A program made the translations under genes and the position numbers. From Neopararhizobium haloflavum (lineage in GTDB: Bacteria > Pseudomonadota > Alphaproteobacteria > Rhizobiales > Rhizobiaceae), in assembly GCF_002750855.1 (NCBI RefSeq), contig NZ_NWUC01000002.1, forward strand, positions 577,416-641,415: a stretch of DNA of 64,000 nt, given 5' to 3'. Below are positions 1-64,000 of the stretch, piece by piece (position 1 is the first letter of the stretch; every line of letters starts with the position of its first letter). The notes under the pieces are model-generated. The model ran no database searches and had not been told where the DNA came from. It worked only from the letters and a program-made list of their open reading frames with translations.

Positions 1-159
1 CTCCAGCACCTGCAATGTGAGACCGGTGGCCACCGCCGCATCGAATGCGTTGCCGCCCGCCTCCAGCATCTTCATGCCGACGGCCGACGCGATCCAGTGC
101 GTCGACGCGACGACACCGAATGTTCCGAGGATTTCCGGTCGTGTCGTGAATCTTGTCAT
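1..159 (-). CDS. ggt: gamma-glutamyltransferase, N-terminal fragment (cut by window edge)
   Basis: Only the first 53 codons are in the window. The peptide opens MTRFTTRPEILGTFG, followed by VASTHWIASAVGM and EAGGNAFDAAVATG, the typical start of the gamma-glutamyltranspeptidase family (Ntn hydrolases that cleave glutathione and other gamma-glutamyl compounds). The catalytic threonine lies outside the window. It follows the ABC permease gene by 16 bases on the same strand, so it is probably the last or a late gene of that operon, suggesting that imported gamma-glutamyl peptides are hydrolysed. No signal peptide is visible, as in the cytoplasmic GGT-like group. Family assignment is confident; substrate is inferred. 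Confidence 0.85.
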   Translation of the reverse strand, partial: MTRFTTRPEILGTFGVVASTHWIASAVGMKMLEAGGNAFDAAVATGLTLQVLE

Positions 160-175
160 CTGCGTTCCGTTCCTG

Positions 176-1048
176 TCAGTTTTCGCGCGGGTCGAGCGCA
201 TCGCGCAGACCATCGCCTAGAAGGTTGAATCCGATCACGACCATGAAGATCGCGATGCCCGGCCAAAGGGCCATCCAGGGCGCCTGGCTCAGAAAATTCT
301 TCGCCGTGTTAAGCATCGATCCCCAACTCGGGGACGGCGGCTGCTGACCCAGGCCCAGAAAGGAAAGGCTTGCTTCGGCGATGATCGCCGTCGCGACGGT
401 CAAGGTGGCCTGCACGAGAATCGGCGGAAAGACGTTTGGCAGGATATAGCGACGGATGATCTTGCCGTGACTTAGACCAATCGCCCGGGCGCCCTCGACA
501 TAGTCCTCTGTCTTGACGGCAAGAACCTGTCCGCGCGTCAGCCGAATGAAAATCGGCATGGCAGACAGCCCGATGGCGATCATCGCGTTCGTCAGGCTGG
601 GGCCGAGAAAGGCAGCAAGCGCGATCGCAAGGATCAGGAACGGCATCGCCAGCAAGGCATCGGTCATGCGCTGGATGATCTGGTCGGTCCAGCCGCCGAA
701 GTAGCCGGAAATCAGACCAAATGGCACGCCGAGCGTGACCGCGATGGCGACCGAAACCACACCGGCCAGAAGCGACGCCTGCGCACCCCAGATCATGCGT
801 GAGAAGATGTCGCGGCCGATCTCGTCGGTGCCGAGCCAATGCGCAGCCGAAGGCGGCTGGCGGATCGCGGTCCAACTCGTCGCATTCGGATCGGCAATGG
901 GAAGGACCGGAGCAAGCACCGCGATGACAATGAAGAACATGACCATCGCGAAACCGAATATCGCGATCTTGTTCGACTTCAGCTTCTTCCAGGCGCGGCT
1001 TTCCTGTCGGCCCAGCGTTTCGGCGCCGGTTTCGGGGATCACGGTCAT
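176..1048 (-). CDS. peptide ABC transporter permease, DppC/GsiD type
   Basis: A 290-residue inner-membrane permease of the oligopeptide/dipeptide ABC family. It has the N-terminal OppC-type segment (one membrane helix near residues 30-52), the LGTDEIGRDIFSRM motif near residues 72-85, and the EAA loop (EGARAIGLSHGKIIRRYILPN) that docks on the ATPases. It overlaps the upstream permease gene by four bases (ATGA), which indicates translational coupling. Together with the DppB-like partner it forms the channel. The substrate is a peptide by family; the neighbouring gamma-glutamyltransferase suggests glutathione-like peptides, as in the Gsi importer. That substrate call is inference. Confidence 0.9.
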   Translation of the reverse strand: MTVIPETGAETLGRQESRAWKKLKSNKIAIFGFAMVMFFIVIAVLAPVLPIADPNATSWTAIRQPPSAAHWLGTDEIGRDIFSRMIWGAQASLLAGVVSVAIAVTLGVPFGLISGYFGGWTDQIIQRMTDALLAMPFLILAIALAAFLGPSLTNAMIAIGLSAMPIFIRLTRGQVLAVKTEDYVEGARAIGLSHGKIIRRYILPNVFPPILVQATLTVATAIIAEASLSFLGLGQQPPSPSWGSMLNTAKNFLSQAPWMALWPGIAIFMVVIGFNLLGDGLRDALDPREN

Positions 1049-1992
1049 AGCGCCTGCCTCATGCGGGGATTAAGCAGCACATACAGCACGTCGGCGACGA
1101 GGTTCATCAGGATGAAGCCGATCGCTGTGCAAAGAACGACTCCCTGCACGACGGCATAGTCACGATTGAAGACGGCATCGACGATCAATTTCCCGAACCC
1201 AGGAATGGTGAATATCTGCTCCGTCAGCACGGCGCCGGCGAGGAGTTCGCCGAAAAGCAGCGCACTCAGCGTGACGATGGGCAGCACGGCATTGCGGAAG
1301 GTGTGTTTCAGGATGACCGCTTTTTCTGAAAGTCCCTTGGCCCGGGCGGTGCGCACATAATCCGCCTGCAAGACGCCCAGCATGGCGGAGCGGGTGTGGC
1401 GCATCAGGGTGGCGGCAAGCGCGGTGCCGAGCACGAAGGCAGGCATGATCATGGTTTCGAGCGAACGGATGGGGTCGCGGAAGAACGGTTCGTAGCCGGA
1501 CGCCGGCAGCCAGCCGAGATTGACCGACACCAGCAGGATAAGCATGATTCCGAGCCAGAAGTTCGGGATCGAAAGCCCCGAAAGCGCGACGATATTCGCG
1601 ACATAGTCGAGCACGGTACCCTTCTTCACTGCCGAGAGTATCCCCATCGGGATGCCGATCGCGAAAGCGAATATCATTGACATGATGGCGAGTTGGATCG
1701 TGACCGGCAGCTTCGCGGCGATCAGTTGCGTCACCGGCTGGTTGGTCCTCAGCGATATGCCGAGATCGCCCTGAAGCGCGCCGCCGATCCAATAGAAATA
1801 CTGATGAATGACCGGGTCGTTCAGCCGGTATTTCTCCCTTAGGTACTCAAGGGTTTCGGGGTTGCGATCCTCGCCGGCCATGGCCAACACCGGATCGCCG
1901 GGCAGGATTTTCTGCAGCGAAAAAACGAAGATCGAAACGATGATCAACGTCGGAATGGCGATCAAAAGCCGGCGGCCGATATAGGAGAGCAT
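1045..1992 (-). CDS. peptide ABC transporter permease, DppB/GsiC type
   Basis: A 315-residue permease of the DppB/OppB family. It starts MLSYIGRRLLIAIPTL (first membrane helix), has the long periplasmic loop typical of this subunit (residues about 35-100) and the EAA loop YVRTARAKGLSEKAVILKHTFRN near residue 210. Its stop overlaps the start of the DppC-like gene by four bases. A strong hairpin lies between it and the upstream substrate-binding protein gene, so its expression is probably lower than that of the binding protein. Membrane partner of the DppC-like protein. Confidence 0.9.
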   Translation of the reverse strand: MLSYIGRRLLIAIPTLIIVSIFVFSLQKILPGDPVLAMAGEDRNPETLEYLREKYRLNDPVIHQYFYWIGGALQGDLGISLRTNQPVTQLIAAKLPVTIQLAIMSMIFAFAIGIPMGILSAVKKGTVLDYVANIVALSGLSIPNFWLGIMLILLVSVNLGWLPASGYEPFFRDPIRSLETMIMPAFVLGTALAATLMRHTRSAMLGVLQADYVRTARAKGLSEKAVILKHTFRNAVLPIVTLSALLFGELLAGAVLTEQIFTIPGFGKLIVDAVFNRDYAVVQGVVLCTAIGFILMNLVADVLYVLLNPRMRQAL

Positions 1993-2018
1993 GCCCGAGC
2001 TCCAATAGGCGGAAAAAG

Positions 2019-2049
2019 CGCCGGGGCGACGATGGTCGTCACCCCGGCG
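2019..2049 (-). terminator. hairpin with T-run between binding-protein and permease genes (attenuator)
   Basis: The arms CGCCGGGG and CCCCGGCG pair perfectly and enclose a second stem, CGAC/GTCG, with a three-base bulge. On the minus strand the hairpin is followed by CTTTTTCC. It sits 12 bases after the stop of the substrate-binding protein gene and before the permease start at 1992, the place where ABC operons often carry a partial terminator that keeps binding protein in excess over the membrane subunits. Confidence 0.6.
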
Positions 2050-2061
2050 ACGGATGGACCG

Positions 2062-3570
2062 TTATTCGGCCATTGTCACGTTTTCCAGGCGGATCATGCC
2101 GTCCGGATAGGCGACGAAGCCTTCGATCGTGTTGTCGAGCGCCCAGATCCAACTCGGATGGTAGAGATAGATGATCGGCAAATCCTCATTGAGGATTGCC
2201 TGCGCCTCGGCATAGAGCGCCTTGCGCTCTTCCATCTCGTTAGTCTCGCGCGCGGCGTTGAGCAGGCGGTCGACCTCCTCGTTGCAGTATTTGGAATCGT
2301 TGATGCCGCCCTCGCAGGTGACGAACTGATGGATGTTGCCATCGGGATCGGTCCGGCCGGACCAGCCGACCTGGCTGAGCTGGTAGTCGCCAGCCGTCTG
2401 GGCGGAGAGCATGCTGGCGAATTCGGTCGCTTTCAGGCTCAGATCGAAGCCGGCTTCGGCGACCATAGCCTGAACCATCTGCATCATCTGCTGCTGCACC
2501 GGATTGTTGGGCACCTGCGCTTCAACCGCCATGCGGTCGACACCGGCTTCCTCCAGAAGGGCGCGGGCGGCTTCGACATCGCGCTCGGGAACAGGAAAGT
2601 CCTGAACATACCAGGGGCTCGACGGCGGGACATGCTGGTTGCCGGGCGACGCGGTGCCCTGGAAGACGACCTCGTTTATGGCGTTGCGATCGATCGCCAG
2701 AGAAAAGGCCTGACGCAGCTTCGCCTCGTTGCCGAAGGGGTTGTCGCCGTTCGGTCCGTTGTCGATGTTGACCGTGATGCCCTGATAGCCAAGGCCGACG
2801 ATGTCCTCATAGATCAGGCTCTCATCCTGCTGCACGGCCGGCGCATCGCTCGGCGCTAGACGCTCCAGCATGTCGAGATCACCGGCCTGGAGGTTGGCGA
2901 GACGTACAGTCGTGTCGGGGATAGGCAGATATGTGACCCTGTCGAAATGGTAGTTGTCCGCATTCCAGTAGTCGGCGAACTTCTCAAGCACGATGCGATC
3001 CTGCTGAACGCGCTCGACGAACTGGTAGGGGCCGGAGCATACCGGGTTGTTGCCGAAATCCAGCCCGGCTTCTTCGGCAGCCGTCGGAGAAATCATCATG
3101 CCGGCACGGTCGGACAGCTGGGCCAGCAAAGTGGCGTCTGGCGCTTCGAGCGTGAAGACCACTTCGTACTCACCGGTCGCCTCCACTCCCGTTACCGATG
3201 CCAGTTCGCTCTGGCGCCGGCTTTCGGGGAGGTTCTGCGAGCGGTCGATGTTGGCGACCACAGCCTCGGCATTGAACGGCGTACCATCGTGGAACGTCGC
3301 GCCCTCACGCAACTGCATGGTCAACTGACGTCCATCCTCGGACCAGGACCATTCGGTCGCGAGTTGCGGCACGTATTCGAGGTCCGGCGTGATGTCGACA
3401 AGCTTGTCGCAGAGCGATGTGTAGACGATGCGGCCGACGAAAGTCCGCGACTGGTCAGGGTCAAGCACATCGGGATCTTCCTGAAGGCCGATCCGTAGAT
3501 CGACCGCCATTGCCGAACCGGTCAGTGCGGCCGAGGCGAGCAGCGTCGCCATGAGACGTTTCAATGTCAT
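2062..3570 (-). CDS. periplasmic peptide-binding protein of the ABC importer
   Basis: A 502-residue extracytoplasmic solute-binding protein of family 5 (SBP_bac_5; DppA/OppA/GsiB type). It starts with a Sec signal peptide (MTLKRLMATLLASAALTGSA, cleavage near AMA-VD) and has the family features: LREGATFHDGTPFNAEAV near residue 90, the conserved SGPY segment, and a C-terminal YHPSWIWALD. The start at 3570 is chosen because AGGAG lies just upstream and the signal peptide begins there; a longer open frame upstream has no family similarity. It would deliver peptides to the DppBC-like channel. Two cysteine-containing segments (NPVCSGPY and VTCEGGINDSKYC) are present; their role is unknown. Confidence 0.9.
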   Translation of the reverse strand: MTLKRLMATLLASAALTGSAMAVDLRIGLQEDPDVLDPDQSRTFVGRIVYTSLCDKLVDITPDLEYVPQLATEWSWSEDGRQLTMQLREGATFHDGTPFNAEAVVANIDRSQNLPESRRQSELASVTGVEATGEYEVVFTLEAPDATLLAQLSDRAGMMISPTAAEEAGLDFGNNPVCSGPYQFVERVQQDRIVLEKFADYWNADNYHFDRVTYLPIPDTTVRLANLQAGDLDMLERLAPSDAPAVQQDESLIYEDIVGLGYQGITVNIDNGPNGDNPFGNEAKLRQAFSLAIDRNAINEVVFQGTASPGNQHVPPSSPWYVQDFPVPERDVEAARALLEEAGVDRMAVEAQVPNNPVQQQMMQMVQAMVAEAGFDLSLKATEFASMLSAQTAGDYQLSQVGWSGRTDPDGNIHQFVTCEGGINDSKYCNEEVDRLLNAARETNEMEERKALYAEAQAILNEDLPIIYLYHPSWIWALDNTIEGFVAYPDGMIRLENVTMAE

Positions 3571-3620
3571 CTTGCTAGTTCTCCTGTCGTTTGCCGTTAT
3601 CGTTGTCACTCTCGCGCGGT

Positions 3621-4706
3621 TCATCGCCGCGTCTTCCCTCCGCCAGTTTCGCTGAACTGGCGATAAAGCTCGAAACGTCGGATGGCTGCGTCGCTGCGCG
3701 AGGAGGTGTCCACCGCCGAGAAGTCCGGGCGCGGCAGTTCGCGCCAATAGTGGCAGGCAACGCGCCGCCCGCCTCCCGCGTCCTCGAGCATCGGCTTTTC
3801 CTGTGTGCACCGGTCTGCCGCATGGGGGCAGCGGGTGTGGAAACGGCAGCCCGATGGTGGGTTTGCCGGTGACGGAATGTCACCCGACAACGGCTCGCGG
3901 GTCACACGCGCCGCCGGGTCGGGCTTGGGGATCGCCTGCATCAGGGCTTGCGTATAGGGATGAAGCGGCTCGGCGTAGAGCGCATCGGTTTCAGCCAGTT
4001 CAACGACTTCACCCAGATACATCACCGCGATCCGATCGCTCATGTGCCGAATGACGGCCAGATCGTGTGCGATGATGATCAGCGTCAAACCGAGTTCCGC
4101 CTTAAGGTCCTCGACGAGATTGACGATCTGAGCCTGGACTGACACGTCGAGCGCGGACACCGGCTCGTCGCCGATCAGCAGCTTCGGCTCCGATGCGAGC
4201 GCGCGGGCAATGCCGATGCGCTGGCGTTGGCCACCCGAGAACTCGTGCGGGTATCGGCTGGCATGCTCGGCGCGCAGCCCCACCTTCTCCAGCAGGTCTG
4301 CGACCCTGGCGCGGCGCTCAGCGGACGTCAGGGCCGCGTGAACCTCCAGCGGTTCGCCGACTATCTTTCCGACCGTCATGCGTGGATTGAGCGACGAATA
4401 GGGATCCTGGAAGACGAACTGCATTTCACCGCGCAGCTGACGCAGAGATGCCGGATCGGCCTCAGTCAGGTTCCGGCCATTATAGATGACATCCCCGGCA
4501 CTGGGCTCGATCAGCCGCAACAACAGCCGGGCGAGTGTCGACTTGCCGCAACCACTCTCTCCGACAATGGCGAATGTCTCGCCTCGATGCACCGCCAACG
4601 ATACGCCGTCGACCGCATGGATGGTGGTCTCCTTGCGAAGAAATCCTCCGCCGCTCTTGAAGTGCCGTTTAAGATCGCGGGTCTCGATGATGGTGTCTGC
4701 GCTCAA
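3621..4706 (-). CDS. peptide ABC transporter ATP-binding protein, DppF type
   Basis: A 361-residue ATPase. Walker A is [17 protein letters not shown], the signature is FSGGQRQRIGIARAL, and Walker B is LLIGDEPVSALDVS followed by a catalytic-type histidine in IIIAHDLAVIRH. The C-terminal oligopeptide-transporter extension has the CRFHTRCPHAADRC cysteine motif, which in some family members binds an iron-sulfur cluster. The start is a TTG at 4706 overlapping the TGA of the preceding ATPase gene, with GGGGGAGAAG upstream. Pairs with the DppD-like ATPase to power import. Confidence 0.88.
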   Translation of the reverse strand: MSADTIIETRDLKRHFKSGGGFLRKETTIHAVDGVSLAVHRGETFAIVGESGCGKSTLARLLLRLIEPSAGDVIYNGRNLTEADPASLRQLRGEMQFVFQDPYSSLNPRMTVGKIVGEPLEVHAALTSAERRARVADLLEKVGLRAEHASRYPHEFSGGQRQRIGIARALASEPKLLIGDEPVSALDVSVQAQIVNLVEDLKAELGLTLIIIAHDLAVIRHMSDRIAVMYLGEVVELAETDALYAEPLHPYTQALMQAIPKPDPAARVTREPLSGDIPSPANPPSGCRFHTRCPHAADRCTQEKPMLEDAGGGRRVACHYWRELPRPDFSAVDTSSRSDAAIRRFELYRQFSETGGGKTRR

Positions 4707-5734
4707 GCGGCTTCTCCCCCGACCAGCATTTCGAGCGGTGCCTTGAAACAGGCGAAGCCGTGGCCATCGGCCGTGACTGTGGTTTCGGGGCGATGAGTCC
4801 GGCAATGATCATCGGCAAAGGGACAACGGGTGGCGAAGCGACAACCGGCAGGCATCAAAGCGGGCGGCGGGACCGAACCGGCGATCGTCATGAGGCGACC
4901 GCGACCGCCCGACAGCGAGGGCATGGAGCCCATCAAGCCAAGCGTATAAGGGTGTTGCGGGTCCGAGAACACCGCCTGCACAGTGCCCTTTTCGATCACC
5001 CGGCCTGCATACATGACGGCAACATCGTCGGCGATTTCACCGACCACGCCAAGGTCATGCGTGATCAGCAGAAGAGCGGCGCCGGTCTCTTCCTGAAGTT
5101 CACGCATCAGGTCGAGGATCTGCGCCTGAATGGTAACGTCGAGCGCCGTCGTCGGCTCGTCGGCGATCAGGAGCGCCGGGTCGTTGGCCAGAGCCATCGC
5201 GATCATCACTCGCTGACGCATCCCGCCGGAGAGTTGATGCGGATAGTCGTCGAGACGCTTCTCCGGGGCCGGAATGCGCACGCGACGGAACATCTCCAGA
5301 GCGCGCTCGCGCGCCTCGCTCCTGGAACAGCGACGGTGACGCCGAACCGCTTCGGCCACCTGTTCCCCGACCGTGAAGACCGGGTTCAGCGACGTCATCG
5401 GCTCCTGGAAGATCATGGCCATATCGCCGCCGCGCAGCTTCTCCATCTCACGCGTGGAAAGCGCCAAGAGCTCCCGCCCCTTGAAACGGACCGCCCCCTT
5501 TCTGATCGTGGCGGCCTTGCGTGAGAGAAGGCCCATAGCGGCCAGCGATGTCACGGACTTTCCGCAGCCGCTTTCACCCACGAGGCACAGGGTCTTTCCC
5601 TTCTCGATGGAAAAATCGACGCCATCGATCATGTCGATCGATTGGCCGTGGAACCGGATGGTCAGATCTTCGACAGCGAGAACCGGCTCAGCCGGCGCGC
5701 CGATCGATGCATCAGGCGACGTGTCAGCTTGCAT
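4703..5734 (-). CDS. peptide ABC transporter ATP-binding protein, DppD type
   Basis: A 343-residue ATPase with Walker [18 protein letters not shown], signature [15 protein letters not shown], Walker [15 protein letters not shown] and switch histidine [10 protein letters not shown]. The C-terminal motif [14 protein letters not shown] is the four-cysteine pattern of the DppD/OppD branch. It overlaps the end of the GntR regulator gene by 11 bases and the start of the DppF-like gene by four, so regulator and ATPases form one tight transcription unit. It heterodimerises with the DppF-like subunit at the cytoplasmic face of the permeases. Confidence 0.9.
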
Positions 5735-6437
5735 CGCTCAGACTCTCCAGTGAGGTTTGGCGGATCAGATTGTCGTTGAGCGTCATGAGGTGTTCGCGCA
5801 TGCCGATCCCGGCAGCTACGGGGTCGCGCTTGCCGATCGCTTCGACGATCGCCTCGTGCTGATCGACGTAGGCGCGCATCGCGGCATCGCTTCGGGCGCG
5901 GGCTCTTATGGTCTGCCAAGCCTGGTTCTGACGCACGCTGTCAACGATATCGAACAGCGTGAGCAGAACACGATTGCCGGCACTGCGGGCGATCTGGCGG
6001 TGCAGCGCACTGTCCCACAACTCGCGCTCGTCGGAATCACCGCTCTCCCTGAGGCGCTGGTTGATGTCACGCATGCGATCCACGGCGGCCGGCTTGGCCC
6101 GCAGCGCGGCAAGCTGCGCCAGTTGCGGTTCGATTCTCAGTCGCGCTTCCATCACCTCCATGAAATCGGTGTCGGCCGCAATCCGTCCGATCTCGGTCGC
6201 CACCGGTTCGGGCCGCGGACCGGCATAGGTTCCCGAACCCTGCTTGCGCCAGACCCGCCCCTCAGCTTCCAGAACCTCCAGCGCGCGTCGGACAGAGCGA
6301 CGGCTGATGCCGAATTGGTCCGCCAGCGCCCGCTCGGTCGGAAGACGCCCCTCGCGCCCCGAGAATGCCCGGTTTACCAGCGCCCTCAGTCGCTCAAGCG
6401 CAATACTAGAGTTGTCGACGCCTTCTTGATCGCCCAA
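5724..6437 (-). CDS. GntR-family regulator with FCD domain
   Basis: A 237-residue regulator. The N-terminal winged helix contains [33 protein letters not shown] (residues about 35-68). The C-terminal FCD ligand domain has the characteristic [16 protein letters not shown] and [11 protein letters not shown] segments whose His and Asp residues usually bind a metal and an organic acid. It is the first gene of the peptide-ABC/GGT operon and overlaps the next gene, so it most likely controls that operon and itself. The best in-frame start is TTG; no strong ribosome site is visible, and an inverted repeat just upstream may be its operator. Confidence 0.85.
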
Positions 6438-6448
6438 GTGCCGGACCC

Positions 6449-6464
6449 AATGGTTCGTACCAAT
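6449..6464. promoter_or_regulatory. probable GntR operator
   Basis: A 16-bp inverted repeat, AATGGT-TCGT-ACCAAT, lies 11 bases upstream of the GntR start codon. It has the TGGT-N-ACCA character seen in FadR/VanR-type sites, and a related half site (TTGGTCCATT) follows at 6471-6480. Autoregulation by the adjacent GntR protein is inferred from position and symmetry. Confidence 0.5.
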
Positions 6465-6582
6465 TCAAATTTGGTCCATTGAAGGGGCTGCACGTGAACT
6501 TGGCAAGAAGAAATTTTCGGCAAGAGCGATGAAGCTTTGTGCAACGCGCGCACAACCGCCGGCATCCAGACGACAGAATGCG

Positions 6583-6611
6583 TCCCGCTCCGCTGTTTCA
6601 GCGGAGCGGGA
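6583..6611 (-). terminator. terminator of the sugar-acid TRAP operon
   Basis: A perfect 13-bp stem (TCCCGCTCCGCTG with its complement) closes on a three-base loop, 29 bases after the dctM stop at 6641. There is no long T-run on either side. The position between two operons of the same orientation fits a transcription terminator. Confidence 0.65.
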
Positions 6612-6640
6612 GGTTTCTCGTCTTCATGGATCGGCGGCTA

Positions 6641-7948
6641 TTATCGGCCAGTGATGCCCGGGAAGATGATCAACATCGCCAGCGCCAGAGCCTGAAGCCC
6701 GATAAATGGCAACAACGAGCGGAAGATTTCTCCGAGCGAGATATCCTTGGGCGCCACAGACTTCAGGTAGAAGGCGGCCGGCCCGAAGGGTGGCGAGAGG
6801 AATGACATCTGCATGTTCATGCAGAACAGAACGCCGAACCAGACCGGATCGAAGCCGAGTTCCATGACGATCGGCACGAATATCGGCAGCGTCAGGAGCG
6901 CGATGCCCACCCAGTCGAGGAACATGCCGAGGACGAACAGAATGATCATCATGAAGATGAGGACGACATACCGGTTCTCGGAAATGCCCGAGATCGCATT
7001 GCTGACGAAGTCGATGCCGCCCATCAGGTTGAACACGCCGATCAACGCGCTGGCACCAATGCCGATCCAGACGATCATGCCAACGGTCGACAGCGTCTGA
7101 AGCGCGGCGTTCTTCATGAGGGTCAGAGAGAATTCGCCGCGTACGATTGTCGACAATATGACCCCGAGCACCCCAATCGCCGAGGCCTCGGTGACGGAAG
7201 CGATGCCGCCATAGATTGACCCCAGAACGAATACCACTACGAGGATGGGAAGGATGACGCCCTTGAGCAGCGACAGCTTTTCGCGCGTCGTCATCTCGTT
7301 CGGCTCGGGTATCGGCGCCTTGGACGGGTCGAGGTACGCGCGGATTAGGACATATGCCACATAAAAGCTGGCCAGCATGAAGCCGGGTATGAAGGCGGCG
7401 GTGAACAGCGCCCCGATCGAAACGTTCGCCGTCAGGCCGTAGATGATGAGAACGATCGACGGGGGAACCATGGTGCCCAGCGCCCCACCGGCGCAGACGA
7501 CGCCGATGGCAAGGCGCCGATCATACCCGAGCCGCAACATCTGCGGCAACGCGATGAGCCCCAGAAGCACGATCTCGCCACCGATGATGCCGCTCATGGC
7601 GGCCAGAATGACCGCGACGAATATGGTTTGGATCGCCACCCCGCCACGCAGGCGGCCGCCGATCAGACGCATGGCGTCGAAAAGATCGCGCGCTATCCCC
7701 GAGCGATCGAGGATGGCCGCCATCAAGACGAACATCGGCACGGAAACGAAAACGAAGGACGAGACGAACGAGTAGACGCGGCTGGTGATGAGCGGAACCG
7801 CCATCGGGCCGAACCAGCCGAGCGCGAAGATAAGTGCGACGAGCAGTGTGACGAAGGCAAGCGGCATGCCGGTGACCAGCAGCGCCAGCAGCAGGCCGAA
7901 CATGGCCAGCGTACCGAACTCGATACCAAGTGCGGAAAGATCAAACAT
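6641..7948 (-). CDS. TRAP transporter large permease (DctM), sugar-acid system
   Basis: A 435-residue integral membrane protein of the DctM family, the ion-driven transport subunit of a tripartite ATP-independent periplasmic transporter. About 12 hydrophobic segments are visible, with family motifs such as SVPMFVLMAAILDRSG, GTMVPPSIVLIIYG and LFCMNMQMSFLSPPFGPA. Its ATG overlaps the stop of the small permease gene (TAATG). Being downstream of gluconokinase in the same operon points to a C6 sugar acid such as gluconate or galactonate. Confidence 0.92.
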   Translation of the reverse strand: MFDLSALGIEFGTLAMFGLLLALLVTGMPLAFVTLLVALIFALGWFGPMAVPLITSRVYSFVSSFVFVSVPMFVLMAAILDRSGIARDLFDAMRLIGGRLRGGVAIQTIFVAVILAAMSGIIGGEIVLLGLIALPQMLRLGYDRRLAIGVVCAGGALGTMVPPSIVLIIYGLTANVSIGALFTAAFIPGFMLASFYVAYVLIRAYLDPSKAPIPEPNEMTTREKLSLLKGVILPILVVVFVLGSIYGGIASVTEASAIGVLGVILSTIVRGEFSLTLMKNAALQTLSTVGMIVWIGIGASALIGVFNLMGGIDFVSNAISGISENRYVVLIFMMIILFVLGMFLDWVGIALLTLPIFVPIVMELGFDPVWFGVLFCMNMQMSFLSPPFGPAAFYLKSVAPKDISLGEIFRSLLPFIGLQALALAMLIIFPGITGR

Positions 7949-8511
7949 TACGAGCGCCTTCCGCGACGGGCATAGTTGACAGCGAGAATGACGAACTGAA
8001 GCGCCATGACGACGAGCACGACCAAGAGGAACACCTTGAGCAGGGCCGGCGTCGGCGGATTCCAGGCGCTGCCCGTTCCTTCAAGGCGAATGCGCCCGTC
8101 CGGCGCCCAGACGGCGCGGCTGACCATGAGCCAGGCTGCGTAGGCGAAAAAGCCCGCCGAAAGACAACAGATCAGCGAGATGACGATGTCCATCCATCGT
8201 CGCCCCCTGGCCTCGAGCTGGTCATAGATCAGGACCACGCGGATATGCTTGTCGTGGGCCACGCAATAAAGGCCGCCGAACACAAAGGCGACTGCGGAGA
8301 GGAAAATGCTGGTTTCGTGCGCCCAGAGGGTGGGTGACCCGAAACCGTAGCGCATCACGATCTCGAAGATCAGCACCGCCATGGCGAGCAGGATGCCGAT
8401 CGCAAAGACGATGGCGATGCGGTCGATGACCCGGCCGAGCGGTCCGGCCTCTTCAATGGGACCCGTCGGCCCCTCCAGTTCCTCAACCAGGTCCGCATCG
8501 TCCTTGGCCAT
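7948..8511 (-). CDS. TRAP transporter small permease (DctQ), sugar-acid system
   Basis: A 187-residue DctQ-type membrane protein with four membrane helices: about residues 30-52, 68-85, 107-130 and 150-172. The motif RYGFGSPTLWAHETSIFLSAV is typical of the family. The start at 8511 is preferred over an upstream ATG because GGGAGGCG precedes it. It bridges the binding protein and DctM. A strong terminator-like hairpin separates it from the upstream binding-protein gene, so PQM stoichiometry is probably set by read-through. Confidence 0.9.
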   Translation of the reverse strand: MAKDDADLVEELEGPTGPIEEAGPLGRVIDRIAIVFAIGILLAMAVLIFEIVMRYGFGSPTLWAHETSIFLSAVAFVFGGLYCVAHDKHIRVVLIYDQLEARGRRWMDIVISLICCLSAGFFAYAAWLMVSRAVWAPDGRIRLEGTGSAWNPPTPALLKVFLLVVLVVMALQFVILAVNYARRGRRS

Positions 8512-8527
8512 CGTCGCCTCCCGCGTC

Positions 8528-8555
8528 AAAAAAGCCGGCGGGCAAGCCCGCCGGC
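8528..8555 (-). terminator. intrinsic terminator/attenuator between dctP and dctQ
   Basis: On the minus strand GCCGGCGGGC pairs perfectly with GCCCGCCGGC across a two-base centre and is followed at once by six T residues, the full signature of a rho-independent terminator. It begins nine bases after the dctP stop and ends 17 bases before the dctQ start, inside an otherwise continuous operon. It probably limits QM expression relative to the binding protein. Confidence 0.85.
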
Positions 8556-8563
8556 GGTTGGCA

Positions 8564-9589
8564 TCATTCGCCGAGCAGATTGTTCTCGCTGAGATAGGTC
8601 GTCAGCGTGTCGTAGACCTTCTGCGCATTCTCCGAGCCGGACGCCACCTTTTCCCACTCGCCGGTCGCGATCGAGCGGAACTTGGCGCGCTCTTCATCGG
8701 ACCAGTCGTGAATGGTGATCTCGCCGCCTTCCTTGGCTTCGGCCACGGCCTTCTCATCGGCCTCGGCAAGTGCAGCAACCTGGCGCTGAGCGAAATCCTT
8801 GACGGTTTCTTCGAAGGCCTGCTTGATGTCGTCCGGCAGTTCGTCCCACTGCTGCTTGTTCATCGAAATCTCGACCAGCGGCATGGAGTGGAAGCCCGGA
8901 TAGACCGGGTGCGGTGCCACATCATGAAGGCCGGCAGCCTGGTTGGTCGAGAACACCGTGTTGTCGGCAGCTTCGATCACGCCCTTGTCGATCGACGTGA
9001 AGACCTCCGAGCTCGGCAGGTTGACGGGCGCGGCGCCGGCAGCGGCGAAGACTTGCTGGACCAGCCCTTCCGGAGCGCGGACCTTGACGCCTTCAAGGTC
9101 GGCAACGGTATCGATCGGAACCGCGGAGACGAATGCTTCAAGACCAGGCGTCGTGGCGCCGATGAAGTGGAGACCGTACGGCTCCAGTATCTCGTTCATC
9201 AGCTCCTTGCCGCCGCCGTTCTCCATGAAGTCGAACATCTGCTGCGGGTCCGACCATGCGCCGACCGGGTTGGCGATCAGGCCGAACGCCGGATCCTTGC
9301 CGGAGAAATAGGACGTATCGGTGATGTGACCGTCCAGAATGCCCGCTGCGACAGCGTCCTGCGTCTCGTTGTGCTCGACGACCGCCCCGACCGGCAGCAA
9401 CTCGATTTCGACCTGGCCGTCGGTCGCTTCGCTGACCGCTTCCGCCCAGGTCTGCTGCAGTTCGAAATTCGGGTTGCCGGACGGATCGCTCGACTGGAAC
9501 TGGAATGAGTATTCCTGTGCATGTGCTGCCGCACCCAGGGCGACGAAAGCCGTCGATGCGATGAGAAGCGTCTTGAGGTTGTTTGTCAT
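8564..9589 (-). CDS. TRAP transporter periplasmic binding protein (DctP), sugar-acid system
   Basis: A 341-residue periplasmic binding protein. The signal peptide MTNNLKTLLIASTAFVALGA ends near AHA-QE. The DctP family region VKVRAPEGLVQQVFAAAGA includes the conserved arginine that pairs with the substrate carboxylate. GAGGAGAGACC before the ATG at 9589 fixes the start. It lies between gluconokinase and the TRAP membrane genes, so the bound ligand is likely a sugar acid; the exact compound is not shown by the sequence. Confidence 0.9.
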   Translation of the reverse strand: MTNNLKTLLIASTAFVALGAAAHAQEYSFQFQSSDPSGNPNFELQQTWAEAVSEATDGQVEIELLPVGAVVEHNETQDAVAAGILDGHITDTSYFSGKDPAFGLIANPVGAWSDPQQMFDFMENGGGKELMNEILEPYGLHFIGATTPGLEAFVSAVPIDTVADLEGVKVRAPEGLVQQVFAAAGAAPVNLPSSEVFTSIDKGVIEAADNTVFSTNQAAGLHDVAPHPVYPGFHSMPLVEISMNKQQWDELPDDIKQAFEETVKDFAQRQVAALAEADEKAVAEAKEGGEITIHDWSDEERAKFRSIATGEWEKVASGSENAQKVYDTLTTYLSENNLLGE

Positions 9590-9617
9590 GGTCTCTCCTC
9601 CGATTGTTATTGGTAGG

Positions 9618-10193
9618 TTACGCCCGAATGTTTTCGGACGCGGCATCCCCTCCGGACACAGACTGCTCCGCCCGGAAGGTATCGACAAGACCGCGCAGAA
9701 TGGCGGCCGGTGGATTGGCGATGTCGACGATCACGGCTTCCTGCGATGAGGGCGGCTCAAGATCGGCAAGCTGGCTGTCCAGCATCGACAACGGCATGAA
9801 ATGGTCGCGGCGGGCCGTCATGCGCTCGGCGATCAGGCTTCGCTCACCCGAAAGGTGAACGACGCGCAGCCCCGTAAGCTCGCCGTGCAGGATATCGCGA
9901 TAGCTTCGCTTCAGCGCCGAGCAGGCAATGACCACCGGTCCGGCGCCGCTCGCACTCAGCCTTGCAGCCCTGGCGATCGCAACCAGCCACGGTTTCCGCA
10001 TCGCATCAGTCAGCGGTTGTCCCGCCGACATGCGGGCGATGTTCTCCGCAGGGTGGAACGCGTCGCCCTCGATGAAGATGCCGCCCAGCGCGTCGGCAAG
10101 CGCATTGGCCAGCGAACTCTTCCCAGAACCGCATACACCCATGACAAGGATGAAGCGGCCGTCGCTCTTGGCGCCGGTGCCATGTCCTGCCAT
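9618..10193 (-). CDS. gntK: gluconokinase
   Basis: A 191-residue kinase that phosphorylates gluconate with ATP to 6-phosphogluconate. The P-loop is GVCGSGKSS (residues about 19-27) and the family segments IEGDAFHPAENIARMSAGQPLTD and ACSALKRSYRDILHG are intact. Length matches the usual 175-200 residues. The start at 10193 follows GGGAGGGAAG. It is the first gene of the operon gntK-dctP-dctQ-dctM and is divergent from the LacI-type regulator, with an inverted-repeat operator between them. Confidence 0.93.
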   Translation of the reverse strand: MAGHGTGAKSDGRFILVMGVCGSGKSSLANALADALGGIFIEGDAFHPAENIARMSAGQPLTDAMRKPWLVAIARAARLSASGAGPVVIACSALKRSYRDILHGELTGLRVVHLSGERSLIAERMTARRDHFMPLSMLDSQLADLEPPSSQEAVIVDIANPPAAILRGLVDTFRAEQSVSGGDAASENIRA

Positions 10194-10236
10194 CTGTGAC
10201 TTCCCTCCCAATAGCGATACCTGGTAGGCAGTGATG

Positions 10237-10254
10237 AATGATAGCGCAATCATT
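10237..10254. promoter_or_regulatory. LacI/GntR-type operator in the gntK-gntR divergent region
   Basis: An 18-bp inverted repeat AATGAT-AGCGCA-ATCATT, symmetric around a central CG apart from one base pair, as is typical of LacI-family operators. It lies 44 bases upstream of gntK and 45 upstream of the regulator gene, where it can control both directions. Confidence 0.7.
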
Positions 10255-10298
10255 TGTCAAGTTGCCGTTATCATGCTTTTCGCATAAATTCGAATCGG

Positions 10299-11351
10299 AT
10301 GGGAAAGAAACAGCGACAAAACAAAGGCATAACGCTCTCCGACGTTGCGGCGCGCGCTGGTGTCAGCGCTATCACCGTTTCGCGGGTGCTTCGGCGACCG
10401 CAAATGGTGTCGCCGGATTTGCGCGAACGCGTGAAGGTGGCGGTGGAGGCGCTCAATTATCTCCCCGATCCGGCGGCAAGCGCCCTTGCCTCGAAACGTA
10501 CCAACGTCGTTGGCGTACTGATCCCCTCCGTCACGAACCAGGTCTTCTCCGCCGTCTTGCGTGGCATCTATGATGCGACGGAGGAGACCTCGCTGGACAT
10601 CCAGCTCGCCAATACCCGCTACCGGATCGCCGAGGAAGAAAAGCTGATCCGCATCTTCCGCAGCCAGAAGCCGGCCGGCATGATCGTCGCGGGTATCGAT
10701 CAGTCCGAAGCAGGCAAAAGCATGCTTCAGGATCTGGATTGTCCGGTCGTCCAGATCATGGAGATCAGCCCGGATCCGATCGACATGATGGTGGGTTTTT
10801 CGCATTTCGAAGCCGCTCGCACGGCGACGGATCATCTTGTGCGGAACGGATATCGCCGTGTGGGCTTTCTGGGGGCACGAATGGATCCGCGCACGCAGCG
10901 CCGATACGAAGGCTATCGGGCCGCGCTGGCGGCTGCGGGGCTCGATCATCAGGGTCTGGCGATCACCACCGTCGCAGCGTCAAGCGTCACGCTGGGCGGG
11001 CAGATGCTCGGGGATCTCCTCAGTCAGTGCCCGGATGCCGATGCCGTTTTCTGCAACAATGACGACATCGCGCTTGGTGCGCTTTTCGAATGCCAGCGGC
11101 GCAGGCTAGGCGTGCCCGACGCGTTCGGCATTGCTGGTTTCAACGACATCGAGATGATGGCGTGCACCTATCCTTCGCTCACGAGCGTGCGAACACATCG
11201 CCATGAAATGGGGCGGCGTGCGGTCTCGCTCATCATCGACGCGCTTGACGGCAAGCGGCCGGAACATCCGGTCGTTGATCTCGGATTCCAGCTCATGGAG
11301 CGTGACAGCACCAGGCGGTCCCGACGACTGGATATCGGCGTGCGCTCATGA
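10299..11351 (+). CDS. gntR: LacI-family gluconate-type regulator
   Basis: A 350-residue repressor. The N-terminal LacI helix-turn-helix is ITLSDVAARAGVSAITVSRVL with hinge NYLPDPAASALASKRTNVVGVL; the C-terminal periplasmic-binding-protein-like domain contains VFCNNDDIALGALFEC and GIAGFNDIEM. The segments resemble enteric GntR, so the effector is probably gluconate or 6-phosphogluconate. The start at 10299 (MGKKQRQNKG) fits family length; the upstream in-frame codons overlap the operator. Divergent from gntK and the TRAP genes, with dgoD downstream. Confidence 0.85.
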   Translation: MGKKQRQNKGITLSDVAARAGVSAITVSRVLRRPQMVSPDLRERVKVAVEALNYLPDPAASALASKRTNVVGVLIPSVTNQVFSAVLRGIYDATEETSLDIQLANTRYRIAEEEKLIRIFRSQKPAGMIVAGIDQSEAGKSMLQDLDCPVVQIMEISPDPIDMMVGFSHFEAARTATDHLVRNGYRRVGFLGARMDPRTQRRYEGYRAALAAAGLDHQGLAITTVAASSVTLGGQMLGDLLSQCPDADAVFCNNDDIALGALFECQRRRLGVPDAFGIAGFNDIEMMACTYPSLTSVRTHRHEMGRRAVSLIIDALDGKRPEHPVVDLGFQLMERDSTRRSRRLDIGVRS

Positions 11352-11461
11352 TCGAGCAAACCAGCATCTCGCGGCGCCGTTGAACGGATTGAATCTCAAC
11401 TCCACGCACCCACGACCGCTCGCGTGGATGCGCAGACAGCATTGTTGAAACAGGACCTGAC

Positions 11462-12610
11462 ATGAAGATCACAAAGCTCACCACATACATCGTCCCACCG
11501 CGCTGGCTGTTCCTCAAGATCGAAACGGACGAGGGCATCCACGGCTGGGGTGAGCCGGTGGTCGAAGGCCGGGCGCATACCGTTCAGGCGGCAGTGGACG
11601 AATTGTCGGACTATCTCGTCGGACAGGACCCCTTTCGCATCGAGGACCATTGGAACGTGATGTATCGCGGCGGTTTCTACCGCGGCGGCCCGATCACGAT
11701 GAGCGCGATCGCGGGCATCGACCAGGCGCTCTGGGACATCAAGGGAAAAGCGCTCGGCGTGCCCGTATACGAGCTGCTTGGGGGGCGCTGCCGAGACCGT
11801 ATCCGGGTTTATTCTTGGATCGGCGGTGACCGACCGTCTGATGTCGCCGCCAATGCCCGCGATGCCGTCGCGCGCGGCTTCACGGCAGTCAAGCTCAACG
11901 GGTCGGAAGAGATGCAGATCGTCGACAGCCACGCGCGCATCGACGCGGCCGTCGCGACAATCGCCTCCGTCCGCGAGGCCGTCGGTCCCCATATCGGCAT
12001 CGGCGTCGATTTCCATGGCCGCATCCATCGGCCGATGGCGAAGATCCTGATCAAGGAACTGGAACCCTACCGGCTGATGTTCATCGAGGAGCCGGTGCTG
12101 AGCGAAAATCGGGAGGCACTGGCGGAAGTCGCGCGCGCCACCACGACGCCGATCGCGCTCGGGGAACGGCTCTACAGCCGGTGGGACTTCAAGCCGATGC
12201 TTGCCGACGGCGTTGTCGACATCCTCCAGCCGGATCTTTCGCACGCAGGCGGCATCACCGAGTGTCGCAAGATCGCCGCCATGGCCGAAGCCTACGATGT
12301 TGCGCTGGCGCCGCACTGCCCGCTTGGACCGATCGCGCTCGCGGCGTCGCTGCAGATCGACGCTGTCAGCTACAATGCCTTCATCCAGGAACAAAGCCTC
12401 GGCATCCACTACAATCAAGGCAGTGATCTGCTCGACTACGTCGTCAACAAGGATGTCTTCCGCTACGAAGACGGCTATGTCGCGATCCCGGACGGGCCCG
12501 GCCTTGGTGTCGAAATCGACGAGGCGTTCGTCAAGTCGCAGGCCAAGACGGGGCACCGTTGGCGCAACCCGCTCTGGCGACACCGCGACGGCTCTGTCGC
12601 AGAATGGTGA
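11462..12610 (+). CDS. dgoD: D-galactonate dehydratase
   Basis: A 382-residue enolase-superfamily enzyme, very similar along its whole length to E. coli DgoD, which converts D-galactonate to 2-dehydro-3-deoxy-D-galactonate. Conserved stretches include [37 protein letters not shown], the metal ligands in [16 protein letters not shown] and ALGERLYSR, and the catalytic His in [12 protein letters not shown]. The end [14 protein letters not shown] is nearly identical to that of DgoD. It follows the LacI-type regulator by 110 bases, so the module may serve galactonate as well as gluconate. Confidence 0.93.
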
Positions 12611-12658
12611 GGACCGTGCCGGACCACCGCGCGCCCTCGGCATTGGTCGCACTGCTCG

Positions 12659-13903
12659 ATGTTTCGTGCTACCAATGCCCTTCCAATGGCCGCTCCACCT
12701 TACCAGCCTCCCGCACGCAACACCTATGACATCGTGATTGTCGGCGGCGCCGCGGTCGGCTCGTCCATTGCCTATTGGCTCAGCCAACAAACCGGCGAAC
12801 GCCCTTCAATTCTGGTCGTCGAGCGGGATGCCAGCTACGCCTATTCATCCACCGCGCTTTCAACCAGCGCGATCCGTCAGCAATATTCAAACCCGATCAA
12901 TGTCCTGATCAGCCAGTTCGTTGTCGAGTTCATCCGCAATTTCGAAGAGCGGATGGCCCCATTCTATCCGGGCGAGCCCGCCCCCGATCTCGGCTTCAAG
13001 GAGCATGGATATCTTTACTGCTGGTCTCCGCAGGGCGTGGATGCGGCCCGCGAGCGCGTTGAGCGACAGCGCAGCCTTGGTGCCCACACGGTGTTTCTCG
13101 AACCCGGCCCGCTGAAGGATCGCTTCCCCTGGATCAACGCCGATGATCTCGGGGGTGCCTCGTGGGGGGCGCGGGCAGAAGGGTGGTTCGATTCCATGGG
13201 GCTGCTCAACGGACTGCGCCGCGCCGCCCGCCGCAGTGGGGTCGATTATGTTGACAATGCCGTTACCGACATCGATCTGGAGGACGGCAAGGTAAAGTCC
13301 GTGCGGCTCTCGACAGGCGATCGCGTGTCGTGCGGCGTGCTTGTCAACGCGGCTGGTCCGCGTGCGCGGCAGGTGGCTGAAATGGCCGGACTTTCCATCC
13401 CCGTCTTTCCGTTCAAACGGTACAGTTTCGTTTTCGCCAGCAGCATCGCCATTCCGGGTCCGATGCCAAACGTTATCGACCTGTCGGGCACCTTCGTGCG
13501 ACCCGAAGGCTCGTTGTTTCTTGCGGGGAACACGCCACTCGACAACGGCCCCGCCGACTACGACGATTTCTCCATTCGTCATGAGGAATTCGATGACCGG
13601 ATATGGCCGGCGCTGTGGCACCGCATCCCATCGTTCGAGGCCTTGAGGGTTCTGCGAAGCTGGACCGGCCACTACGAGTACAACACGCTCGACCACAACG
13701 GCATTGTCGGCTTTCATCCCGAAGTCGCGAATTTCATGTTTGCCAACGGGTTCTCCGGGCACGGGCTTCAGCAGTCACCGGCGGTCGGCCGCGCGGTCAG
13801 CGAACTCATCCTGACCGGGCGATTCCAGACACTGGACCTTTCCCCCATGCGCTACGAGCGTATCCCGCTGAACCAGCCATTCATGGAAGAAGCGGTCATC
13901 TAG
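12659..13903 (+). CDS. FAD-dependent oxidoreductase, DAO family
   Basis: A 414-residue flavoprotein of the D-amino-acid oxidase/glycine oxidase-like family. The dinucleotide fold is YDIVIVGGAAVGSSIAYWLS with the acidic end VVERD (residues about 22-57), the TALSTSAIRQQYSNP segment contacts FAD, and the C-terminal FANGFSGHGLQQSPAVGRAVSELI closes the FAD site. The substrate is probably a secondary or tertiary amine or an amino or hydroxy acid; this is not resolved. Two starts are possible (12659 and 12686); neither has a clear ribosome site. It lies 48 bases after dgoD and may be co-transcribed. Confidence 0.85.
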   Translation: MFRATNALPMAAPPYQPPARNTYDIVIVGGAAVGSSIAYWLSQQTGERPSILVVERDASYAYSSTALSTSAIRQQYSNPINVLISQFVVEFIRNFEERMAPFYPGEPAPDLGFKEHGYLYCWSPQGVDAARERVERQRSLGAHTVFLEPGPLKDRFPWINADDLGGASWGARAEGWFDSMGLLNGLRRAARRSGVDYVDNAVTDIDLEDGKVKSVRLSTGDRVSCGVLVNAAGPRARQVAEMAGLSIPVFPFKRYSFVFASSIAIPGPMPNVIDLSGTFVRPEGSLFLAGNTPLDNGPADYDDFSIRHEEFDDRIWPALWHRIPSFEALRVLRSWTGHYEYNTLDHNGIVGFHPEVANFMFANGFSGHGLQQSPAVGRAVSELILTGRFQTLDLSPMRYERIPLNQPFMEEAVI

Positions 13904-14032
13904 GGCATTCCGGTCGGCTTATCGCTTCGGCCGAGAGCTTCTGCCGATGGAAATCCCTAGCCGGCAACGAGGACGGAATCCTGGCCGAGCCGCCTGAAAG
14001 CGAAGCCGTCGTGGGCACCTCGTTGCCTTCGC

Positions 14033-14500
14033 TCAGAGACCAGCGTGGCCTGGTGGCGTCATACGGCGACCGGTCACGCTCTCGACGCGGATCAGGAAAT
14101 AGAGCGGCGAAAGCTCTCGCTCCAGCCCACCCGTGACGGTTCGCGTGAAAGCTGGCTCCCACCAATTGGCCCGATGCTGCAGGATATCCCAGGCCACCTG
14201 GCGCTCGTTCTCATGGGCGTCGTCTGCCGGTATCTCTTCGAACCTCCCAAAGACGACAACGCATTCCCATTCGAGGCGGGTGCGGATCTTGTCGACTTCA
14301 AGGCAGACCAATGGATTGTGCCGCATCCATTCCACCTTCTGTCCGAAGGTCGCGAAGGAGTAGATGATGCCCTCTTCGAAGACGTAGGACACCGGCACGA
14401 CATATGGCTGGCCATCTTGGGCGCAGCCGAGCCGCCCGAGCGTCTCTCTTCTCAAGAGAGCATGGCACTGCTGCCGGTTCATTTCGTCGATCTTCGTCAT
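14033..14500 (-). CDS. pyridoxamine 5'-phosphate oxidase-like flavin-binding protein
   Basis: A 155-residue protein with the split-barrel flavin-reductase fold of the Pyridox_ox_2 group: RETLGRLGCAQDGQPYVVPVSYVFEEG near the N-terminus, IYSFATFGQKVEWMRHNPLVCLEVD in the middle and WECVVVFGRFEEI after it. Members bind FMN, F420 or haem-like ligands; the function here is unknown. No strong ribosome site is visible; ATG at 14482 is an alternative start. The 130 bases between the FAD oxidoreductase stop and this convergent gene's stop hold nothing recognisable. Confidence 0.8.
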   Translation of the reverse strand: MTKIDEMNRQQCHALLRRETLGRLGCAQDGQPYVVPVSYVFEEGIIYSFATFGQKVEWMRHNPLVCLEVDKIRTRLEWECVVVFGRFEEIPADDAHENERQVAWDILQHRANWWEPAFTRTVTGGLERELSPLYFLIRVESVTGRRMTPPGHAGL

Positions 14501-14645
14501 GATATGGTGCCGTGTCGCCAGGCAGCCGCATCTCCTGCTGCCGGCTGGGTTCGATGAGAATGCTGATATCCGCCCGATCCCGCTTTATCAGTCCGCAACG
14601 GCAATGCTCGTTGATCCAAGTCAAGCGGACGGCGTGGTTGACGTC

Positions 14646-15104
14646 TCACGGAACGATCGATGTACTGGCCGTGATCGCCTCGACCAGACGGGCATGGGGC
14701 AATTTGACGAAATCCTTCGGTATTTCGTCTGCCACCACGGCGGCAAGACGAGGGTCCAAGAACTCCCGGATATAGCCCAGCATGCGCGGTTCGGCAGCAA
14801 TGATCAGACGGTCGAAGGCATCCCCGACGCGATGCCGGGCCAGTTGCTCAACCAGATGGCGCGCGAAATCGCGATGACGGTCCTTGACCGGGTCGGAGCC
14901 ATATTCCATCGACGAGCGATGACGGCTCGTGGAGGAAAAGCTGCGACCGGGCCGGTCACTCATGATTTCCTGGAGAGGTTTTTGCTCGTGATGGAACAGA
15001 AGATCCGCAACGCGCTCGCCTGTCAGCCGATCAGGACGAAGTTGGCGGATCAGCCGCGCTGTGGATCCGTCTGCAAGAAGTATCCATGTCCGTGACCGTC
15101 TCAC
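14646..15104 (-). CDS. host-attachment family protein
   Basis: A 152-residue protein of the family annotated as 'protein required for attachment to host cells' (PF10116), known from Agrobacterium-type bacteria and related to the RNase-like eRF1/Rof-type baeRF folds. Family features seen are TWILLADGSTARLI at the N-terminus, FARHLVEQLARHRVGDAFDRLIIAAEPRMLG in the middle and KDFVKLP near the C-terminus. The start is probably GTG at 15104. Biochemical role is not established. It is a separate minus-strand gene upstream of the PNPOx-like gene. Confidence 0.8.
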   Translation of the reverse strand: MRRSRTWILLADGSTARLIRQLRPDRLTGERVADLLFHHEQKPLQEIMSDRPGRSFSSTSRHRSSMEYGSDPVKDRHRDFARHLVEQLARHRVGDAFDRLIIAAEPRMLGYIREFLDPRLAAVVADEIPKDFVKLPHARLVEAITASTSIVP

Positions 15105-15227
15105 ATCCCTGCCCGCCTTTTGGGAGATCTCCTTCCAGCAGACATCCTTAAACGTTGAGACGCCTTGACGCGGATCAATAGCCTGAAGCCTCGCAGCGTT
15201 TTCGTGCTCGCTGACAGACGGCCGACC

Positions 15228-15935
15228 CTAAGACTGATCCAGCGTTGCCATCACCGAAAAGAGCTCCGCGAAGCCAGCGATGATGGCATCGGGCGCAAGG
15301 TCACTGAGCTTGCGATCGCAATAGCCATCCTCAATGAGAACGCATCGCATGCCGGCAGCACGCGCTGCGTCGCGATCGGCGGCGCTATCGCCAACGAGCA
15401 GTATTTCTCCAGGCTCGAATGTCGAGTGTCTTGCCGCCGCCAGCAGCATGTCCGGCGCCGGCTTGCGTGCAAAGCCGCTGTCACCGCCGATGACCGTCGC
15501 CATCATGTCGAGGAGACCGAAATGGGCCAAAATGGCGCGCGAGAAGCCCTCGGGCTTGTTGGTAACGCAGCCAAGCACGAGCTTCCGATTTGCGCACTCT
15601 GTCACCGCCTCGCCGGCCCCTCGGCGAAGTCTCGTCTCCCCGACGAGGTTTGTCGCGTAGATTTCCATCATGGCATCGTACTGCCGCGTCAAAGCGTCCT
15701 CGCTCAGCACGATGCCATGCGCAGCGAAGGCGCGTTCCACCAATCGCATGATGCCATGGCCGATCATGCTTCTGACAGCCGGGAGACTGTGCGGCGAAAG
15801 TCCGTTGTCCTTCATCAGGATATTCACCGAGCGCGCGATATCCGGCGCGGAATCGACGAGGGTCCCGTCGAGATCGAAAAGCACCATCCCGACCGATCCG
15901 CTGCCATTCGTTCCGGGCCGGACGCCCACGGTCAT
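15228..15935 (-). CDS. cbbZ: phosphoglycolate phosphatase
   Basis: A 235-residue HAD hydrolase that dephosphorylates 2-phosphoglycolate, the oxygenation by-product of Rubisco. Motif I is [16 protein letters not shown], motif II is the VTNKPEGF segment, motif III is the lysine of [10 protein letters not shown], and motif IV is [17 protein letters not shown]. Its start overlaps the epimerase stop by four bases (ATGA), and it is the last gene of the cbb operon. The chosen start avoids a long upstream open frame that is only the shadow of cbbE. Confidence 0.93.
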
Positions 15936-16621
15936 GAAGCCTTCCGCATGGCGGCGGCAAGCCCCGCATCTCTCAAAGCCAATATGTTTCCGGCGTAGGC
16001 TTGCTCCGTTCGTCCGGCGAAGACCGCCGAGCCGGCGACGAGCACGTTGGCACCCGCCGCGACGAGATCCGGCGCTGTTTCGGGCGTCACGCCACCGTCG
16101 ACCTCGATATCGATCGGTCTGTTCCCGACAAGTGCGCAAGCCTGGCGCACTTTTTCGATCACGGGGCGAATGAGCGACTGACCGCCAAACCCCGGATTGA
16201 CCGTCATGAGCAGGATCAGGTCGATATCGTCCAAGAGCCATTCGATCGCGCTGACCGGCGTCGCCGGATTCAAGGAGACGCCGGCCCGCTTGCCGAGAGC
16301 GCGGATCGCCTGCACCGCGCGATGGAGGTGCGGCCCAGCTTCCGCATGGACCGTAATGATGTCGGCTCCGGCCTCCGCGAAGGCGGCAATGTAGGGATCG
16401 GCCGGCGCTATCATCAAATGGCAATCGAAAACCTTTGCCGTTCGGTCGCGAACCGCCTTGATTACCGGCGCGCCGAACGTGATGTTCGGCACGAAATGCC
16501 CATCCATGACGTCGAGATGGATCCAGTCCGCACCAGCCCTTGCGACCGCATCAATCTCATCTCCGAGCCGGGAGAAATCGGCCGAAAGGATCGAGGGCGC
16601 AATCAACAGGTCGCGGCTCAT
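15932..16621 (-). CDS. cbbE: ribulose-phosphate 3-epimerase
   Basis: A 229-residue TIM-barrel epimerase interconverting ribulose-5-phosphate and xylulose-5-phosphate in the Calvin-Benson cycle. Family signatures are [35 protein letters not shown] (metal-binding His and catalytic Asp), [12 protein letters not shown], and [30 protein letters not shown]. It overlaps cbbX and cbbZ by four bases each (ATGA), so the three are translationally coupled. Confidence 0.96.
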
Positions 16622-17559
16622 GATGCCGATCCCGGTTCTTGGGAAGCATCGAAGACACGGCTTGCGCGAATGTCCTCGGCGCCGATTTGCGAAAGCGCGC
16701 TGGCGTCGAGCGGTCCGTCAGAGTTTTCGAAAATGCGGTTGGCCTGGCGCAGTCGGGCCCTGTCAAGTGCATTGCGGACGGAGCGGGCGTTGGCAAAATG
16801 CGGCTGGTTGCGCCGCGCCTCGATATAATCGGCGAACACGTTCCTGGCCTCATCGGAGAAATGATAGCTCTGCTCGGAAAGCATGATTTCCGCGATCCGA
16901 AGAAGCTCGTCATTCTCGTAATCCGGAAAATCGATGTGGTGGGCGATGCGTGAGCGGAAGCCGGGATTGGAGGCGAAGAACCTGTCCATACGGTCGCCGT
17001 AGCCCGCCATGATGACGACCAGGTCGTCTCGCTGGTTCTCCATCACCTGTAGCAGGATTTCGATCGCTTCCTGGCCGTAGTCCCGTTCATTTTCCGGACG
17101 GTAGAGATAATAGGCTTCGTCGATGAACAGGACGCCGCCCATCGCCTTCTTCAGGATCTCCTTCGTTTTCGGCGCCGTGTGTCCAATATATTGCCCGACA
17201 AGGTCGTCGCGCGTCACCGAGACGAGATGACCCTTTCGAATATAGCCAAGCCGGTGCAGCAGATTGGCCATCTTCATGGCGACGGTCGTCTTGCCGGTGC
17301 CTGGGTTGCCCGTGAAGCTCATATGCAATGTGGGTGTGCGATGGTTCAGCCCCATCCGCTTGCGGGCTCGCTCGACGAGCAGCAGTGCCGCAGTCTCGCG
17401 GATACGCTTCTTCACCGGCTTCAAGCCGATCAGTTCGCGATCGAGTTCCTGCAGGACGTCCTTGACGCCGGAGCTTTCGTATTCGCTCTTCAGGTCGACG
17501 GCGCTGGGACGCTCTTCGACCGTTTCCGTCCCCTCGACGGGTTCGGGCCTGACATTCAT
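16618..17559 (-). CDS. cbbX: red-type Rubisco activase CbbX
   Basis: A 313-residue AAA+ ATPase that removes inhibitory sugar phosphates from red-type Rubisco by pulling the C-terminus of CbbL. Walker A is [16 protein letters not shown], Walker B is [11 protein letters not shown], the substrate-threading loop is YIGHTAP, and the arginine finger region [14 protein letters not shown] is intact. The start at 17559 (MNVRPEP) is preferred because GGAG lies six bases upstream; ATG at 17571 is the alternative. A perfect 28-bp palindrome separates it from cbbS, consistent with less activase than Rubisco. Confidence 0.95.
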
Positions 17560-17585
17560 GGGGCGCTCCATTCACGGCTAACAGG

Positions 17586-17613
17586 TGCCGGCTGGCCGAT
17601 CGGCCAGCCGGCA
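17586..17613 (-). promoter_or_regulatory. 28-bp perfect palindrome between cbbS and cbbX
   Basis: Arms TGCCGGCTGGCCGA and its exact complement join without spacer, giving a very stable RNA hairpin 13 bases after the cbbS stop and 26 bases before the cbbX start. No T-run follows, so it is more likely an mRNA stabiliser or processing and attenuation element favouring cbbLS over cbbX than a full terminator. That function is inferred. Confidence 0.65.
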
Positions 17614-17626
17614 TTGCTCAGTGCAA

Positions 17627-18046
17627 TCAGGCGTAGCGTTCGCCTGCCGGCCGATCCGATGAATAGGGCCGGATCGAATAGCGCTGTGCCCGTCCTCGGT
17701 GCTCCGTCCGTTCCATACGGAAGCCCGGCTCGTTCTCGGGCCTGTTGACCAGGAAGGACAGTCGAACCGATTCCCAGCCGTGCGTGGAATCGAAGGCGAC
17801 GATGCGGATATAGCGGTTGCCATATGCCTTGCGGCAGGCGGTCAGTTCCATCATCACCGCCGCCGCGTCCGGGTTGTCGAACATTGGATGGCCGAACATG
17901 TCCCAGTAGGTGTTGCGGGGGTGCGGATCGTCGGTGAACTCGATCGAGACCGCCCAGCAATTGTCGATGCAATACTGCACCTGGGCACGGATCTGGTCGT
18001 CGGTGAGATCGGGCAGGAACGAGAATGTGCCCTGGGTGATGCGCAT
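17627..18046 (-). CDS. cbbS: Rubisco small subunit, form IC
   Basis: A 139-residue small subunit (MRITQGTFSFLPDLTDDQI). The C-terminal extension ERTEHRGRAQRYSIRPYSS forms the beta hairpin that fills the central pore in red-type (IC/ID) Rubisco. GGAG lies eight bases before the ATG and the gene follows cbbL by 11 bases. Assembles with eight CbbL subunits into the L8S8 enzyme. Confidence 0.97.
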   Translation of the reverse strand: MRITQGTFSFLPDLTDDQIRAQVQYCIDNCWAVSIEFTDDPHPRNTYWDMFGHPMFDNPDAAAVMMELTACRKAYGNRYIRIVAFDSTHGWESVRLSFLVNRPENEPGFRMERTEHRGRAQRYSIRPYSSDRPAGERYA

Positions 18047-18057
18047 GGTGGTTCTCC

Positions 18058-19533
<1,476 letters not shown>

Positions 19534-20613
19534 TCAGGCCGCCTTGGCGGATTGGGTCTGCGGGTCGAGCTTTCCGTCTGCGTAGCGCCTCGCCATGTCG
19601 TCGAGGCCGATCGGCTTGATCTTCGAGGCGTTGCCGGCCGTGCCGAACCGCTCGAACCGGTCCCGGCAGAGTTCGGCCAGTGCATCCATGGCCGGCTTCA
19701 GGAACTTGCGGGGGTCGAATTCCTCCGGCCGTTCGGAGGCGACCTTGCGGATCTGGCCGGCCATCGCCATGCGGCAGTCCGTATCGATGTTGACCTTGCG
19801 GACGCCATGGCGGATGCCGCGTTCGATCTCCTCGACGGGTACGCCGAAAGTCTGCGGCATCGTCCCGCCGAACCGGTTGATGACGTCCTGCAGTTCCTGC
19901 GACACCGACGACGAGCCGTGCATGACGAGATGCGTGTTCGGCAGTTTGGCGTGGATCTCCTCGATTACCTTCATGGCGAGTATCTCGCCGTCGGGCTTGC
20001 GGGAGAATTTATAGGCGCCGTGCGAGGTGCCGCAGGCAATCGCAAGCGCGTCGACCTTTGTGCGCATGACGAAGTCGACCGCCTGGTCCGGATCGGTCAG
20101 GAGCTGTTCGTGCGACAGCTTGCCGGTCGCGCCGTGTCCGTCCTCCGCTTCCGCCTCGCCGCTTTCGAGCGAGCCGAGAACCCCGAGCTCGCCTTCCACC
20201 GAAACGCCGACCCAATGTGCCATGCGGGCAACGCGCTCGGTGATGGCGACATTGTATTCGTAGCTCGCCGGCGTCTTCATGTCGGCTTCAAGCGACCCGT
20301 CCATCATGACGGAGGTGAAGCCGTGACGGATTGCGCTCAGGCAGGTGGCTTCGTCGTTGCCGTGGTCCTGATGCATGCAGACGGGAATGTTGGGATACAT
20401 CTCGACCAGCGCGTCGATCATCTTCGCCAGCATGATGTCGTTGGCATAGGAGCGCGCACCGCGCGATGCCTGCATGATGACGGGCGCGTCGCAGGCCTTG
20501 GCTGCCTCCATGATCGCAAGTCCCTGCTCCATGTTGTTGATGTTGAAGGCCGGCACGCCGTAGCCGCGCTCCGCGGCATGATCGAGCAGTTGGCGGAGTG
20601 TGATGCGGGACAT
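19534..20613 (-). CDS. cbbA: class II fructose-bisphosphate/sedoheptulose-bisphosphate aldolase
   Basis: A 359-residue zinc-dependent aldolase condensing triose phosphates and acting on sedoheptulose-1,7-bisphosphate in the Calvin-Benson cycle. Metal ligands appear in [10 protein letters not shown], in the ELG segment of [11 protein letters not shown], and in [10 protein letters not shown]; the catalytic region [16 protein letters not shown] follows. GGGAGG precedes the start. It lies between the PGK-like gene (three bases upstream) and cbbL (15 bases downstream). Confidence 0.96.
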
Positions 20614-20616
20614 GGG

Positions 20617-21135
20617 TCAGGACCTCCCTTCGAGTGAGAATTGCGGTTCGTCGGGCTCGGCCGGCGTCAGCACGGGCATCAGCCAAGGCAGCACGCGAGC
20701 CGAGGCGGCCGTTGCCGCTACCGGCCGCGATCGCGCATCGACGAAATAGTCGCCGAGAAGCGCGAGACGGTTGGCGAAGGCCCGCTCGCCGCGGGTCTCG
20801 CCGGGGTGGAAGCGCAGATTCTCCAGCAGCGCGATCGCGCCATGCGCGACATATCCGACGCCCGCTTCCGCGATCGCCCCGACGCAGTCGGAAACGAAGG
20901 TGACGGGTCGACCCGTCGCATCCTTGAGTTCCGGCGCGATCGAACCGAGGCTCAGCACCGGGTTGATATCGCCGCGCGGATCTCCCAGCCCCGACATCAC
21001 GACCGCCCGCGCTTGCGCCGCCGTCAGCGCCTTCAGCATCGCGATCAGTTCGTTGCCGATGCCGAAGTCGAGATCGGCGAGGACCAGGACGGTCTTGCCG
21101 TTCAGATCCACAGAGGTCGTCTCGAATGCATTCAT
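20617..21135 (-). CDS. truncated phosphoglycerate-kinase-like protein (N-domain only)
   Basis: A 172-residue protein aligning with only the N-terminal domain of phosphoglycerate kinase: GKTVLVLADLDF for the usual RVDFNVP strand, VVMSGLGDPRGDINPVLSLG for the SHLGRPKG loop, FVSDCVG, and the conserved GAIALLENLRFHPGE. The 3-phosphoglycerate-binding Asn, His and Arg positions are replaced (ADLDFG, GLGDPRG, DARSRPV), and the nucleotide-binding C-domain is absent, so it cannot be a normal kinase. The reading frame is open with a good GGAGG site and the usual operon spacing, which argues for a maintained gene. It occupies the slot where rhizobial cbb operons carry cbbT. Function unknown. Confidence 0.75.
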   Translation of the reverse strand: MNAFETTSVDLNGKTVLVLADLDFGIGNELIAMLKALTAAQARAVVMSGLGDPRGDINPVLSLGSIAPELKDATGRPVTFVSDCVGAIAEAGVGYVAHGAIALLENLRFHPGETRGERAFANRLALLGDYFVDARSRPVAATAASARVLPWLMPVLTPAEPDEPQFSLEGRS

Positions 21136-21146
21136 TCCGCTCCTCC

Positions 21147-22019
21147 TCACGACATGCGCCGCTTGCGTTCCATCAGCTTGTGGATCAGCGGCGTCAGGAT
21201 GAGTTGCATGGCGAGGTCGAGCTTGTTTCCGGGGACGACGATCGAGTTCGCCCGGGACATGAAGCTGTTCTTCAACATCGACAGCAGATAGGGAAAATCG
21301 ATGCCGCGCGGGTTTGCGAAGCGGATGACGAGCATCGACTCGTCCGGCGTTGGTATCCAGCGGGCGATGAACGGGTTCGACGTGTCGACGATCGGCACGC
21401 GCTGGAAGTTGATGTCGGTCAGCGAGAATTGCGGCGTGATGAAGTGCACATAGTCCGGCATTCGCCGCAGGATCGTGTCCATCACAGCTTCGGTCGAATA
21501 GCCGCGCGCCGCCTTGTCACGATGAATCTTCTGGATCCACTCCAGATTCATCACCGGCACGACGCCGATCTTCAGGTCGCAATGTTGCGCGAGATTGAGC
21601 ACGTCGGTGACGACGCAGCCGTGAAGCCCCTCGTAGAAGAGCAGGTCGCTTTCGGGAAAGGCCTCCCAATCCGTGAACGTACCGGGGGGTGAGCCGAACG
21701 TCTCCGCTTCGCTGTCGTCATGGACATAGTGCCGGGTCTTCCCGGCACCCTTGCGGCCATACTCCTCGAAGACGGCTTCCAGCGTCTCCAGTTCGTTGGC
21801 TTCAGAGTGGAAATGCGTGAAGTTCGGATTCCCGCTCCGGGCCTCCCTTGCCACCTTTTCCCTCATAGCGACGCGATCATAGCGGTGAAAGGCGTCGCCC
21901 TCGATGAAGGCGGCATTGATGCCCTCGCGGCGGAAGATCTGCGCGAATGTGTGTTGCACGGTGGACGTGCCGGCGCCGGACGAGCCGGTAATCGAAATGA
22001 TGGGATGCTTCGCCGACAT
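21147..22019 (-). CDS. cbbP: phosphoribulokinase
   Basis: A 290-residue proteobacterial-type phosphoribulokinase making ribulose-1,5-bisphosphate from ribulose-5-phosphate and ATP. The P-loop is ITGSSGAGTSTVQHTF; EGDAFHRYDR, HDDSEAETFG and LLFYEGLHG are the family's substrate and catalytic segments. The start at 22019 gives the usual length; the longer open frame overlaps cbbF. It follows cbbF with a five-base gap. Confidence 0.97.
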   Translation of the reverse strand: MSAKHPIISITGSSGAGTSTVQHTFAQIFRREGINAAFIEGDAFHRYDRVAMREKVAREARSGNPNFTHFHSEANELETLEAVFEEYGRKGAGKTRHYVHDDSEAETFGSPPGTFTDWEAFPESDLLFYEGLHGCVVTDVLNLAQHCDLKIGVVPVMNLEWIQKIHRDKAARGYSTEAVMDTILRRMPDYVHFITPQFSLTDINFQRVPIVDTSNPFIARWIPTPDESMLVIRFANPRGIDFPYLLSMLKNSFMSRANSIVVPGNKLDLAMQLILTPLIHKLMERKRRMS

Positions 22020-22024
22020 CGTCT

Positions 22025-23074
22025 TCAAGCCCTGAACAGGCCGCGCTGGCCGAATAGCGGCGAGCGTTCGGCGATGAAGCTCGGCTCGGTGTGATAGCGG
22101 CCGATGCGGGCGACTTCCTTCGAGGCGCCGAAGACGAGCGGGGTTCGCTGATGCAGCGAGGCGGGCTGAAGGTCGAGAATACGGCTGACCGTGTCGGTTG
22201 CCGCACCCCCCGCCTGTTCGATCAGGAATGCGATCGGATTGGCTTCGTAGACGAGCCGGAGACGTCCGCTGCCGTAGCCCCGTCGCCCATCGGCTGGATA
22301 GAGGAAGACGCCGCCGCGGATCAGAATGCGGTAGGATTCGGCGACCAGAGAGGCGATCCAACGCATGTTGAAGTCCCGCTCCCGCGGACCTTCCGCACCC
22401 TTCAGGCAATCGTCGACATAAAGCCGAACCGCTTCATCCCAGTGCCGGTAATTGGCGGAGTTGATCGCGAACTCAACCGCGCGCGGCGGGATCATGCGGC
22501 TCGGGTAGGCTTCGACGAAGGTGCCGAGCCGGCTGGAAAACACGAAGATGTGCGTTCCGCTGCCGAATGACACGACGAGCGAAAGCTGCGGCCCGTAGAT
22601 GAAGAAGCCGGCGGTGATCTGGCGATTTCCGGGCTGAAGAAACGTCGCGAGGGGCTGCTCATCGACCAGTCCGATCAGCGGCGAAATCGAGAATATGGTG
22701 CCGATCGAAACGTTGGTGTCGATATTGGAAGAACCGTCGAGCGGGTCGATGGCGAGGGCCAGTTTGGCGTCACGATCGAGGATAATGGGGTTTTCCAGTT
22801 CCTCCGAAGCATAGAGCGCAACAGGTGCCTTTCGCATGGCATCGAGGAAGACGTCGTCGGCATAAACGTCCAGATCGCGTTGCCGATCGCCATCGGCATT
22901 TTGCGTCGAACGATTGGCGGCAAAGGCTTCGCCGAGCGCACCCTGATTGATGGTGTTTCGCATCTTGATTGCGGCGCTGGTGAGCGCTCGCACGATCTCT
23001 GTACTGTCGCGGCGCAGCGGCTCGGTTGCCGACGTCATCGTGTTCAGGAATGCGTCCAGCGTCGATGCGGCCAT
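22025..23074 (-). CDS. cbbF: fructose-1,6-bisphosphatase class I (also SBPase)
   Basis: A 349-residue class I fructose-bisphosphatase, first gene of the cbb operon. The metal and substrate sites are intact: ASEELENP, the catalytic LAIDPLDGSSNIDTN, and the C-terminal LRLVYEANPIAFLIEQAGG. In Calvin operons the enzyme generally also hydrolyses sedoheptulose bisphosphate. GGGAGG lies eight bases before the ATG at 23074. Divergent from cbbR. Confidence 0.96.
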   Translation of the reverse strand: MAASTLDAFLNTMTSATEPLRRDSTEIVRALTSAAIKMRNTINQGALGEAFAANRSTQNADGDRQRDLDVYADDVFLDAMRKAPVALYASEELENPIILDRDAKLALAIDPLDGSSNIDTNVSIGTIFSISPLIGLVDEQPLATFLQPGNRQITAGFFIYGPQLSLVVSFGSGTHIFVFSSRLGTFVEAYPSRMIPPRAVEFAINSANYRHWDEAVRLYVDDCLKGAEGPRERDFNMRWIASLVAESYRILIRGGVFLYPADGRRGYGSGRLRLVYEANPIAFLIEQAGGAATDTVSRILDLQPASLHQRTPLVFGASKEVARIGRYHTEPSFIAERSPLFGQRGLFRA

Positions 23075-23145
23075 ACCCCGTCCTCCCATCGGCCGCCGAG
23101 GCGACCGTCTCCTGACCACGAGCAGACCGCGAGGAGGACAGTTAG

Positions 23146-23175
23146 TAAATTTTATTTATTTTACAGCATAGCTAA
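23146..23175. promoter_or_regulatory. cbb control region with LysR-type T-N11-A sites
   Basis: The AT-rich stretch between cbbF and cbbR contains TAAAT-TTT-ATTTA (23146-23158), an exact inverted repeat fitting the LysR T-N11-A rule, and a second T-N11-A match within TTACAGCATAGCTAA (23161-23175). Their adjacent spacing fits the recognition and activation half sites of CbbR. Assigned from pattern and position. Confidence 0.55.
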
Positions 23176-23194
23176 GATTTTTTAATGTCATGTC

Positions 23195-24142
23195 ATGCGA
23201 ACGTTGAGCCTGCGCCAACTCAAGGCCGTCGAAGCGATCATGCGGGAAGGCTCGGTTGCCCGAGCCGCCAAGGCGTTGAGCCTGACGGCCCCGGCCGTGA
23301 CGCTTCAATTGAAACAGATAGAAGACGATGCCGGCCTCCCGCTTTTCGATCGGACGAGGGACGGCATGCGACCGACCGACGCAGGCCGCTTGGTCTTCGA
23401 GGCAGCGACCTTCGTCGACGAGCGGCTACGGCAACTGGATGAAGAACTGGACGCGCTCAAAGGCGTGCGCGCCGGTCATCTTCGTCTCGGTGCCGTTTCC
23501 ACCGCCAAGTATTTCGCTCCAGCGCTCATGGCCGGCTTCAAGAAAGCCCATCCCGGCATCGAGATTTCGCTGATGGTGGGCAACCGCGAGGAGACTGTCT
23601 CCGCTCTGCGCGATCATCGCATCGACACGGCGTTGATGGGACGCCCACCAAAGACGTTCGCCGTGCGCGCGGCGCTATTCGGCGACCATCCGCTGGTCAT
23701 CGTCGCATCCGCAGGCCACCGCCTCGCGGGATGCCGCGACATCTTGAAGGAAACCATCGCCGCAGAACATTTTCTCGTCCGCGAACCCGGGTCGGGCACC
23801 CGCATCTCGCTGGAGATCTTCCTGAGCGACATACCCGGCAGACTCGACTATCTGGGCCAGGAGATGGGATCGAACGAAACGATCAAGCAGGCAGTCATGG
23901 CCGACCTCGGCATCGCTTTCATTTCCGCCCACACGATCGCCCAGGAAGTGGAACTCGGCCGCCTCGTGATCCTTGACGTGGTCGGCATGCCGATCCGGCG
24001 CCAGTGGTATGCGGTCAGCCATGGGGACCGGACCTTTTCGCCCGCAATGCACGCCTTCGACACGTTTCTCGGCTCCGAAGGCGCCCGCTATCTGCCACTC
24101 GTATCGAAACCCTATCCCGCTGCGGCGTTCGGGTTATCCTAG
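23195..24142 (+). CDS. cbbR: LysR-type activator of the cbb operon
   Basis: A 315-residue LysR regulator. Its helix-turn-helix is SVARAAKALSLTAPAVTLQLKQIEDDAGLPLFDRT, very typical of CbbR, and the effector domain contains LRLGAVSTAKYFAPALMAGF and FLVREPGSGTR. CbbR proteins sense Calvin-cycle metabolites and activate the divergent operon. The gene is divergent from cbbF across 120 bases holding T-N11-A motifs. Confidence 0.93.
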   Translation: MRTLSLRQLKAVEAIMREGSVARAAKALSLTAPAVTLQLKQIEDDAGLPLFDRTRDGMRPTDAGRLVFEAATFVDERLRQLDEELDALKGVRAGHLRLGAVSTAKYFAPALMAGFKKAHPGIEISLMVGNREETVSALRDHRIDTALMGRPPKTFAVRAALFGDHPLVIVASAGHRLAGCRDILKETIAAEHFLVREPGSGTRISLEIFLSDIPGRLDYLGQEMGSNETIKQAVMADLGIAFISAHTIAQEVELGRLVILDVVGMPIRRQWYAVSHGDRTFSPAMHAFDTFLGSEGARYLPLVSKPYPAAAFGLS

Positions 24143-24157
24143 CAGCACGCGCACAGT

Positions 24158-24829
24158 TTATTCGGCGCGGGTCTGGAGTGAATGATAGCCGTGACGCGCG
24201 CGGGCTTCACCGAGTGCGACGCCATTGCGGATATCCCCGAGAATCGCTTCCTCCTTTTCGTCGATGGCAAGAGCGGTCGCCAGCACAGCTTCTGCCTTTT
24301 GAAGCGGCACGACGACAACGCCGTTCTCGTCGGCGCAGACGACATCGCCCGGCGAGACAAGGACGGCTCCCAGGCACACCGGCACGTTGATTCCGGCCAA
24401 CATGACGCGGTCCTTGCCGGTGCGCATATAGCCGCGACGGGACCAGATCGGATAGGAGATGGCACGGCTTTCCGCCAGGTCGCGGTTGACGCCGTCGATC
24501 ACCGTGCCCTCCACGCCCCGCATCTTGGCGACCTCCGTCATGATGTTGCCCCAGACCGTGCAGTCGGTGCGGCCGCGATTGTCAATGACGACGATATCAC
24601 CGGGACCCACCTGATCGAGGAAGTCGCCGACACTGCCACCATCGACGCCAACGGGCAGATAGGCGAGCGTGAAGGCCTGACCGGCAATGCTGGACGCTTC
24701 GTTCGTCGGGCCGAGCCCCTCCACGGTGCCGGCGATGCCGAGCCGATCCATTGCATCAGATACGGTCGAGGTGGAAAGGGCGCGGAACCGCTCCAGCGTT
24801 TCCTTCGGCAACCTCTGGCGTTCCGTCAT
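24158..24829 (-). CDS. RraA-like / HMG-CHA aldolase family protein
   Basis: A 223-residue protein of the RraA/class II pyruvate-aldolase family. The core VEGTVIDGVNRDLAESRA holds the conserved Arg-Asp pair that in 4-hydroxy-4-methyl-2-oxoglutarate aldolases binds pyruvate and metal; GPGDIVVIDNRGRTDCTVWGNI and VSPGDVVCADENGVVVVP are also conserved. Probable role: aldol cleavage or oxaloacetate-type decarboxylation of a branched keto acid. It follows the GntR gene on the same strand and is convergent with cbbR (15 bases between stops). Exact substrate unknown. Confidence 0.8.
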   Translation of the reverse strand: MTERQRLPKETLERFRALSTSTVSDAMDRLGIAGTVEGLGPTNEASSIAGQAFTLAYLPVGVDGGSVGDFLDQVGPGDIVVIDNRGRTDCTVWGNIMTEVAKMRGVEGTVIDGVNRDLAESRAISYPIWSRRGYMRTGKDRVMLAGINVPVCLGAVLVSPGDVVCADENGVVVVPLQKAEAVLATALAIDEKEEAILGDIRNGVALGEARARHGYHSLQTRAE

Positions 24830-24892
24830 GACGATGATCCTCCCTTAATCGGTATCAGTTCTTCTCATGCTGCGCCGTGGTCGGCGCGCGCG

Positions 24893-25678
24893 TTACAGAT
24901 GGGTGGCCGGCCCGCCGACATGCGCGGTCCGGATCGCGAATTCCTTCTCGCGCGAAGCCGCAAAAAGATAGCGCTCGACCGATACGAGATGCTGCAGCAT
25001 GGCGGCGGCGGCGGCGGCCCGGTCACGCCTCTCGATCGCCTCGACGATCCGATCGTGTTCGTCGAACGAATGGTGATCGCGCGGCGGCCGGTCTGTCTCC
25101 TCTCGATCGAGACCCCAGACGACCGTGCGGCGGATGCCGCTCAGGACGTCGAACATTGCGGAAAGCACCTGGTTCTTCGCTGCGTCCGCGATGAGCTTGT
25201 GAAAGCGGTTGTCGAAGGCCTCGTAGTGCCGCCAGCTTGCCGCCTCGCGGCTGTTGGCGGTGCAGTTCTGCAGCGCGGCTATGTCGAGCGGGCTGCTGTG
25301 ATGGGCCGCCTCGCCGGCCAGCACCGGCTCGATGGCGAAGCGCGCGCGCATCACCTCCTGCGGATTGGTTCGCTGGGCCACGGCGGCGAGATTGTATGTA
25401 TCGGTAATGACCGCATCGCCGACGAAGGTGCCCTTGCCGACATGGCGCCAGACGGCCCCCTCTTCCTCGAGGATAGCGAGCGCCTTGCGCAACTCTCCTC
25501 GTGAGGCGCCGACGAGTTGACTAAGCTCGCGCTCGGGCGGCAGTCGCGAATTCACCTTCAGTTGGCGTTGCGAAAGGTAGGCCCGCAACTGGACCAATGC
25601 CCCGTGATGCTCATCCATGCGTTGATCGAACCAATTGAGACCAATGTCACTGGCCATAACATCATGATTTTCGGACAT
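24893..25678 (-). CDS. GntR-family regulator with FCD domain
   Basis: About 261 residues. The winged helix contains LPPERELSQLVGASRGELRKALAILEEEGAVWRHVGKG, and the FCD domain has HYEAFDNRFHKLIADAAKN and FDEHDRIVEAI with putative metal-binding His and Asp residues. ATG at 25678 is the most probable start (25657 is possible); neither has a strong ribosome site. It is divergent from the tctCBA operon and upstream of an RraA-like aldolase, so it probably controls both. Confidence 0.85.
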   Translation of the reverse strand: MSENHDVMASDIGLNWFDQRMDEHHGALVQLRAYLSQRQLKVNSRLPPERELSQLVGASRGELRKALAILEEEGAVWRHVGKGTFVGDAVITDTYNLAAVAQRTNPQEVMRARFAIEPVLAGEAAHHSSPLDIAALQNCTANSREAASWRHYEAFDNRFHKLIADAAKNQVLSAMFDVLSGIRRTVVWGLDREETDRPPRDHHSFDEHDRIVEAIERRDRAAAAAAMLQHLVSVERYLFAASREKEFAIRTAHVGGPATHL

Positions 25679-25706
25679 CAAGCCAAATGCGTTGACCCAT
25701 ATTTTG

Positions 25707-25723
25707 ATTTGGTTTAGCCAATA
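25707..25723. promoter_or_regulatory. possible GntR operator
   Basis: An inverted repeat TTGG-TTTAG-CCAA (core 25709-25721) lies in the divergent region between the GntR gene and tctC. Position and TGG/CCA symmetry suggest a GntR site. The motif is short, so the call is tentative. Confidence 0.35.
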
Positions 25724-25805
25724 GGGGTGCGGCGTGTCCGCACAAATGGGAGGTCGCCGGAAGGGCGGCGAAGAGCGAGGAGGCATCGCCTATCGGCGAT
25801 CAAGG

Positions 25806-25823
25806 CTCCTCGCGTGAGAGGAG
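25806..25823 (+). promoter_or_regulatory. hairpin covering the tctC ribosome-binding site
   Basis: CTCCTC-GCGTGA-GAGGAG folds so that the GAGGAGG ribosome-binding sequence of tctC lies in the 3' arm, six bases before the ATG at 25830. Another small stem (ATCGCC/GGCGAT) precedes it. This could modulate translation initiation; it is inferred from complementarity only. Confidence 0.35.
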
Positions 25824-25829
25824 GAAACA

Positions 25830-26798
25830 ATGAAGCACGTAGCTGCTGTGGCGCTCTGCGCCCTGATGACGTCGGCCGCCGGGTTGGCTCATGCCCAGGA
25901 ATATCCCGATCGCACGGTGACGATCATCGTGCCCTATGCGGCAGGTGGTATCGCCGACATTGCGGCGCGCACCCTCGGCGAGGCCCTTAGCGAAAAGTGG
26001 GATCAGGAGGTGATCGTCGACAACCGGACCGGCGGCGCAGGCTTCGTGGCCGCAACGGCCGTCGCCAATGCCGATCCCGATGGCTACACGCTCTTCGTCT
26101 CGGACATGGGGGTCAATGTCATCAACCCCTACCTGTTCGAAGACGTACCCTATGATCCGGCAGAGGATTTCCGGCCGATCACCATGATCAGCGACACGCC
26201 GCTCGTGCTCGTCGCCAATTCCGAAACCCCCTTCGACACCGCCGCCGAATACGTCGAATACGCCAAGACCAATCCCGGCGAACTCAGTTTCGGCTCGGCC
26301 GGCATTGGCTCGCTCAACCACATCGTTCCGGAATGGATCAATGCGGAAATGGGGCTCGACACGGCACACATTCCCTATCGTGGCGGTGCCCCGGCAGCCA
26401 CGGCTATCGCATCGGGCGAAGCCGAGGTGGGCGTTCTTGCCTTGTCATCGGTCGGGCCGTTCGTCGACAGCGGCGAACTCAAGATTCTCGGCCTTGCGCG
26501 CGAGGAACGCGTCGAATCCCATCCCGACATTCCGACCCTTATCGAAAGCGGCATCCCGAACGTCGCGGCCGGCCAGTGGGCTGCGCTCTTTGCACCTGCC
26601 GAAGTTCCGGACGAGATCGTCGAGAAGATCGCAGCCGATTCCCTGGAGTTCTTGAACTCGGAGGAAGCACGCGAAACCTTCGGTGAACGCGGGGCTATCG
26701 TTGTGCCCATGGAATCCGATGAACTCGGTGCCATGCTCGACAATCTGCGCGAGCAGTTCTCCACGATCATCGTGGACGCCAACATCCGCGCCAACTGA
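25830..26798 (+). CDS. tctC: tripartite tricarboxylate transporter binding protein
   Basis: A 322-residue Bug/TctC-type periplasmic receptor. The signal peptide MKHVAAVALCALMTSAAGLAHA is followed by YPDRTVTIIVPYAAGGIADIAAR, the family's carboxylate-binding loop, and later HIPYRGGAPAATAIASGE. First gene of tctC-B-A, divergent from a GntR gene. Ligands of this family are mostly carboxylates; the downstream aldolase and hydroxyacid dehydrogenase suggest a hydroxy or keto di- or tricarboxylate. Confidence 0.92.
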   Translation: MKHVAAVALCALMTSAAGLAHAQEYPDRTVTIIVPYAAGGIADIAARTLGEALSEKWDQEVIVDNRTGGAGFVAATAVANADPDGYTLFVSDMGVNVINPYLFEDVPYDPAEDFRPITMISDTPLVLVANSETPFDTAAEYVEYAKTNPGELSFGSAGIGSLNHIVPEWINAEMGLDTAHIPYRGGAPAATAIASGEAEVGVLALSSVGPFVDSGELKILGLAREERVESHPDIPTLIESGIPNVAAGQWAALFAPAEVPDEIVEKIAADSLEFLNSEEARETFGERGAIVVPMESDELGAMLDNLREQFSTIIVDANIRAN

Positions 26799-26816
26799 TC
26801 CTGTCTCTTCGAGCAG

Positions 26817-26847
26817 CATTCGACCCGGCGCTGTGCCGGGTCGAATG
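26817..26847 (+). promoter_or_regulatory. 13-bp hairpin between tctC and tctB
   Basis: CATTCGACCCGGC pairs perfectly with its complement across a five-base loop (GCTGT), starting 18 bases after the tctC stop. No T-run follows. The 3' arm contains the ATG at 26845, making it unlikely as a free start codon. Probably an mRNA stability or attenuation element that keeps receptor above membrane subunits. Confidence 0.6.
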
Positions 26848-26871
26848 TCAATCATCCAGCGGGAGCGGGCG

Positions 26872-27318
26872 TTGCACACAGTTCTGTCGAAGGATTTCCT
26901 GGCCGGCGTCGTGTCGATCGGCATCGGCCTGTTTCTGATCATCCACGGTATCGACTACGGTATCGGCACGCCGCAACGCATGGGGTCGGGCTTCTTCCCC
27001 GTCGGGCTTGGCGCATTGCTTGGCTTCATCGGGCTTGCCCTGCTCTGGGGCGCGCGACATACCCGCGAGCCCGTGGAGGGTTTCCGACTGCGGGCGCTCA
27101 TCATCATACCGCTCGCCATCCTTTCTTTCGGCCTGCTTCTTCCGCGCGTCGGCTTCTTGCCCGCCGGAGCGTTTACCGTCGTGCTGGCCGGGATTGCCGA
27201 CCGACGGTCGTCGGTTCCGACATTGCTGATCGTCGCTGCAGTCGTCGTCACCAGCTGCTGGCTATTGTTCTCGCAGGGCCTTTCGGTTCGCCTGCCTCTC
27301 GTTGCATGGGATCTGTGA
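26872..27318 (+). CDS. tctB: tripartite tricarboxylate transporter small membrane subunit
   Basis: About 148 residues with four hydrophobic segments (first FLAGVVSIGIGLFLIIHG, then GFFPVGLGALLGFIGLALLW), typical of TctB. TTG at 26872 is preferred because GGGAG lies six bases upstream and the alternative ATG at 26845 lies inside a strong hairpin. The stop overlaps the tctA start (TGATG). Confidence 0.82.
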   Translation: MHTVLSKDFLAGVVSIGIGLFLIIHGIDYGIGTPQRMGSGFFPVGLGALLGFIGLALLWGARHTREPVEGFRLRALIIIPLAILSFGLLLPRVGFLPAGAFTVVLAGIADRRSSVPTLLIVAAVVVTSCWLLFSQGLSVRLPLVAWDL

Positions 27319-28835
27319 TGGACGTCCTGGCCAACATCCAGCTCGGCCTGCTGACGGCGGCGACGCTCGAAAATCTCGCCTACTGCTTCGTCGGCGTGAC
27401 GGTGGGGATGATCGTCGGCGTCCTGCCAGGTATCGGCCATCTCGCGGCAATCTCGCTCCTGATGCCGCTTACCTTTCATGTTCCGGCGACGGCTTCGCTC
27501 GTGCTTCTCGCGGGCATCTATTATGGGGCCCAGTATGGCGGTTCCATCGCTTCCATTCTCCTGAACCTGCCCGGCACGGCCTCGTCAGCAGTTGCCTGCC
27601 TCGATGGTTATCCGATGGCGCAGAAAGGCCGCGCGGGCGCCGCGCTGATGATCACGACGATCGCCTCCTTCTTCGGTAGCTGCCTTTCGATCGTTGTGCT
27701 CATCCTCATGGCACCGCCGCTGGCGCAACTGGCCCTCGCCTTCCATTCCGCCGACTATTTCTCGATGATGGTGCTCGGCCTGGTCGCTGCCGGCTCGATC
27801 AGCCAGGGCAAACCGCTGATGGGTCTTGCCAGCGTCATCCTCGGCCTCGCCATCGGTCTTGTGGGCATAGACGTCAACACCGGGAGCATGCGCTTCACCT
27901 TCGGCACTCCCGAGCTCTTCGAGGGCGTCAGCATCATCGTGATCGCCATGGCCCTGTTCGGGGTCGTCGAGGTCATCTCGAGCATTGGACGCACCGGCGA
28001 AGGCGCAAAGGTGCACGACGTGTCGTTCCGCTCGCTCATGCCGACACGCAATGAGCTGAGCCGGAGTTGGTGGCCCATGCTACGCGGCTCGGGGATCGGC
28101 GTCGGTGTCGGCGTTCTTCCGGGAACCGGCGGCGGGTCAATGGCATCTTTCATGGCCTATGCGGTCGAAAAACGGGTCTCGCGCACGCCGGAGGAATTCG
28201 GCAAGGGCAGCATCGCGGGCGTTTCGGCGCCCGAAGCGGCGAACAATTCGGCCGCTCAGTCTGCCTTCATCCCCACGCTGACGCTCGGCATCCCGGGCGA
28301 TGCGATCATGGCGCTGATGCTCGGGGCCCTCTTGATCCACGGCATCCAGCCGGGTCCGCGCGTCGTGACGGAAAGCCCGGAACTGTTCTGGGGACTGGTT
28401 GTCAGCTTCCTGATCGGCAATTTCTTCCTGCTGATCCTGAACATTCCGCTGATCAGGGTCTGGGTGCGCATCCTGCAGATACCCTACAAGGTGCTGTTCC
28501 CTTCGATCATCCTTCTCATCGCCGTTGGCGTCTACAGCGTGAACAGATCCACCTTCGACGTCATGCTCGTGGCGGGACTCGCCTTCGTCGGATTCTTGAT
28601 GATCCGCATAGGATTCGAGGCCGCGCCTTTGCTGCTCGGCTATATTCTCGGCCCGCTGCTGGAAGAGAACATGCGCCGCGCCCTCTTGGTCAGCCGAGGC
28701 GATTTCATGATTTTTCTCGAACGCCCGATCAGCGCCGTATTTCTCTTCTTTGCCCTGGCGATGCTCGCCTGGGTGGTATTTTCGTCACTTCGCACGCCGA
28801 AGCTCAATGAAACAAGTTCGGCCGAAAGCGGCTGA
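27318..28835 (+). CDS. tctA: tripartite tricarboxylate transporter large membrane subunit
   Basis: A 505-residue TctA family permease with about 11 membrane segments. Family motifs: VGVLPGIGHLAAISLLMPLTF, GIYYGAQYGGSIASILLNLPG, GVGVLPGTGGGSMASFMAYA, GVSAPEAANNSAAQSAFIPTL and TLGIPGDAIMALMLGALLIHG. ATG at 27318 overlaps the tctB stop. Forms the transport channel with TctB and receives ligand from TctC. Confidence 0.95.
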   Translation: MDVLANIQLGLLTAATLENLAYCFVGVTVGMIVGVLPGIGHLAAISLLMPLTFHVPATASLVLLAGIYYGAQYGGSIASILLNLPGTASSAVACLDGYPMAQKGRAGAALMITTIASFFGSCLSIVVLILMAPPLAQLALAFHSADYFSMMVLGLVAAGSISQGKPLMGLASVILGLAIGLVGIDVNTGSMRFTFGTPELFEGVSIIVIAMALFGVVEVISSIGRTGEGAKVHDVSFRSLMPTRNELSRSWWPMLRGSGIGVGVGVLPGTGGGSMASFMAYAVEKRVSRTPEEFGKGSIAGVSAPEAANNSAAQSAFIPTLTLGIPGDAIMALMLGALLIHGIQPGPRVVTESPELFWGLVVSFLIGNFFLLILNIPLIRVWVRILQIPYKVLFPSIILLIAVGVYSVNRSTFDVMLVAGLAFVGFLMIRIGFEAAPLLLGYILGPLLEENMRRALLVSRGDFMIFLERPISAVFLFFALAMLAWVVFSSLRTPKLNETSSAESG

Positions 28836-28857
28836 ACCTCTCGCAGGGAAAAGACAG

Positions 28858-29574
28858 ATGATGGGCAAGGCGGTCAGGACGATCGAGCGGGCGTCCGCTG
28901 AAACGGTGCGGGCGCTGGGCGAACAGGGCACGGCGACGGTGCATGAAGCACAGGGTCGCACAGGGCTGATGAAGCCACGTATCGGCGCCATCGTGCCGGG
29001 CGCCGCCATGGGCGGAAGTGCTGTGACGGCGCTTTGCGCACCCGGCGACAACTGGATGCTGCATGTGGCAATCGAGCTGATGCAGCCCGGTGACGTTCTG
29101 GTCGTCGCACCCACGTCGGAATGCCATGACGGCTATTTCGGCGACATCCTGGCCGAATTCGTCAGCCTGCGCGGCGGGGTCGGCGTGGTGCTCGACACGG
29201 GCGTGCGCGACGTTGCGGTCCTGCGCAAGCAGGGTCTGCCGGTCTTTGCCCGTGCCGTTTCGGCGCAAGGTACGGTCAAGGAAACGGTCGGCTCGGTGAA
29301 TGTCCCGATCGTGTGCGGCGGCGTCCTCGTGACACCCGGCGACGTCGTTGTCGGCGACGATGACGGCGTGGTGATCGTGCCCCGCCAGAGCGCCGACGAC
29401 GTGCTTGCCGCGGCCAGGGCGCGCGTCGAAAAGGAAGATGCCATGCGCGAACGGCTGCGGGCCGGCGATGTCACGCTCGACATCATCAATCTGCGCGAGA
29501 AGCTTGAGGCCCGCGGATTGCGCTATTTCGACGGCCCGCTCGACTGGAGTTCCAGCGATCCGACGAGGGATTGA
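28858..29574 (+). CDS. 4-carboxy-4-hydroxy-2-oxoadipate aldolase/oxaloacetate decarboxylase-like protein
   Basis: About 238 residues, of the HMG/CHA aldolase branch of the RraA family. GTATVHEAQGRTGLMKPRI is the LigK/ProA-type N-terminal signature, and VVLDTGVRDVAVLRKQGLPVFAR carries the catalytic Arg-Asp. These aldolases release pyruvate from 4-hydroxy-4-methyl- or 4-carboxy-4-hydroxy-2-oxo acids and also decarboxylate oxaloacetate. AGGGA precedes the ATG at 28858 (a second ATG follows directly). It lies 22 bases after tctA and five before the dehydrogenase, so it is probably in one catabolic operon. Confidence 0.85.
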   Translation: MMGKAVRTIERASAETVRALGEQGTATVHEAQGRTGLMKPRIGAIVPGAAMGGSAVTALCAPGDNWMLHVAIELMQPGDVLVVAPTSECHDGYFGDILAEFVSLRGGVGVVLDTGVRDVAVLRKQGLPVFARAVSAQGTVKETVGSVNVPIVCGGVLVTPGDVVVGDDDGVVIVPRQSADDVLAAARARVEKEDAMRERLRAGDVTLDIINLREKLEARGLRYFDGPLDWSSSDPTRD

Positions 29575-29579
29575 AGCAA

Positions 29580-30566
29580 ATGGCTGATAGCAATGTGCCT
29601 GATAGATTAAACATCGCCGTTCTCGACGACTACGCCGGGGTCTCGCAACAACTCGCGGACTGGTCAGGGCTCGGCGACATCACTGTTTTCAACGATACGA
29701 TCAAGGACGAGGCGCGCCTGATCGAATGGCTGAGACCATTTGACGTCATCTGCGTGATGCGCGAGCGCACGCCTATGCCGGCATCGGTCCTCAAGGCGTT
29801 GCCCAACCTCAAGCTGCTTGTCAGTACGGGCGTGCGCAACCTCTCCATCGATCTTGCCGCCGCCGCCGAGATGGGGGTCATCGTATGCGGTACCGAGTTG
29901 CGTGGAAACGCCACGTCGGAACTGGCGATGGCGCTGATCCTGGCTGCCAACCGCAGGGTCATTGCCGAGGCGGACAGCCTTCGAGCGGGCGGTTGGCAAA
30001 AGGGCCTCGGCCGCGATCTGGCGGGCCAGACGCTCGGGCTCGTCGGCCTCGGCAAGATCGGGGCGCAAATGGCGGCGCACGCGCGCGGGTTCGGCATGTC
30101 GGTCGTCGCCTGGTCTCAAAATCTCACGCAGGAACGCTGCGATGCCATCGGCGTCGAGCGCTGCGCCGATCTCCCGACGCTCATGCGCGTCAGCGACACC
30201 GTGTCCATCCATCTCGTTCTGTCGGACCGCACCCGCGGGCTCATCGACCGTGACGCGCTCGCCGCCGCCAAGGACGGCGCCGTTCTCGTCAACACATCGC
30301 GCGGTCCGATCATCGATCAGACTGCGCTGCTTGATGGCCTGCGCGCCGGCCGCCCGGCGCTCGCCGCGCTGGACGTCTTCGACGAGGAACCCCTTCCGAA
30401 AGGTCATCCGATCCTGGATCCAGCGCTCATCGAAAGCGGCCGGCTCATTCTCACGCCCCATCTCGGTTATACCACTGAACAGACCTTCAGCCTGTTCTAT
30501 CGCCAGACGGTAGAGGCGATCCGCGCATGGCGAGACGGAGCGCCGATACGCCAGATGGGTCTTTAG
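29580..30566 (+). CDS. D-isomer-specific 2-hydroxyacid dehydrogenase
   Basis: A 328-residue NAD(P)-dependent dehydrogenase. The nucleotide motif is LGLVGLGKIGAQMAAHARGF; catalytic Arg is in VNTSRGPIIDQ, Glu in ALDVFDEEPLP, and His in LTPHLGYTT, so the triad is complete. It probably interconverts a 2-hydroxy acid and 2-keto acid taken up by TctCBA or produced by the aldolase. ATG at 29580 with GAGGGA upstream is preferred over TTG at 29571. Confidence 0.9.
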   Translation: MADSNVPDRLNIAVLDDYAGVSQQLADWSGLGDITVFNDTIKDEARLIEWLRPFDVICVMRERTPMPASVLKALPNLKLLVSTGVRNLSIDLAAAAEMGVIVCGTELRGNATSELAMALILAANRRVIAEADSLRAGGWQKGLGRDLAGQTLGLVGLGKIGAQMAAHARGFGMSVVAWSQNLTQERCDAIGVERCADLPTLMRVSDTVSIHLVLSDRTRGLIDRDALAAAKDGAVLVNTSRGPIIDQTALLDGLRAGRPALAALDVFDEEPLPKGHPILDPALIESGRLILTPHLGYTTEQTFSLFYRQTVEAIRAWRDGAPIRQMGL

Positions 30567-30638
30567 GATACTGCAGTGGCCGACCTCGTGGGAGAGAATG
30601 CTGGTTCAGGTCCGATAGCTCCAGGTGAACGGCCGTAG

Positions 30639-31448
30639 ATGGAAAAGAGTGGAGATTTTGTCGAGGGCTTGGCCAAGGGCCTCTCCGTTCTCGAAGTTTT
30701 CGACAGGGCGCGGCCCGAAATGACCCTGTCGGAAGTCGCACGCGCGACCGGGATGTCGCCGGCGGCCGCTCGCCGCAGCCTTCATACACTCGTGACGCTC
30801 GGCTATATGCGTCAGGTTCAGCGGAAATTCGTGTTGAGCGCTCGCGTACTCAAACTCGCCGCCTCCTATCTCGACGCAGCGAATATCGAGGAGTTGCTGC
30901 TGCCAGAGCTGCGGCGGCTTGTCGGCTCGTTTGGCGACGCCGCTTCCGTCGCGGTCCTCGAGGGAGACGACGTTCTCTACGTCGCGCACTATTCGGAACA
31001 ACGCGCCAGCCGCATGATCGCCTCCGTCGGCACCGTCTATCCCGCCTACGCGACGTCGCTCGGCAAGGTCTTGCTTGCGTCGCTGAGCCGGGAGGCGCTC
31101 GCAGCCTATCTCGACCGCGTGGTGCTGCGTCCGCTGACAGACAGGACGATCTGCGACAACGCATTGCTCCGTGAAACGGTAGACACGGCGCGTACCGATG
31201 GCTTTGCGACTGCCCGCGACGAACTCGACTATGGCATCACGTCCCTTTCGGTGCCGGTGCGCGACCGGTTGGGCCGCACTGTCGCGGCGATCAACAGCTC
31301 CGGGTACACCGGGCGGCTGACGATCGACGAGATCGTTGCACGGCGACTGGATGGATTGCGCACCGCTGCGGCGCGCATCGGCCGGACGCTGGACAGTTAT
31401 CCACCGCTGCTGAATTCCTTCTTCAACCCCTCCATCTCCGAGCGATGA
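30639..31448 (+). CDS. IclR-family regulator
   Basis: A 269-residue IclR regulator: N-terminal winged helix MTLSEVARATGMSPAAARRSLHTLVTLGYM and C-terminal effector domain with YVAHYSEQRASRMIASVGTVYPAYATSLGKVLLA and DELDYGITSLSVPV. It resembles the PcaR/PobR group that senses aromatic or carboxylic acids. Located 72 bases after the dehydrogenase and overlapping the next membrane-protein gene by four bases, so it may regulate both. Confidence 0.87.
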   Translation: MEKSGDFVEGLAKGLSVLEVFDRARPEMTLSEVARATGMSPAAARRSLHTLVTLGYMRQVQRKFVLSARVLKLAASYLDAANIEELLLPELRRLVGSFGDAASVAVLEGDDVLYVAHYSEQRASRMIASVGTVYPAYATSLGKVLLASLSREALAAYLDRVVLRPLTDRTICDNALLRETVDTARTDGFATARDELDYGITSLSVPVRDRLGRTVAAINSSGYTGRLTIDEIVARRLDGLRTAAARIGRTLDSYPPLLNSFFNPSISER

Positions 31449-32803
31449 ATGACCCGAGCGCGCTTGGCGCGGCCAGAACCATCATCAACGGAATGATCGC
31501 CGTCACGGCACTCGTCCTTATTCTGGCGCAGATTCTTGCTCTGTCGCCTCCTCAGATCGTGTGGCCAAGCCTTTTCGCCATCTATTTCAGCGTGAATGTG
31601 CGGGAGCTGAAAAAGAGCGGATCGGTCATCCTCGCCATTGCGGTGATGGCTGGCGGCGCGGCGGCCATCCTGAACAATTTCCGTCCACATTCGGCATTCG
31701 AGCAGACCGGGTTCTTCTTCGCGCTACTGGTCCTGCTGCAGTCCCTCGCCCGCATCGCAAGCCGATCTTCGGACGTGGTCCAAGGCGCCCAGTTCATCGT
31801 TTCGCGCGCGCCGGGACGGCGCTATCTCTTCGTCTCTCTCGGGACCCATCTGCTTGCGCTCTTCCTCCAGATCGGCAGCATGGTGCTGGTCATGTCGCTG
31901 CTGGCGGGCCGTTTTCGCGATGCCGGCGAGGCGTTGACGCGGTCCCTCGCCCTCGCCGCCATGCGAGGTTTCGCCTGCACAGCGATGTGGTCGCCCCTTT
32001 CGATGTCGATCCTGGTGATCTTTTCGAACATCGACGGCATCAGCTTCTTGGAAATCCTGCCGTTCGGTCTTGCCGGCTCAGCGCTTTACATCATGGCGGG
32101 CTATCTTGCCGACAGGCGCGGGCCTCAAGGCACTGCGCCGCCGTCTGCGACAAGCGGCAACCAACGCGGCGCACTGCTGCGGGTCCTGGCCCGCATCCTG
32201 TTCCTTTTTGCCATCGCCGTTGTCGCGATCGCTCTCTTTGACCTTCCACTGATCGAGGGAATCTTTCTGGCAGTCTTCACCCTCACCATTGCCTGGCGGC
32301 TGGCCGAATGGCTGACAAAGGGCGAGCGGCGATCGACCGTGCGGGAACTGTCGCTTTCAGCTGGCGCCATGGTGAACGAGCTCGCCATCATCTGTGGCGC
32401 CACCATGATCGGCGTGATCGCTGCCGATCTCGTTCAGAACCAGTCCGGCGTGGTTCAGGCACTGGGTTCGGGAGAGGCCGCCGCCATCGTATCCTTCCTG
32501 CCCGGCATCGTTTTCGCCGGTGGGACCGCAGCCATCAATCCGCTGGCATCAGTGACCATCGCGGCGAGCATACTCGATCCCATCTGGCCGCCAGGCGCCA
32601 AGATATGGCTGGCGATCGCGTTGAGCTGGGGATGGACGATCACCGCGTGTGGCACGCCTTTCACCGCGAACATGCTCGTCTCGTCCCGATTGATCGGCCG
32701 CAGTTCGAGCGCGCTCGCCTATGGCTGGAATGGACGGTTCACGGCATACACGGTCCTCGCCGCGGGTATGCTCGCCGCCCTCGGTGTGCTCATCTACTCC
32801 TGA
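31445..32803 (+). CDS. polytopic membrane protein, possible ion-transporter-superfamily carrier
   Basis: A 452-residue protein with roughly 11-12 hydrophobic helices and no domain I recognise with certainty. Two related halves seem present, each with a glycine-rich helix pair, and the conserved-looking stretches MRGFACTAMWSPLSMSILVIFS and ITACGTPFTANMLVSSRLIGR resemble the re-entrant loops of ion-transporter (IT) superfamily carriers such as DcuC/DASS proteins. It overlaps the IclR gene by four bases (ATGA). Substrate unknown; the context favours an organic acid. Confidence 0.6.
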   Translation: MNDPSALGAARTIINGMIAVTALVLILAQILALSPPQIVWPSLFAIYFSVNVRELKKSGSVILAIAVMAGGAAAILNNFRPHSAFEQTGFFFALLVLLQSLARIASRSSDVVQGAQFIVSRAPGRRYLFVSLGTHLLALFLQIGSMVLVMSLLAGRFRDAGEALTRSLALAAMRGFACTAMWSPLSMSILVIFSNIDGISFLEILPFGLAGSALYIMAGYLADRRGPQGTAPPSATSGNQRGALLRVLARILFLFAIAVVAIALFDLPLIEGIFLAVFTLTIAWRLAEWLTKGERRSTVRELSLSAGAMVNELAIICGATMIGVIAADLVQNQSGVVQALGSGEAAAIVSFLPGIVFAGGTAAINPLASVTIAASILDPIWPPGAKIWLAIALSWGWTITACGTPFTANMLVSSRLIGRSSSALAYGWNGRFTAYTVLAAGMLAALGVLIYS

Positions 32804-32839
32804 AGCGCCATTTATTGCAGCCCACATCCTGGACACCGA

Positions 32840-33784
32840 ATGATCAACCTGACCGCATGCAGATATTTTCTGGAGGTGCTCCACCTCGGATCCATCCGGC
32901 TTGCTGCGGATCGCCTGCATATTTCTCCCTCGGCAATCAGCAGACAGATCGCAAAATTGGAGAGGGAGTTCGGCGACACATTGCTCGATCGGCGCGCGAA
33001 CGGAGTCCAGCTGACCGAGGCGGGCAAACTGGCGGCAAACCATTTTGCGACCATCCTCGACCAGGTCGATCTTATCAGGGGCGAAATCTCGGATCTGAGG
33101 AAGCTGAAATCCGGCAGCGTCTCCATTGCGACGGTCGATGGAATCACCGACCCCTATTTGTCGGAGCAGATCCTCGCATTTCGCAGGAAGTTCCCGGCCG
33201 TGGATTTTCGCATGCGCATCCGGGGGCGTGAGCGCGTTCTGGAGGCCCTCGAAAAACACATGTGCCAGATCGGGTTCGTCTACGACCACTTCTCGCATCC
33301 CATGATCGAGATCGTGGGACAGTGGCGGCAACCGCTTCTCGCCCTGGTCCCTCCTTCTCATGCGCTTGCGGACGGCAGACCTTTGCAATTGTCGGACCTG
33401 GCCGGCTTCGATTGCGTGATACCCGACGACAGCTACGGCATCCATCATCTGCTCAACCGGGCCTTCCGGAAGTTCGCAGGCCGAACCAGGCCGATCATGG
33501 TTGCGGATCAGCTGCACTTTCTGATCCGCCACGCGATACGTTCCAACGCGATTGTCTACGTTCCCCTTCAGGCCGCATTGCGTGAGGTGGAAGCAGGCGA
33601 ACTCGTTCCGCTGAACCTGGATTGCCCGGATTTCGAGCATCGATTCATCTATGCGATCGTGCGCCGCGATCAGCGACGCTCGCCTGCATGCGACGCCTTC
33701 ATCAACATGCTGACGTCCAATTTCTCCACGTACGAGAATTCGGATGCCAGCATGCTGGAACGTCTGCGGGCACGTCAGGCGTGA
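32840..33784 (+). CDS. LysR-family regulator
   Basis: A 314-residue LysR protein. The helix-turn-helix is GSIRLAADRLHISPSAISRQIAKLEREFGDTLLDRR; the effector domain starts near GSVSIATVDGITDPYLSEQI. The gene runs into the convergent ridA gene, overlapping by ten bases. The ridA, amidase and TRAP genes nearby are the likely targets, but no operator is obvious. Confidence 0.87.
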   Translation: MINLTACRYFLEVLHLGSIRLAADRLHISPSAISRQIAKLEREFGDTLLDRRANGVQLTEAGKLAANHFATILDQVDLIRGEISDLRKLKSGSVSIATVDGITDPYLSEQILAFRRKFPAVDFRMRIRGRERVLEALEKHMCQIGFVYDHFSHPMIEIVGQWRQPLLALVPPSHALADGRPLQLSDLAGFDCVIPDDSYGIHHLLNRAFRKFAGRTRPIMVADQLHFLIRHAIRSNAIVYVPLQAALREVEAGELVPLNLDCPDFEHRFIYAIVRRDQRRSPACDAFINMLTSNFSTYENSDASMLERLRARQA

Positions 33785-34260
33785 AGCTCGATCGTGATGT
33801 CAGCTTCAACAGGAGCGTTCAGCCCTAGCTCGTGCTGGGTCAGCGCTGCGCGGGCGTGCTTGCCATTTTCTTCTCCCCATAGCTCCACGAAGAGATCGGA
33901 CGCGCCGTTCAGCACGCGGTGCGGTTCGGTGAAACCCGAAGCGCAAGAGACGTATCCGATCATCTTCACGATCCTCTTCACTCTGTCGAGATCACCGAGG
34001 ACCGCCTTCATCATCGCCAGGTGATTGATCGCCATCAGGCGGGCGGAGGCATACCCTTCTTCGATGGTCAGGTCCGATCCGACCTTGCCCACATATGGCA
34101 GCACATCGTTGTCGTTCTCGTCGGGCTGAGTGCCCAGCGTTCCCGATGTGTACAGAATGTTCCCGACCACGACCCCTGGAACGTAATTGCCGATCGGCTT
34201 CGGCCTGCGGGGTAGAATGATCCCCATATCCTTGAGGCGTGCTTCCGTGGAATGCGGCAT
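33775..34260 (-). CDS. RidA/YjgF-family protein
   Basis: A 161-residue Rid-family protein, probably an enamine/imine deaminase or a related hydrolase. IGNYVPGVVVGNILYTSGTLG at the N-terminus and the C-terminal HARAALTQHELGLNAPVEADITIE with the conserved arginine are visible. Longer than RidA proper (about 130 residues), with a YjgH/Rid-subfamily look. Convergent with the LysR gene and divergent from an amidase; together they suggest degradation of a nitrogenous compound. The 281 bases between ridA and the amidase gene hold no gene that I recognise. Confidence 0.85.
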   Translation of the reverse strand: MPHSTEARLKDMGIILPRRPKPIGNYVPGVVVGNILYTSGTLGTQPDENDNDVLPYVGKVGSDLTIEEGYASARLMAINHLAMMKAVLGDLDRVKRIVKMIGYVSCASGFTEPHRVLNGASDLFVELWGEENGKHARAALTQHELGLNAPVEADITIELHA

Positions 34261-34541
34261 CGATTAGGCTCCCATTTTTGCGTTGTGAGGACGGCAGCCT
34301 ATGGAATCCGACGCTTGTGGCGAGCGCACAAAGGGCAACGCAGCGTTGCCTTTCCGGCATCTTCGCTATTCGAGACCCTACCCACGAATGACAAATATCC
34401 CTTTAAAAACAATGGCTAAACGAGGAACCGCGTTCGATGGTACACCTGATCGTTGCCGCACCTCCGTGCGCTCGCCAGTAGAAGGGCAGGAATATTCTCG
34501 TATGGTCACAGAACGGTGTCACAGCATCAGGGGCCTGCGAA

Positions 34542-35921
34542 GTGTTCTCAAAACCACTGTCGGAGATCGCAGCGGAGATTCGCGACGGCGACACAAATCC
34601 TTCAGATTTGTTGCGCGCCGCGTCGGAGCGCTACGACGCGACAGAGGGGAGGCTGAACGCCTATCGGACCTGGGCCGGCGAACGCGCAGCAAAGCAGGCC
34701 ATCGCCGTGGACACGCTGGTGGCGTCGGGCATTGATCTCGGCCCGCTGATGGGCATTCCGATCTCGGTCAAGGATCTCTTCGGCGTGCCGGGCCTTTCGA
34801 CTTACGCCGGCACGAATGCGGCCTTTCCTCGTGAATGGGAAGCCGCCGGTCCGGTGGTTCGCGCCGTCCAGTCACAAATGGGGATCGTGACTGGAAAGAC
34901 GCACACGGTTGAATTCGCCTTCGGTGGTCTGGGCACGAATCCGCATTCCGGTACTCCGGTCAATCCGTGGTCAGCCCCCGATGCGCCGAGGATACCCGGC
35001 GGATCAAGCGCCGGGGCCGGCGTGTCGTTGGCGCAGGGTTCCGCGCTGCTCGCGCTCGGGACGGACACGGCGGGATCGGTCCGCATTCCGGCGTCCTTCA
35101 CCGGCCAGACCGCGTTGAAGGTCACGCATGGTCGCTGGTCGCTTCAAGGGATCATTCCCTTGTCGCCGTCGTTGGACACGCCCGGGCTCCTGGCGCGAAC
35201 GATCGCGGATCTAGCCTACGGTTTCGCAGCGATCGACGTCGAGAGCGCGGCAGACATCGCCCCTATCCAGATGCATGGTCTTCGCATCGGCGTCATTCAG
35301 AATATGGTCTGGGATGATATCGATTCCTCGATTGCCGAGAACACCCAGCGATCGCTTCAACTCGTCGAGAAGGCAGGGGCGCATCTGAGTAAGGCCAAGC
35401 TGGCGTGTGTGGATGAGGCGCTGACGATCTTTCGCGCAGGCGGCCTAGCGGCGCCTGAACTTCGCGCGTTTCTCGATCGCAATTTCCCCGAACGGATCGA
35501 GCAGCTCGATCCATCGGTGCTGGCACGCGTCGAAGCGGCGGATGGCATCACGGCCTCCGATTATCTGCAGCGCATCGTCAATCTGGCCCAGTATGCCCGG
35601 ACGGCCGGGCAGGTTTTCGACACGGTCGACCTGCTCGTTTCCCCGACAATCCCGATTACCGCACCGACAATCGCCGATGTCGCGGATCGGGACACCTATC
35701 AGCGGGCGAACATGATGGCCCTGCGCAACACAGCCCTCGTCAATCTTTTTGGATGGTGCGCCGTCACGCTGCCCACCGGGCTGGACGCCTTTGGCATCCC
35801 GTCCGGACTGCAAGTCATCGCACCGCCCAAGCAGGAACACCGCCTTCTGTCAGCTGCGCTGGCGATGGAACACGTCATCGGATCCGGTCCGGAGATACTG
35901 GGGAAAGCGCCTTTGGCCTGA
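34542..35921 (+). CDS. amidase (amidase-signature family)
   Basis: A 459-residue amidase. The Ser-cisSer-Lys triad is complete: Lys in MGIPISVKDLFGVPG, cis-Ser in PGGSSAGAGVSLAQG, and nucleophile Ser in LALGTDTAGSVRIPAS. Hydrolyses a carboxamide; the substrate is not predictable. The start is probably GTG at 34542 with AGGGG upstream. It precedes a TRAP operon by 36 bases, suggesting the amide is imported and hydrolysed. Confidence 0.92.
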   Translation: MFSKPLSEIAAEIRDGDTNPSDLLRAASERYDATEGRLNAYRTWAGERAAKQAIAVDTLVASGIDLGPLMGIPISVKDLFGVPGLSTYAGTNAAFPREWEAAGPVVRAVQSQMGIVTGKTHTVEFAFGGLGTNPHSGTPVNPWSAPDAPRIPGGSSAGAGVSLAQGSALLALGTDTAGSVRIPASFTGQTALKVTHGRWSLQGIIPLSPSLDTPGLLARTIADLAYGFAAIDVESAADIAPIQMHGLRIGVIQNMVWDDIDSSIAENTQRSLQLVEKAGAHLSKAKLACVDEALTIFRAGGLAAPELRAFLDRNFPERIEQLDPSVLARVEAADGITASDYLQRIVNLAQYARTAGQVFDTVDLLVSPTIPITAPTIADVADRDTYQRANMMALRNTALVNLFGWCAVTLPTGLDAFGIPSGLQVIAPPKQEHRLLSAALAMEHVIGSGPEILGKAPLA

Positions 35922-35957
35922 TCCGCCCTTCGAAGCCCTAGAACCACAGGAGAGACC

Positions 35958-36944
35958 ATGAGACTTTTCAGCAAAGCGATCATTCTGGCCGTAGGCGCCT
36001 CGATCAGCGGCATGGCCCATGCCGCCGATTTCAGCTTCACCTTCGCTCACGTCCTCACTGAAGACACCCCCAACGCCCGCGCGGCCGTTGTGTTCAAGGA
36101 GGAAGTCGAAGAGAACTCCGATGGTCGGATCGAGATCAATATTCGCCCGGCCGCTCAGCTGGGCGGGGACGTCGAGATCATCGAACAGACCCAGATGGGC
36201 CTCGTCCATATAGCAATACCGCCGACGGGCAATCTCGCGAACTTCAACGAGCAGATGTATCTGTTCGATCTGCCGTTCCTGCTCAGCGATGAAGCGGCCA
36301 TGAAGCGGGTTCTCGACGGCGAAGTCGGAACCGAGCTGCTTGCGACGCTTGACGGAAACAACCTGCATGGCATCGCGATGTGGGGCGCCGGATTTCGGCA
36401 TATGACCAACAACATTCGCCCGATCAACGGTCCGGACGACCTCAGCGGCATCAAGATGCGGACCTTGCAGGCTCCGACCATCCTGGCGACCTACCGAGCC
36501 TATGGCGCGAACCCGACCGCAATGGCCTATGTCGAAGTCTACAACGGCCTTCAGCAGGGCGTCATCGAGGGGCAGGAAAATCCCCTGGCCAACATCGCCT
36601 CGATGAAGTTCTACGAAGTGCAAGATTACATGACGCTGACTAGCCACGCGTACCACACCTACGCTGCGGTCATGAACAAGCAAGCTTGGGACAGTCTGCC
36701 CGAGGATCTACAGACCGTCGTTGAAGACGCGATGATTGTAGGCCGCGACGCCGCCCGCAAGTTCACCCAGGAAGACGAGTCCAAGATCCTTGCGGACATC
36801 GAGGATCAGATCGAGATCCAGGAGCTTTCGGCGGAAGGTCGCGAGGCCTTCATCGAAGCCTCCAAGCCGATCTACGACGAGTTCCGCGAGAAGGTGACGC
36901 CGGCGCTGATGGACAAAGCGATCGCCCTGGCAAACGGCGAATAA
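35958..36944 (+). CDS. TRAP transporter periplasmic binding protein (DctP), amidase-linked
   Basis: A 328-residue DctP protein. The signal peptide MRLFSKAIILAVGASISGMA ends near AHA-AD; TFAHVLTEDTPNARAAVVFKEEVEENS and the ligand-binding IKMRTLQAPTILATYRAYGANP with its conserved Arg are typical. An AGGAGAGACC site precedes the ATG. It feeds the downstream QM permease. Confidence 0.93.
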   Translation: MRLFSKAIILAVGASISGMAHAADFSFTFAHVLTEDTPNARAAVVFKEEVEENSDGRIEINIRPAAQLGGDVEIIEQTQMGLVHIAIPPTGNLANFNEQMYLFDLPFLLSDEAAMKRVLDGEVGTELLATLDGNNLHGIAMWGAGFRHMTNNIRPINGPDDLSGIKMRTLQAPTILATYRAYGANPTAMAYVEVYNGLQQGVIEGQENPLANIASMKFYEVQDYMTLTSHAYHTYAAVMNKQAWDSLPEDLQTVVEDAMIVGRDAARKFTQEDESKILADIEDQIEIQELSAEGREAFIEASKPIYDEFREKVTPALMDKAIALANGE

Positions 36945-36962
36945 GCGTAGGAGGGCGCGGAC

Positions 36963-37472
36963 ATGATCACCTGGCTGAATAAAATCGTGGACGTGATCGA
37001 AAACACGCTCGTCACCGGATTGATACTGACCGCGACTCTCGTCGCAATCGCGCAAGTCATCGCACGCTACGTTTTCAACAACTCGCTCTACTGGTCGGAA
37101 GAGGTCATCCTCTACGCTTTCATCACGATGAGCTTCCTGACCATGGGAATGGGCGTGCGCTACGCCTCCCATATCAGCGTTGAGGCGGTCTATGCCTTCG
37201 TACCGCCGAGCGCTGTGAGAGCCCTTCAGATCGGGGCGGCCTGTCTCGGTCTGGTCTTTGCCGGCGTTCTTCTGTGGTACGGCAGCAAGCTGGTCATGAA
37301 TACGGCCCGCATGGGTCAGCTCTCGCCGGCACTGCGTATCCCGGTCGGATATATCTATGCCGTGATCCCCATCTCCGGTGGGTTGATGATCATGCGCTAT
37401 CTGCTGGTTCTTCAGGAACTCATCGCAGGGCGCAGCTACACGCCACCCCAAGTCGACATCAAAACCAGCTGA
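36963..37472 (+). CDS. TRAP transporter small permease (DctQ), amidase-linked
   Basis: A 169-residue DctQ protein with four helices. RYVFNNSLYWSEEVILYAFITMSFLTMGMG is the characteristic central segment. AGGAGGGC precedes the ATG. Eighteen bases after dctP, without the hairpin seen in the sugar-acid TRAP operon. Confidence 0.92.
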   Translation: MITWLNKIVDVIENTLVTGLILTATLVAIAQVIARYVFNNSLYWSEEVILYAFITMSFLTMGMGVRYASHISVEAVYAFVPPSAVRALQIGAACLGLVFAGVLLWYGSKLVMNTARMGQLSPALRIPVGYIYAVIPISGGLMIMRYLLVLQELIAGRSYTPPQVDIKTS

Positions 37473-37482
37473 GCATGCTTCC

Positions 37483-38757
37483 ATGGTAGGCGCACTCGTA
37501 CCCGTATTCTTTGGCCTGCTTCTGTTCGGCCTCCCGATCTTCGGAGCACTGGCCCTGTCAGTGGCGGCCGTGCTCTATTTCTGGGGTGGCATCGACCCCG
37601 TCCTCGTGCCGATGCGCATGTTCTCGGGCATGAACAATTTCTCGCTGATGTCGATCCCGTTCTTCATCCTGGCGGCCGAACTCATGCGTATTGGCGGCCT
37701 GTCGGAGCGGCTCATCAACCTTGCGCGGGCCGTCGTCGGCTGGCTGCCGGGGGGGCTGGCAGCAGCGGCAATCGTCGCCTGCCTGATGTTCGGATCCATC
37801 TCGGGTTCAAGCCCCGCGACCGTGATCGCCATCGGATCGATCCTTTACCCTGCAATGGTGGACGCGGGCTATGACAAGTACTTCTCGATCGGGCTGATAA
37901 CGACCGCCGGGACGCTTGGGCCAATCGTGCCGCCTTCGATCGCACTCATCATATACGGGTCCGTCACCGGAACCTCCGTGGGTCAACTCTTCGCCGCAGG
38001 CTTGCTGCCCGCCCTGCTGATCGGCGTCATCCTGATCACCTATGCAAGCTGGTACTCCGCACGGAAGGGATATCCTCGTGACGCCATGCCAAGCGTCTCG
38101 AGTGTCGTGACCGCGGTAAAGCAGGCGGCTTGGGGCCTCGGCCTGCCTGTCATTCTGCTGGGCGGGATCTATTCGGGCGTCTTCACGCCAACCGAGTCCG
38201 CCGCAGCAGCCTGTCTTTACGGCTGGCTCGTCGGCGCAGTCGTCTATCGCAGCATTTCATTTCGCGACACGCTGACCGTGCTGCGCAACACGGGGCTCAT
38301 CTCAGGCCCCCTCCTCCTCATCACTGCAGGCGCCTCAGCCTTCTCCTGGCTCCTTGCCAGTACGGGCGCACCCTCGCAATTGGCCAGCTTTATTCTCAGC
38401 GATACCAGCAACGGCATTGTGGTCCTGCTGCTCTTCAACCTGATCCTGCTGGTTGCCGGCTGTTTCCTGGACAGTGCCTCTGCCATCATCATTCTCGGCC
38501 CGCTGATGATGCCGATCGCATCGCAGGTCGGCGTCGACCCGATACATTTCGGTGTGATCATGCTGGTGAACCTTTCGGTCGGGATGCTGACACCGCCGGT
38601 CGGCCTCAATCTCTTCGTCGCGATGGGTGTCGCGAACATGAAACTGGGCGAGGTATTCCGTGCCACGCTGCCCACAATCGTCCTGATGCTGATCGCGCTC
38701 GCGATTTTGACCTATGTGCCGGTCATCAGCATGCTGCTTCCGAGCACATTGTTCTAG
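37483..38757 (+). CDS. TRAP transporter large permease (DctM), amidase-linked
   Basis: A 424-residue DctM permease with about 12 helices. Motifs SIPFFILAAELMRIGGLSERL, LGPIVPPSIALIIYG and MLVNLSVGMLTPPVGLNLFVAMG define the family. Ends at a hairpin terminator shared with the convergent doxX gene. Confidence 0.94.
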   Translation: MVGALVPVFFGLLLFGLPIFGALALSVAAVLYFWGGIDPVLVPMRMFSGMNNFSLMSIPFFILAAELMRIGGLSERLINLARAVVGWLPGGLAAAAIVACLMFGSISGSSPATVIAIGSILYPAMVDAGYDKYFSIGLITTAGTLGPIVPPSIALIIYGSVTGTSVGQLFAAGLLPALLIGVILITYASWYSARKGYPRDAMPSVSSVVTAVKQAAWGLGLPVILLGGIYSGVFTPTESAAAACLYGWLVGAVVYRSISFRDTLTVLRNTGLISGPLLLITAGASAFSWLLASTGAPSQLASFILSDTSNGIVVLLLFNLILLVAGCFLDSASAIIILGPLMMPIASQVGVDPIHFGVIMLVNLSVGMLTPPVGLNLFVAMGVANMKLGEVFRATLPTIVLMLIALAILTYVPVISMLLPSTLF

Positions 38758-38766
38758 GATCACCCG

Positions 38767-38803
38767 CCGCCAAGCCAGCGCGCTTCATCACTTGGCTTGG
38801 CGG
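38767..38803. terminator. bidirectional terminator between dctM and doxX
   Basis: CCGCCAAGCCA pairs perfectly with TGGCTTGGCGG (11 bp) around a 15-base loop, starting ten bases after the dctM stop and 30 bases from the convergent doxX stop. No T-run on either strand. Confidence 0.6.
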
Positions 38804-38832
38804 GCATCTGATGTGACGTCTGCCCTGCCCGC

Positions 38833-39309
38833 CTAAACGGTCCCTCGCCTCGACAACCCGTGATCGATCGAAAACCGTCCGGGCCCGTGCTTGATCAGCA
38901 GCAGGAGACACACCGCCCAGAGCCCATGGATCTGCCAGGCTTCCGGGTAGACGAAGACCTGAATGATCAGGGTCATGAGAAGCAGGGCAAACGCGGAAAG
39001 GCGCGTGGCAAGGCCGATGACGAGCAGGATCGGAAAGAAGTGCTCTGCGACGGTCGCCATCACGGCAGCCAAACGAGGGTCGATCAACGGCAACGCGTAT
39101 TCGTGCTCGAACAGGAAATAGGTCTGCGGCTTGATCGTCAGGCCATCGATCTTCGTGCGGCCGGACGCCCAGAACACCGAGGCGATAACCAACCGGGCTG
39201 CCAGCGATAGCAGGGAACTGGGTACGCTTTGCGCAACGCCGCGGCCCCGGCTGGACAGCATGCGAATGCGCGAGCCCCAATCCGAGGCTGTCGGAATCAA
39301 CTGCGTCAT
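38833..39309 (-). CDS. DoxX-family membrane protein of the bufferin operon
   Basis: A 158-residue DoxX/DoxD-like membrane protein with four helices ([50 protein letters not shown]). DoxX proteins regularly close gig/buf operons (the GigD position). Its start overlaps the bufC stop by four bases (ATGA). May serve in redox chemistry or copper handling at the membrane; role not established. Confidence 0.88.
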
Positions 39310-40046
39310 TGCCTTGTCTCCCGGCTGTCCTTTATGAGCGCGCCCCAATTGGCGAGTTGACCGATCACGGCAACGTCCCCGATCTCTTCGCCGTTGAGAG
39401 CCCGGCGCGGCAGCGCGTCGAACACATCGGCAACGACCTCTTCGATGAGGTGGAGATTGACGGTCATCGCCGGCCGCGCGATCAGCACGGTCTCAGCCTT
39501 TGTGGCGCGGATGCGCTCGGGCAACGAACCGGGCTGATTGGCAAGCCAGATGGTGAAAACGGGGAAGCGGGAGCGCAGCACCATCGCAGCCGGGTGGGGC
39601 CGCAGGCGGGGCCGGGCCTTGGCCAGATGCAGCATCGCTTCCGAAGACGTCAAAGGCACGGCATCGGCTGCATGATAGGCGTGAACGCGCAGCACTTCGA
39701 GCGTCGCGACATCCGCGAGATATGGGAGAGCCGATGCGGGTGGAAATCGCTGGATGAATCCGGGAAACCCATCACCGTACCGCATCAGGGCCGGCGACCG
39801 CGGCGGAGTTGCGAGCACGAAAGCGCGTGCCATGGCGCGGAAGAAATCAGCGCCGACCAATCGCCGAACGACAGGAAAGCTGGCCGCCAACTGTTCGACC
39901 AGTCCGGAGACGACGTTGTTTCGATGGACCGCGAAACGCTCCGCCTGCTGGCCGCCCGGGTCGGCGAGAACGCCTGCGGGCAATGCAACGTCCGGCCCAA
40001 TGACGGCCGCGGCGAAGGCTGCTTGAACATCAGCAAAGGACGGCAT
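39306..40046 (-). CDS. bufC: BufC / DUF2063-type partner of the MNIO enzyme
   Basis: About 246 residues. The N-terminal DUF2063 region contains [38 protein letters not shown], and the middle [21 protein letters not shown], the usual partner of DUF692 enzymes that delivers the precursor. The start at 40046 overlaps the bufB end by 17 bases and has AGGTGGGTG upstream. Works with BufB on the BufA precursor in the bufferin pathway, by homology. Confidence 0.88.
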
Positions 40047-40920
40047 GTGTTTCACCCACCTTGTTCGACGTTTCAGCATGACGTCCCGCCCGGTCCATGA
40101 CGTTGGCAGCCCGTTGCGCCTCGCCGAACAGGATCGGCCATTCGGGCACGTCGTTGTCCCACTCGATAAGCGTCGGCAGCGCTCCGCATTGCGCGATGAT
40201 CGTTTCGAACAGGTCCCAGACCGGATCGGCAACCGCAGCGGAATGCGAGTCGATCAGAAGCGTGGCGCCGTCCGACAGGCGATCGGCGTGATGTCCGCCA
40301 AGATGGACCTCACCCACCGCGCGGAGCGGGATGGCGGAAAGATACTCGCGCGCCGCTGTGCCATGGTTGACGGCACTGACGAAAACGTTGTTCAGATCAA
40401 GCAGCAATCCACAGCCGGTGCATTCGACAACCGCGCCGAGAAAATCGGTTTCGGTCATCGTGCTGTCGTTGAAGCTGAGATATGTCGACGGATTCTCGAG
40501 GAGCATCTGGCGACCGAGCAGATCCTGCACCTCGTCGATATGGGCCGAGACCCAATCGAGGGTTTCCGCCGTATAAGGCAGGGGCAACAGGTCGGCAAAA
40601 TGGTTCTCGCCGTGGCTGGACCAGGCGAGGTGCTCGGAAAAACTCGCCGGCTGGTAGCGATCGCAAAGACGCTTGATACGCTGGAGATGGGAACGATCAA
40701 GAGGCGCCGGCGCACCGATATTCAATCCCACCCCGTGGATCGACAGAGCGAGGTCTTCGCTCAGACGCGATAGTTGCGCGTGTGGCGGTCCACCCTCGCC
40801 CAAGAAGTTCTCGGCGTGCACTTCGACGAAGGCAAGGTTGGGCCTCGTCCCGATAATGTCGGCGAAGTGTCGGGCCTTGAAGCCGACACCGACGCCCAAC
40901 GGCAATGCAGCGGGTATCAT
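40030..40920 (-). CDS. bufB: MNIO (DUF692) bufferin-maturation enzyme
   Basis: A 296-residue multinuclear non-haem iron oxidase. Metal-ligand segments are FVEVHAENFLG, SIHGVGLNIG, SEHLAWS, LLENPSTY, LLLDLNNVFV, GEVHLGGHH and LIEWDND. In bufferin pathways this enzyme converts precursor cysteines to thiooxazole-type groups, enabling copper binding. The start at 40920 has GGGAG nine bases upstream. Sits directly after bufA across a short hairpin. Confidence 0.93.
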   Translation of the reverse strand: MIPAALPLGVGVGFKARHFADIIGTRPNLAFVEVHAENFLGEGGPPHAQLSRLSEDLALSIHGVGLNIGAPAPLDRSHLQRIKRLCDRYQPASFSEHLAWSSHGENHFADLLPLPYTAETLDWVSAHIDEVQDLLGRQMLLENPSTYLSFNDSTMTETDFLGAVVECTGCGLLLDLNNVFVSAVNHGTAAREYLSAIPLRAVGEVHLGGHHADRLSDGATLLIDSHSAAVADPVWDLFETIIAQCGALPTLIEWDNDVPEWPILFGEAQRAANVMDRAGRHAETSNKVGETHAVLC

Positions 40921-40942
40921 GATGCAATTCTCCCGATGGGGC

Positions 40943-40970
40943 GGGGCCACGCGCAAGCCGACGCGGCCCC
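40943..40970 (-). promoter_or_regulatory. hairpin between bufA and bufB
   Basis: GGGGCC and GGCCCC pair, with a possible inner CGCG/CGCG stem, in the 63-base gap between bufA and bufB. No T-run. Consistent with partial attenuation so that precursor peptide exceeds the maturation enzymes; inferred. Confidence 0.4.
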
Positions 40971-40983
40971 TGCCGATCGCGTG

Positions 40984-41265
40984 TCAGGCGTCCCGCTCGA
41001 TCGGCTCGAGCGAGCCCATACCAAGTGGCGTCTCGATATCGGCGCAGGTGCCGGCCGGAACCAGCGTCCACGCATTGCCCTGATAGTCGGTCGTGGAGGT
41101 GCCGGCGCAGGTCGTGCCCGGTCCTGCGGCGCAGTCGTTCTCGCCAGCAAGCGAAACGCCGTAGCATTTCTCCATGTCCTCCTGGGCCATGCTGGGCGTG
41201 GCGGAAAGTGCCATGGCGACGGTGAGCGAACCAACGGCGACAAGTATGCGATAATCTGGCTTCAC
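40984..41265 (-). CDS. bufA: bufferin precursor peptide (DUF2282)
   Basis: A 93-residue exported precursor. Signal peptide [20 protein letters not shown] ends near AQA-like MAQ-ED. The core has four cysteines in the DUF2282 pattern: [19 protein letters not shown], then [16 protein letters not shown] and [10 protein letters not shown]. In Caulobacter and Legionella the family (BufA1/GigA) becomes a copper-sequestering modified peptide. The start is GTG with AAGGAGAG upstream. First gene of bufA-B-C-doxX, behind a SigF-type promoter. Confidence 0.9.
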
Positions 41266-41316
41266 GGGTCTCTCCTTCGGAAACGAACGACGCGGCAAAC
41301 CCGCGACATCTGCGTT

Positions 41317-41342
41317 TTCGTCGAAGATGGCGCCGGTGTTAC
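41317..41342 (-). promoter_or_regulatory. SigF-type promoter of the buf operon
   Basis: On the minus strand GTAACA (41342-41337) and CGAA (41320-41317) are separated by exactly 16 bases. This matches the Caulobacter SigF promoter pattern (GTAACC, about 16 bases, CGAA) as I recall it. It lies 52 bases upstream of the bufA start and is repeated exactly in two other places nearby. Confidence 0.8.
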
Positions 41343-41386
41343 AGCGCTCACGGCTTCGTGTTTTTCAAGTGATGCCTGGTGCGGAT

Positions 41387-41412
41387 GTAACAATCCGGTA
41401 CGCGGCAGCGAA
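41387..41412 (+). promoter_or_regulatory. SigF-type promoter of sigF-nrsF (autoregulation)
   Basis: GTAACA (41387-41392), 16 bases, CGAA (41409-41412) on the plus strand, the same architecture as the buf promoter and back to back with it. The -10 ends ten bases before the sigF ATG, so transcription would start almost at the start codon (leaderless or nearly so). Confidence 0.7.
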
Positions 41413-41421
41413 AGGAAGGCA

Positions 41422-41979
41422 ATGGTGGCCTTGGACGAGACGCGCCTGGCAGATCTTCTGCGCCGTGCAAACCGCGGCGATGCTGCCGCATACGCGGATT
41501 TCTATCGCACGCTACTTCCCGCCCTGAGGCAGATCGCCCACGGTGTGGTGAGAACTGTCGGTGGCCGCCCGTCGGACGTAGAGGACGTGGTGCAGGAAAC
41601 GATGATCGCAATCCATCTCAAACGTCACACCTGGCGTGAGTCCGAAATGGTCGGACCGTGGATACGCGCGATATCGCGCTACAAGTCGGTCGATGTCATG
41701 AGGCGTCGCGGACGCCACGGCGCGTCGGTGGACATAGACGTCGTTACGGAAACACTCGCTGCGCCGACGATCGAGGACCCGACAGCACGAACCGACCTGG
41801 AACGCTATGTCTCAAGACTGGGCGGCAAGCCGGGAGCGATAGTCAAGGCCATCGGTCTCGATGGCCAGGAGATTGTCGAGGTCGCCAGGCGGATGTCGAT
41901 GAGCGAGGGCGCCGTGCGCGTTGCGCTCCATCGTGGGCTGCGCAAACTTGCGGCGCTCAGAACACAGGAAGCGGATTGA
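41422..41979 (+). CDS. sigF: ECF sigma factor SigF
   Basis: A 185-residue extracytoplasmic-function sigma factor. Region 2 contains YRTLLPALRQIAHGVVRTVGG and DVEDVVQETMIAIHLKRHTW; region 4 contains QEIVEVARRMSMSEGAVRVALHRGLRKLA. ATG at 41422 has AAGGAAGG upstream. Followed three bases later by nrsF, its presumed membrane anti-sigma factor, and divergent from the bufferin operon, the same arrangement as in Caulobacter crescentus, where SigF answers copper and other metal or oxidative stress. Confidence 0.92.
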   Translation: MVALDETRLADLLRRANRGDAAAYADFYRTLLPALRQIAHGVVRTVGGRPSDVEDVVQETMIAIHLKRHTWRESEMVGPWIRAISRYKSVDVMRRRGRHGASVDIDVVTETLAAPTIEDPTARTDLERYVSRLGGKPGAIVKAIGLDGQEIVEVARRMSMSEGAVRVALHRGLRKLAALRTQEAD

Positions 41980-41982
41980 ACC

Positions 41983-42621
41983 ATGGAGACGGAAAAGCTG
42001 ATCGCGGCACTTTCGCAGGATGCCGCATTGCCGCAACGCTCCCTTGTGCAGCGCCAGCTTGCTGCCGGATCGATCGCCGTTGTCGTTGCCTTCTGCGCGT
42101 TCGCACTTTTCGTCGGTCCGAGAAGTGACATCGCCTCAGCGCTTGAGACGCCACGATTCTTGCTGAAGCCGGTATTGACGCTGCTGCTTTTCGCAGCCGC
42201 ATTTTTCGCCCTCGCACGCGCGATACGGCCCGGCTCCAAGCCCGGATCGGCGCAAGCCGCGCTGCTGATCGCGCCCGTTTTTCTTGGCATCGCAGTCATC
42301 ACGGAAATGACGATTGTCCCATCGGCCCAATGGGGCGAGAAAATGCTCGGTACGAACGCGATGCTGTGCCTGACCGTCATGCCGGCGCTTTCGTTCGGAC
42401 CGTTGATGGCCTTTCTCTGGTTCTTGCGGCAGGGAGCCCCGACCCATCCCGCCCGCGCCGGGGCGATCGCCGGCCTTGCCGCCGCCGGGCTCGGGGCCAC
42501 CTTCTATGCGCTTCACTGCACCGACGACAGCCCGCTGTTCGTCACCGTATGGTATCCCATGGCAACAGCGATCGTCGTTACGGTCGGGTCACTGATGGGG
42601 CGGCGGTTGCTACGCTGGTAG
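41983..42621 (+). CDS. nrsF: membrane anti-sigma factor NrsF (DUF1109)
   Basis: A 212-residue protein with six hydrophobic segments, DUF1109 family. N-terminal ALSQDAALPQRSLVQRQLAAG is the cytoplasmic sigma-binding part. Two cysteines, Cys129 (NAMLCLTVMP) and Cys179 (YALHCTDDSP), fall at the positions of the cysteine pair reported as required for signalling in Caulobacter NrsF. It should hold SigF inactive until metal stress modifies these residues. Confidence 0.88.
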   Translation: METEKLIAALSQDAALPQRSLVQRQLAAGSIAVVVAFCAFALFVGPRSDIASALETPRFLLKPVLTLLLFAAAFFALARAIRPGSKPGSAQAALLIAPVFLGIAVITEMTIVPSAQWGEKMLGTNAMLCLTVMPALSFGPLMAFLWFLRQGAPTHPARAGAIAGLAAAGLGATFYALHCTDDSPLFVTVWYPMATAIVVTVGSLMGRRLLRW

Positions 42622-42906
42622 GCGGATGGGCAGGTAACCATCTCGGCGACACGGAGCCATTCCGCCGGTTGGATTTTGTGCTCACATCGGCACTGCCACA
42701 TTTTGGCGTGCTGCCAACCCAATGATGCAATCAGGATGGGGGTTGACAGGTTCGTCATCCAATTTGGAATGATTGTTCCGGATCGGAAAGCGCTCGGCAT
42801 GAGCGTCAAGCACGAGGGAGACCCGGCCCAGATCAGCCGGCGCCCTGGGCCGGAAGGTCGCGCATATGCGGGTCAACAAGCTAGCGTTGGAGCTTCAGAG
42901 CGGATT
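42622..42906. other. no gene recognised between nrsF and the downstream hairpin
   Basis: This stretch, plus the hairpin that follows it, forms the 329-base gap between the nrsF stop and the convergent small gene. Small open frames here lack family similarity, good ribosome sites and consistent codon use. Nothing else is seen apart from a short imperfect dyad near 42759 (ATCCAATTTGGAAT). Confidence 0.5.
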
Positions 42907-42933
42907 GCATGGGCGAGACTTGCTCGCCCATGC
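42907..42933. terminator. hairpin terminator of the RFGDA small-protein gene
   Basis: GCATGGGCGAG pairs perfectly with CTCGCCCATGC (11 bp) around ACTTG, 18 bases after the stop of the small minus-strand gene. No T-run; likely a terminator by position and stability. Confidence 0.6.
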
Positions 42934-42950
42934 GTTGGCATCAGTCGAAT

Positions 42951-43202
42951 TCAGCGCAGTATCTGGGAACGCGGCGACGCGTCGCCGAAGCGATCATGAC
43001 CTCGTGCGGTCATGCCGCCGCGAGCGGGATCGGCAATGCCAATCGCGGCGGTAGGGGTATAGTCGATGCCCGGAGAGACGGTTTCAAAATTCGGCGCCGC
43101 ATCGCCGAAGCGATTGCTAGCACCATAGTCGCCGCTGTCCGAAGCGGAGACGCCTGCCAGTGGAATGGCTGCCAGGATCGTGGCTAGGATGATCGTTCGC
43201 AT
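42951..43202 (-). CDS. small exported protein with duplicated RFGDA motif, SigF-regulon candidate
   Basis: An 83-residue protein with a clear signal peptide (MRTIILATILAAIPLAGVSA, cleavage near VSA-SD). The mature part of about 63 residues has two copies of one motif: ASNRFGDAAPNF near its start and GHDRFGDASPRS near its end. No cysteine remains, so it is not a bufferin-type precursor. I do not recognise a family. AGGAGAACC precedes the ATG at 43202, and a GTAACA-N16-CGAA promoter identical in design to those of bufA and sigF lies about 60 bases upstream, so it is probably a periplasmic stress protein of the SigF regulon. Confidence 0.75.
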   Translation of the reverse strand: MRTIILATILAAIPLAGVSASDSGDYGASNRFGDAAPNFETVSPGIDYTPTAAIGIADPARGGMTARGHDRFGDASPRSQILR

Positions 43203-43262
43203 GATGGTTCTCCTGAATTGGGTTGGCTTGTCAGAAGCGGTTGTCCCGCATCTGCTATGGTC

Positions 43263-43288
43263 TTCGCCCACCCTGGAGCGTTTGTTAC
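43263..43288 (-). promoter_or_regulatory. SigF-type promoter of the RFGDA small-protein gene
   Basis: On the minus strand GTAACA (43288-43283), 16 bases, CGAA (43266-43263). Both boxes and the spacing are identical to the buf and sigF promoters. The expected transcript leader is about 55 bases. Confidence 0.8.
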
Positions 43289-43559
43289 CTGCCGGAGATC
43301 ACAGAGCAGTGAGCACGCGAAACGCTCTGTTCCGCAACCGGCGACACCACCGCATGCCTTCAGCCGAACGATGCGCTGGCAAACGCATAGATCGGCACGG
43401 GCCATTCTGGCCTTTCGAGGATTGCTGCCATCCAAGCGCAGCCGCACCGCACCGGCATGCGGCATCCGCCGCGAACGCGTGCGGGTCGTATCACCTGTCC
43501 CGCGAAACCCGAGGCCGGGGCCCTGCCATATCTTGAGCGTGCTTACCCGCCGTACAGAG
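43289..43559. other. no gene recognised
   Basis: Together with the promoter region this is a 357-base gap between the small exported protein gene and the IclR gene stop. Open frames on both strands have compositionally biased, non-family translations. Nothing further is supported. Confidence 0.5.
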
Positions 43560-44330
43560 TCAGTCTTCTGAGAAACTTAACTGCGAAAGCTCATTCGCTG
43601 CATTTCGCAATTGCGGCAGATAGGATAGCGCCTTTGCCGCGTCGAACCGCTGAACCGGGGCATGAAAGGAAAGCGTTGCAAAGAGCCGGCCGTGGCTATC
43701 CTCAATCGGAACGGCAATGGCAATCATGCCGTCCATGAATTCCTCGTTGTCCGTAGCATAACCGTTCTCTCGGATCTCTTGGATCGCGCTGCGAAGTCGG
43801 TCAGGTTCACTGATGCTTCTGCTTGTTCGTGCCCGCATATCGGCATTTGCAAGATACCGATCCAGATGCGGCTCGGGCAGCGATGAAAGGTACATCTTGC
43901 CGCTCGCAGTGCAGTAGAATGGCACCCGTGTTCCCGATGGCAACTGAATGCGAAGGGGCCATTCGGTTTCGACACGTTCGAGATAGACCATCATGTCGCG
44001 CTCCGGCAGAGCAATGTTGCAGGTTTCGCCAACCTCACTTGCCAGCCGTGTCAGGATGGCGAGCCGCGCAGTGCGAATTCGCAAAGATGACATGATCCCG
44101 CCAGCAAGCTCACGCGCCCGCCTGCCGGCTGAATACGACCGTCCGTCGATGTCCCTTTGGACGAAGCCCTCTTCTTCCAGCGTCGCGAACAACCGATGGA
44201 TTGTTGGCTTGGGTAAGCCAAGCACGCGGTTAACGTCGCTCGGCGTCACAGGAACGCCGGCTTTTGCCATTTCCTCCAACACAAGAAGCAGACGCAAATT
44301 GGTCGGGATTGCGGGCGGGGCTTCGTTCAT
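43560..44330 (-). CDS. IclR-family regulator
   Basis: A 256-residue IclR regulator. The winged helix is VPVTPSDVNRVLGLPKPTIHRLFATLEEEGFVQRD; the effector domain has CNIALPERDMMVYLERVETEWPLRIQLPSGTRVPFYCTASGKMYL-type sequence and YATDNEEFMDGMIAIAVPIED. ATG at 44330 with GGAG upstream is the start. Divergent from a GMC oxidoreductase and, further on, a TRAP operon; shared inverted repeats suggest it controls both. Confidence 0.88.
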   Translation of the reverse strand: MNEAPPAIPTNLRLLLVLEEMAKAGVPVTPSDVNRVLGLPKPTIHRLFATLEEEGFVQRDIDGRSYSAGRRARELAGGIMSSLRIRTARLAILTRLASEVGETCNIALPERDMMVYLERVETEWPLRIQLPSGTRVPFYCTASGKMYLSSLPEPHLDRYLANADMRARTSRSISEPDRLRSAIQEIRENGYATDNEEFMDGMIAIAVPIEDSHGRLFATLSFHAPVQRFDAAKALSYLPQLRNAANELSQLSFSED

Positions 44331-44437
44331 CACCACTCCTGGCAAGCGACATCTCCAATCGAGGCCTTCTCCTACGGCAAGCCGAGATAAGCATCAACGG
44401 CCCATTGTTCAGCTATCCGGCCGACTCGATCGCTTAA

Positions 44438-44458
44438 AATGATACTTGATGTCTCATT
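44438..44458. promoter_or_regulatory. inverted repeat in the IclR-GMC divergent promoter
   Basis: AATGATAC-N5-GTCTCATT, arms matching at seven of eight positions. A related repeat with the same right arm GTCTCATT occurs upstream of the TRAP genes at 46184-46204. Candidate operator for the divergent IclR protein. Confidence 0.5.
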
Positions 44459-44459
44459 T

Positions 44460-44473
44460 ATTATCGCGATAAT
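44460..44473. promoter_or_regulatory. 14-bp perfect palindrome upstream of the GMC oxidoreductase
   Basis: ATTATCGCGATAAT is an exact palindrome 33 bases before the oxidoreductase start. A similar TTATTG-AGG-CAATAA repeat is found before the TRAP genes. Alternative or additional regulator site. Confidence 0.45.
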
Positions 44474-44506
44474 CCCATGCTGATCAGAGGGAAGCGGGAT
44501 GGGAAC

Positions 44507-46135
44507 ATGAGGGCTGATTATGTGATCGTCGGCGCAGGCTCGGCGGGATGCGTTCTCGCCAGCCGCTTGACCGAAGACACCGAAACTCGCGTCATTTTGC
44601 TGGAAGCTGGTGGGCGGGACTGGAACCCGTGGATCCACATCCCCGTCGGCTACTTCAAGACCATGCACAACCCTTCGGTCGACTGGTGCTACAAGACCGC
44701 TCCATGCGCGGGCTTGAACAACCGACAACTTGACTGGCCGCGCGGCAAGGTGCTCGGCGGATCGTCGTCGCTCAACGGCCTGCTCTACGTCAGAGGCCAG
44801 CCACAGGACTATGATCGGTGGCGACAGATGGGACTGGAAGGATGGGGGTGGTCGGACGTTCTGCCATTGTTCAAGCGTTCGGAGCGCCAGGAGCGGGGGG
44901 CTGACGAGTTTCACGGGGCGGAGGGTGAGTTGGCGGTCTCGAACATGCGGCTCAAGAGGCCGATCTGCGACGCATGGGTCGAGGCAGCCCAAGAATCCGG
45001 TTACGCATTCAATCCTGACTACAACGGCGCCACGCAGGATGGGGTAGGCTACTTTCAGCTCACTGCAAGACATGGACGCCGCTGCAGTGCCGCGGTTGCG
45101 TTTCTCAATCCTGCTCGCCGCAGGAGCAATCTGAAGATCATTACAAGAGCCCATGCCACCCGAATCCTGATCGAGGCCGGGCGCGCAGTTGGTGTGTCTT
45201 ATCGAGATCGCTCCGGTGAAGAACGGCGTGTCTATGCCGATGGCGAAGTCGTTCTCTCCTCTGGCGCCATCGGTTCACCGCAGATCCTCATGCTCTCGGG
45301 TATCGGCGAAGCGTCTCAGTTGCGCCGGCACGGCATCGAGGTCTTTGCCAATCTACCGGGGGTCGGGCAAAATTTGCAGGATCATCTCCAGGCACGACTC
45401 GTTTTCCAATGCCACGAGCCAACCCTCAATGACGAGGTGCGCGGTCTCGCCAGCCGCATCCAGATCGCCCTGAAATATGCCGTGTCACGTTCAGGTCCGA
45501 TGGCGATGGCAGCCAGTCTAGCGACAGGCTTCCTGAGAACGGCTTCACGTGTCGAAACACCCGACATTCAGTTTCATGTCCAGCCTTGGTCCGCTGACAG
45601 CCCGGGCGAAGGGGTTCACCCATTCTCGGCCTTCACCGTTTCGGTATGCCAACTCAGGCCAGAGAGCCGAGGTACGATCACGCTGCAATCTGCGGATCCA
45701 GCTGTTCATCCCCTCATCCAGCCGAATTACCTGGCGACGGAAATTGATCGCAACACACTCGTCGAAGGCATCAAGATCGCGCGCGAGATTTCGCATGCCG
45801 AACCGCTGCAGTCCAAGATCCGAAGCGAATATCGACCGGGGGCGAACGTCATCAATGACGCGGAACTTCTGGAATGGGCGCGCAACTCGGCAACGACGAT
45901 CTATCACCCTACCGGATCCTGCAAGATGGGCACTACCGACGATGCCGTGGTCGACGCGCGCTTGCGGGTCCGTGGCGTTGACGGCCTGCGTGTCGCCGAT
46001 TGCTCGATCATGCCGGAGATTGTCTCCGGCAATACCAACGCACCGGCAATCATGATCGGCGAAAAAGCCAGCGATTTGATCATCGAGGATCGCCACAGCG
46101 TCAGCCGGTCCTCCGCGCTGGCTAACGATGCTTAG
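44507..46135 (+). CDS. GMC-family FAD alcohol/choline dehydrogenase-like oxidoreductase
   Basis: A 542-residue glucose-methanol-choline oxidoreductase. The FAD fold is DYVIVGAGSAGCVLASRLTE with LLEAGG; GMC signature 1 is GKVLGGSSSLNGLLYVRG, signature 2 GAIGSPQILMLSGIG, and the active-site His and Asn lie in YHPTGSCKMG and SGNTNAPAIMIGEKASDLI. It oxidises a primary alcohol. The start at 44507 is supported by a purine-rich site; upstream ATG at 44477 has none. Divergent from IclR and upstream of a TRAP operon that may import the substrate. Confidence 0.92.
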   Translation: MRADYVIVGAGSAGCVLASRLTEDTETRVILLEAGGRDWNPWIHIPVGYFKTMHNPSVDWCYKTAPCAGLNNRQLDWPRGKVLGGSSSLNGLLYVRGQPQDYDRWRQMGLEGWGWSDVLPLFKRSERQERGADEFHGAEGELAVSNMRLKRPICDAWVEAAQESGYAFNPDYNGATQDGVGYFQLTARHGRRCSAAVAFLNPARRRSNLKIITRAHATRILIEAGRAVGVSYRDRSGEERRVYADGEVVLSSGAIGSPQILMLSGIGEASQLRRHGIEVFANLPGVGQNLQDHLQARLVFQCHEPTLNDEVRGLASRIQIALKYAVSRSGPMAMAASLATGFLRTASRVETPDIQFHVQPWSADSPGEGVHPFSAFTVSVCQLRPESRGTITLQSADPAVHPLIQPNYLATEIDRNTLVEGIKIAREISHAEPLQSKIRSEYRPGANVINDAELLEWARNSATTIYHPTGSCKMGTTDDAVVDARLRVRGVDGLRVADCSIMPEIVSGNTNAPAIMIGEKASDLIIEDRHSVSRSSALANDA

Positions 46136-46181
46136 AAAACATGGCGGAGTCCGATCATTGCGCTTCGCCGAATTATGGTAT

Positions 46182-46204
46182 TTATTGAGGCAATAAGTCT
46201 CATT
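46182..46204. promoter_or_regulatory. inverted repeats upstream of the third TRAP operon
   Basis: TTATTG-AGG-CAATAA (46182-46196, perfect arms) adjoins GTCTCATT (46197-46204), which also forms the partly symmetric ATTGAGGC-N5-GTCTCATT. Both elements have counterparts in the IclR-GMC promoter, suggesting common control. Confidence 0.5.
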
Positions 46205-46305
46205 TTTGGGAGGAGATGAGGATGCACTGCGTACGAATTCCCTGATCGGCCGAACCGCACTTCGCCGCCATCGCGCCAAATGCGCGCCTATCGAGGGGAA
46301 ATTCC

Positions 46306-46866
46306 ATGCCTATGACACAACTGGACGAAGCGAGATTGAGAAAGGCCGTCGCCATTCTGGATCTGCCGGGCCGGATCGTTGGGAAGGCGGCGGCATGGCT
46401 GATCATCCCGATGGTCGGTGCGCTCGCCTACGAAGTGATCGCGCGCTTCGGTTTCAACAGCCCCACAATGTGGGCCTATGACGCGACCTTTATGCTCTAC
46501 GGCACGCTTTTCATGCTCGGGGCGGCCTATACGCTCGGCCTCGATTCACACGTACGCGCCGATTTCCTGTTCAACGTCCTGTCTCCGCGCTGGCAAGGCC
46601 TGATCGACGGATCGTTCACGCTGCTCCTGTTCTTTCCTGCAATGTATTTTTTCACCGTAGCGACGTTTGACTATGCGCTAACATCTTGGATGCGTGGCGA
46701 GCGTATCCCGACGAGCCCCATGATGCCCATCGTCTATCCACTGAAGACGGTGATGCCAATAACGGGCGCTCTACTGTTCGTCCAAGGATTCTCCGAGCTT
46801 CTGAAGAGCTACTATAGCATCCGCACCAACACGCGCTTCAGGAGCGAAGAGGGGACGACGCTATGA
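46306..46866 (+). CDS. TRAP transporter small permease (DctQ), IclR-linked
   Basis: A 186-residue DctQ protein with four helices. RFGFNSPTMWAYDATFMLYGTLFMLGAAYTLG is the family segment, and LDSHVRADFLFNVLSPRWQGLIDG follows. The stop overlaps the dctM start by four bases. Confidence 0.92.
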   Translation: MPMTQLDEARLRKAVAILDLPGRIVGKAAAWLIIPMVGALAYEVIARFGFNSPTMWAYDATFMLYGTLFMLGAAYTLGLDSHVRADFLFNVLSPRWQGLIDGSFTLLLFFPAMYFFTVATFDYALTSWMRGERIPTSPMMPIVYPLKTVMPITGALLFVQGFSELLKSYYSIRTNTRFRSEEGTTL

Positions 46867-48179
46867 GTGAACCTGTCCTCGGACTCGTATCGCTTGCCGC
46901 GATCTTTGTTGGAATCCTGACCGGATATCCAATGGCGTTTACATTCATCTTCATCTCACTGGTATTCGGCTGGATCGGAATGGGGGACCGGGTGATTGCT
47001 CTGATGCAATTCCAGTTCTTCTCGCTGATGCGCAACACCACGATGGCAGCCATCCCGCTGTTTCTGTTCATGGGATTTATCCTGGAGCAGTCGGGCCTAA
47101 TGGAACGAATGTTCAAGGCGCTGCGTCTGTTGCTCGGTCGCGTCCGGGGCTCACTCTATCTGGTAGTGCTGCTGGTGGCGACCGTCTTTGCTGCCGCAAC
47201 CGGTATCGTGGGAGCCTCGGTCACCGTGCTAGGCGTGATGGCTGCACCCATCATGCAGTCGTCCGGCTACAATACGCGATTGTCGGCAGGCGCGATTGCC
47301 GCTGGTGGCACGCTGGGAATTCTCATTCCACCGAGCATCCTCTTGATCGTGATGGGCCCCGTGGTCGGCGTTCCGGTATCTGATCTCTTCACGGCCGCAA
47401 TCGTGCCGGGCCTTCTACTAGCCAGTCTTTACATCTTTTACACGCTGGTTCGCAGCTACCTCAATCCGGAGCTCGGCCCACCGCTCTCGCACGAGGAGAT
47501 TCGCCAGACGACTGCAGCAGAAAAGCTGAGGGAATTGCTGCTCGGCATCATCCCCGTCACCGTCGTAATAGCCTTTACACTTGGGCTGATCATCGCGGGG
47601 ATCGCAACACCCACCGATGCAGCGGCAAGCGGCGCTTTGGCCTCGCTCGTACTAGCCGTGCTCTATCGCAAGCTAGATTGGTCGGCATTCAAGCGATGTG
47701 TCTACAACACGGTGGTCATGACCGCCATGATCATGTTTCTCCTGGGCTCGGCCAATTTCTTCGGCGCGGTATTTTCCCGGCTCGGCAGCGGCGATCTCCT
47801 GACGGAATACCTGCTTCAATTGCCGTTCTCTCCGACAGTCATGCTGCTGATCATTCTCGGCATCGTCTTTCTCCTCGGCTCACCGCTGGAATGGATCCCC
47901 ATAGTACTCATCATTGTTCCGATCTTTCTGCCGACCATGATCGAGATGGGATACGACCCGCTATGGTTCAGCATCCTCATCGCCGTGACGCTCCAGACAA
48001 GCTGGCTCACACCGCCGATGGCCCTATCGGCCTATTTCCTGAAGGGTGTCGTTCCACAATGGAAGATGAGCGACATTTACGTAGGCATGACGCAATTCGT
48101 GGTGCTGCAGCTTTTCGTGGTGCTGCTGCTCGTCTTTTTCCCTGACATCGTTCTTTGGCTGCCTAGGGCGCTGGAATGA
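46863..48179 (+). CDS. TRAP transporter large permease (DctM), IclR-linked
   Basis: A 438-residue DctM permease with about 12 helices. IPLFLFMGFILEQSGLMERM, AAGGTLGILIPPSILLIVMGP and SWLTPPMALSAYFLKGVVPQW are family motifs, closest in style to the alpha-keto-acid/mannitol-type TRAP group. Followed by its binding-protein gene, the order Q-M-P. Confidence 0.93.
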   Translation: MSEPVLGLVSLAAIFVGILTGYPMAFTFIFISLVFGWIGMGDRVIALMQFQFFSLMRNTTMAAIPLFLFMGFILEQSGLMERMFKALRLLLGRVRGSLYLVVLLVATVFAAATGIVGASVTVLGVMAAPIMQSSGYNTRLSAGAIAAGGTLGILIPPSILLIVMGPVVGVPVSDLFTAAIVPGLLLASLYIFYTLVRSYLNPELGPPLSHEEIRQTTAAEKLRELLLGIIPVTVVIAFTLGLIIAGIATPTDAAASGALASLVLAVLYRKLDWSAFKRCVYNTVVMTAMIMFLLGSANFFGAVFSRLGSGDLLTEYLLQLPFSPTVMLLIILGIVFLLGSPLEWIPIVLIIVPIFLPTMIEMGYDPLWFSILIAVTLQTSWLTPPMALSAYFLKGVVPQWKMSDIYVGMTQFVVLQLFVVLLLVFFPDIVLWLPRALE

Positions 48180-48245
48180 GTTTCGTGGCGGGCGTTCAAG
48201 AACCGTGACGAAGAGACTGAGAGACTGATCAACGGAGGAAAGATC

Positions 48246-49358
48246 ATGATCATGCAGAAAAGTCTCATCCTGGGAGGTGCGGGAGTGTTGCTCGCTTTGC
48301 AAACGGGCGCACTGCAGGCACAGGAAGAAACCCATGAAATGAACATCCAGACAGCCGTGCCGACATCGAGCTTGTACTTCAAACTGCTGGAAGACTTCGC
48401 CGCGAGGGTGCAGACGATGTCGGGTGGGCGAATAGAAGTCAAAGTGCTGCCCGATGGCGCGGAGGTTGCCGCATTCGAAATCCTTGACGCGGTCGGAAAT
48501 TGCGTGGTTGAGGCTGGCTATGCCTGGCCTCACTACTGGTCCGGCATGCATCCTGCCTATGTGCTGTTCTCCAATGTCCCTGCAAGCACAGGCATGGACC
48601 AGCAGACCTTGATGTCATGGTATTACAGCGGAGAAGGACAAGCGCTTTACACCGAATTGACTCAAGAAATCATGGGCATAAACGTCGTGCCGTTCCTCAT
48701 GCAGCCGATGGGGCCGGATCCGCTCGGTTGGTTCTCCAAACCATTCGAGAACATGGAGGAATTCCGCAGCATCAAATACCGATCGCCACCGGGCATCGCT
48801 GGCCAGACTTACAATGCGATGGGTGTGCCCGCGGTGGCAATGCCTGGCGGTGAGATCGTCCCTGCCGCACAGCGTGGGACGATCGATGCAGCCGAGTGGA
48901 TTGGCCCGGCCGACGATCGCAATCTCGGTCTGGACAGCATCTGGAACTATTATTACCTGCAAGGATTGCATCAGCAGACCGATGTCGGGGAACTCGTTCT
49001 GTGCCGCGATTTCTGGGATGATCTTCCAGAAGATCTGCAAGCCATCGTCGAGACGGCCATCATGGCAAATTCGGCAAGGACGCAGGCCGTTAATCTGCAC
49101 GAGAATGCCAAAGCAGTGCGGGAGTATGAAGAGCAAGGTGTAGAACTGCTTGATACCCCCGACGAATATTACGATCTCTTCATCGAGGCCCAGAACGAAG
49201 TGGTTCAGGAATATCTGGCCAATGACGAATTCTTCGCCAAGGTCTACAACTCGCAAGCCGATTTTGCCGAACTCGTCTATCCGTATCATTCGCGGATTCA
49301 GAAACTATTCGGTGAGGTCGTGAACGGTGCCGAGCGCCTGCGCGGCTCCGGCGAATAG
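48246..49358 (+). CDS. TRAP transporter periplasmic binding protein (TakP-like DctP)
   Basis: A 370-residue binding protein with signal peptide LILGGAGVLLALQTGALQA. It has the TakP-type features IQTAVPTSSLYFKLLEDFAARVQTMSGGRIEVKVLP, the arginine in IKYRSPPGIAGQTYNAMG and AEWIGPADDRNLGLDSIWNYYYLQG, all typical of the alpha-keto-acid TRAP receptors. The ligand is probably a 2-keto or hydroxy acid. GGAGGAAAG precedes the ATG at 48246. Confidence 0.92.
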   Translation: MIMQKSLILGGAGVLLALQTGALQAQEETHEMNIQTAVPTSSLYFKLLEDFAARVQTMSGGRIEVKVLPDGAEVAAFEILDAVGNCVVEAGYAWPHYWSGMHPAYVLFSNVPASTGMDQQTLMSWYYSGEGQALYTELTQEIMGINVVPFLMQPMGPDPLGWFSKPFENMEEFRSIKYRSPPGIAGQTYNAMGVPAVAMPGGEIVPAAQRGTIDAAEWIGPADDRNLGLDSIWNYYYLQGLHQQTDVGELVLCRDFWDDLPEDLQAIVETAIMANSARTQAVNLHENAKAVREYEEQGVELLDTPDEYYDLFIEAQNEVVQEYLANDEFFAKVYNSQADFAELVYPYHSRIQKLFGEVVNGAERLRGSGE

Positions 49359-50251
49359 CGCACCATTTAATCCTGACATTATCGACGGTCCGCTGATGCC
49401 TTAGCGGGCCGGCCGTCTGATCCGACAGAACGAAGAGGCGACCTCAGTATGATTGCTGGAAGGGGTCGTGCATTGCGCGCCAGATTCATCCGGCTTGATT
49501 GCTTCATTCATCAGAGATCTGTTGCCGCCTTGCCCGCACTGCACTGCACTGACGTCAAAGAACTTGTATCGAACCCACCCGTATGCGCCATCCGCGGCAA
49601 TATCGATGTCGAGCCGTGGGCGGCGCAACTATGGAGTTCGACCCTACCAAGACCACGCTCGTTAGAAGTATCACCTTGTGCTCGACGGCATCTGCCTGAA
49701 ATGACGAAAGTCTGCATTTCTCGGCGGCAAGCCTCACAACTGTCCGTCTCGATTGCAATCCGTTTCAGTCGTTGGCTTTCGCCCAACCAATCGCACTTGA
49801 CCAATGACCTCCTCAGGCATTTATGAGGCCGAAACCCGTCAGTCCGGTTTCGGCAGGCCTCCTCGGGAAGCGGTCGTTGAATTACTGACACCCTCAAGAT
49901 GGCGTCAATATTCCCAAACTTGGCGTTCGCGGGGCCTGTGGGTTCGGCATGTTCGAGGGCCCGATATGTTAAGCAGCTTGGACGGGTGGAACGTCCTCAA
50001 AGGCAGCGACTCTTGCGCTGGCGCCTCAGCGAAATGGAGCTATGCCCAGCAGCCCGCTAGCCGCAGTTCAAAATCAGTCGGTTCGACAACCGAACACTCC
50101 TCCCCCTCAACGCGCCTCCCGCGCCGAACTGCGGCTGTGCTTTATGTTGTCAAGACTTCCGTTAGCCCTATCCGCACGAAACCGGCAAGGAGACGGACTG
50201 TTCGGACTTTGGTCGATTGGCAAAGACGCCGTTCGGTGCGATTCATTCCGC
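49359..50251. other. long stretch without a recognised gene
   Basis: About 890 bases between the TRAP binding-protein gene and the histidine kinase start. A weak hairpin with one G-U pair (GGTCCGCT/AGCGGGCC, near 49388-49409) may end the TRAP operon. Open frames on either strand up to about 128 codons have no family similarity and unusual composition. The histidine kinase could start further upstream (ATG at 50042 or 50144), but the added sequence is not kinase-like. Possibly a decayed gene or promoter region. Confidence 0.5.
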
Positions 50252-51691
50252 ATGGCTTCCCTTGCCCATCGGCTCCGGCTCGCCGCGGCCGCGCGCCTTG
50301 ATCGTCTGAGCCTTTCAGCGCGCTTCGCCCTGACCGGCAGCGTGGTGATGATCGTTGCAATGGTCACGATCGGCTCGTGGGTTACGGCCCGTATCAGCAG
50401 CGACGTGGTGGAGAGCACTGCCTCAGCCACCGCTCTCCTGATGGACAGCATCATTGCACCTCTCTCCCAAGAACTCGAGGAGAACGACCAGCTATCGATA
50501 GGCCCTGTGCGGGCGCTGGAAGAAATCCTGACCGCAAGTGTGTTGGGCGAGAGAGTACTTTCAATCAAGATATGGAAGCCTGGCGGCCTAGTCGCGTATG
50601 CGACCGATCCTGGACTGGTCGGCGCATCCTTTCCTCTCAATGAAAGCGCTCAGCGCGCGCTCGCCGGCGAGATTGTCTCCGAGCTCGACCAGGTAGGTGA
50701 TGCAGAAAGCACGCGCGAGTCCGCATTTGGCAAACCGCTGCTCGAAATCTATTCGCCGATCCGCCGGCACTGGACCGGCGAGATCATTGCGGTAGTCGAG
50801 TTTTATGAAGACGCAACAGCACTCTCGGCAAGCCTCGCCCGAGCGCGTGTCCAGAGCTGGGCGATCGTTTCGGCAACAACCTTGTTGATCGGGATCGCGT
50901 TATTCGGTGTGGTCCAGCGGGGGAGCGTCATGATAGCTCGGCAGCGGGCTGAACTCGAGGGTCGCATACGCGAGAGCGAGCGGCTTGCCGCGCAGAATGC
51001 CGCGCTTCGCACCGGAGTCGAACACGCCTCCGGCCGGGTCACGGAACTGAACGAACAGTTTCTTCATCGCCTTGGCGCCGACCTCCACGACGGCCCCGCT
51101 CAGCTGATCGGCCTTGCGCTTCTTCGCGCGTCGAGCATCGCGGAGTCCAAACGGATAGAGACCCGACGCCGCGAGGCCGCCGCCATGACGACAGCACTTC
51201 GCGACGCCATGACCGACATACGCAACATCTGCGCCGGCCTCTCTCTGCCTGAGGTGGAAAGTCTATCCGCAGAGGAAGCGGTTAAGCTGATGGTATCCAA
51301 CCACGAGCAACGCACCGGTACGTCCGTGGCGCTGTCGCTGGACGCTGCCGTCGCGGAGCTTTCGCTGCCGGGCAGGATTTGTGTATCGCGCCTGGTTCAA
51401 GAAGGATTGAACAATGCGGTCCGCCATGCCAACGGAATTGGCCAGCGGGTCTGGCTGATCGCACGCGAGGGAGTGATGGAGGCAGGTGTCGCTAGTCGCA
51501 TTCCTTCCACCGACAGGCCGTCGGTCACTCATCGAGGTGGATTGGGCCTTCAAGGCCTGAAAGAGCGAGTTCGCAGCCTCGGCGGCTCATTCGCAGTCAC
51601 CGAAGCGGACGGTGAAATGATGATCTCGATGTCGATGCCGCTCGGCAGCGTCGGCGACGCGCGCAAGGGAGTGCGAGCGAATGCAGATTGA
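50252..51691 (+). CDS. sensor histidine kinase, HisKA_3 (NarX/DegS type), with atypical ATP-binding box
   Basis: About 479 residues. Membrane helix near residues 23-45 (ALTGSVVMIVAMVTIGSW), an extracytoplasmic sensor region of about 160 residues, a second helix (SWAIVSATTLLIGIALFGVV), a coiled coil, the phosphorylation motif GADLHDGPAQLIGLALLR, and N box LVQEGLNNAVRHANG. The G2-like RGGLGLQGLKERVRSLGG is present, but the expected DxGxG G1 box is missing in frame (VMEAGVASRIPSTD instead). Overlaps the LuxR-type regulator gene by 11 bases. Start codon uncertain. Lies upstream of the Mrp operon. Confidence 0.85.
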   Translation: MASLAHRLRLAAAARLDRLSLSARFALTGSVVMIVAMVTIGSWVTARISSDVVESTASATALLMDSIIAPLSQELEENDQLSIGPVRALEEILTASVLGERVLSIKIWKPGGLVAYATDPGLVGASFPLNESAQRALAGEIVSELDQVGDAESTRESAFGKPLLEIYSPIRRHWTGEIIAVVEFYEDATALSASLARARVQSWAIVSATTLLIGIALFGVVQRGSVMIARQRAELEGRIRESERLAAQNAALRTGVEHASGRVTELNEQFLHRLGADLHDGPAQLIGLALLRASSIAESKRIETRRREAAAMTTALRDAMTDIRNICAGLSLPEVESLSAEEAVKLMVSNHEQRTGTSVALSLDAAVAELSLPGRICVSRLVQEGLNNAVRHANGIGQRVWLIAREGVMEAGVASRIPSTDRPSVTHRGGLGLQGLKERVRSLGGSFAVTEADGEMMISMSMPLGSVGDARKGVRANAD

Positions 51692-52331
51692 GCCGGCATC
51701 GGTCATTGTCATCGATGATCACCCTCTTTACCGGGACGGCGTGATTCGAAGCCTTGAGGAAAGCGGTTTCACCGTGGTCGCGCAAGGAGCGTCGGCGGAA
51801 GAAGCCTGCACGCTTTGCGCGGAACATCGTCCGGCGATCGTGCTTCTCGACATCTCGATGCCTGGCGGAGGTGTCGAGGCCGCTCGCCGGATTGGTTCCG
51901 AAGTCAAGGGCACGCGCATGATCATGCTCACCGTCTCGGAAAGCAATGACGACATCATGCGTGCCTTGGATGCGGGCGCCAGCGGATATGTCCTTAAGGG
52001 CGTTTCGGCCGCCGAACTCGCTCAAATCGTCCGCAGTGTCGCAAATGGCGAATCCTACATCACACCTACGCTCGCTGCCCGGATCCTCAAGACCATGAAG
52101 CCGGCTGGCAGCGGAACGCAAGCGCTCGAGGAAGCAGCGCTCACGACCCGCGAGGAACAAATCCTCTGGCTAGTCGCAGACGGATTGAGCAACAAGGAAG
52201 TAGGACGCCGGCTCCGGTTACAGGAAAAGACCGTTAAGCACTACATGACGAACGTTCTCCAGAAACTGCAAGTCCGTAACCGCACGGAAGCTGCGATCAA
52301 GGCGCGGGCAATGCGTGAGGTAAAGTCTTGA
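51681..52331 (+). CDS. LuxR/NarL-type response regulator
   Basis: A 216-residue response regulator. The receiver domain has the acidic pair VIDDHPLYRDGV and phospho-acceptor Asp in AIVLLDISMPGGG, with Lys in GYVLKGVSAAEL. The C-terminal LuxR helix-turn-helix is LTTREEQILWLVADGLSNKEVGRRLRLQEKTVKHYMTNVLQKL. Its gene overlaps the kinase gene, so the two form a pair. Targets unknown; the adjacent Gly/Asp-rich exported proteins and the Mrp operon are candidates. Confidence 0.93.
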   Translation: MQIEPASVIVIDDHPLYRDGVIRSLEESGFTVVAQGASAEEACTLCAEHRPAIVLLDISMPGGGVEAARRIGSEVKGTRMIMLTVSESNDDIMRALDAGASGYVLKGVSAAELAQIVRSVANGESYITPTLAARILKTMKPAGSGTQALEEAALTTREEQILWLVADGLSNKEVGRRLRLQEKTVKHYMTNVLQKLQVRNRTEAAIKARAMREVKS

Positions 52332-52335
52332 CCAA

Positions 52336-52794
52336 TTAAGGCAGAAGCGCCCGCAGCCGCCGGTGGTCAATTGTGCGGGCCGGCCGCGACAGAACGACCG
52401 AACCACGCCGGTCGCGCAGCACGTAACGGGTCCCGACAATTGCCTCCGACCATCCGTCGCTGTAGCGCACCTTCATGCCACCTTGATCCTGTTCAGTCTC
52501 AGTCACGCCGCCATGGCTCCTGACCATGTCGACAAAGCGGCTGATCGACGCATTCTCGCTTGAATCCTGGTTGTCATCCCCATCGTCGTGTCCATGATGA
52601 CCGCCCTCGTCCCCGCCGTGGCCGCCCCCGCCGTGGTCGCCGCCGCCATCATCGCCACCGCCTCGTCCGCCCTCACCATCCTTGGCGAAGGCAGGTCCGG
52701 ACATAGAAAAGGGACCGGCCGCAAACGCGTACACTCCGAGCCAGAGAATGACGGCTACGGAACGTAGCGGGCACGTCACGCGGGATATGTGCAT
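52336..52794 (-). CDS. exported Gly/Asp/His-rich protein
   Basis: A 152-residue protein: signal-like helix (VAVILWLGVYAFAAGPF), a low-complexity segment of about 45 residues rich in Gly, Asp and His (GGHHGHDDGDDNQDSS), then a small folded-looking C-terminal part (MKVRYSDGWSEAIVGTRYVLRDRRGSVV). The C-terminal part resembles small proteins found beside two-component systems in rhizobia; no named family is certain. The His/Asp-rich linker could bind metal. Convergent with the LuxR-type gene, with only four bases between stops. Confidence 0.65.
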   Translation of the reverse strand: MHISRVTCPLRSVAVILWLGVYAFAAGPFSMSGPAFAKDGEGGRGGGDDGGGDHGGGGHGGDEGGHHGHDDGDDNQDSSENASISRFVDMVRSHGGVTETEQDQGGMKVRYSDGWSEAIVGTRYVLRDRRGSVVLSRPARTIDHRRLRALLP

Positions 52795-52911
52795 TAACCT
52801 GGTCAACACGGGACAGTCGGTTTTCGGGACCCTCACTTTAGCATGCGCCGGCGGCAGTGTCGCCGGACCAAAGTCCAACGATCCTTTGCCGCCGCCGCAA
52901 GCCACCTCATA

Positions 52912-53145
52912 TCACCGGTGGTTCGGACCGTCGTCGTGGCCGCCGCGCCCCTTGCCCCCCCTGCCCCCTCTGCCGCCGCCGTTGTCGTCGCCCGGACCGT
53001 CGTCCGCACCGTGTTTGGCAAAGGCCGAAGCGCTTTTCAGCGTACCGGTCGTCACGTCGAAGGACACTGGTGCGGCTGCGAATGCTACGCCTAGAGCGAA
53101 GGCCATGCATGCGGCGCCGAGTTTGGTAATACCAAGTGCGTTCAT
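52912..53145 (-). CDS. small exported Gly/Asp-rich protein
   Basis: A 77-residue protein with signal peptide (LGAACMAFALGVAFAAAPVS) and a C-terminal low-complexity tail rich in Gly, Asp, Arg and His (GADDGPGDDNGGGRGGRGG). AAGGAG precedes the ATG at 53145. It lies upstream of, and in the same direction as, the larger Gly/Asp/His-rich protein; the two tails are similar in composition, so they may be related in function. No family recognised. Confidence 0.6.
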   Translation of the reverse strand: MNALGITKLGAACMAFALGVAFAAAPVSFDVTTGTLKSASAFAKHGADDGPGDDNGGGRGGRGGKGRGGHDDGPNHR

Positions 53146-53472
53146 TGTCTCGTCTCCTTGATGATCCGCTCCATGCGGATGAGGAAACCTTAAGGGGCGG
53201 ACGGATGATTGCCGATCCGGCCGAGACCAATGCCGGACGGGTCGGACTTCAGACCGGGAGTTGCCCGCCTTTGGTCCAACCCGGCCACGCACCGGCGCCG
53301 ACCCAAGCTTCAGCGAAGAATGCCGAAACGGACGCATGTTCCGCGGCCTCGCAGTGGCACACCGCATCATCGACTTGTGGAAGGTCTACGACAACGAGCA
53401 TCGGCAGAACACGAGCTTGCGCGGCCACACCCAAACGAGCGTCATCATTTTCGTGTCCGGACTTCTGAACGT

Positions 53473-53506
53473 ATTGTCGCGGTTTCCGAACATGAACCGA
53501 AACAAT
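53473..53506. promoter_or_regulatory. 34-bp bipartite inverted repeat, probable sigma-54 activator site
   Basis: ATTGT-N2-CGGTT-N10-AACCG-N2-ACAAT is symmetric around one centre, all ten arm pairs matching. The centre lies about 80 bases upstream of the expected mnhA transcription start, a normal distance for an enhancer-like site bound by an NtrC-type activator. Such an activator is encoded at 61551-62885. Confidence 0.65.
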
Positions 53507-53542
53507 CATCGCTTAACCCGCTGCGATTTGGGAGGTGCCAAA

Positions 53543-53558
53543 TTGGCACGCTGCTTGC
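53543..53558 (+). promoter_or_regulatory. sigma-54 promoter of the mnh operon
   Basis: TTGGCACG-CTGC-TTGC matches the -24/-12 consensus (TGGCACG-N4-TTGC) exactly, with GG and GC separated by ten bases. The start point would be near 53570, about 20 bases before a TTG codon with GGAG upstream, or nine bases before the ATG at 53579. Confidence 0.85.
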
Positions 53559-53578
53559 TGGGACATGACTGACGCAGA

Positions 53579-55909
53579 ATGGAGTCGGTTTTGATCTTTG
53601 CTTGGAGCATCCTGGGCGCCATGGGCGCCGCCTTCTTGGCCTGGCCGCTATCGCAGGTATTGCCTCGCTTGTCGGGATGGATTTTGAGCCTCGCTCCCCT
53701 CTCCATCTTCTTCCTCCTGTTGGGTGAGATCGGTTCAGTGAGCGATGGCGCCGCGCACGTGAAATCGTTCGCGTGGGTACCATCGCTGAACATTGAGCTC
53801 GCGTTCCGGCTGGATGGGTTCTCGCTGCTGTTCGCTCTCCTGATCTCAGGCATCGGCACACTCGTGACGATTTATGCGGGCAGTTACTTCAACGGCAAGT
53901 CGACGGCCGACAAGGGACGCTTCCTCAGCCTGATCCTAGCTTTCATGGCCGCGATGCTCGGCACCGTGCTGTCCGACAATCTGATCGTCATGTTTGTATT
54001 CTGGGAACTGACGAGCTTGATCTCCTTCCTCTTGATCGGATTTGACGGAGAGAAATCTGAGGCGCGCGCGTCGGCGTTGCAATCGCTCATCGTGACCGCA
54101 GGCGGAGGTCTGGTTCTCTTCGCTGGTATCGTGCTGATCGGCATCACACTCGACACGTTTTCGGTGAGCGAGGTGCTGGAACGCGCGGGCGAACTCGTAG
54201 CAAGCCAGCTGGCCGGCGTCATCGCGGCATGCGTGATCGTGGGCGCATTCACCAAGTCAGCACAGTTCCCATTTCACTTCTGGCTTCCGAACGCCATGGC
54301 GGCCCCGACGCCCGCCTCCGCCTACCTCCACTCCGCGACGATGGTGAAGCTTGGGGTCTTTCTTCTGGCTCGCTTCGATCAGGTCTTCGCAACTCTGCCG
54401 GGTTTCGGCGAAACACTGGTGGTAGCCGGATCGATCACCATGCTGGTTTCCGGCCTCAAGGCGATCAGAGCCGAAAGCTTCAAGGCCATACTGGCCCAAT
54501 CGACGGTCGCCTCACTCGGCATTCTTGTCATGTTGATCGGCCTCGACAGCGAAGTGGCGGCCGTCGCGACGGTCGGGTTCATCCTCGCACATGCCTTATA
54601 CAAAGCCGCCCTGTTCTTCTGCGCCGGCACGGCGATCCACGCGACCGGTGAAGCGCGGCTGGCGAATTTGCGCGGCCTCGGCCGTGCACTGCCCTTCACC
54701 GCAATTGCAACCATCCTGGCTAGCCTCAGCATGGCCGGCCTGCCACCGTTCGTTGGCTTTATCTCAAAAGAGTATCTTTTCGAGGCGCAACTCGACAGCA
54801 GTTGGGCAATTTTCCCGGTCGTCGTTGCAGTCATTGTGAACGCGGTCATGGTTGGCGTCGCAGGCGTCGTCTCCATCCGGCCGTATTATTGGCCGACGAA
54901 GACTCCGACGGTCGTCGAGCACGGCGAAACACCTGGCATGCTGGTTGGGCCGATGGCGCTTGCCGGCTTTGGCATACTGATCGGACTGTTCCCCGCCATC
55001 GTGGCCGGAACCGTCATTGCACCGGCAGCATCGGCCCTTCGCGGCGAGCAAATCGAGGTCTCGTTCGGGCTTTGGCACGGACTGACACCGATGCTTGCGC
55101 TCAGCGTCATAGTAGTCGTCATAGGCAGCGTCATTGCCATATGGTGGGAAGCGATTCATCGCCGCCTCGCGCAATACGACCGCTTCTTTTCACTGCTTGG
55201 GGATCGCTTCTATCGTTCCGCAATCGACAGTACTCTTGCTCTAGCTGCCTCGTCGACCAAATTGCTGCAAAACGGCGATCAGCGCAGGTATACGGCGGTG
55301 GTAGTCCTCACGGTGACAGCGGCGCTGGCGGCCGCCTTCGTCTCCATGCCGGATTTTGCATTCCTCGCTGCCGAGGGCGACATCCGCTTTGCCGTCGTCG
55401 CTGTTCTTGCCCTAATGGTACTCGGGGCAATCGCGACCGCGCTTGTTCGATCGTTGATCGCAGGATTGGTCGCCTCCGGGCTTGTCGGCTTCGGTACGGC
55501 AGTCCTCTTCATGATGCACGGTGCTCCCGATCTCGCTCTCACCCAGATCGCCGTAGAAACGTTACTCGTCGTCCTACTGACCGCTGTTCTGCTGCGCCTA
55601 CCAGCGCGCCGCCGCCACTCCCGAACGGGTGGAGAGCGTAATCGTGACGCCGTACTGGCCCTGGGGTTCGCGCTCATGATTTTCGTTGCACTGGCAAGTG
55701 TGGGCGTCTCTCCGATCGATCTTCGGCTTTCGGAGTATTTCGCCAATGCGAGCTACGTCGAAGCCTACGGCCGCAACGTGGTCAACGTCATTCTCGTCGA
55801 CTTCCGCGCAATCGATACGCTCGGCGAAATCGCCGTCGTCGCCTTCGCCACAGTCGCGGCATGGGGACTTCTGCGCGGACCGGCCAAACTGATCAGGACG
55901 AAGGATTAG
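53579..55909 (+). CDS. mnhA: Mrp/Mnh cation-proton antiporter subunit A
   Basis: A 776-residue membrane protein of the NuoL/ND5-like MrpA family, with about 20 helices. Core motifs: FWELTSLISFLLIGFD, AQFPFHFWLPNAMAAPTPASAYLHSATMVKLGVFLLAR, and HALYKAALFFCAGTAIHATGEARLANLRGLGRALPF. The C-terminal MrpA extension (MMHGAPDLALTQIAVETLLVVLL) is included. TTG at 53591 with GGAG six bases upstream may be the real start, given the predicted sigma-54 transcript start; 53579 is the first ATG. Exchanges Na+ (or K+) for H+ as a hetero-oligomer with B-G. Confidence 0.95.
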   Translation: MESVLIFAWSILGAMGAAFLAWPLSQVLPRLSGWILSLAPLSIFFLLLGEIGSVSDGAAHVKSFAWVPSLNIELAFRLDGFSLLFALLISGIGTLVTIYAGSYFNGKSTADKGRFLSLILAFMAAMLGTVLSDNLIVMFVFWELTSLISFLLIGFDGEKSEARASALQSLIVTAGGGLVLFAGIVLIGITLDTFSVSEVLERAGELVASQLAGVIAACVIVGAFTKSAQFPFHFWLPNAMAAPTPASAYLHSATMVKLGVFLLARFDQVFATLPGFGETLVVAGSITMLVSGLKAIRAESFKAILAQSTVASLGILVMLIGLDSEVAAVATVGFILAHALYKAALFFCAGTAIHATGEARLANLRGLGRALPFTAIATILASLSMAGLPPFVGFISKEYLFEAQLDSSWAIFPVVVAVIVNAVMVGVAGVVSIRPYYWPTKTPTVVEHGETPGMLVGPMALAGFGILIGLFPAIVAGTVIAPAASALRGEQIEVSFGLWHGLTPMLALSVIVVVIGSVIAIWWEAIHRRLAQYDRFFSLLGDRFYRSAIDSTLALAASSTKLLQNGDQRRYTAVVVLTVTAALAAAFVSMPDFAFLAAEGDIRFAVVAVLALMVLGAIATALVRSLIAGLVASGLVGFGTAVLFMMHGAPDLALTQIAVETLLVVLLTAVLLRLPARRRHSRTGGERNRDAVLALGFALMIFVALASVGVSPIDLRLSEYFANASYVEAYGRNVVNVILVDFRAIDTLGEIAVVAFATVAAWGLLRGPAKLIRTKD

Positions 55910-55912
55910 CCC

Positions 55913-56317
55913 ATGTCCCTCATCTTCACCACCATGACGCGCATCTTCTTCATCCTGCTGCTCGTCGCATCCATCTTCATGCTCTTTCGCGGACATAACA
56001 ATCCGGGCGGCGGCTTCATCGGAGGATTGTTCGCCGCGCTTGCGTTCGCACTTCTAGCGCTGTCCGACAGCGTCGACACTGCGCGCCGTGCACTTATGGT
56101 CCACCCAATCACCCTGTTGGGACTCGGCCTCCTGCTGGCTCTGCTTAGCGGGCTCCCAGGTCTATTCTCCGACTCCTCCTTTCTTCGCCATTGGTGGACA
56201 AGCATCGGCGCCTTGCATGTCGGCACCGCAACGATCTTCGATGTTGGCGTATTTCTCGTCGTTATCGGAGGCGTCCTCAGCTTGGTGTTCCGGTTCTACC
56301 AGGAGGAACCTGCATGA
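55913..56317 (+). CDS. mnhB: Mrp antiporter subunit B
   Basis: A 134-residue MrpB protein with four helices (RGHNNPGGGFIGGLFAALAFALLAL is the family hallmark). Three bases after mnhA, overlapping mnhC by four bases. Confidence 0.95.
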   Translation: MSLIFTTMTRIFFILLLVASIFMLFRGHNNPGGGFIGGLFAALAFALLALSDSVDTARRALMVHPITLLGLGLLLALLSGLPGLFSDSSFLRHWWTSIGALHVGTATIFDVGVFLVVIGGVLSLVFRFYQEEPA

Positions 56318-56700
56318 GCCTCATCTATGCATTCTCAGTATCGGCACTGATGGGGGTCGGCATCTATCTGATGCTATCGCGTCATCTGATGCGCATGCTT
56401 TTTGGCGTTGTCATCCTGTCGACCGCGGCGAACCTACTGATCTTCGTGTCCGGCGGCCTGCAGGCGGTGGCCCCTCCCATCATCCAAGGCGACATGAATA
56501 TCCTAGGCGAGACCGCGGCCAATCCGCTCCCTCAGGCTCTCATACTCACGGCAATCGTCATTGGGTTCGCGCTTGTCGCGTTTGCCGCAGCACTGGTGCT
56601 GAAGGCCTATGGAACCATTGGCTCGGTCTTCACAGACGATCAGAACGACGCCGAGCGCCTCGGGTCACCGTTCTACGAAGAGGGACCGCGCAATGGTTGA
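56314..56700 (+). CDS. mnhC: Mrp antiporter subunit C (NuoK-like)
   Basis: A 128-residue NuoK-like membrane protein, three helices. LMLSRHLMRMLFGVVILSTAANLLIF and the segment NPLPQALILTAIVIGFALVAFAAALVLKAY are typical. ATG overlaps the mnhB stop (ATGA) and AGGAGG precedes it. Confidence 0.95.
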   Translation: MSLIYAFSVSALMGVGIYLMLSRHLMRMLFGVVILSTAANLLIFVSGGLQAVAPPIIQGDMNILGETAANPLPQALILTAIVIGFALVAFAAALVLKAYGTIGSVFTDDQNDAERLGSPFYEEGPRNG

Positions 56701-58210
56701 TTTCATCCGTGAGACCATCATCCTGTGGCCTGTTGCGATACCGCTCGCCGCGGCCGCCTTCGCAGCAGCCCTCAGCGGTCGTCACGGCTTGCAGCGAGTC
56801 GTCACGCTCGGCGCCGTCATAATGACGTTCGCCGCATCGTTGCTGCTGCTTTCGATCGTCTTGTCAGAAGGCATGGTAGCCAAGGAGTTCGGTGGCTGGC
56901 GTGCGCCATTTGGAATCGTGTTCATGGCCGATTCCTTCAGTGCGGCGATGGTCACCATCGCCAACCTACTGGCGCTCTGCGCAATAATTTTCGCGCAAAC
57001 GGAACTGCGACCACGCCAGATCGAGGCGGGATTCCATCCTCTGTTCCAAGGATTGATGGTTGGCGTCAACGGGGCATTTCTGACCGGCGACATCTTCAAT
57101 CTTTACGTCTGGTTTGAGGTGATGCTGATCACAACGCTGGGCTTGATCACGCTCGACCGCACGCGCGCCCAGATCGATGGCGCCATCAAGTACGCAATAC
57201 TCAACCTGATCTCGACGATCCTGTTTCTCATGGCCATCGGGCTTTTGTACGGGGCGACAGGCACACTCAACATGTCCGATCTCGCCCGTGTCTTGCCGGA
57301 AACACAAGCATCGGCCGCGCTGACGATCTCGGCCATGATGTTCCTTGTCGCGTTTGGGATCAAATCGGGGTTCTTCCCGATGTTCTTCTGGCTGCCAAGT
57401 TCCTACCATACGGCGTCGATCATAGTGTCAGCGGTCTTCGCTGGGCTTTTGACCAAGGTCGGCATTTACGCGCTGTTCAGGGTATTTACGCTGCTATTCG
57501 ATATCGACGACGGCGCCTATAAGCCTTTAATGGCGTTTTTCGCCGCTGGAACGATGATCTTCGGTGTGTTCGGTGCAGCCGTACAGTGGGATGTCAGACG
57601 GATTCTGTCATTCCACATCATCAGCCAAATCGGCTACATCATGCTCGGTCTGGCAGTGGCGACGCCGCTCGCACTTGCTGGCGCTGTCTTCTATATCTTC
57701 CACCACATAATTGTGAAGGCGAACCTATTCTTCATCGCTGGCGCTATTTGGCGCGCGACGGGAACGTTTGATCTGCGCCAATGCGGCGGATTGATAAAGC
57801 AATCCCCTTACCTCACGCTCCTCTTTGCCATCCCGGCTCTTTCGCTCGCGGGCATCCCGCCGCTCTCAGGTTTCTGGGCAAAATTCATGATGATCGACGC
57901 TTCCTTCCGAGGCGATGCCGGTTGGCTCGCCGCGGTAGCGCTTTTCGTCGGTCTCCTGACCATCTTCTCCATGTCGAAAATATGGCTTGAAGCATTCTGG
58001 AAGAATCCCCCTAGGCCGATCCATTACCGCCCCGTCCCTGTTACCGTTACGGTTCCGATCGTAACCTTGTGCATCATCACGCTTACGATCGGCTTCGCAC
58101 CGGATGCGTTGGTTCGATTCTCGCAAAGAGCGGCCACGGATATGGCTGACAGGCAAGCCTTTATCGCTCTTTTCTTTGACGACACCGACATAGCGGAGGT
58201 CAACCAATGA
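56693..58210 (+). CDS. mnhD: Mrp antiporter subunit D (NuoM/N-like)
   Basis: A 505-residue ND2/ND4-like antiporter subunit, about 14 helices. NLYVWFEVMLITTLGLITLDR, FGIKSGFFPMFFWLPSSYHTASIIVSAVFAGLLTKVG and LFFIAGAIWRATGTFDLRQCGG carry the conserved Glu and Lys residues of the proton path. Overlaps mnhC by eight and mnhE by four bases. Confidence 0.96.
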   Translation: MVDFIRETIILWPVAIPLAAAAFAAALSGRHGLQRVVTLGAVIMTFAASLLLLSIVLSEGMVAKEFGGWRAPFGIVFMADSFSAAMVTIANLLALCAIIFAQTELRPRQIEAGFHPLFQGLMVGVNGAFLTGDIFNLYVWFEVMLITTLGLITLDRTRAQIDGAIKYAILNLISTILFLMAIGLLYGATGTLNMSDLARVLPETQASAALTISAMMFLVAFGIKSGFFPMFFWLPSSYHTASIIVSAVFAGLLTKVGIYALFRVFTLLFDIDDGAYKPLMAFFAAGTMIFGVFGAAVQWDVRRILSFHIISQIGYIMLGLAVATPLALAGAVFYIFHHIIVKANLFFIAGAIWRATGTFDLRQCGGLIKQSPYLTLLFAIPALSLAGIPPLSGFWAKFMMIDASFRGDAGWLAAVALFVGLLTIFSMSKIWLEAFWKNPPRPIHYRPVPVTVTVPIVTLCIITLTIGFAPDALVRFSQRAATDMADRQAFIALFFDDTDIAEVNQ

Positions 58211-58545
58211 CTAATCTGCCCTCTCGCTTAGGCCGTTCGTCGGTTCTCTTCGCGATATTCGTCAAGGAACTGGTTCTCTCTTCTGTCACGGTTGCACGGC
58301 AAGTCCTCTTCATGCCTTCGACCCTTGAACCCGCAATCATCGAAGTGCCGATTGAACTGCGCACTAAGACCGGCGCAACCATGCTCGCCAACTGCGTCAC
58401 GCTGACACCGGGCACGACATCGCTTCATGTCAGCGAGGATTTGAAGAGCCTTTATGTGCATGTCCTCCACGCGCCAGATCGCGAGGCAGTGGCTGCCGGC
58501 ATCAAGAACACCTTCGAAGCACGCATCAAGGAGATTGAGGCATGA
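58207..58545 (+). CDS. mnhE: Mrp antiporter subunit E, short form
   Basis: A 112-residue MnhE-family protein, shorter than the usual 150-170 residues: the N-terminal membrane helices seem reduced, while the conserved IIEVPIELRTKTGATMLANCVTLTPGTTSLHV core is intact. Overlaps mnhD and mnhF by four bases each. Confidence 0.93.
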   Translation: MTNLPSRLGRSSVLFAIFVKELVLSSVTVARQVLFMPSTLEPAIIEVPIELRTKTGATMLANCVTLTPGTTSLHVSEDLKSLYVHVLHAPDREAVAAGIKNTFEARIKEIEA

Positions 58546-58838
58546 TGCAGTTCATCGACGACGGGCTGACCACAGTCGCCGCCATTTTCATATTGATATT
58601 GATGGTTCCATTCGGGATGGCAGCACTCCGGATGCTGACTGGTCCGGGTTACGCCGACCGATTTGTCGCTCTCGACATGCTGACCGGCGTTGCGGTCGCA
58701 ATCGCCGCCCTGACCATGATCACCACCGGTCGTAGTGAATTTCTCGACATCGCCCTCGGCATCGCACTGATCGGCTTTATCGCAACGTGCTCACTATCGG
58801 CATTGCTGGAAAGGAAAACTCGGAGCCCGCAAAGATGA
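58542..58838 (+). CDS. mnhF: Mrp antiporter subunit F
   Basis: A 98-residue MrpF protein with three helices; GPGYADRFVALDMLTGVAVAIAALT is the family segment. The stop overlaps the start of the mnhG fusion gene (ATGA). Confidence 0.94.
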   Translation: MMQFIDDGLTTVAAIFILILMVPFGMAALRMLTGPGYADRFVALDMLTGVAVAIAALTMITTGRSEFLDIALGIALIGFIATCSLSALLERKTRSPQR

Positions 58839-60079
58839 TCCTCGTTCTATCCATCCTCCTGAAACTGGCCGGGGTCGTCTTTCTGGTTCTAGCCGCGCTA
58901 GGCGTAATGCGGTTCTCCGATCCGTTTCAGCGCATGCACGCCGCCACGAAGGCCGGGACATTGGGCGCTGGGCTGGTGGTCGCCGGCGCGATCGTGGCAC
59001 AAGGAGAAGTATCGGCGACCATAACCGGCGCACTGACGATTGTTTTCTTGCTGCTGTCGGCTCCGATCGCGGGCCACCTGCTTGGGCGGGCGGCCTACGT
59101 TTCCGGAGCCCGTCTCACCTTGGGTTCGAAAGATGCGCTGGCGGGCGTCCTGGAACGCGCATCCACACCTCTCGACGAAAGACTCCACTGGTCGGACTGG
59201 ACGGTGCAGCAGCCATGCATCAACAACCAGAAGGCTAAGGAGCATCCCCTTGCGAAGAGCGAGGATACGGAGAACCTGAGCGGCCTGAATTCTTTGGAGC
59301 GTGTCCGGCTCGCATTGATCTATGATGGCTATGAGGTGGCTGCACCGCGAGCATACCAGTTGGCGAAAGAACGAGGCCTTTCCTTATCTGTGCGCGTACT
59401 GATCGACGCGCAGTCCGTTGAAACGGCTGAACACCCTCAGGCGGCCAGGCAACGGACACGCCAGAGAGTCGGTGACGCAATGCACGGTTTTCAAAGGTCA
59501 GTGGCCGGTGACCACTTGGTAGAGTTGGCTTATGATGAGGGAGACCCGGAAGAGTTGTTAGCTTGCCGCGACCAGGGCGAAACACTTCTCGTCCTGCCGC
59601 ATCGTGGGTGGTTTCATCACGGGTTGGAAGTGAAACGACCATTGACCACTTGGACGCCGGACGGACTGCTGCGCCTGCCATCCGTGCATGCTGGACCAGT
59701 TCTCTATTGTGCGGCTGAAAAAGCTGGGTCAACCGGCTCCATCGCGATCTGTGATCGGGGCGAAGCGCATCTTCCTGCACTCCTTGACTGGGCGATCGAG
59801 TCAGAGCTCTGGCCGGACTCCGAGTTTCACTATGTCGGCACTGACCCGGTTCGTTTCCAGCCTGTGCTGGAACGTCATCGACTGAGCTTTGTACAGACAA
59901 TACCACCGGCGCCGGACCATTTGTTGCCACCAGCGCTGGGGCACGCGCGCGCTGCCATTGTGGGAGCAACGCCGCGGCCACTGCGCACAGAGTGGTTCGG
60001 CATGCACTGGCACAGCCGCTTCGCGTCAACATTTGGCGGGGAAATTCTTGTTCAGGAAGCGCAACGCGACCGATCGTGA
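58835..60079 (+). CDS. mnhG: MnhG fused to two stress-protein-like domains
   Basis: A 414-residue fusion. Residues about 1-100 are a normal MnhG (LGVMRFSDPFQRMHAATKAGTLGAGLVVAG, three helices). The following about 300 cytoplasmic residues are not part of standard MnhG: one segment begins VRLALIYDGYEVAAPRAYQLAKERGLSLSV and another GSIAICDRGEAHLPALLDWAIESELWP, both with the beta-alpha shape of universal-stress-protein (Usp) domains, so a tandem degenerate Usp pair is likely. It may sense nucleotides or stress and tune the antiporter. The next gene is a histidine kinase, 39 bases away. The fusion is clear; the Usp identity is an inference. Confidence 0.85.
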   Translation: MILVLSILLKLAGVVFLVLAALGVMRFSDPFQRMHAATKAGTLGAGLVVAGAIVAQGEVSATITGALTIVFLLLSAPIAGHLLGRAAYVSGARLTLGSKDALAGVLERASTPLDERLHWSDWTVQQPCINNQKAKEHPLAKSEDTENLSGLNSLERVRLALIYDGYEVAAPRAYQLAKERGLSLSVRVLIDAQSVETAEHPQAARQRTRQRVGDAMHGFQRSVAGDHLVELAYDEGDPEELLACRDQGETLLVLPHRGWFHHGLEVKRPLTTWTPDGLLRLPSVHAGPVLYCAAEKAGSTGSIAICDRGEAHLPALLDWAIESELWPDSEFHYVGTDPVRFQPVLERHRLSFVQTIPPAPDHLLPPALGHARAAIVGATPRPLRTEWFGMHWHSRFASTFGGEILVQEAQRDRS

Positions 60080-60118
60080 ATCCTGTTATCTGCGCTGGCA
60101 GCACGGTATGACGTCTAC

Positions 60119-61558
60119 ATGCTGACAGCCGCCTCGAAGAAACTGCCTCTCACCATCACCCTGCCGATCGGGGTAGCGGTGGCGGTCTTCATCATTGCCA
60201 TCGGCACCACGCACATCGGTGTATCCGTATTGCGCGCGAGTGGCGAAACGGCGCTGCGTGACCAGGCGGTGGTTTTCCTCGACGCTGTGGCAGGCAATAT
60301 TGCAGCAGATATCGAGGAAGGGCCAAACGCGGTGCGTCGTCAACTGGAGGCCGCGCATACATTTCGCACGGCGCTGTTGGAAGAAGCCATTGCCCTGCGC
60401 TGGCGGAACAGCGGCGGCACATCGCAAACGATCACGCTCGAACGCCGCAGCGCCGATAAGCTGATATCGGCACTAGAGATACATGAGGCGATTCCGCCCG
60501 ACACCGTTGTCATAGAGGAGATCGATGCAGAGCAGCTCATACTGGTTCTGAAATCTTACAAGTTGAATGATCCTGGGGAATTATCGATCGCGGCCACCTT
60601 CGATGCCAGTGGGCTGAATGAAACCGTGACCCGTGCAAACAATTACGCGCTCCTCATTGATACCATGATCGCTCTGTTTGCGGCCGGCATCGTCTATGTC
60701 GTTACAAGACGCATGCTCGCACCGTTCGATGCCTTCACGAGACGATTGGCGGGTGAAGACGGGGCACGCTTGCTGCTCATTGACAGCCCCCGAAATAGCG
60801 AGATTGCGCGGCTTGAAACGGCGCTGTCCATGCGTGAACGCTCTGAAGAGGAAAGGGCGCGACACCGTGAAAAACTAGCGCAGCGTGAACGGGATGCCCT
60901 GCTTGCACGCATGGCAGCCAGCGTCGCCCACGAAGTGCGCAATCCGCTCGCTGGACTTAAGAACTCCATCTCGACGCTCAAGCGATTCGGCGACAGGCCA
61001 GAGGTGCGCGACGAGACGGCGGCGATCCTAGAAACAGGATTGGCAAGCATCGAGCGCGTCGTCAATGTGACGTTGTCGACATACCGCCGCCGCTCTGGGA
61101 CTCGGACGGTGACATCGAAGGAGATCGGTGACATCGACCTCTTGCTGGGCGCACAGGCACGTCACCGCGGTGTCGATCTGATTTGGCGGCTGGATGAGAC
61201 TCTTACTCTTTTCGTCGATGCTGATGCGCTTCGCCAGATCATCGTCAACCTCCTCCTGAATGCCATCGACGTGACCCCGAAAGGCAAGCGCGTCGTTGTC
61301 GAGGCTGGCCGGTCGACGGATGGCCAAGCCTTCATTGCGATAAGCGACACCGGGGAGGGAATGAGCGCCGACATGATCGCCAGCCTTGTATCCGGCGATG
61401 TCGACAACGTGCCGGCGGAGCGGGGATTAGGTACCTGGATCGTTTCCAATATGGTTCAAACGATAGGCGCGCGCCTTGCCATTCACAGCAGCAGTGAGAA
61501 AGGCACCCGGATCGAGATCATTCTTCCGAGCTCGAGGGAAATCGAAACTGATGACTGA
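60119..61558 (+). CDS. sensor histidine kinase of the sigma-54 two-component pair
   Basis: A 479-residue kinase. Helix near residues 10-30 (ITLPIGVAVAVFIIAIG), an extracytoplasmic region of about 150 residues, second helix near residue 185 (MIALFAAGIVYVVT), HAMP-like linker, H box MAASVAHEVRNPLAGLKNSI, N box LRQIIVNLLLNAIDVTP, G1 ISDTGEGMS and G2 ERGLGTWIVS. All catalytic boxes are present. It overlaps the NtrC-type regulator gene by eight bases and lies just after the mnhG fusion, so it probably senses ion or pH stress. Confidence 0.92.
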   Translation: MLTAASKKLPLTITLPIGVAVAVFIIAIGTTHIGVSVLRASGETALRDQAVVFLDAVAGNIAADIEEGPNAVRRQLEAAHTFRTALLEEAIALRWRNSGGTSQTITLERRSADKLISALEIHEAIPPDTVVIEEIDAEQLILVLKSYKLNDPGELSIAATFDASGLNETVTRANNYALLIDTMIALFAAGIVYVVTRRMLAPFDAFTRRLAGEDGARLLLIDSPRNSEIARLETALSMRERSEEERARHREKLAQRERDALLARMAASVAHEVRNPLAGLKNSISTLKRFGDRPEVRDETAAILETGLASIERVVNVTLSTYRRRSGTRTVTSKEIGDIDLLLGAQARHRGVDLIWRLDETLTLFVDADALRQIIVNLLLNAIDVTPKGKRVVVEAGRSTDGQAFIAISDTGEGMSADMIASLVSGDVDNVPAERGLGTWIVSNMVQTIGARLAIHSSSEKGTRIEIILPSSREIETDD

Positions 61559-62885
61559 CGCCAGCCCGCTTGTCCTGCTGATCGAAGACGACCCGACACT
61601 GGCTGGGTCACTTGTGCAGCGATTGAGGCTTGAAAACTTTCGCGTCGAGTGGGCCGCCCGCGCGCGCCAGGCTGGAGAGCTTTTGGCCAAAGTCCGACCT
61701 GATGTGATTGTAAGCGATATCCGGCTCCCGGATGGCGATGGCGAGACGCTGATGCGCGAGCATTTTGCCGGTGCCGGCCTGGTGCCGATCATCTTCATGA
61801 CTGCATATGGTGATATTGATCAGGCGGTGAGGCTCGTTCGTGCCGGCGCGCATGACTATCTGACCAAACCGTTCGAGGTCGATGATCTCGTTGCGCGCTT
61901 GAGAGAATTGGCTGCTGTAAGGCACAGGACGGCGCAGACGTCTCTATCGGTTGTGAGCGATGCCATGGCGGAAGTGGATCGCGTGCTGCACCGGGCTGCA
62001 CCCTCGGAGCTACCGATATTGCTTCTCGGTGAAACAGGAACCGGTAAGGAAGTCGCCGCGCGTCGTATCCATGCTGACAGTCACCGGCGGGACCACCCCT
62101 TCGTCGCCGTCAATTGTGGTGCACTTCCGCTGGATCTTGCAGATTCATTGTTGTTCGGTCACGAAAAGGGGGCGTTTACAGGCTCGATCGGTAGCCATCG
62201 TGGATATTTTGAGGAAGCCGAGACTGGAACCCTGTTCCTCGATGAAGTCGCGGATCTACCACTGCAGCAACAAGTACGGCTCCTTCGCGTCATTGAAGAG
62301 CAGAGTTTTCGCCGGCTCGGCGGCACTGCGACGGTATCATTCCGCGCCCGCATCGTATCCGCCACGAACAGGGATATCGCCATGATGGTGCGCGAAGGCG
62401 CATTTCGTGAGGACCTCTGGTACCGGCTCAATGTCATCACATGCAGACTCCCGCCATTGCGTGCTCGCGGTGACGATGGCCTCGCTCTTGCCAGACAGTT
62501 CCTCACATCAGTGGCAAAGCGCAACGGAGCCACTGGCCAAGCGCTTTCGCCCGGCGCGGTCACAGCCATCAAGCGACACGCCTGGCCCGGCAATGTCCGC
62601 GAATTATTGAACCGTATAGAGCGGGCCTTTGTGCTATCCGAAGAAGCCACATTGGAGGAAGCGGATCTCTTCCCAGATGGCGTGAAAGATTTGACCTCAG
62701 GCGAGGAAACGCCGTTCGAGGCAACGTTGGCACATGTGCGGGAAAGCGCCGAACGCGATCACATTCAACGGGCTCTCGAAGCCAATGCGGGCATGATCGC
62801 AGAGACGGCTCGACAACTCGGAATATCAAGAACGACACTGTGGGAGAAGATGCGGCGCTACCGACTAAGCTTAGATGAAGAATGA
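61551..62885 (+). CDS. NtrC-type sigma-54 activator response regulator
   Basis: A 444-residue regulator. Receiver with LIEDDPTLAG and phospho-acceptor in VIVSDIRLPDGDG, Lys in YLTKPFEVDDL; AAA+ domain with Walker A LLGETGTGKEVAARRIH, the sigma-54-contact loop HEKGAFTGSIG and Walker B ETGTLFLDEVADL; C-terminal Fis-type helix-turn-helix (ANAGMIAETARQLGISRTTLWEKMRRY). It probably activates the sigma-54 promoter before mnhA. ATG at 61551 lies inside the end of the kinase gene. Confidence 0.94.
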   Translation: MTDASPLVLLIEDDPTLAGSLVQRLRLENFRVEWAARARQAGELLAKVRPDVIVSDIRLPDGDGETLMREHFAGAGLVPIIFMTAYGDIDQAVRLVRAGAHDYLTKPFEVDDLVARLRELAAVRHRTAQTSLSVVSDAMAEVDRVLHRAAPSELPILLLGETGTGKEVAARRIHADSHRRDHPFVAVNCGALPLDLADSLLFGHEKGAFTGSIGSHRGYFEEAETGTLFLDEVADLPLQQQVRLLRVIEEQSFRRLGGTATVSFRARIVSATNRDIAMMVREGAFREDLWYRLNVITCRLPPLRARGDDGLALARQFLTSVAKRNGATGQALSPGAVTAIKRHAWPGNVRELLNRIERAFVLSEEATLEEADLFPDGVKDLTSGEETPFEATLAHVRESAERDHIQRALEANAGMIAETARQLGISRTTLWEKMRRYRLSLDEE

Positions 62886-63002
62886 CGTCGGTCATCGTCG
62901 GCCCACTGGCATTTGGCAGCCAAGTTCGGGCCATTGAAAGATTCTCAGTCCTGCTACCCCTTAGCGAGAGAGACCCTTTGACCTGCCCGCTTGAATGTCC
63001 CC

Positions 63003-63570
63003 TGACGTCAGCTCCATGCCGTTGTCGCTGACAACCATGCAGGGTCAGCCACGCCGTTCGGCGATCGCATCCCGTTCGCGAGCGACACGTTCACCCGAGA
63101 TCGAGCTGTCGACCACTGTCGCCAGGAACTCCCGGCTGAAGTCGTCGATCACGCACAGGATGCGGACGCGGCGTGCGTCAACCAACGTGTCCGACACGAT
63201 GTCGAGAGCCCATCTCTGTTCGGGTCCTGCGGGATAGCCATCGGCGCTCTCTTACCCAGAGCCCGTCTGCGTCCGCCACGTTTTCGGATCGTCAGCCGCT
63301 CTTCCTTGTAAATCCGGTAGAGCTTCTTCCAGTTTCACCGCGACACCCTCCCGCTTCAAAAGAAGGTGAAGACCGCGATAGCCGAACCGCCGTCGCTCCG
63401 ATGACATTTCCCGCAAACGGTCTCTCAGGGCAGCATCGTCAGACCGGCTGCATATGTATCGGTAGACACGCGGCGCGATGCCAACCAGGGCACAGGCCCG
63501 CCGCTGCGCGTAGCTCTTCTCTTCAATTGCCCAACTCACGGCATTCTTCCTTGCGCCGGGCGTTAGAAGT
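63003..63570 (-). pseudogene. IS3-family transposase orfB, frameshifted and truncated
   Basis: The beginning reads SWAIEEKSYAQRRACALVG and SSERRRFGYRGLHLLLKREG, typical of IS3 OrfB. An extra A near 63340 shifts the frame; the next frame continues NWKKLYRIYKEERLTIRKRG and then WALDIVSDTLVDARRVRIL, the first DDE segment. An in-frame TGA follows RERDAIAERRG. The last recognisable piece is VSDNGMELTS, the second Asp, after which similarity ends. Confidence 0.8.
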
Positions 63571-63829
63571 TTTTTGTCAGCATCTCGCGGAGCGTCGACA
63601 CATCCATCATCGACTCCGCCAGAAGCTTCTTCAGGCGTACATTCTGCTCCTAAAGTGACTTCAGCCGCTTGGCCCCTGACACCTCCACGCCGCCGAACTT
63701 CGCTTTGAACTTGTAAAAGGTCGCGTCCGAGATGCCATACTTGCGGCAGATATCAGCCGTCTTCGCGCCGACCTCCTGCTCCTTCAGCATTCCAATGCTC
63801 TGTTCCTCTGTGAACCGTGATGGTCGCAT
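63563..63829 (-). pseudogene. IS3-family orfA with internal stop
   Basis: The product starts MRPSRFTEEQSIGMLKEQEV and has the helix-turn-helix ADICRKYGISDATFYKFKAKFGG. A TAG (63650-63652) interrupts it after KRLKSL, and the same frame continues EQNVRLKKLLAESMMD to TAA at 63563-63565. An A-run near the end (ACAAAAAACTTC) is the type of slippery sequence used for OrfAB fusion in this family. Confidence 0.8.
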
Positions 63830-63920
63830 CGTCCGTCTTCGTGAGCGACTGATTCTACCCAAATCTGGAGGAAGTTTAGGGTGTCAGGTCACGAGTGGTA
63901 CCATGTGGCACCCAAACGCA

Positions 63921-63944
63921 AACGCCGCCCTGGAGGGCGGCGTT
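63921..63944 (-). terminator. terminator of the initiator tRNA gene
   Basis: AACGCCGCCC pairs perfectly with GGGCGGCGTT (10 bp) around TGGA, 25 bases after the tRNA 3' end on the minus strand, followed by TGCGTTTGGG. A stable hairpin in the expected place. Confidence 0.75.
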
Positions 63945-63968
63945 CAAGCGTTTGATAATGTGTAGGAT

Positions 63969-64000
<32 letters not shown>

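Follow-up and report, generated by a model that had tools for sequence, protein, structure and literature searches.

Divergent sigma factor and bufferin genes, together with their promoters, have already been published for Caulobacter (SigF) and Sinorhizobium (RpoE7), so the arrangement that we describe here is known. In Caulobacter crescentus, GTAACC-N16-CGAA precedes sigF and the bufferin operons, and the sigF promoter is responsive to SigF (PMC3511200). The partner protein NrsF has two key cysteines, as at the present locus, and the system responds to copper, a likeness predicted for the present locus (PMC3511200, PMC8224329). A sigF::Tn5 strain grows poorly with copper and the bufferin genes are copper-induced (PMC8224329). 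The Caulobacter regulon further includes a second bufferin operon and an MsrPQ-type pair, whereas the motif is absent at both PF00174 loci of the genome studied here, where we considered MsrP as a SigF target and rejected it for this reason.

In Sinorhizobium meliloti, the sigma/anti-sigma pair RpoE7–EcfR7 diverges in the same way from an operon with DUF692 and DUF2063 genes (SMb20530–SMb20527), and the promoters, as read from the published table, are GTAACA-N16-CGAA for SMb20530 and GTAACA-N15-CGAA for rpoE7 (PMC6180224). That account gives two RpoE7 promoters, and we noted no small exported protein gene among its targets. Fusions to the RpoE7 promoters showed no response to H2O2, Cd or chromate (PMC6180224), which leaves the inducing signal at our locus uncertain. 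Bradyrhizobium EcfF–OsrA has the same cysteines, C129 and C179, but different target genes and the motif GTAAC(g,a)-N14-15-(c,t)CG(t,a) (PMC3420878). Brucella BcrS–AbcS uses the same ECF16 promoter and has a small periplasmic protein gene as a neighbouring target, the operon for a methionine-rich peptide being under BcrS control through such a promoter (PMC8315932). That MXKDX peptide is methionine-rich and found with MsrQP (PMC8315932), whereas the small protein of our locus has three methionines and no TIGR02953 match. The published SigF, RpoE7, EcfF and BcrS promoters match the sites described below (PMC3511200, PMC6180224, PMC3420878, PMC8315932). The newer part is a third candidate target, which is new to us, the literature not having been specifically searched on that point.

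The window, the whole 64,000-nucleotide stretch of DNA that was analysed, comes from Neopararhizobium haloflavum and contains the following features:

38833..39348, minus strand: DoxX-family membrane protein, start approximate (PF07681, E 4.9e-17)
39306..40046, minus strand: bufC, DUF2063 protein, start approximate (PF09836, E 2.9e-27)
40030..40920, minus strand: bufB, MNIO maturase (PF05114; NF050167 above cut-off)
40984..41265, minus strand: bufA, DUF2282 bufferin precursor, GTG start chosen (PF10048, E 6e-26)
41317..41342, minus strand: SigF-type promoter, well supported, of the bufABC-doxX operon (score 21.5; 34% of related sites no higher)
41387..41412, plus strand: SigF-type promoter, well supported, of sigF-nrsF (score 26.0; 69% of 198 related sites no higher)
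41422..41979, plus strand: sigF, ECF sigma factor assigned to ECF16 from its partner and promoter (Pfam Sigma70_r2 and Sigma70_r4_2 above cut-off)
41983..42621, plus strand: nrsF, membrane anti-sigma factor (PF06532, E 8.4e-53)
42951..43202, minus strand: small exported protein, 83 amino acids, no cysteine (signal peptide by eye)
43263..43288, minus strand: putative SigF-type promoter before the gene for the small exported protein (score 20.3; 25% of related sites no higher)

The sigF product matches PF04542 and PF08281 above the Pfam cut-offs, and nrsF follows sigF after a gap of 3 bases, the order of ECF sigma factor and DUF1109/NrsF genes that marks the ECF16 group. With its preceding base, the sigF promoter reads TGTAACA-N16-CGAA (41386-41412), in agreement with the ECF16 own-operon consensus (PMC8315932). 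NrsF C129 and C179, numbered as in OsrA (PMC3420878), are invariant in 12 aligned sequences, including that from the window. This is the one NrsF gene in the genome; its product scores 96.8 bits against the NCBIfam equivalog NF042994 (anti-sigma-F factor NrsF), below the cut-off of 300, and so belongs to the NrsF family by Pfam and lies outside the NCBI equivalog group. bufA is the sole DUF2282 gene found in the genome, and its translation has, by eye, four cysteines past the signal peptide. With the MNIO, DUF2063 and DoxX genes alongside this precursor, the locus is a Buf1-type bufferin cluster with its SigF–NrsF pair. In a 2025 survey, too, Buf1 clusters, and not Buf2 clusters, are reported to contain sigma factor and NrsF genes (PMC12452194).

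GTAACA-N16-CGAA occurs in the window at exactly the three places that the first-pass annotation had named, with the same boxes and the same 16-base spacing at 41317-41342 (-), 41387-41412 (+) and 43263-43288 (-), and the search of the full 4.17-Mb genome that it had called for returned only these three exact copies. It had judged such a cluster within 2 kb very unlikely to arise by chance, and shuffling bears this out: 100 dinucleotide shuffles of the window, with N14-18 allowed, gave a mean of 0.18 matches, and three matches were reached in 1 of the 100. Its likening of the sites to the Caulobacter SigF consensus is borne out by the published GTAACC-N16-CGAA (PMC3511200). Reading from the sequence, CGAA is separated by 51 bases from the likely bufA GTG (41265), by 60 bases from the ATG of the small exported protein (43202) and by only 9 bases from the first sigF ATG (41422), and the positions of all three sites fit promoters.

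Looser patterns lose this discrimination. GTAAC-N17-CGAA has 11 matches in the genome, three of which, the same three sites, contain GTAACA (the notation (T/C)GTAAC-N17-CGAA is equivalent to GTAACN-N16-CGAA). The reversed control pattern has 31 matches (11 + 20), so the remaining eight are no more than chance. When up to two mismatches are allowed, the window contains 34 matches against 30.1 expected, which leaves only the exact form informative. GTAAC-N16..18-CGWA, with 45 matches genome-wide against 105 + 128 for its reversed control, has no power on its own.

We compared the locus with its relatives. Of 200 genomes sampled from the same family, 69 have an NrsF match at E 0.001, 67 of them over the Pfam cut-off. 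We fetched loci for 70 of the 81 NrsF matches listed, leaving out the window's own, weak, second or fragmentary matches, and added 80 named loci out of 479. These 150 loci, with SigF labelled in 146, comprise 145 distinct loci after removal of 5 duplicates, among which sigF was testable in 140 and bufA in 82. Defined for this purpose as GTAAC-N-N15/16-CG(A/T)A, the motif lies upstream of sigF in 124/140 and of bufA in 75/82 distinct loci, and was not found under this definition at 16/140 and 7/82, respectively; five permuted patterns together gave 2/140 and 0/82. The two genes are divergent in 80 of the 82 loci that have both. We therefore regard the sigF and bufA sites as well-supported SigF-type promoters on comparative sequence grounds.

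The related sites also vary. Among the 124 sigF sites, 80 have a spacer of 16 bases and 44 one of 15; for the 75 bufA sites the figures are 58 and 17. The sixth base is A in 82/124 sigF sites (another base in 42) and 43/75 bufA sites, and CGTA replaces CGAA in 31/124 and 5/75. The strict pattern, which had been put forward for genome-wide searches, thus serves its own genome, where the exact form is informative, but is too narrow for the family and misses many promoters of relatives. Two related loci (L088 and L093) have bufferin operons with two DUF2282-like precursor genes in tandem. NrsF is absent from three other genomes of the window's genus (G024, G125 and G194), which also lack a close copy of the small exported protein and give weak alignment matches only; the locus is thus patchy and was possibly gained by transfer.

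A weight matrix built from 198 sites of related loci (123 sigF and 75 bufA, with the window's genome excluded) gives 26.0 bits for the sigF site, 21.5 for the bufA site and 20.3 for the third, and the next site in the window scores 8.6. This ranking is not fully independent, as the matrix sites were picked by the same core pattern, which by itself accounts for part of the gap to sites that lack the core. The other core matches in this genome make a fairer reference: scored with flanks, the remaining CGWA matches with 15 or 16 bases after the sixth base, the range covered by the genome-wide scoring, reach at most 15.6 bits. The best of these (L256) lies inside a short, coding-looking frame (MAKGQQKGNKEARK...), and was rejected as a SigF promoter. 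In six single-base shuffles of the window, the top site scored between 10.4 and 18.1 bits.

The sigF promoter lies very close to its gene. If transcription starts 5-8 bases past CGAA, as the first-pass annotation supposed, the sigF transcript would begin at 41417-41420, only 2-5 bases before the first ATG. In Bradyrhizobium, the mapped ecfF start lies 6 bp past the -10 box and overlaps the annotated ATG, and a later start codon was proposed (PMC3420878). The short leader and this precedent favour GTG 41425 or TTG 41431, and the real SigF start may be one of these rather than ATG 41422. Among relatives, the -10 box is a median of 16 bases (n=124) away from the codon that aligns with the first sigF ATG of the window, and the corresponding median for bufA is 57 bases (n=75). 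The very short distance before sigF, kept in relatives, offers a testable feature of autoregulation.

The third gene is of a different kind. Its product contains the motif RFGDA(A/S)P twice, flanking IDYTPTAAIG, and has no Pfam, NCBIfam or PHROG match. A family alignment defines exported, repeat-like proteins with IDYTPTAAIG and RFGDASP motifs, matches to which occur at E 0.001 in 57 of 200 genomes of the host's family, often in multiple copies; many of the weaker matches span the N-terminal part only. In a set of 397 genomes of the order, matches occur in 25, the window's own included, the best outside the host's family having an E value of 3.7e-6. No close relative was found in the named genomes. 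We considered the protein as a second MNIO substrate, which we hold unlikely given that it has no cysteine and that no part for MNIO genes came to notice among its relatives elsewhere, and as an MXKDX peptide, which we rejected as it is not methionine-rich and has no TIGR02953 or other NCBIfam match up to E 0.1.

Family members elsewhere are often beside C93 cysteine proteases. A paralogue in the same genome (58% identity over 43 residues) adjoins one of the five C93 genes of that genome, and a C93 (BTLCP) protease gene lies within about 3 kb in 8 of 30 sampled family loci (L221-L225, L230, L232 and L250); in L221 the family member occupies 1411-1824 and the C93 gene 1967-2626. This proximity suggests a relation of substrate or partner between the GDASP/IDYTP family and C93 proteases.

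The promoter motif was found at none of 30 sampled family loci (L221-L250, the paralogue of the window's genome included), and of 27 loci fetched from the order-level search (L266-L292) one, L286, has a site, downstream of its weak small-protein match. Conversely, the gene occurs in none of the 150 sigF-related loci, with flanks of about 5-6 kb or in some cases shorter, so that the pairing of promoter and third gene is not conserved in these relatives and the gene looks like a lineage-specific recruit. Its score of 20.3 and start-compatible distance of 60 bases make it a plausible SigF target, predicted from this one sequence, and for the third promoter we favour a lineage-specific recruitment, with chance as the alternative. 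Of the proposed local SigF regulon of three genes, sigF and bufA are thus well supported and the third is plausible, without support from the relatives examined.

Other genes are also found at such sites. Among the relatives, 45 motif sites were assigned to neither sigF nor bufA, and a downstream frame is present at 30, several of which look like chance sites in unrelated genes. Ten of the 30 were checked against family libraries. Five lead to MXKDX peptides above the TIGR02953 cut-off, all pointing away from sigF at loci where no bufA is labelled; the remaining five lead to a DUF1223 protein, an MsrA, a BufA2 precursor followed by bufB and bufC, and two frames of no clear family. The site beside sigF therefore holds varied periplasmic defences, and the third gene of the window would be one more of these.

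Taken with the described systems, the locus is likely to be a self-contained envelope-stress switch of the ECF16 (SigF–NrsF) type with three local promoters. At rest, NrsF would keep SigF at the membrane. By homology, metal or oxidant attack on NrsF C129 and C179 would release SigF, and free SigF would then bring RNA polymerase to its own promoter, to that of the divergent bufferin operon and to that of the third gene, all three being predicted to depend on it. The bufferin operon would yield a copper-chelating modified peptide, its maturation enzymes and DoxX; the third output would be the small exported repeat protein encoded beyond nrsF, whose gene probably joined the regulon in this lineage and would add one more periplasmic protein.

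The third site could instead be a chance match in the intergenic region behind nrsF, with only the sigF and bufA sites real SigF promoters. Consistent with this, neither the site nor its gene is conserved beside sigF in the relatives examined, the base before its GTAAC is the minority base G (T or C in 93% of related sites, G in 5%), and the 18.1 bits reached by one window shuffle come near its 20.3. However, eight background matches in 4.17 Mb correspond to about 0.004 expected within 1 kb either side of the sigF locus, the score of the site falls among those of related sites, and its distance of 60 bases to the start codon is much like that at bufA; we consider coincidence unlikely. Recognition chiefly by a different ECF sigma factor, or by two factors, in which case the sites would define no SigF regulon, is in our view very unlikely: the Caulobacter sigF promoter does stay active without SigF (PMC3511200) and the second Bradyrhizobium factor EcfS allows possible cross-talk (PMC3420878), but a single NrsF gene is present here and most related loci have the same motif upstream of sigF. 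There is also scarcely any likelihood that GTAAC-N16-CGAA is part of a repressor or activator binding site rather than a sigma-factor promoter. Some other GTAAC matches in the genome are palindromic, such as GGTAACCAGAAGGTTACC (L002, 1501-1536), which lies between two divergent frames and looks like a candidate regulator binding site, whereas the three sites are, by eye, non-palindromic, their distances to the genes are compatible with transcription starts, and they agree with promoters for which RNA 5' ends have been mapped in Caulobacter, Sinorhizobium and Bradyrhizobium.

Read as a SigF–NrsF switch, the comparison of about 140 loci supports the divergent SigF/bufferin promoter pair as a widespread compact metal or oxidant switch of the Rhizobiaceae and related families. 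It also gives a measure of how far the promoter pattern is fixed or variable, and adds one lineage-specific candidate target. More tentatively, and with more doubt than belief on our part, the GDASP/IDYTP repeat protein could represent a new class of protective periplasmic proteins under SigF control, recruited when one lineage gained a SigF promoter. If so, the sigF neighbourhood would be an exchange point for periplasmic defences that include bufferin, BufA2, the MXKDX peptide, DUF1223, MsrA and GDASP/IDYTP proteins.

The BufA2 locus (L188) differs from the published pattern. Its BufA2-type precursor gene (4906-5184, minus strand; product above the NF050166 cut-off), together with bufB and bufC, points away from sigF-nrsF behind a motif site at 5298 that reads GTAAC-N16-CGTA, in contrast to the reported placing of sigma factor and NrsF genes in Buf1 and not Buf2 clusters (PMC12452194).
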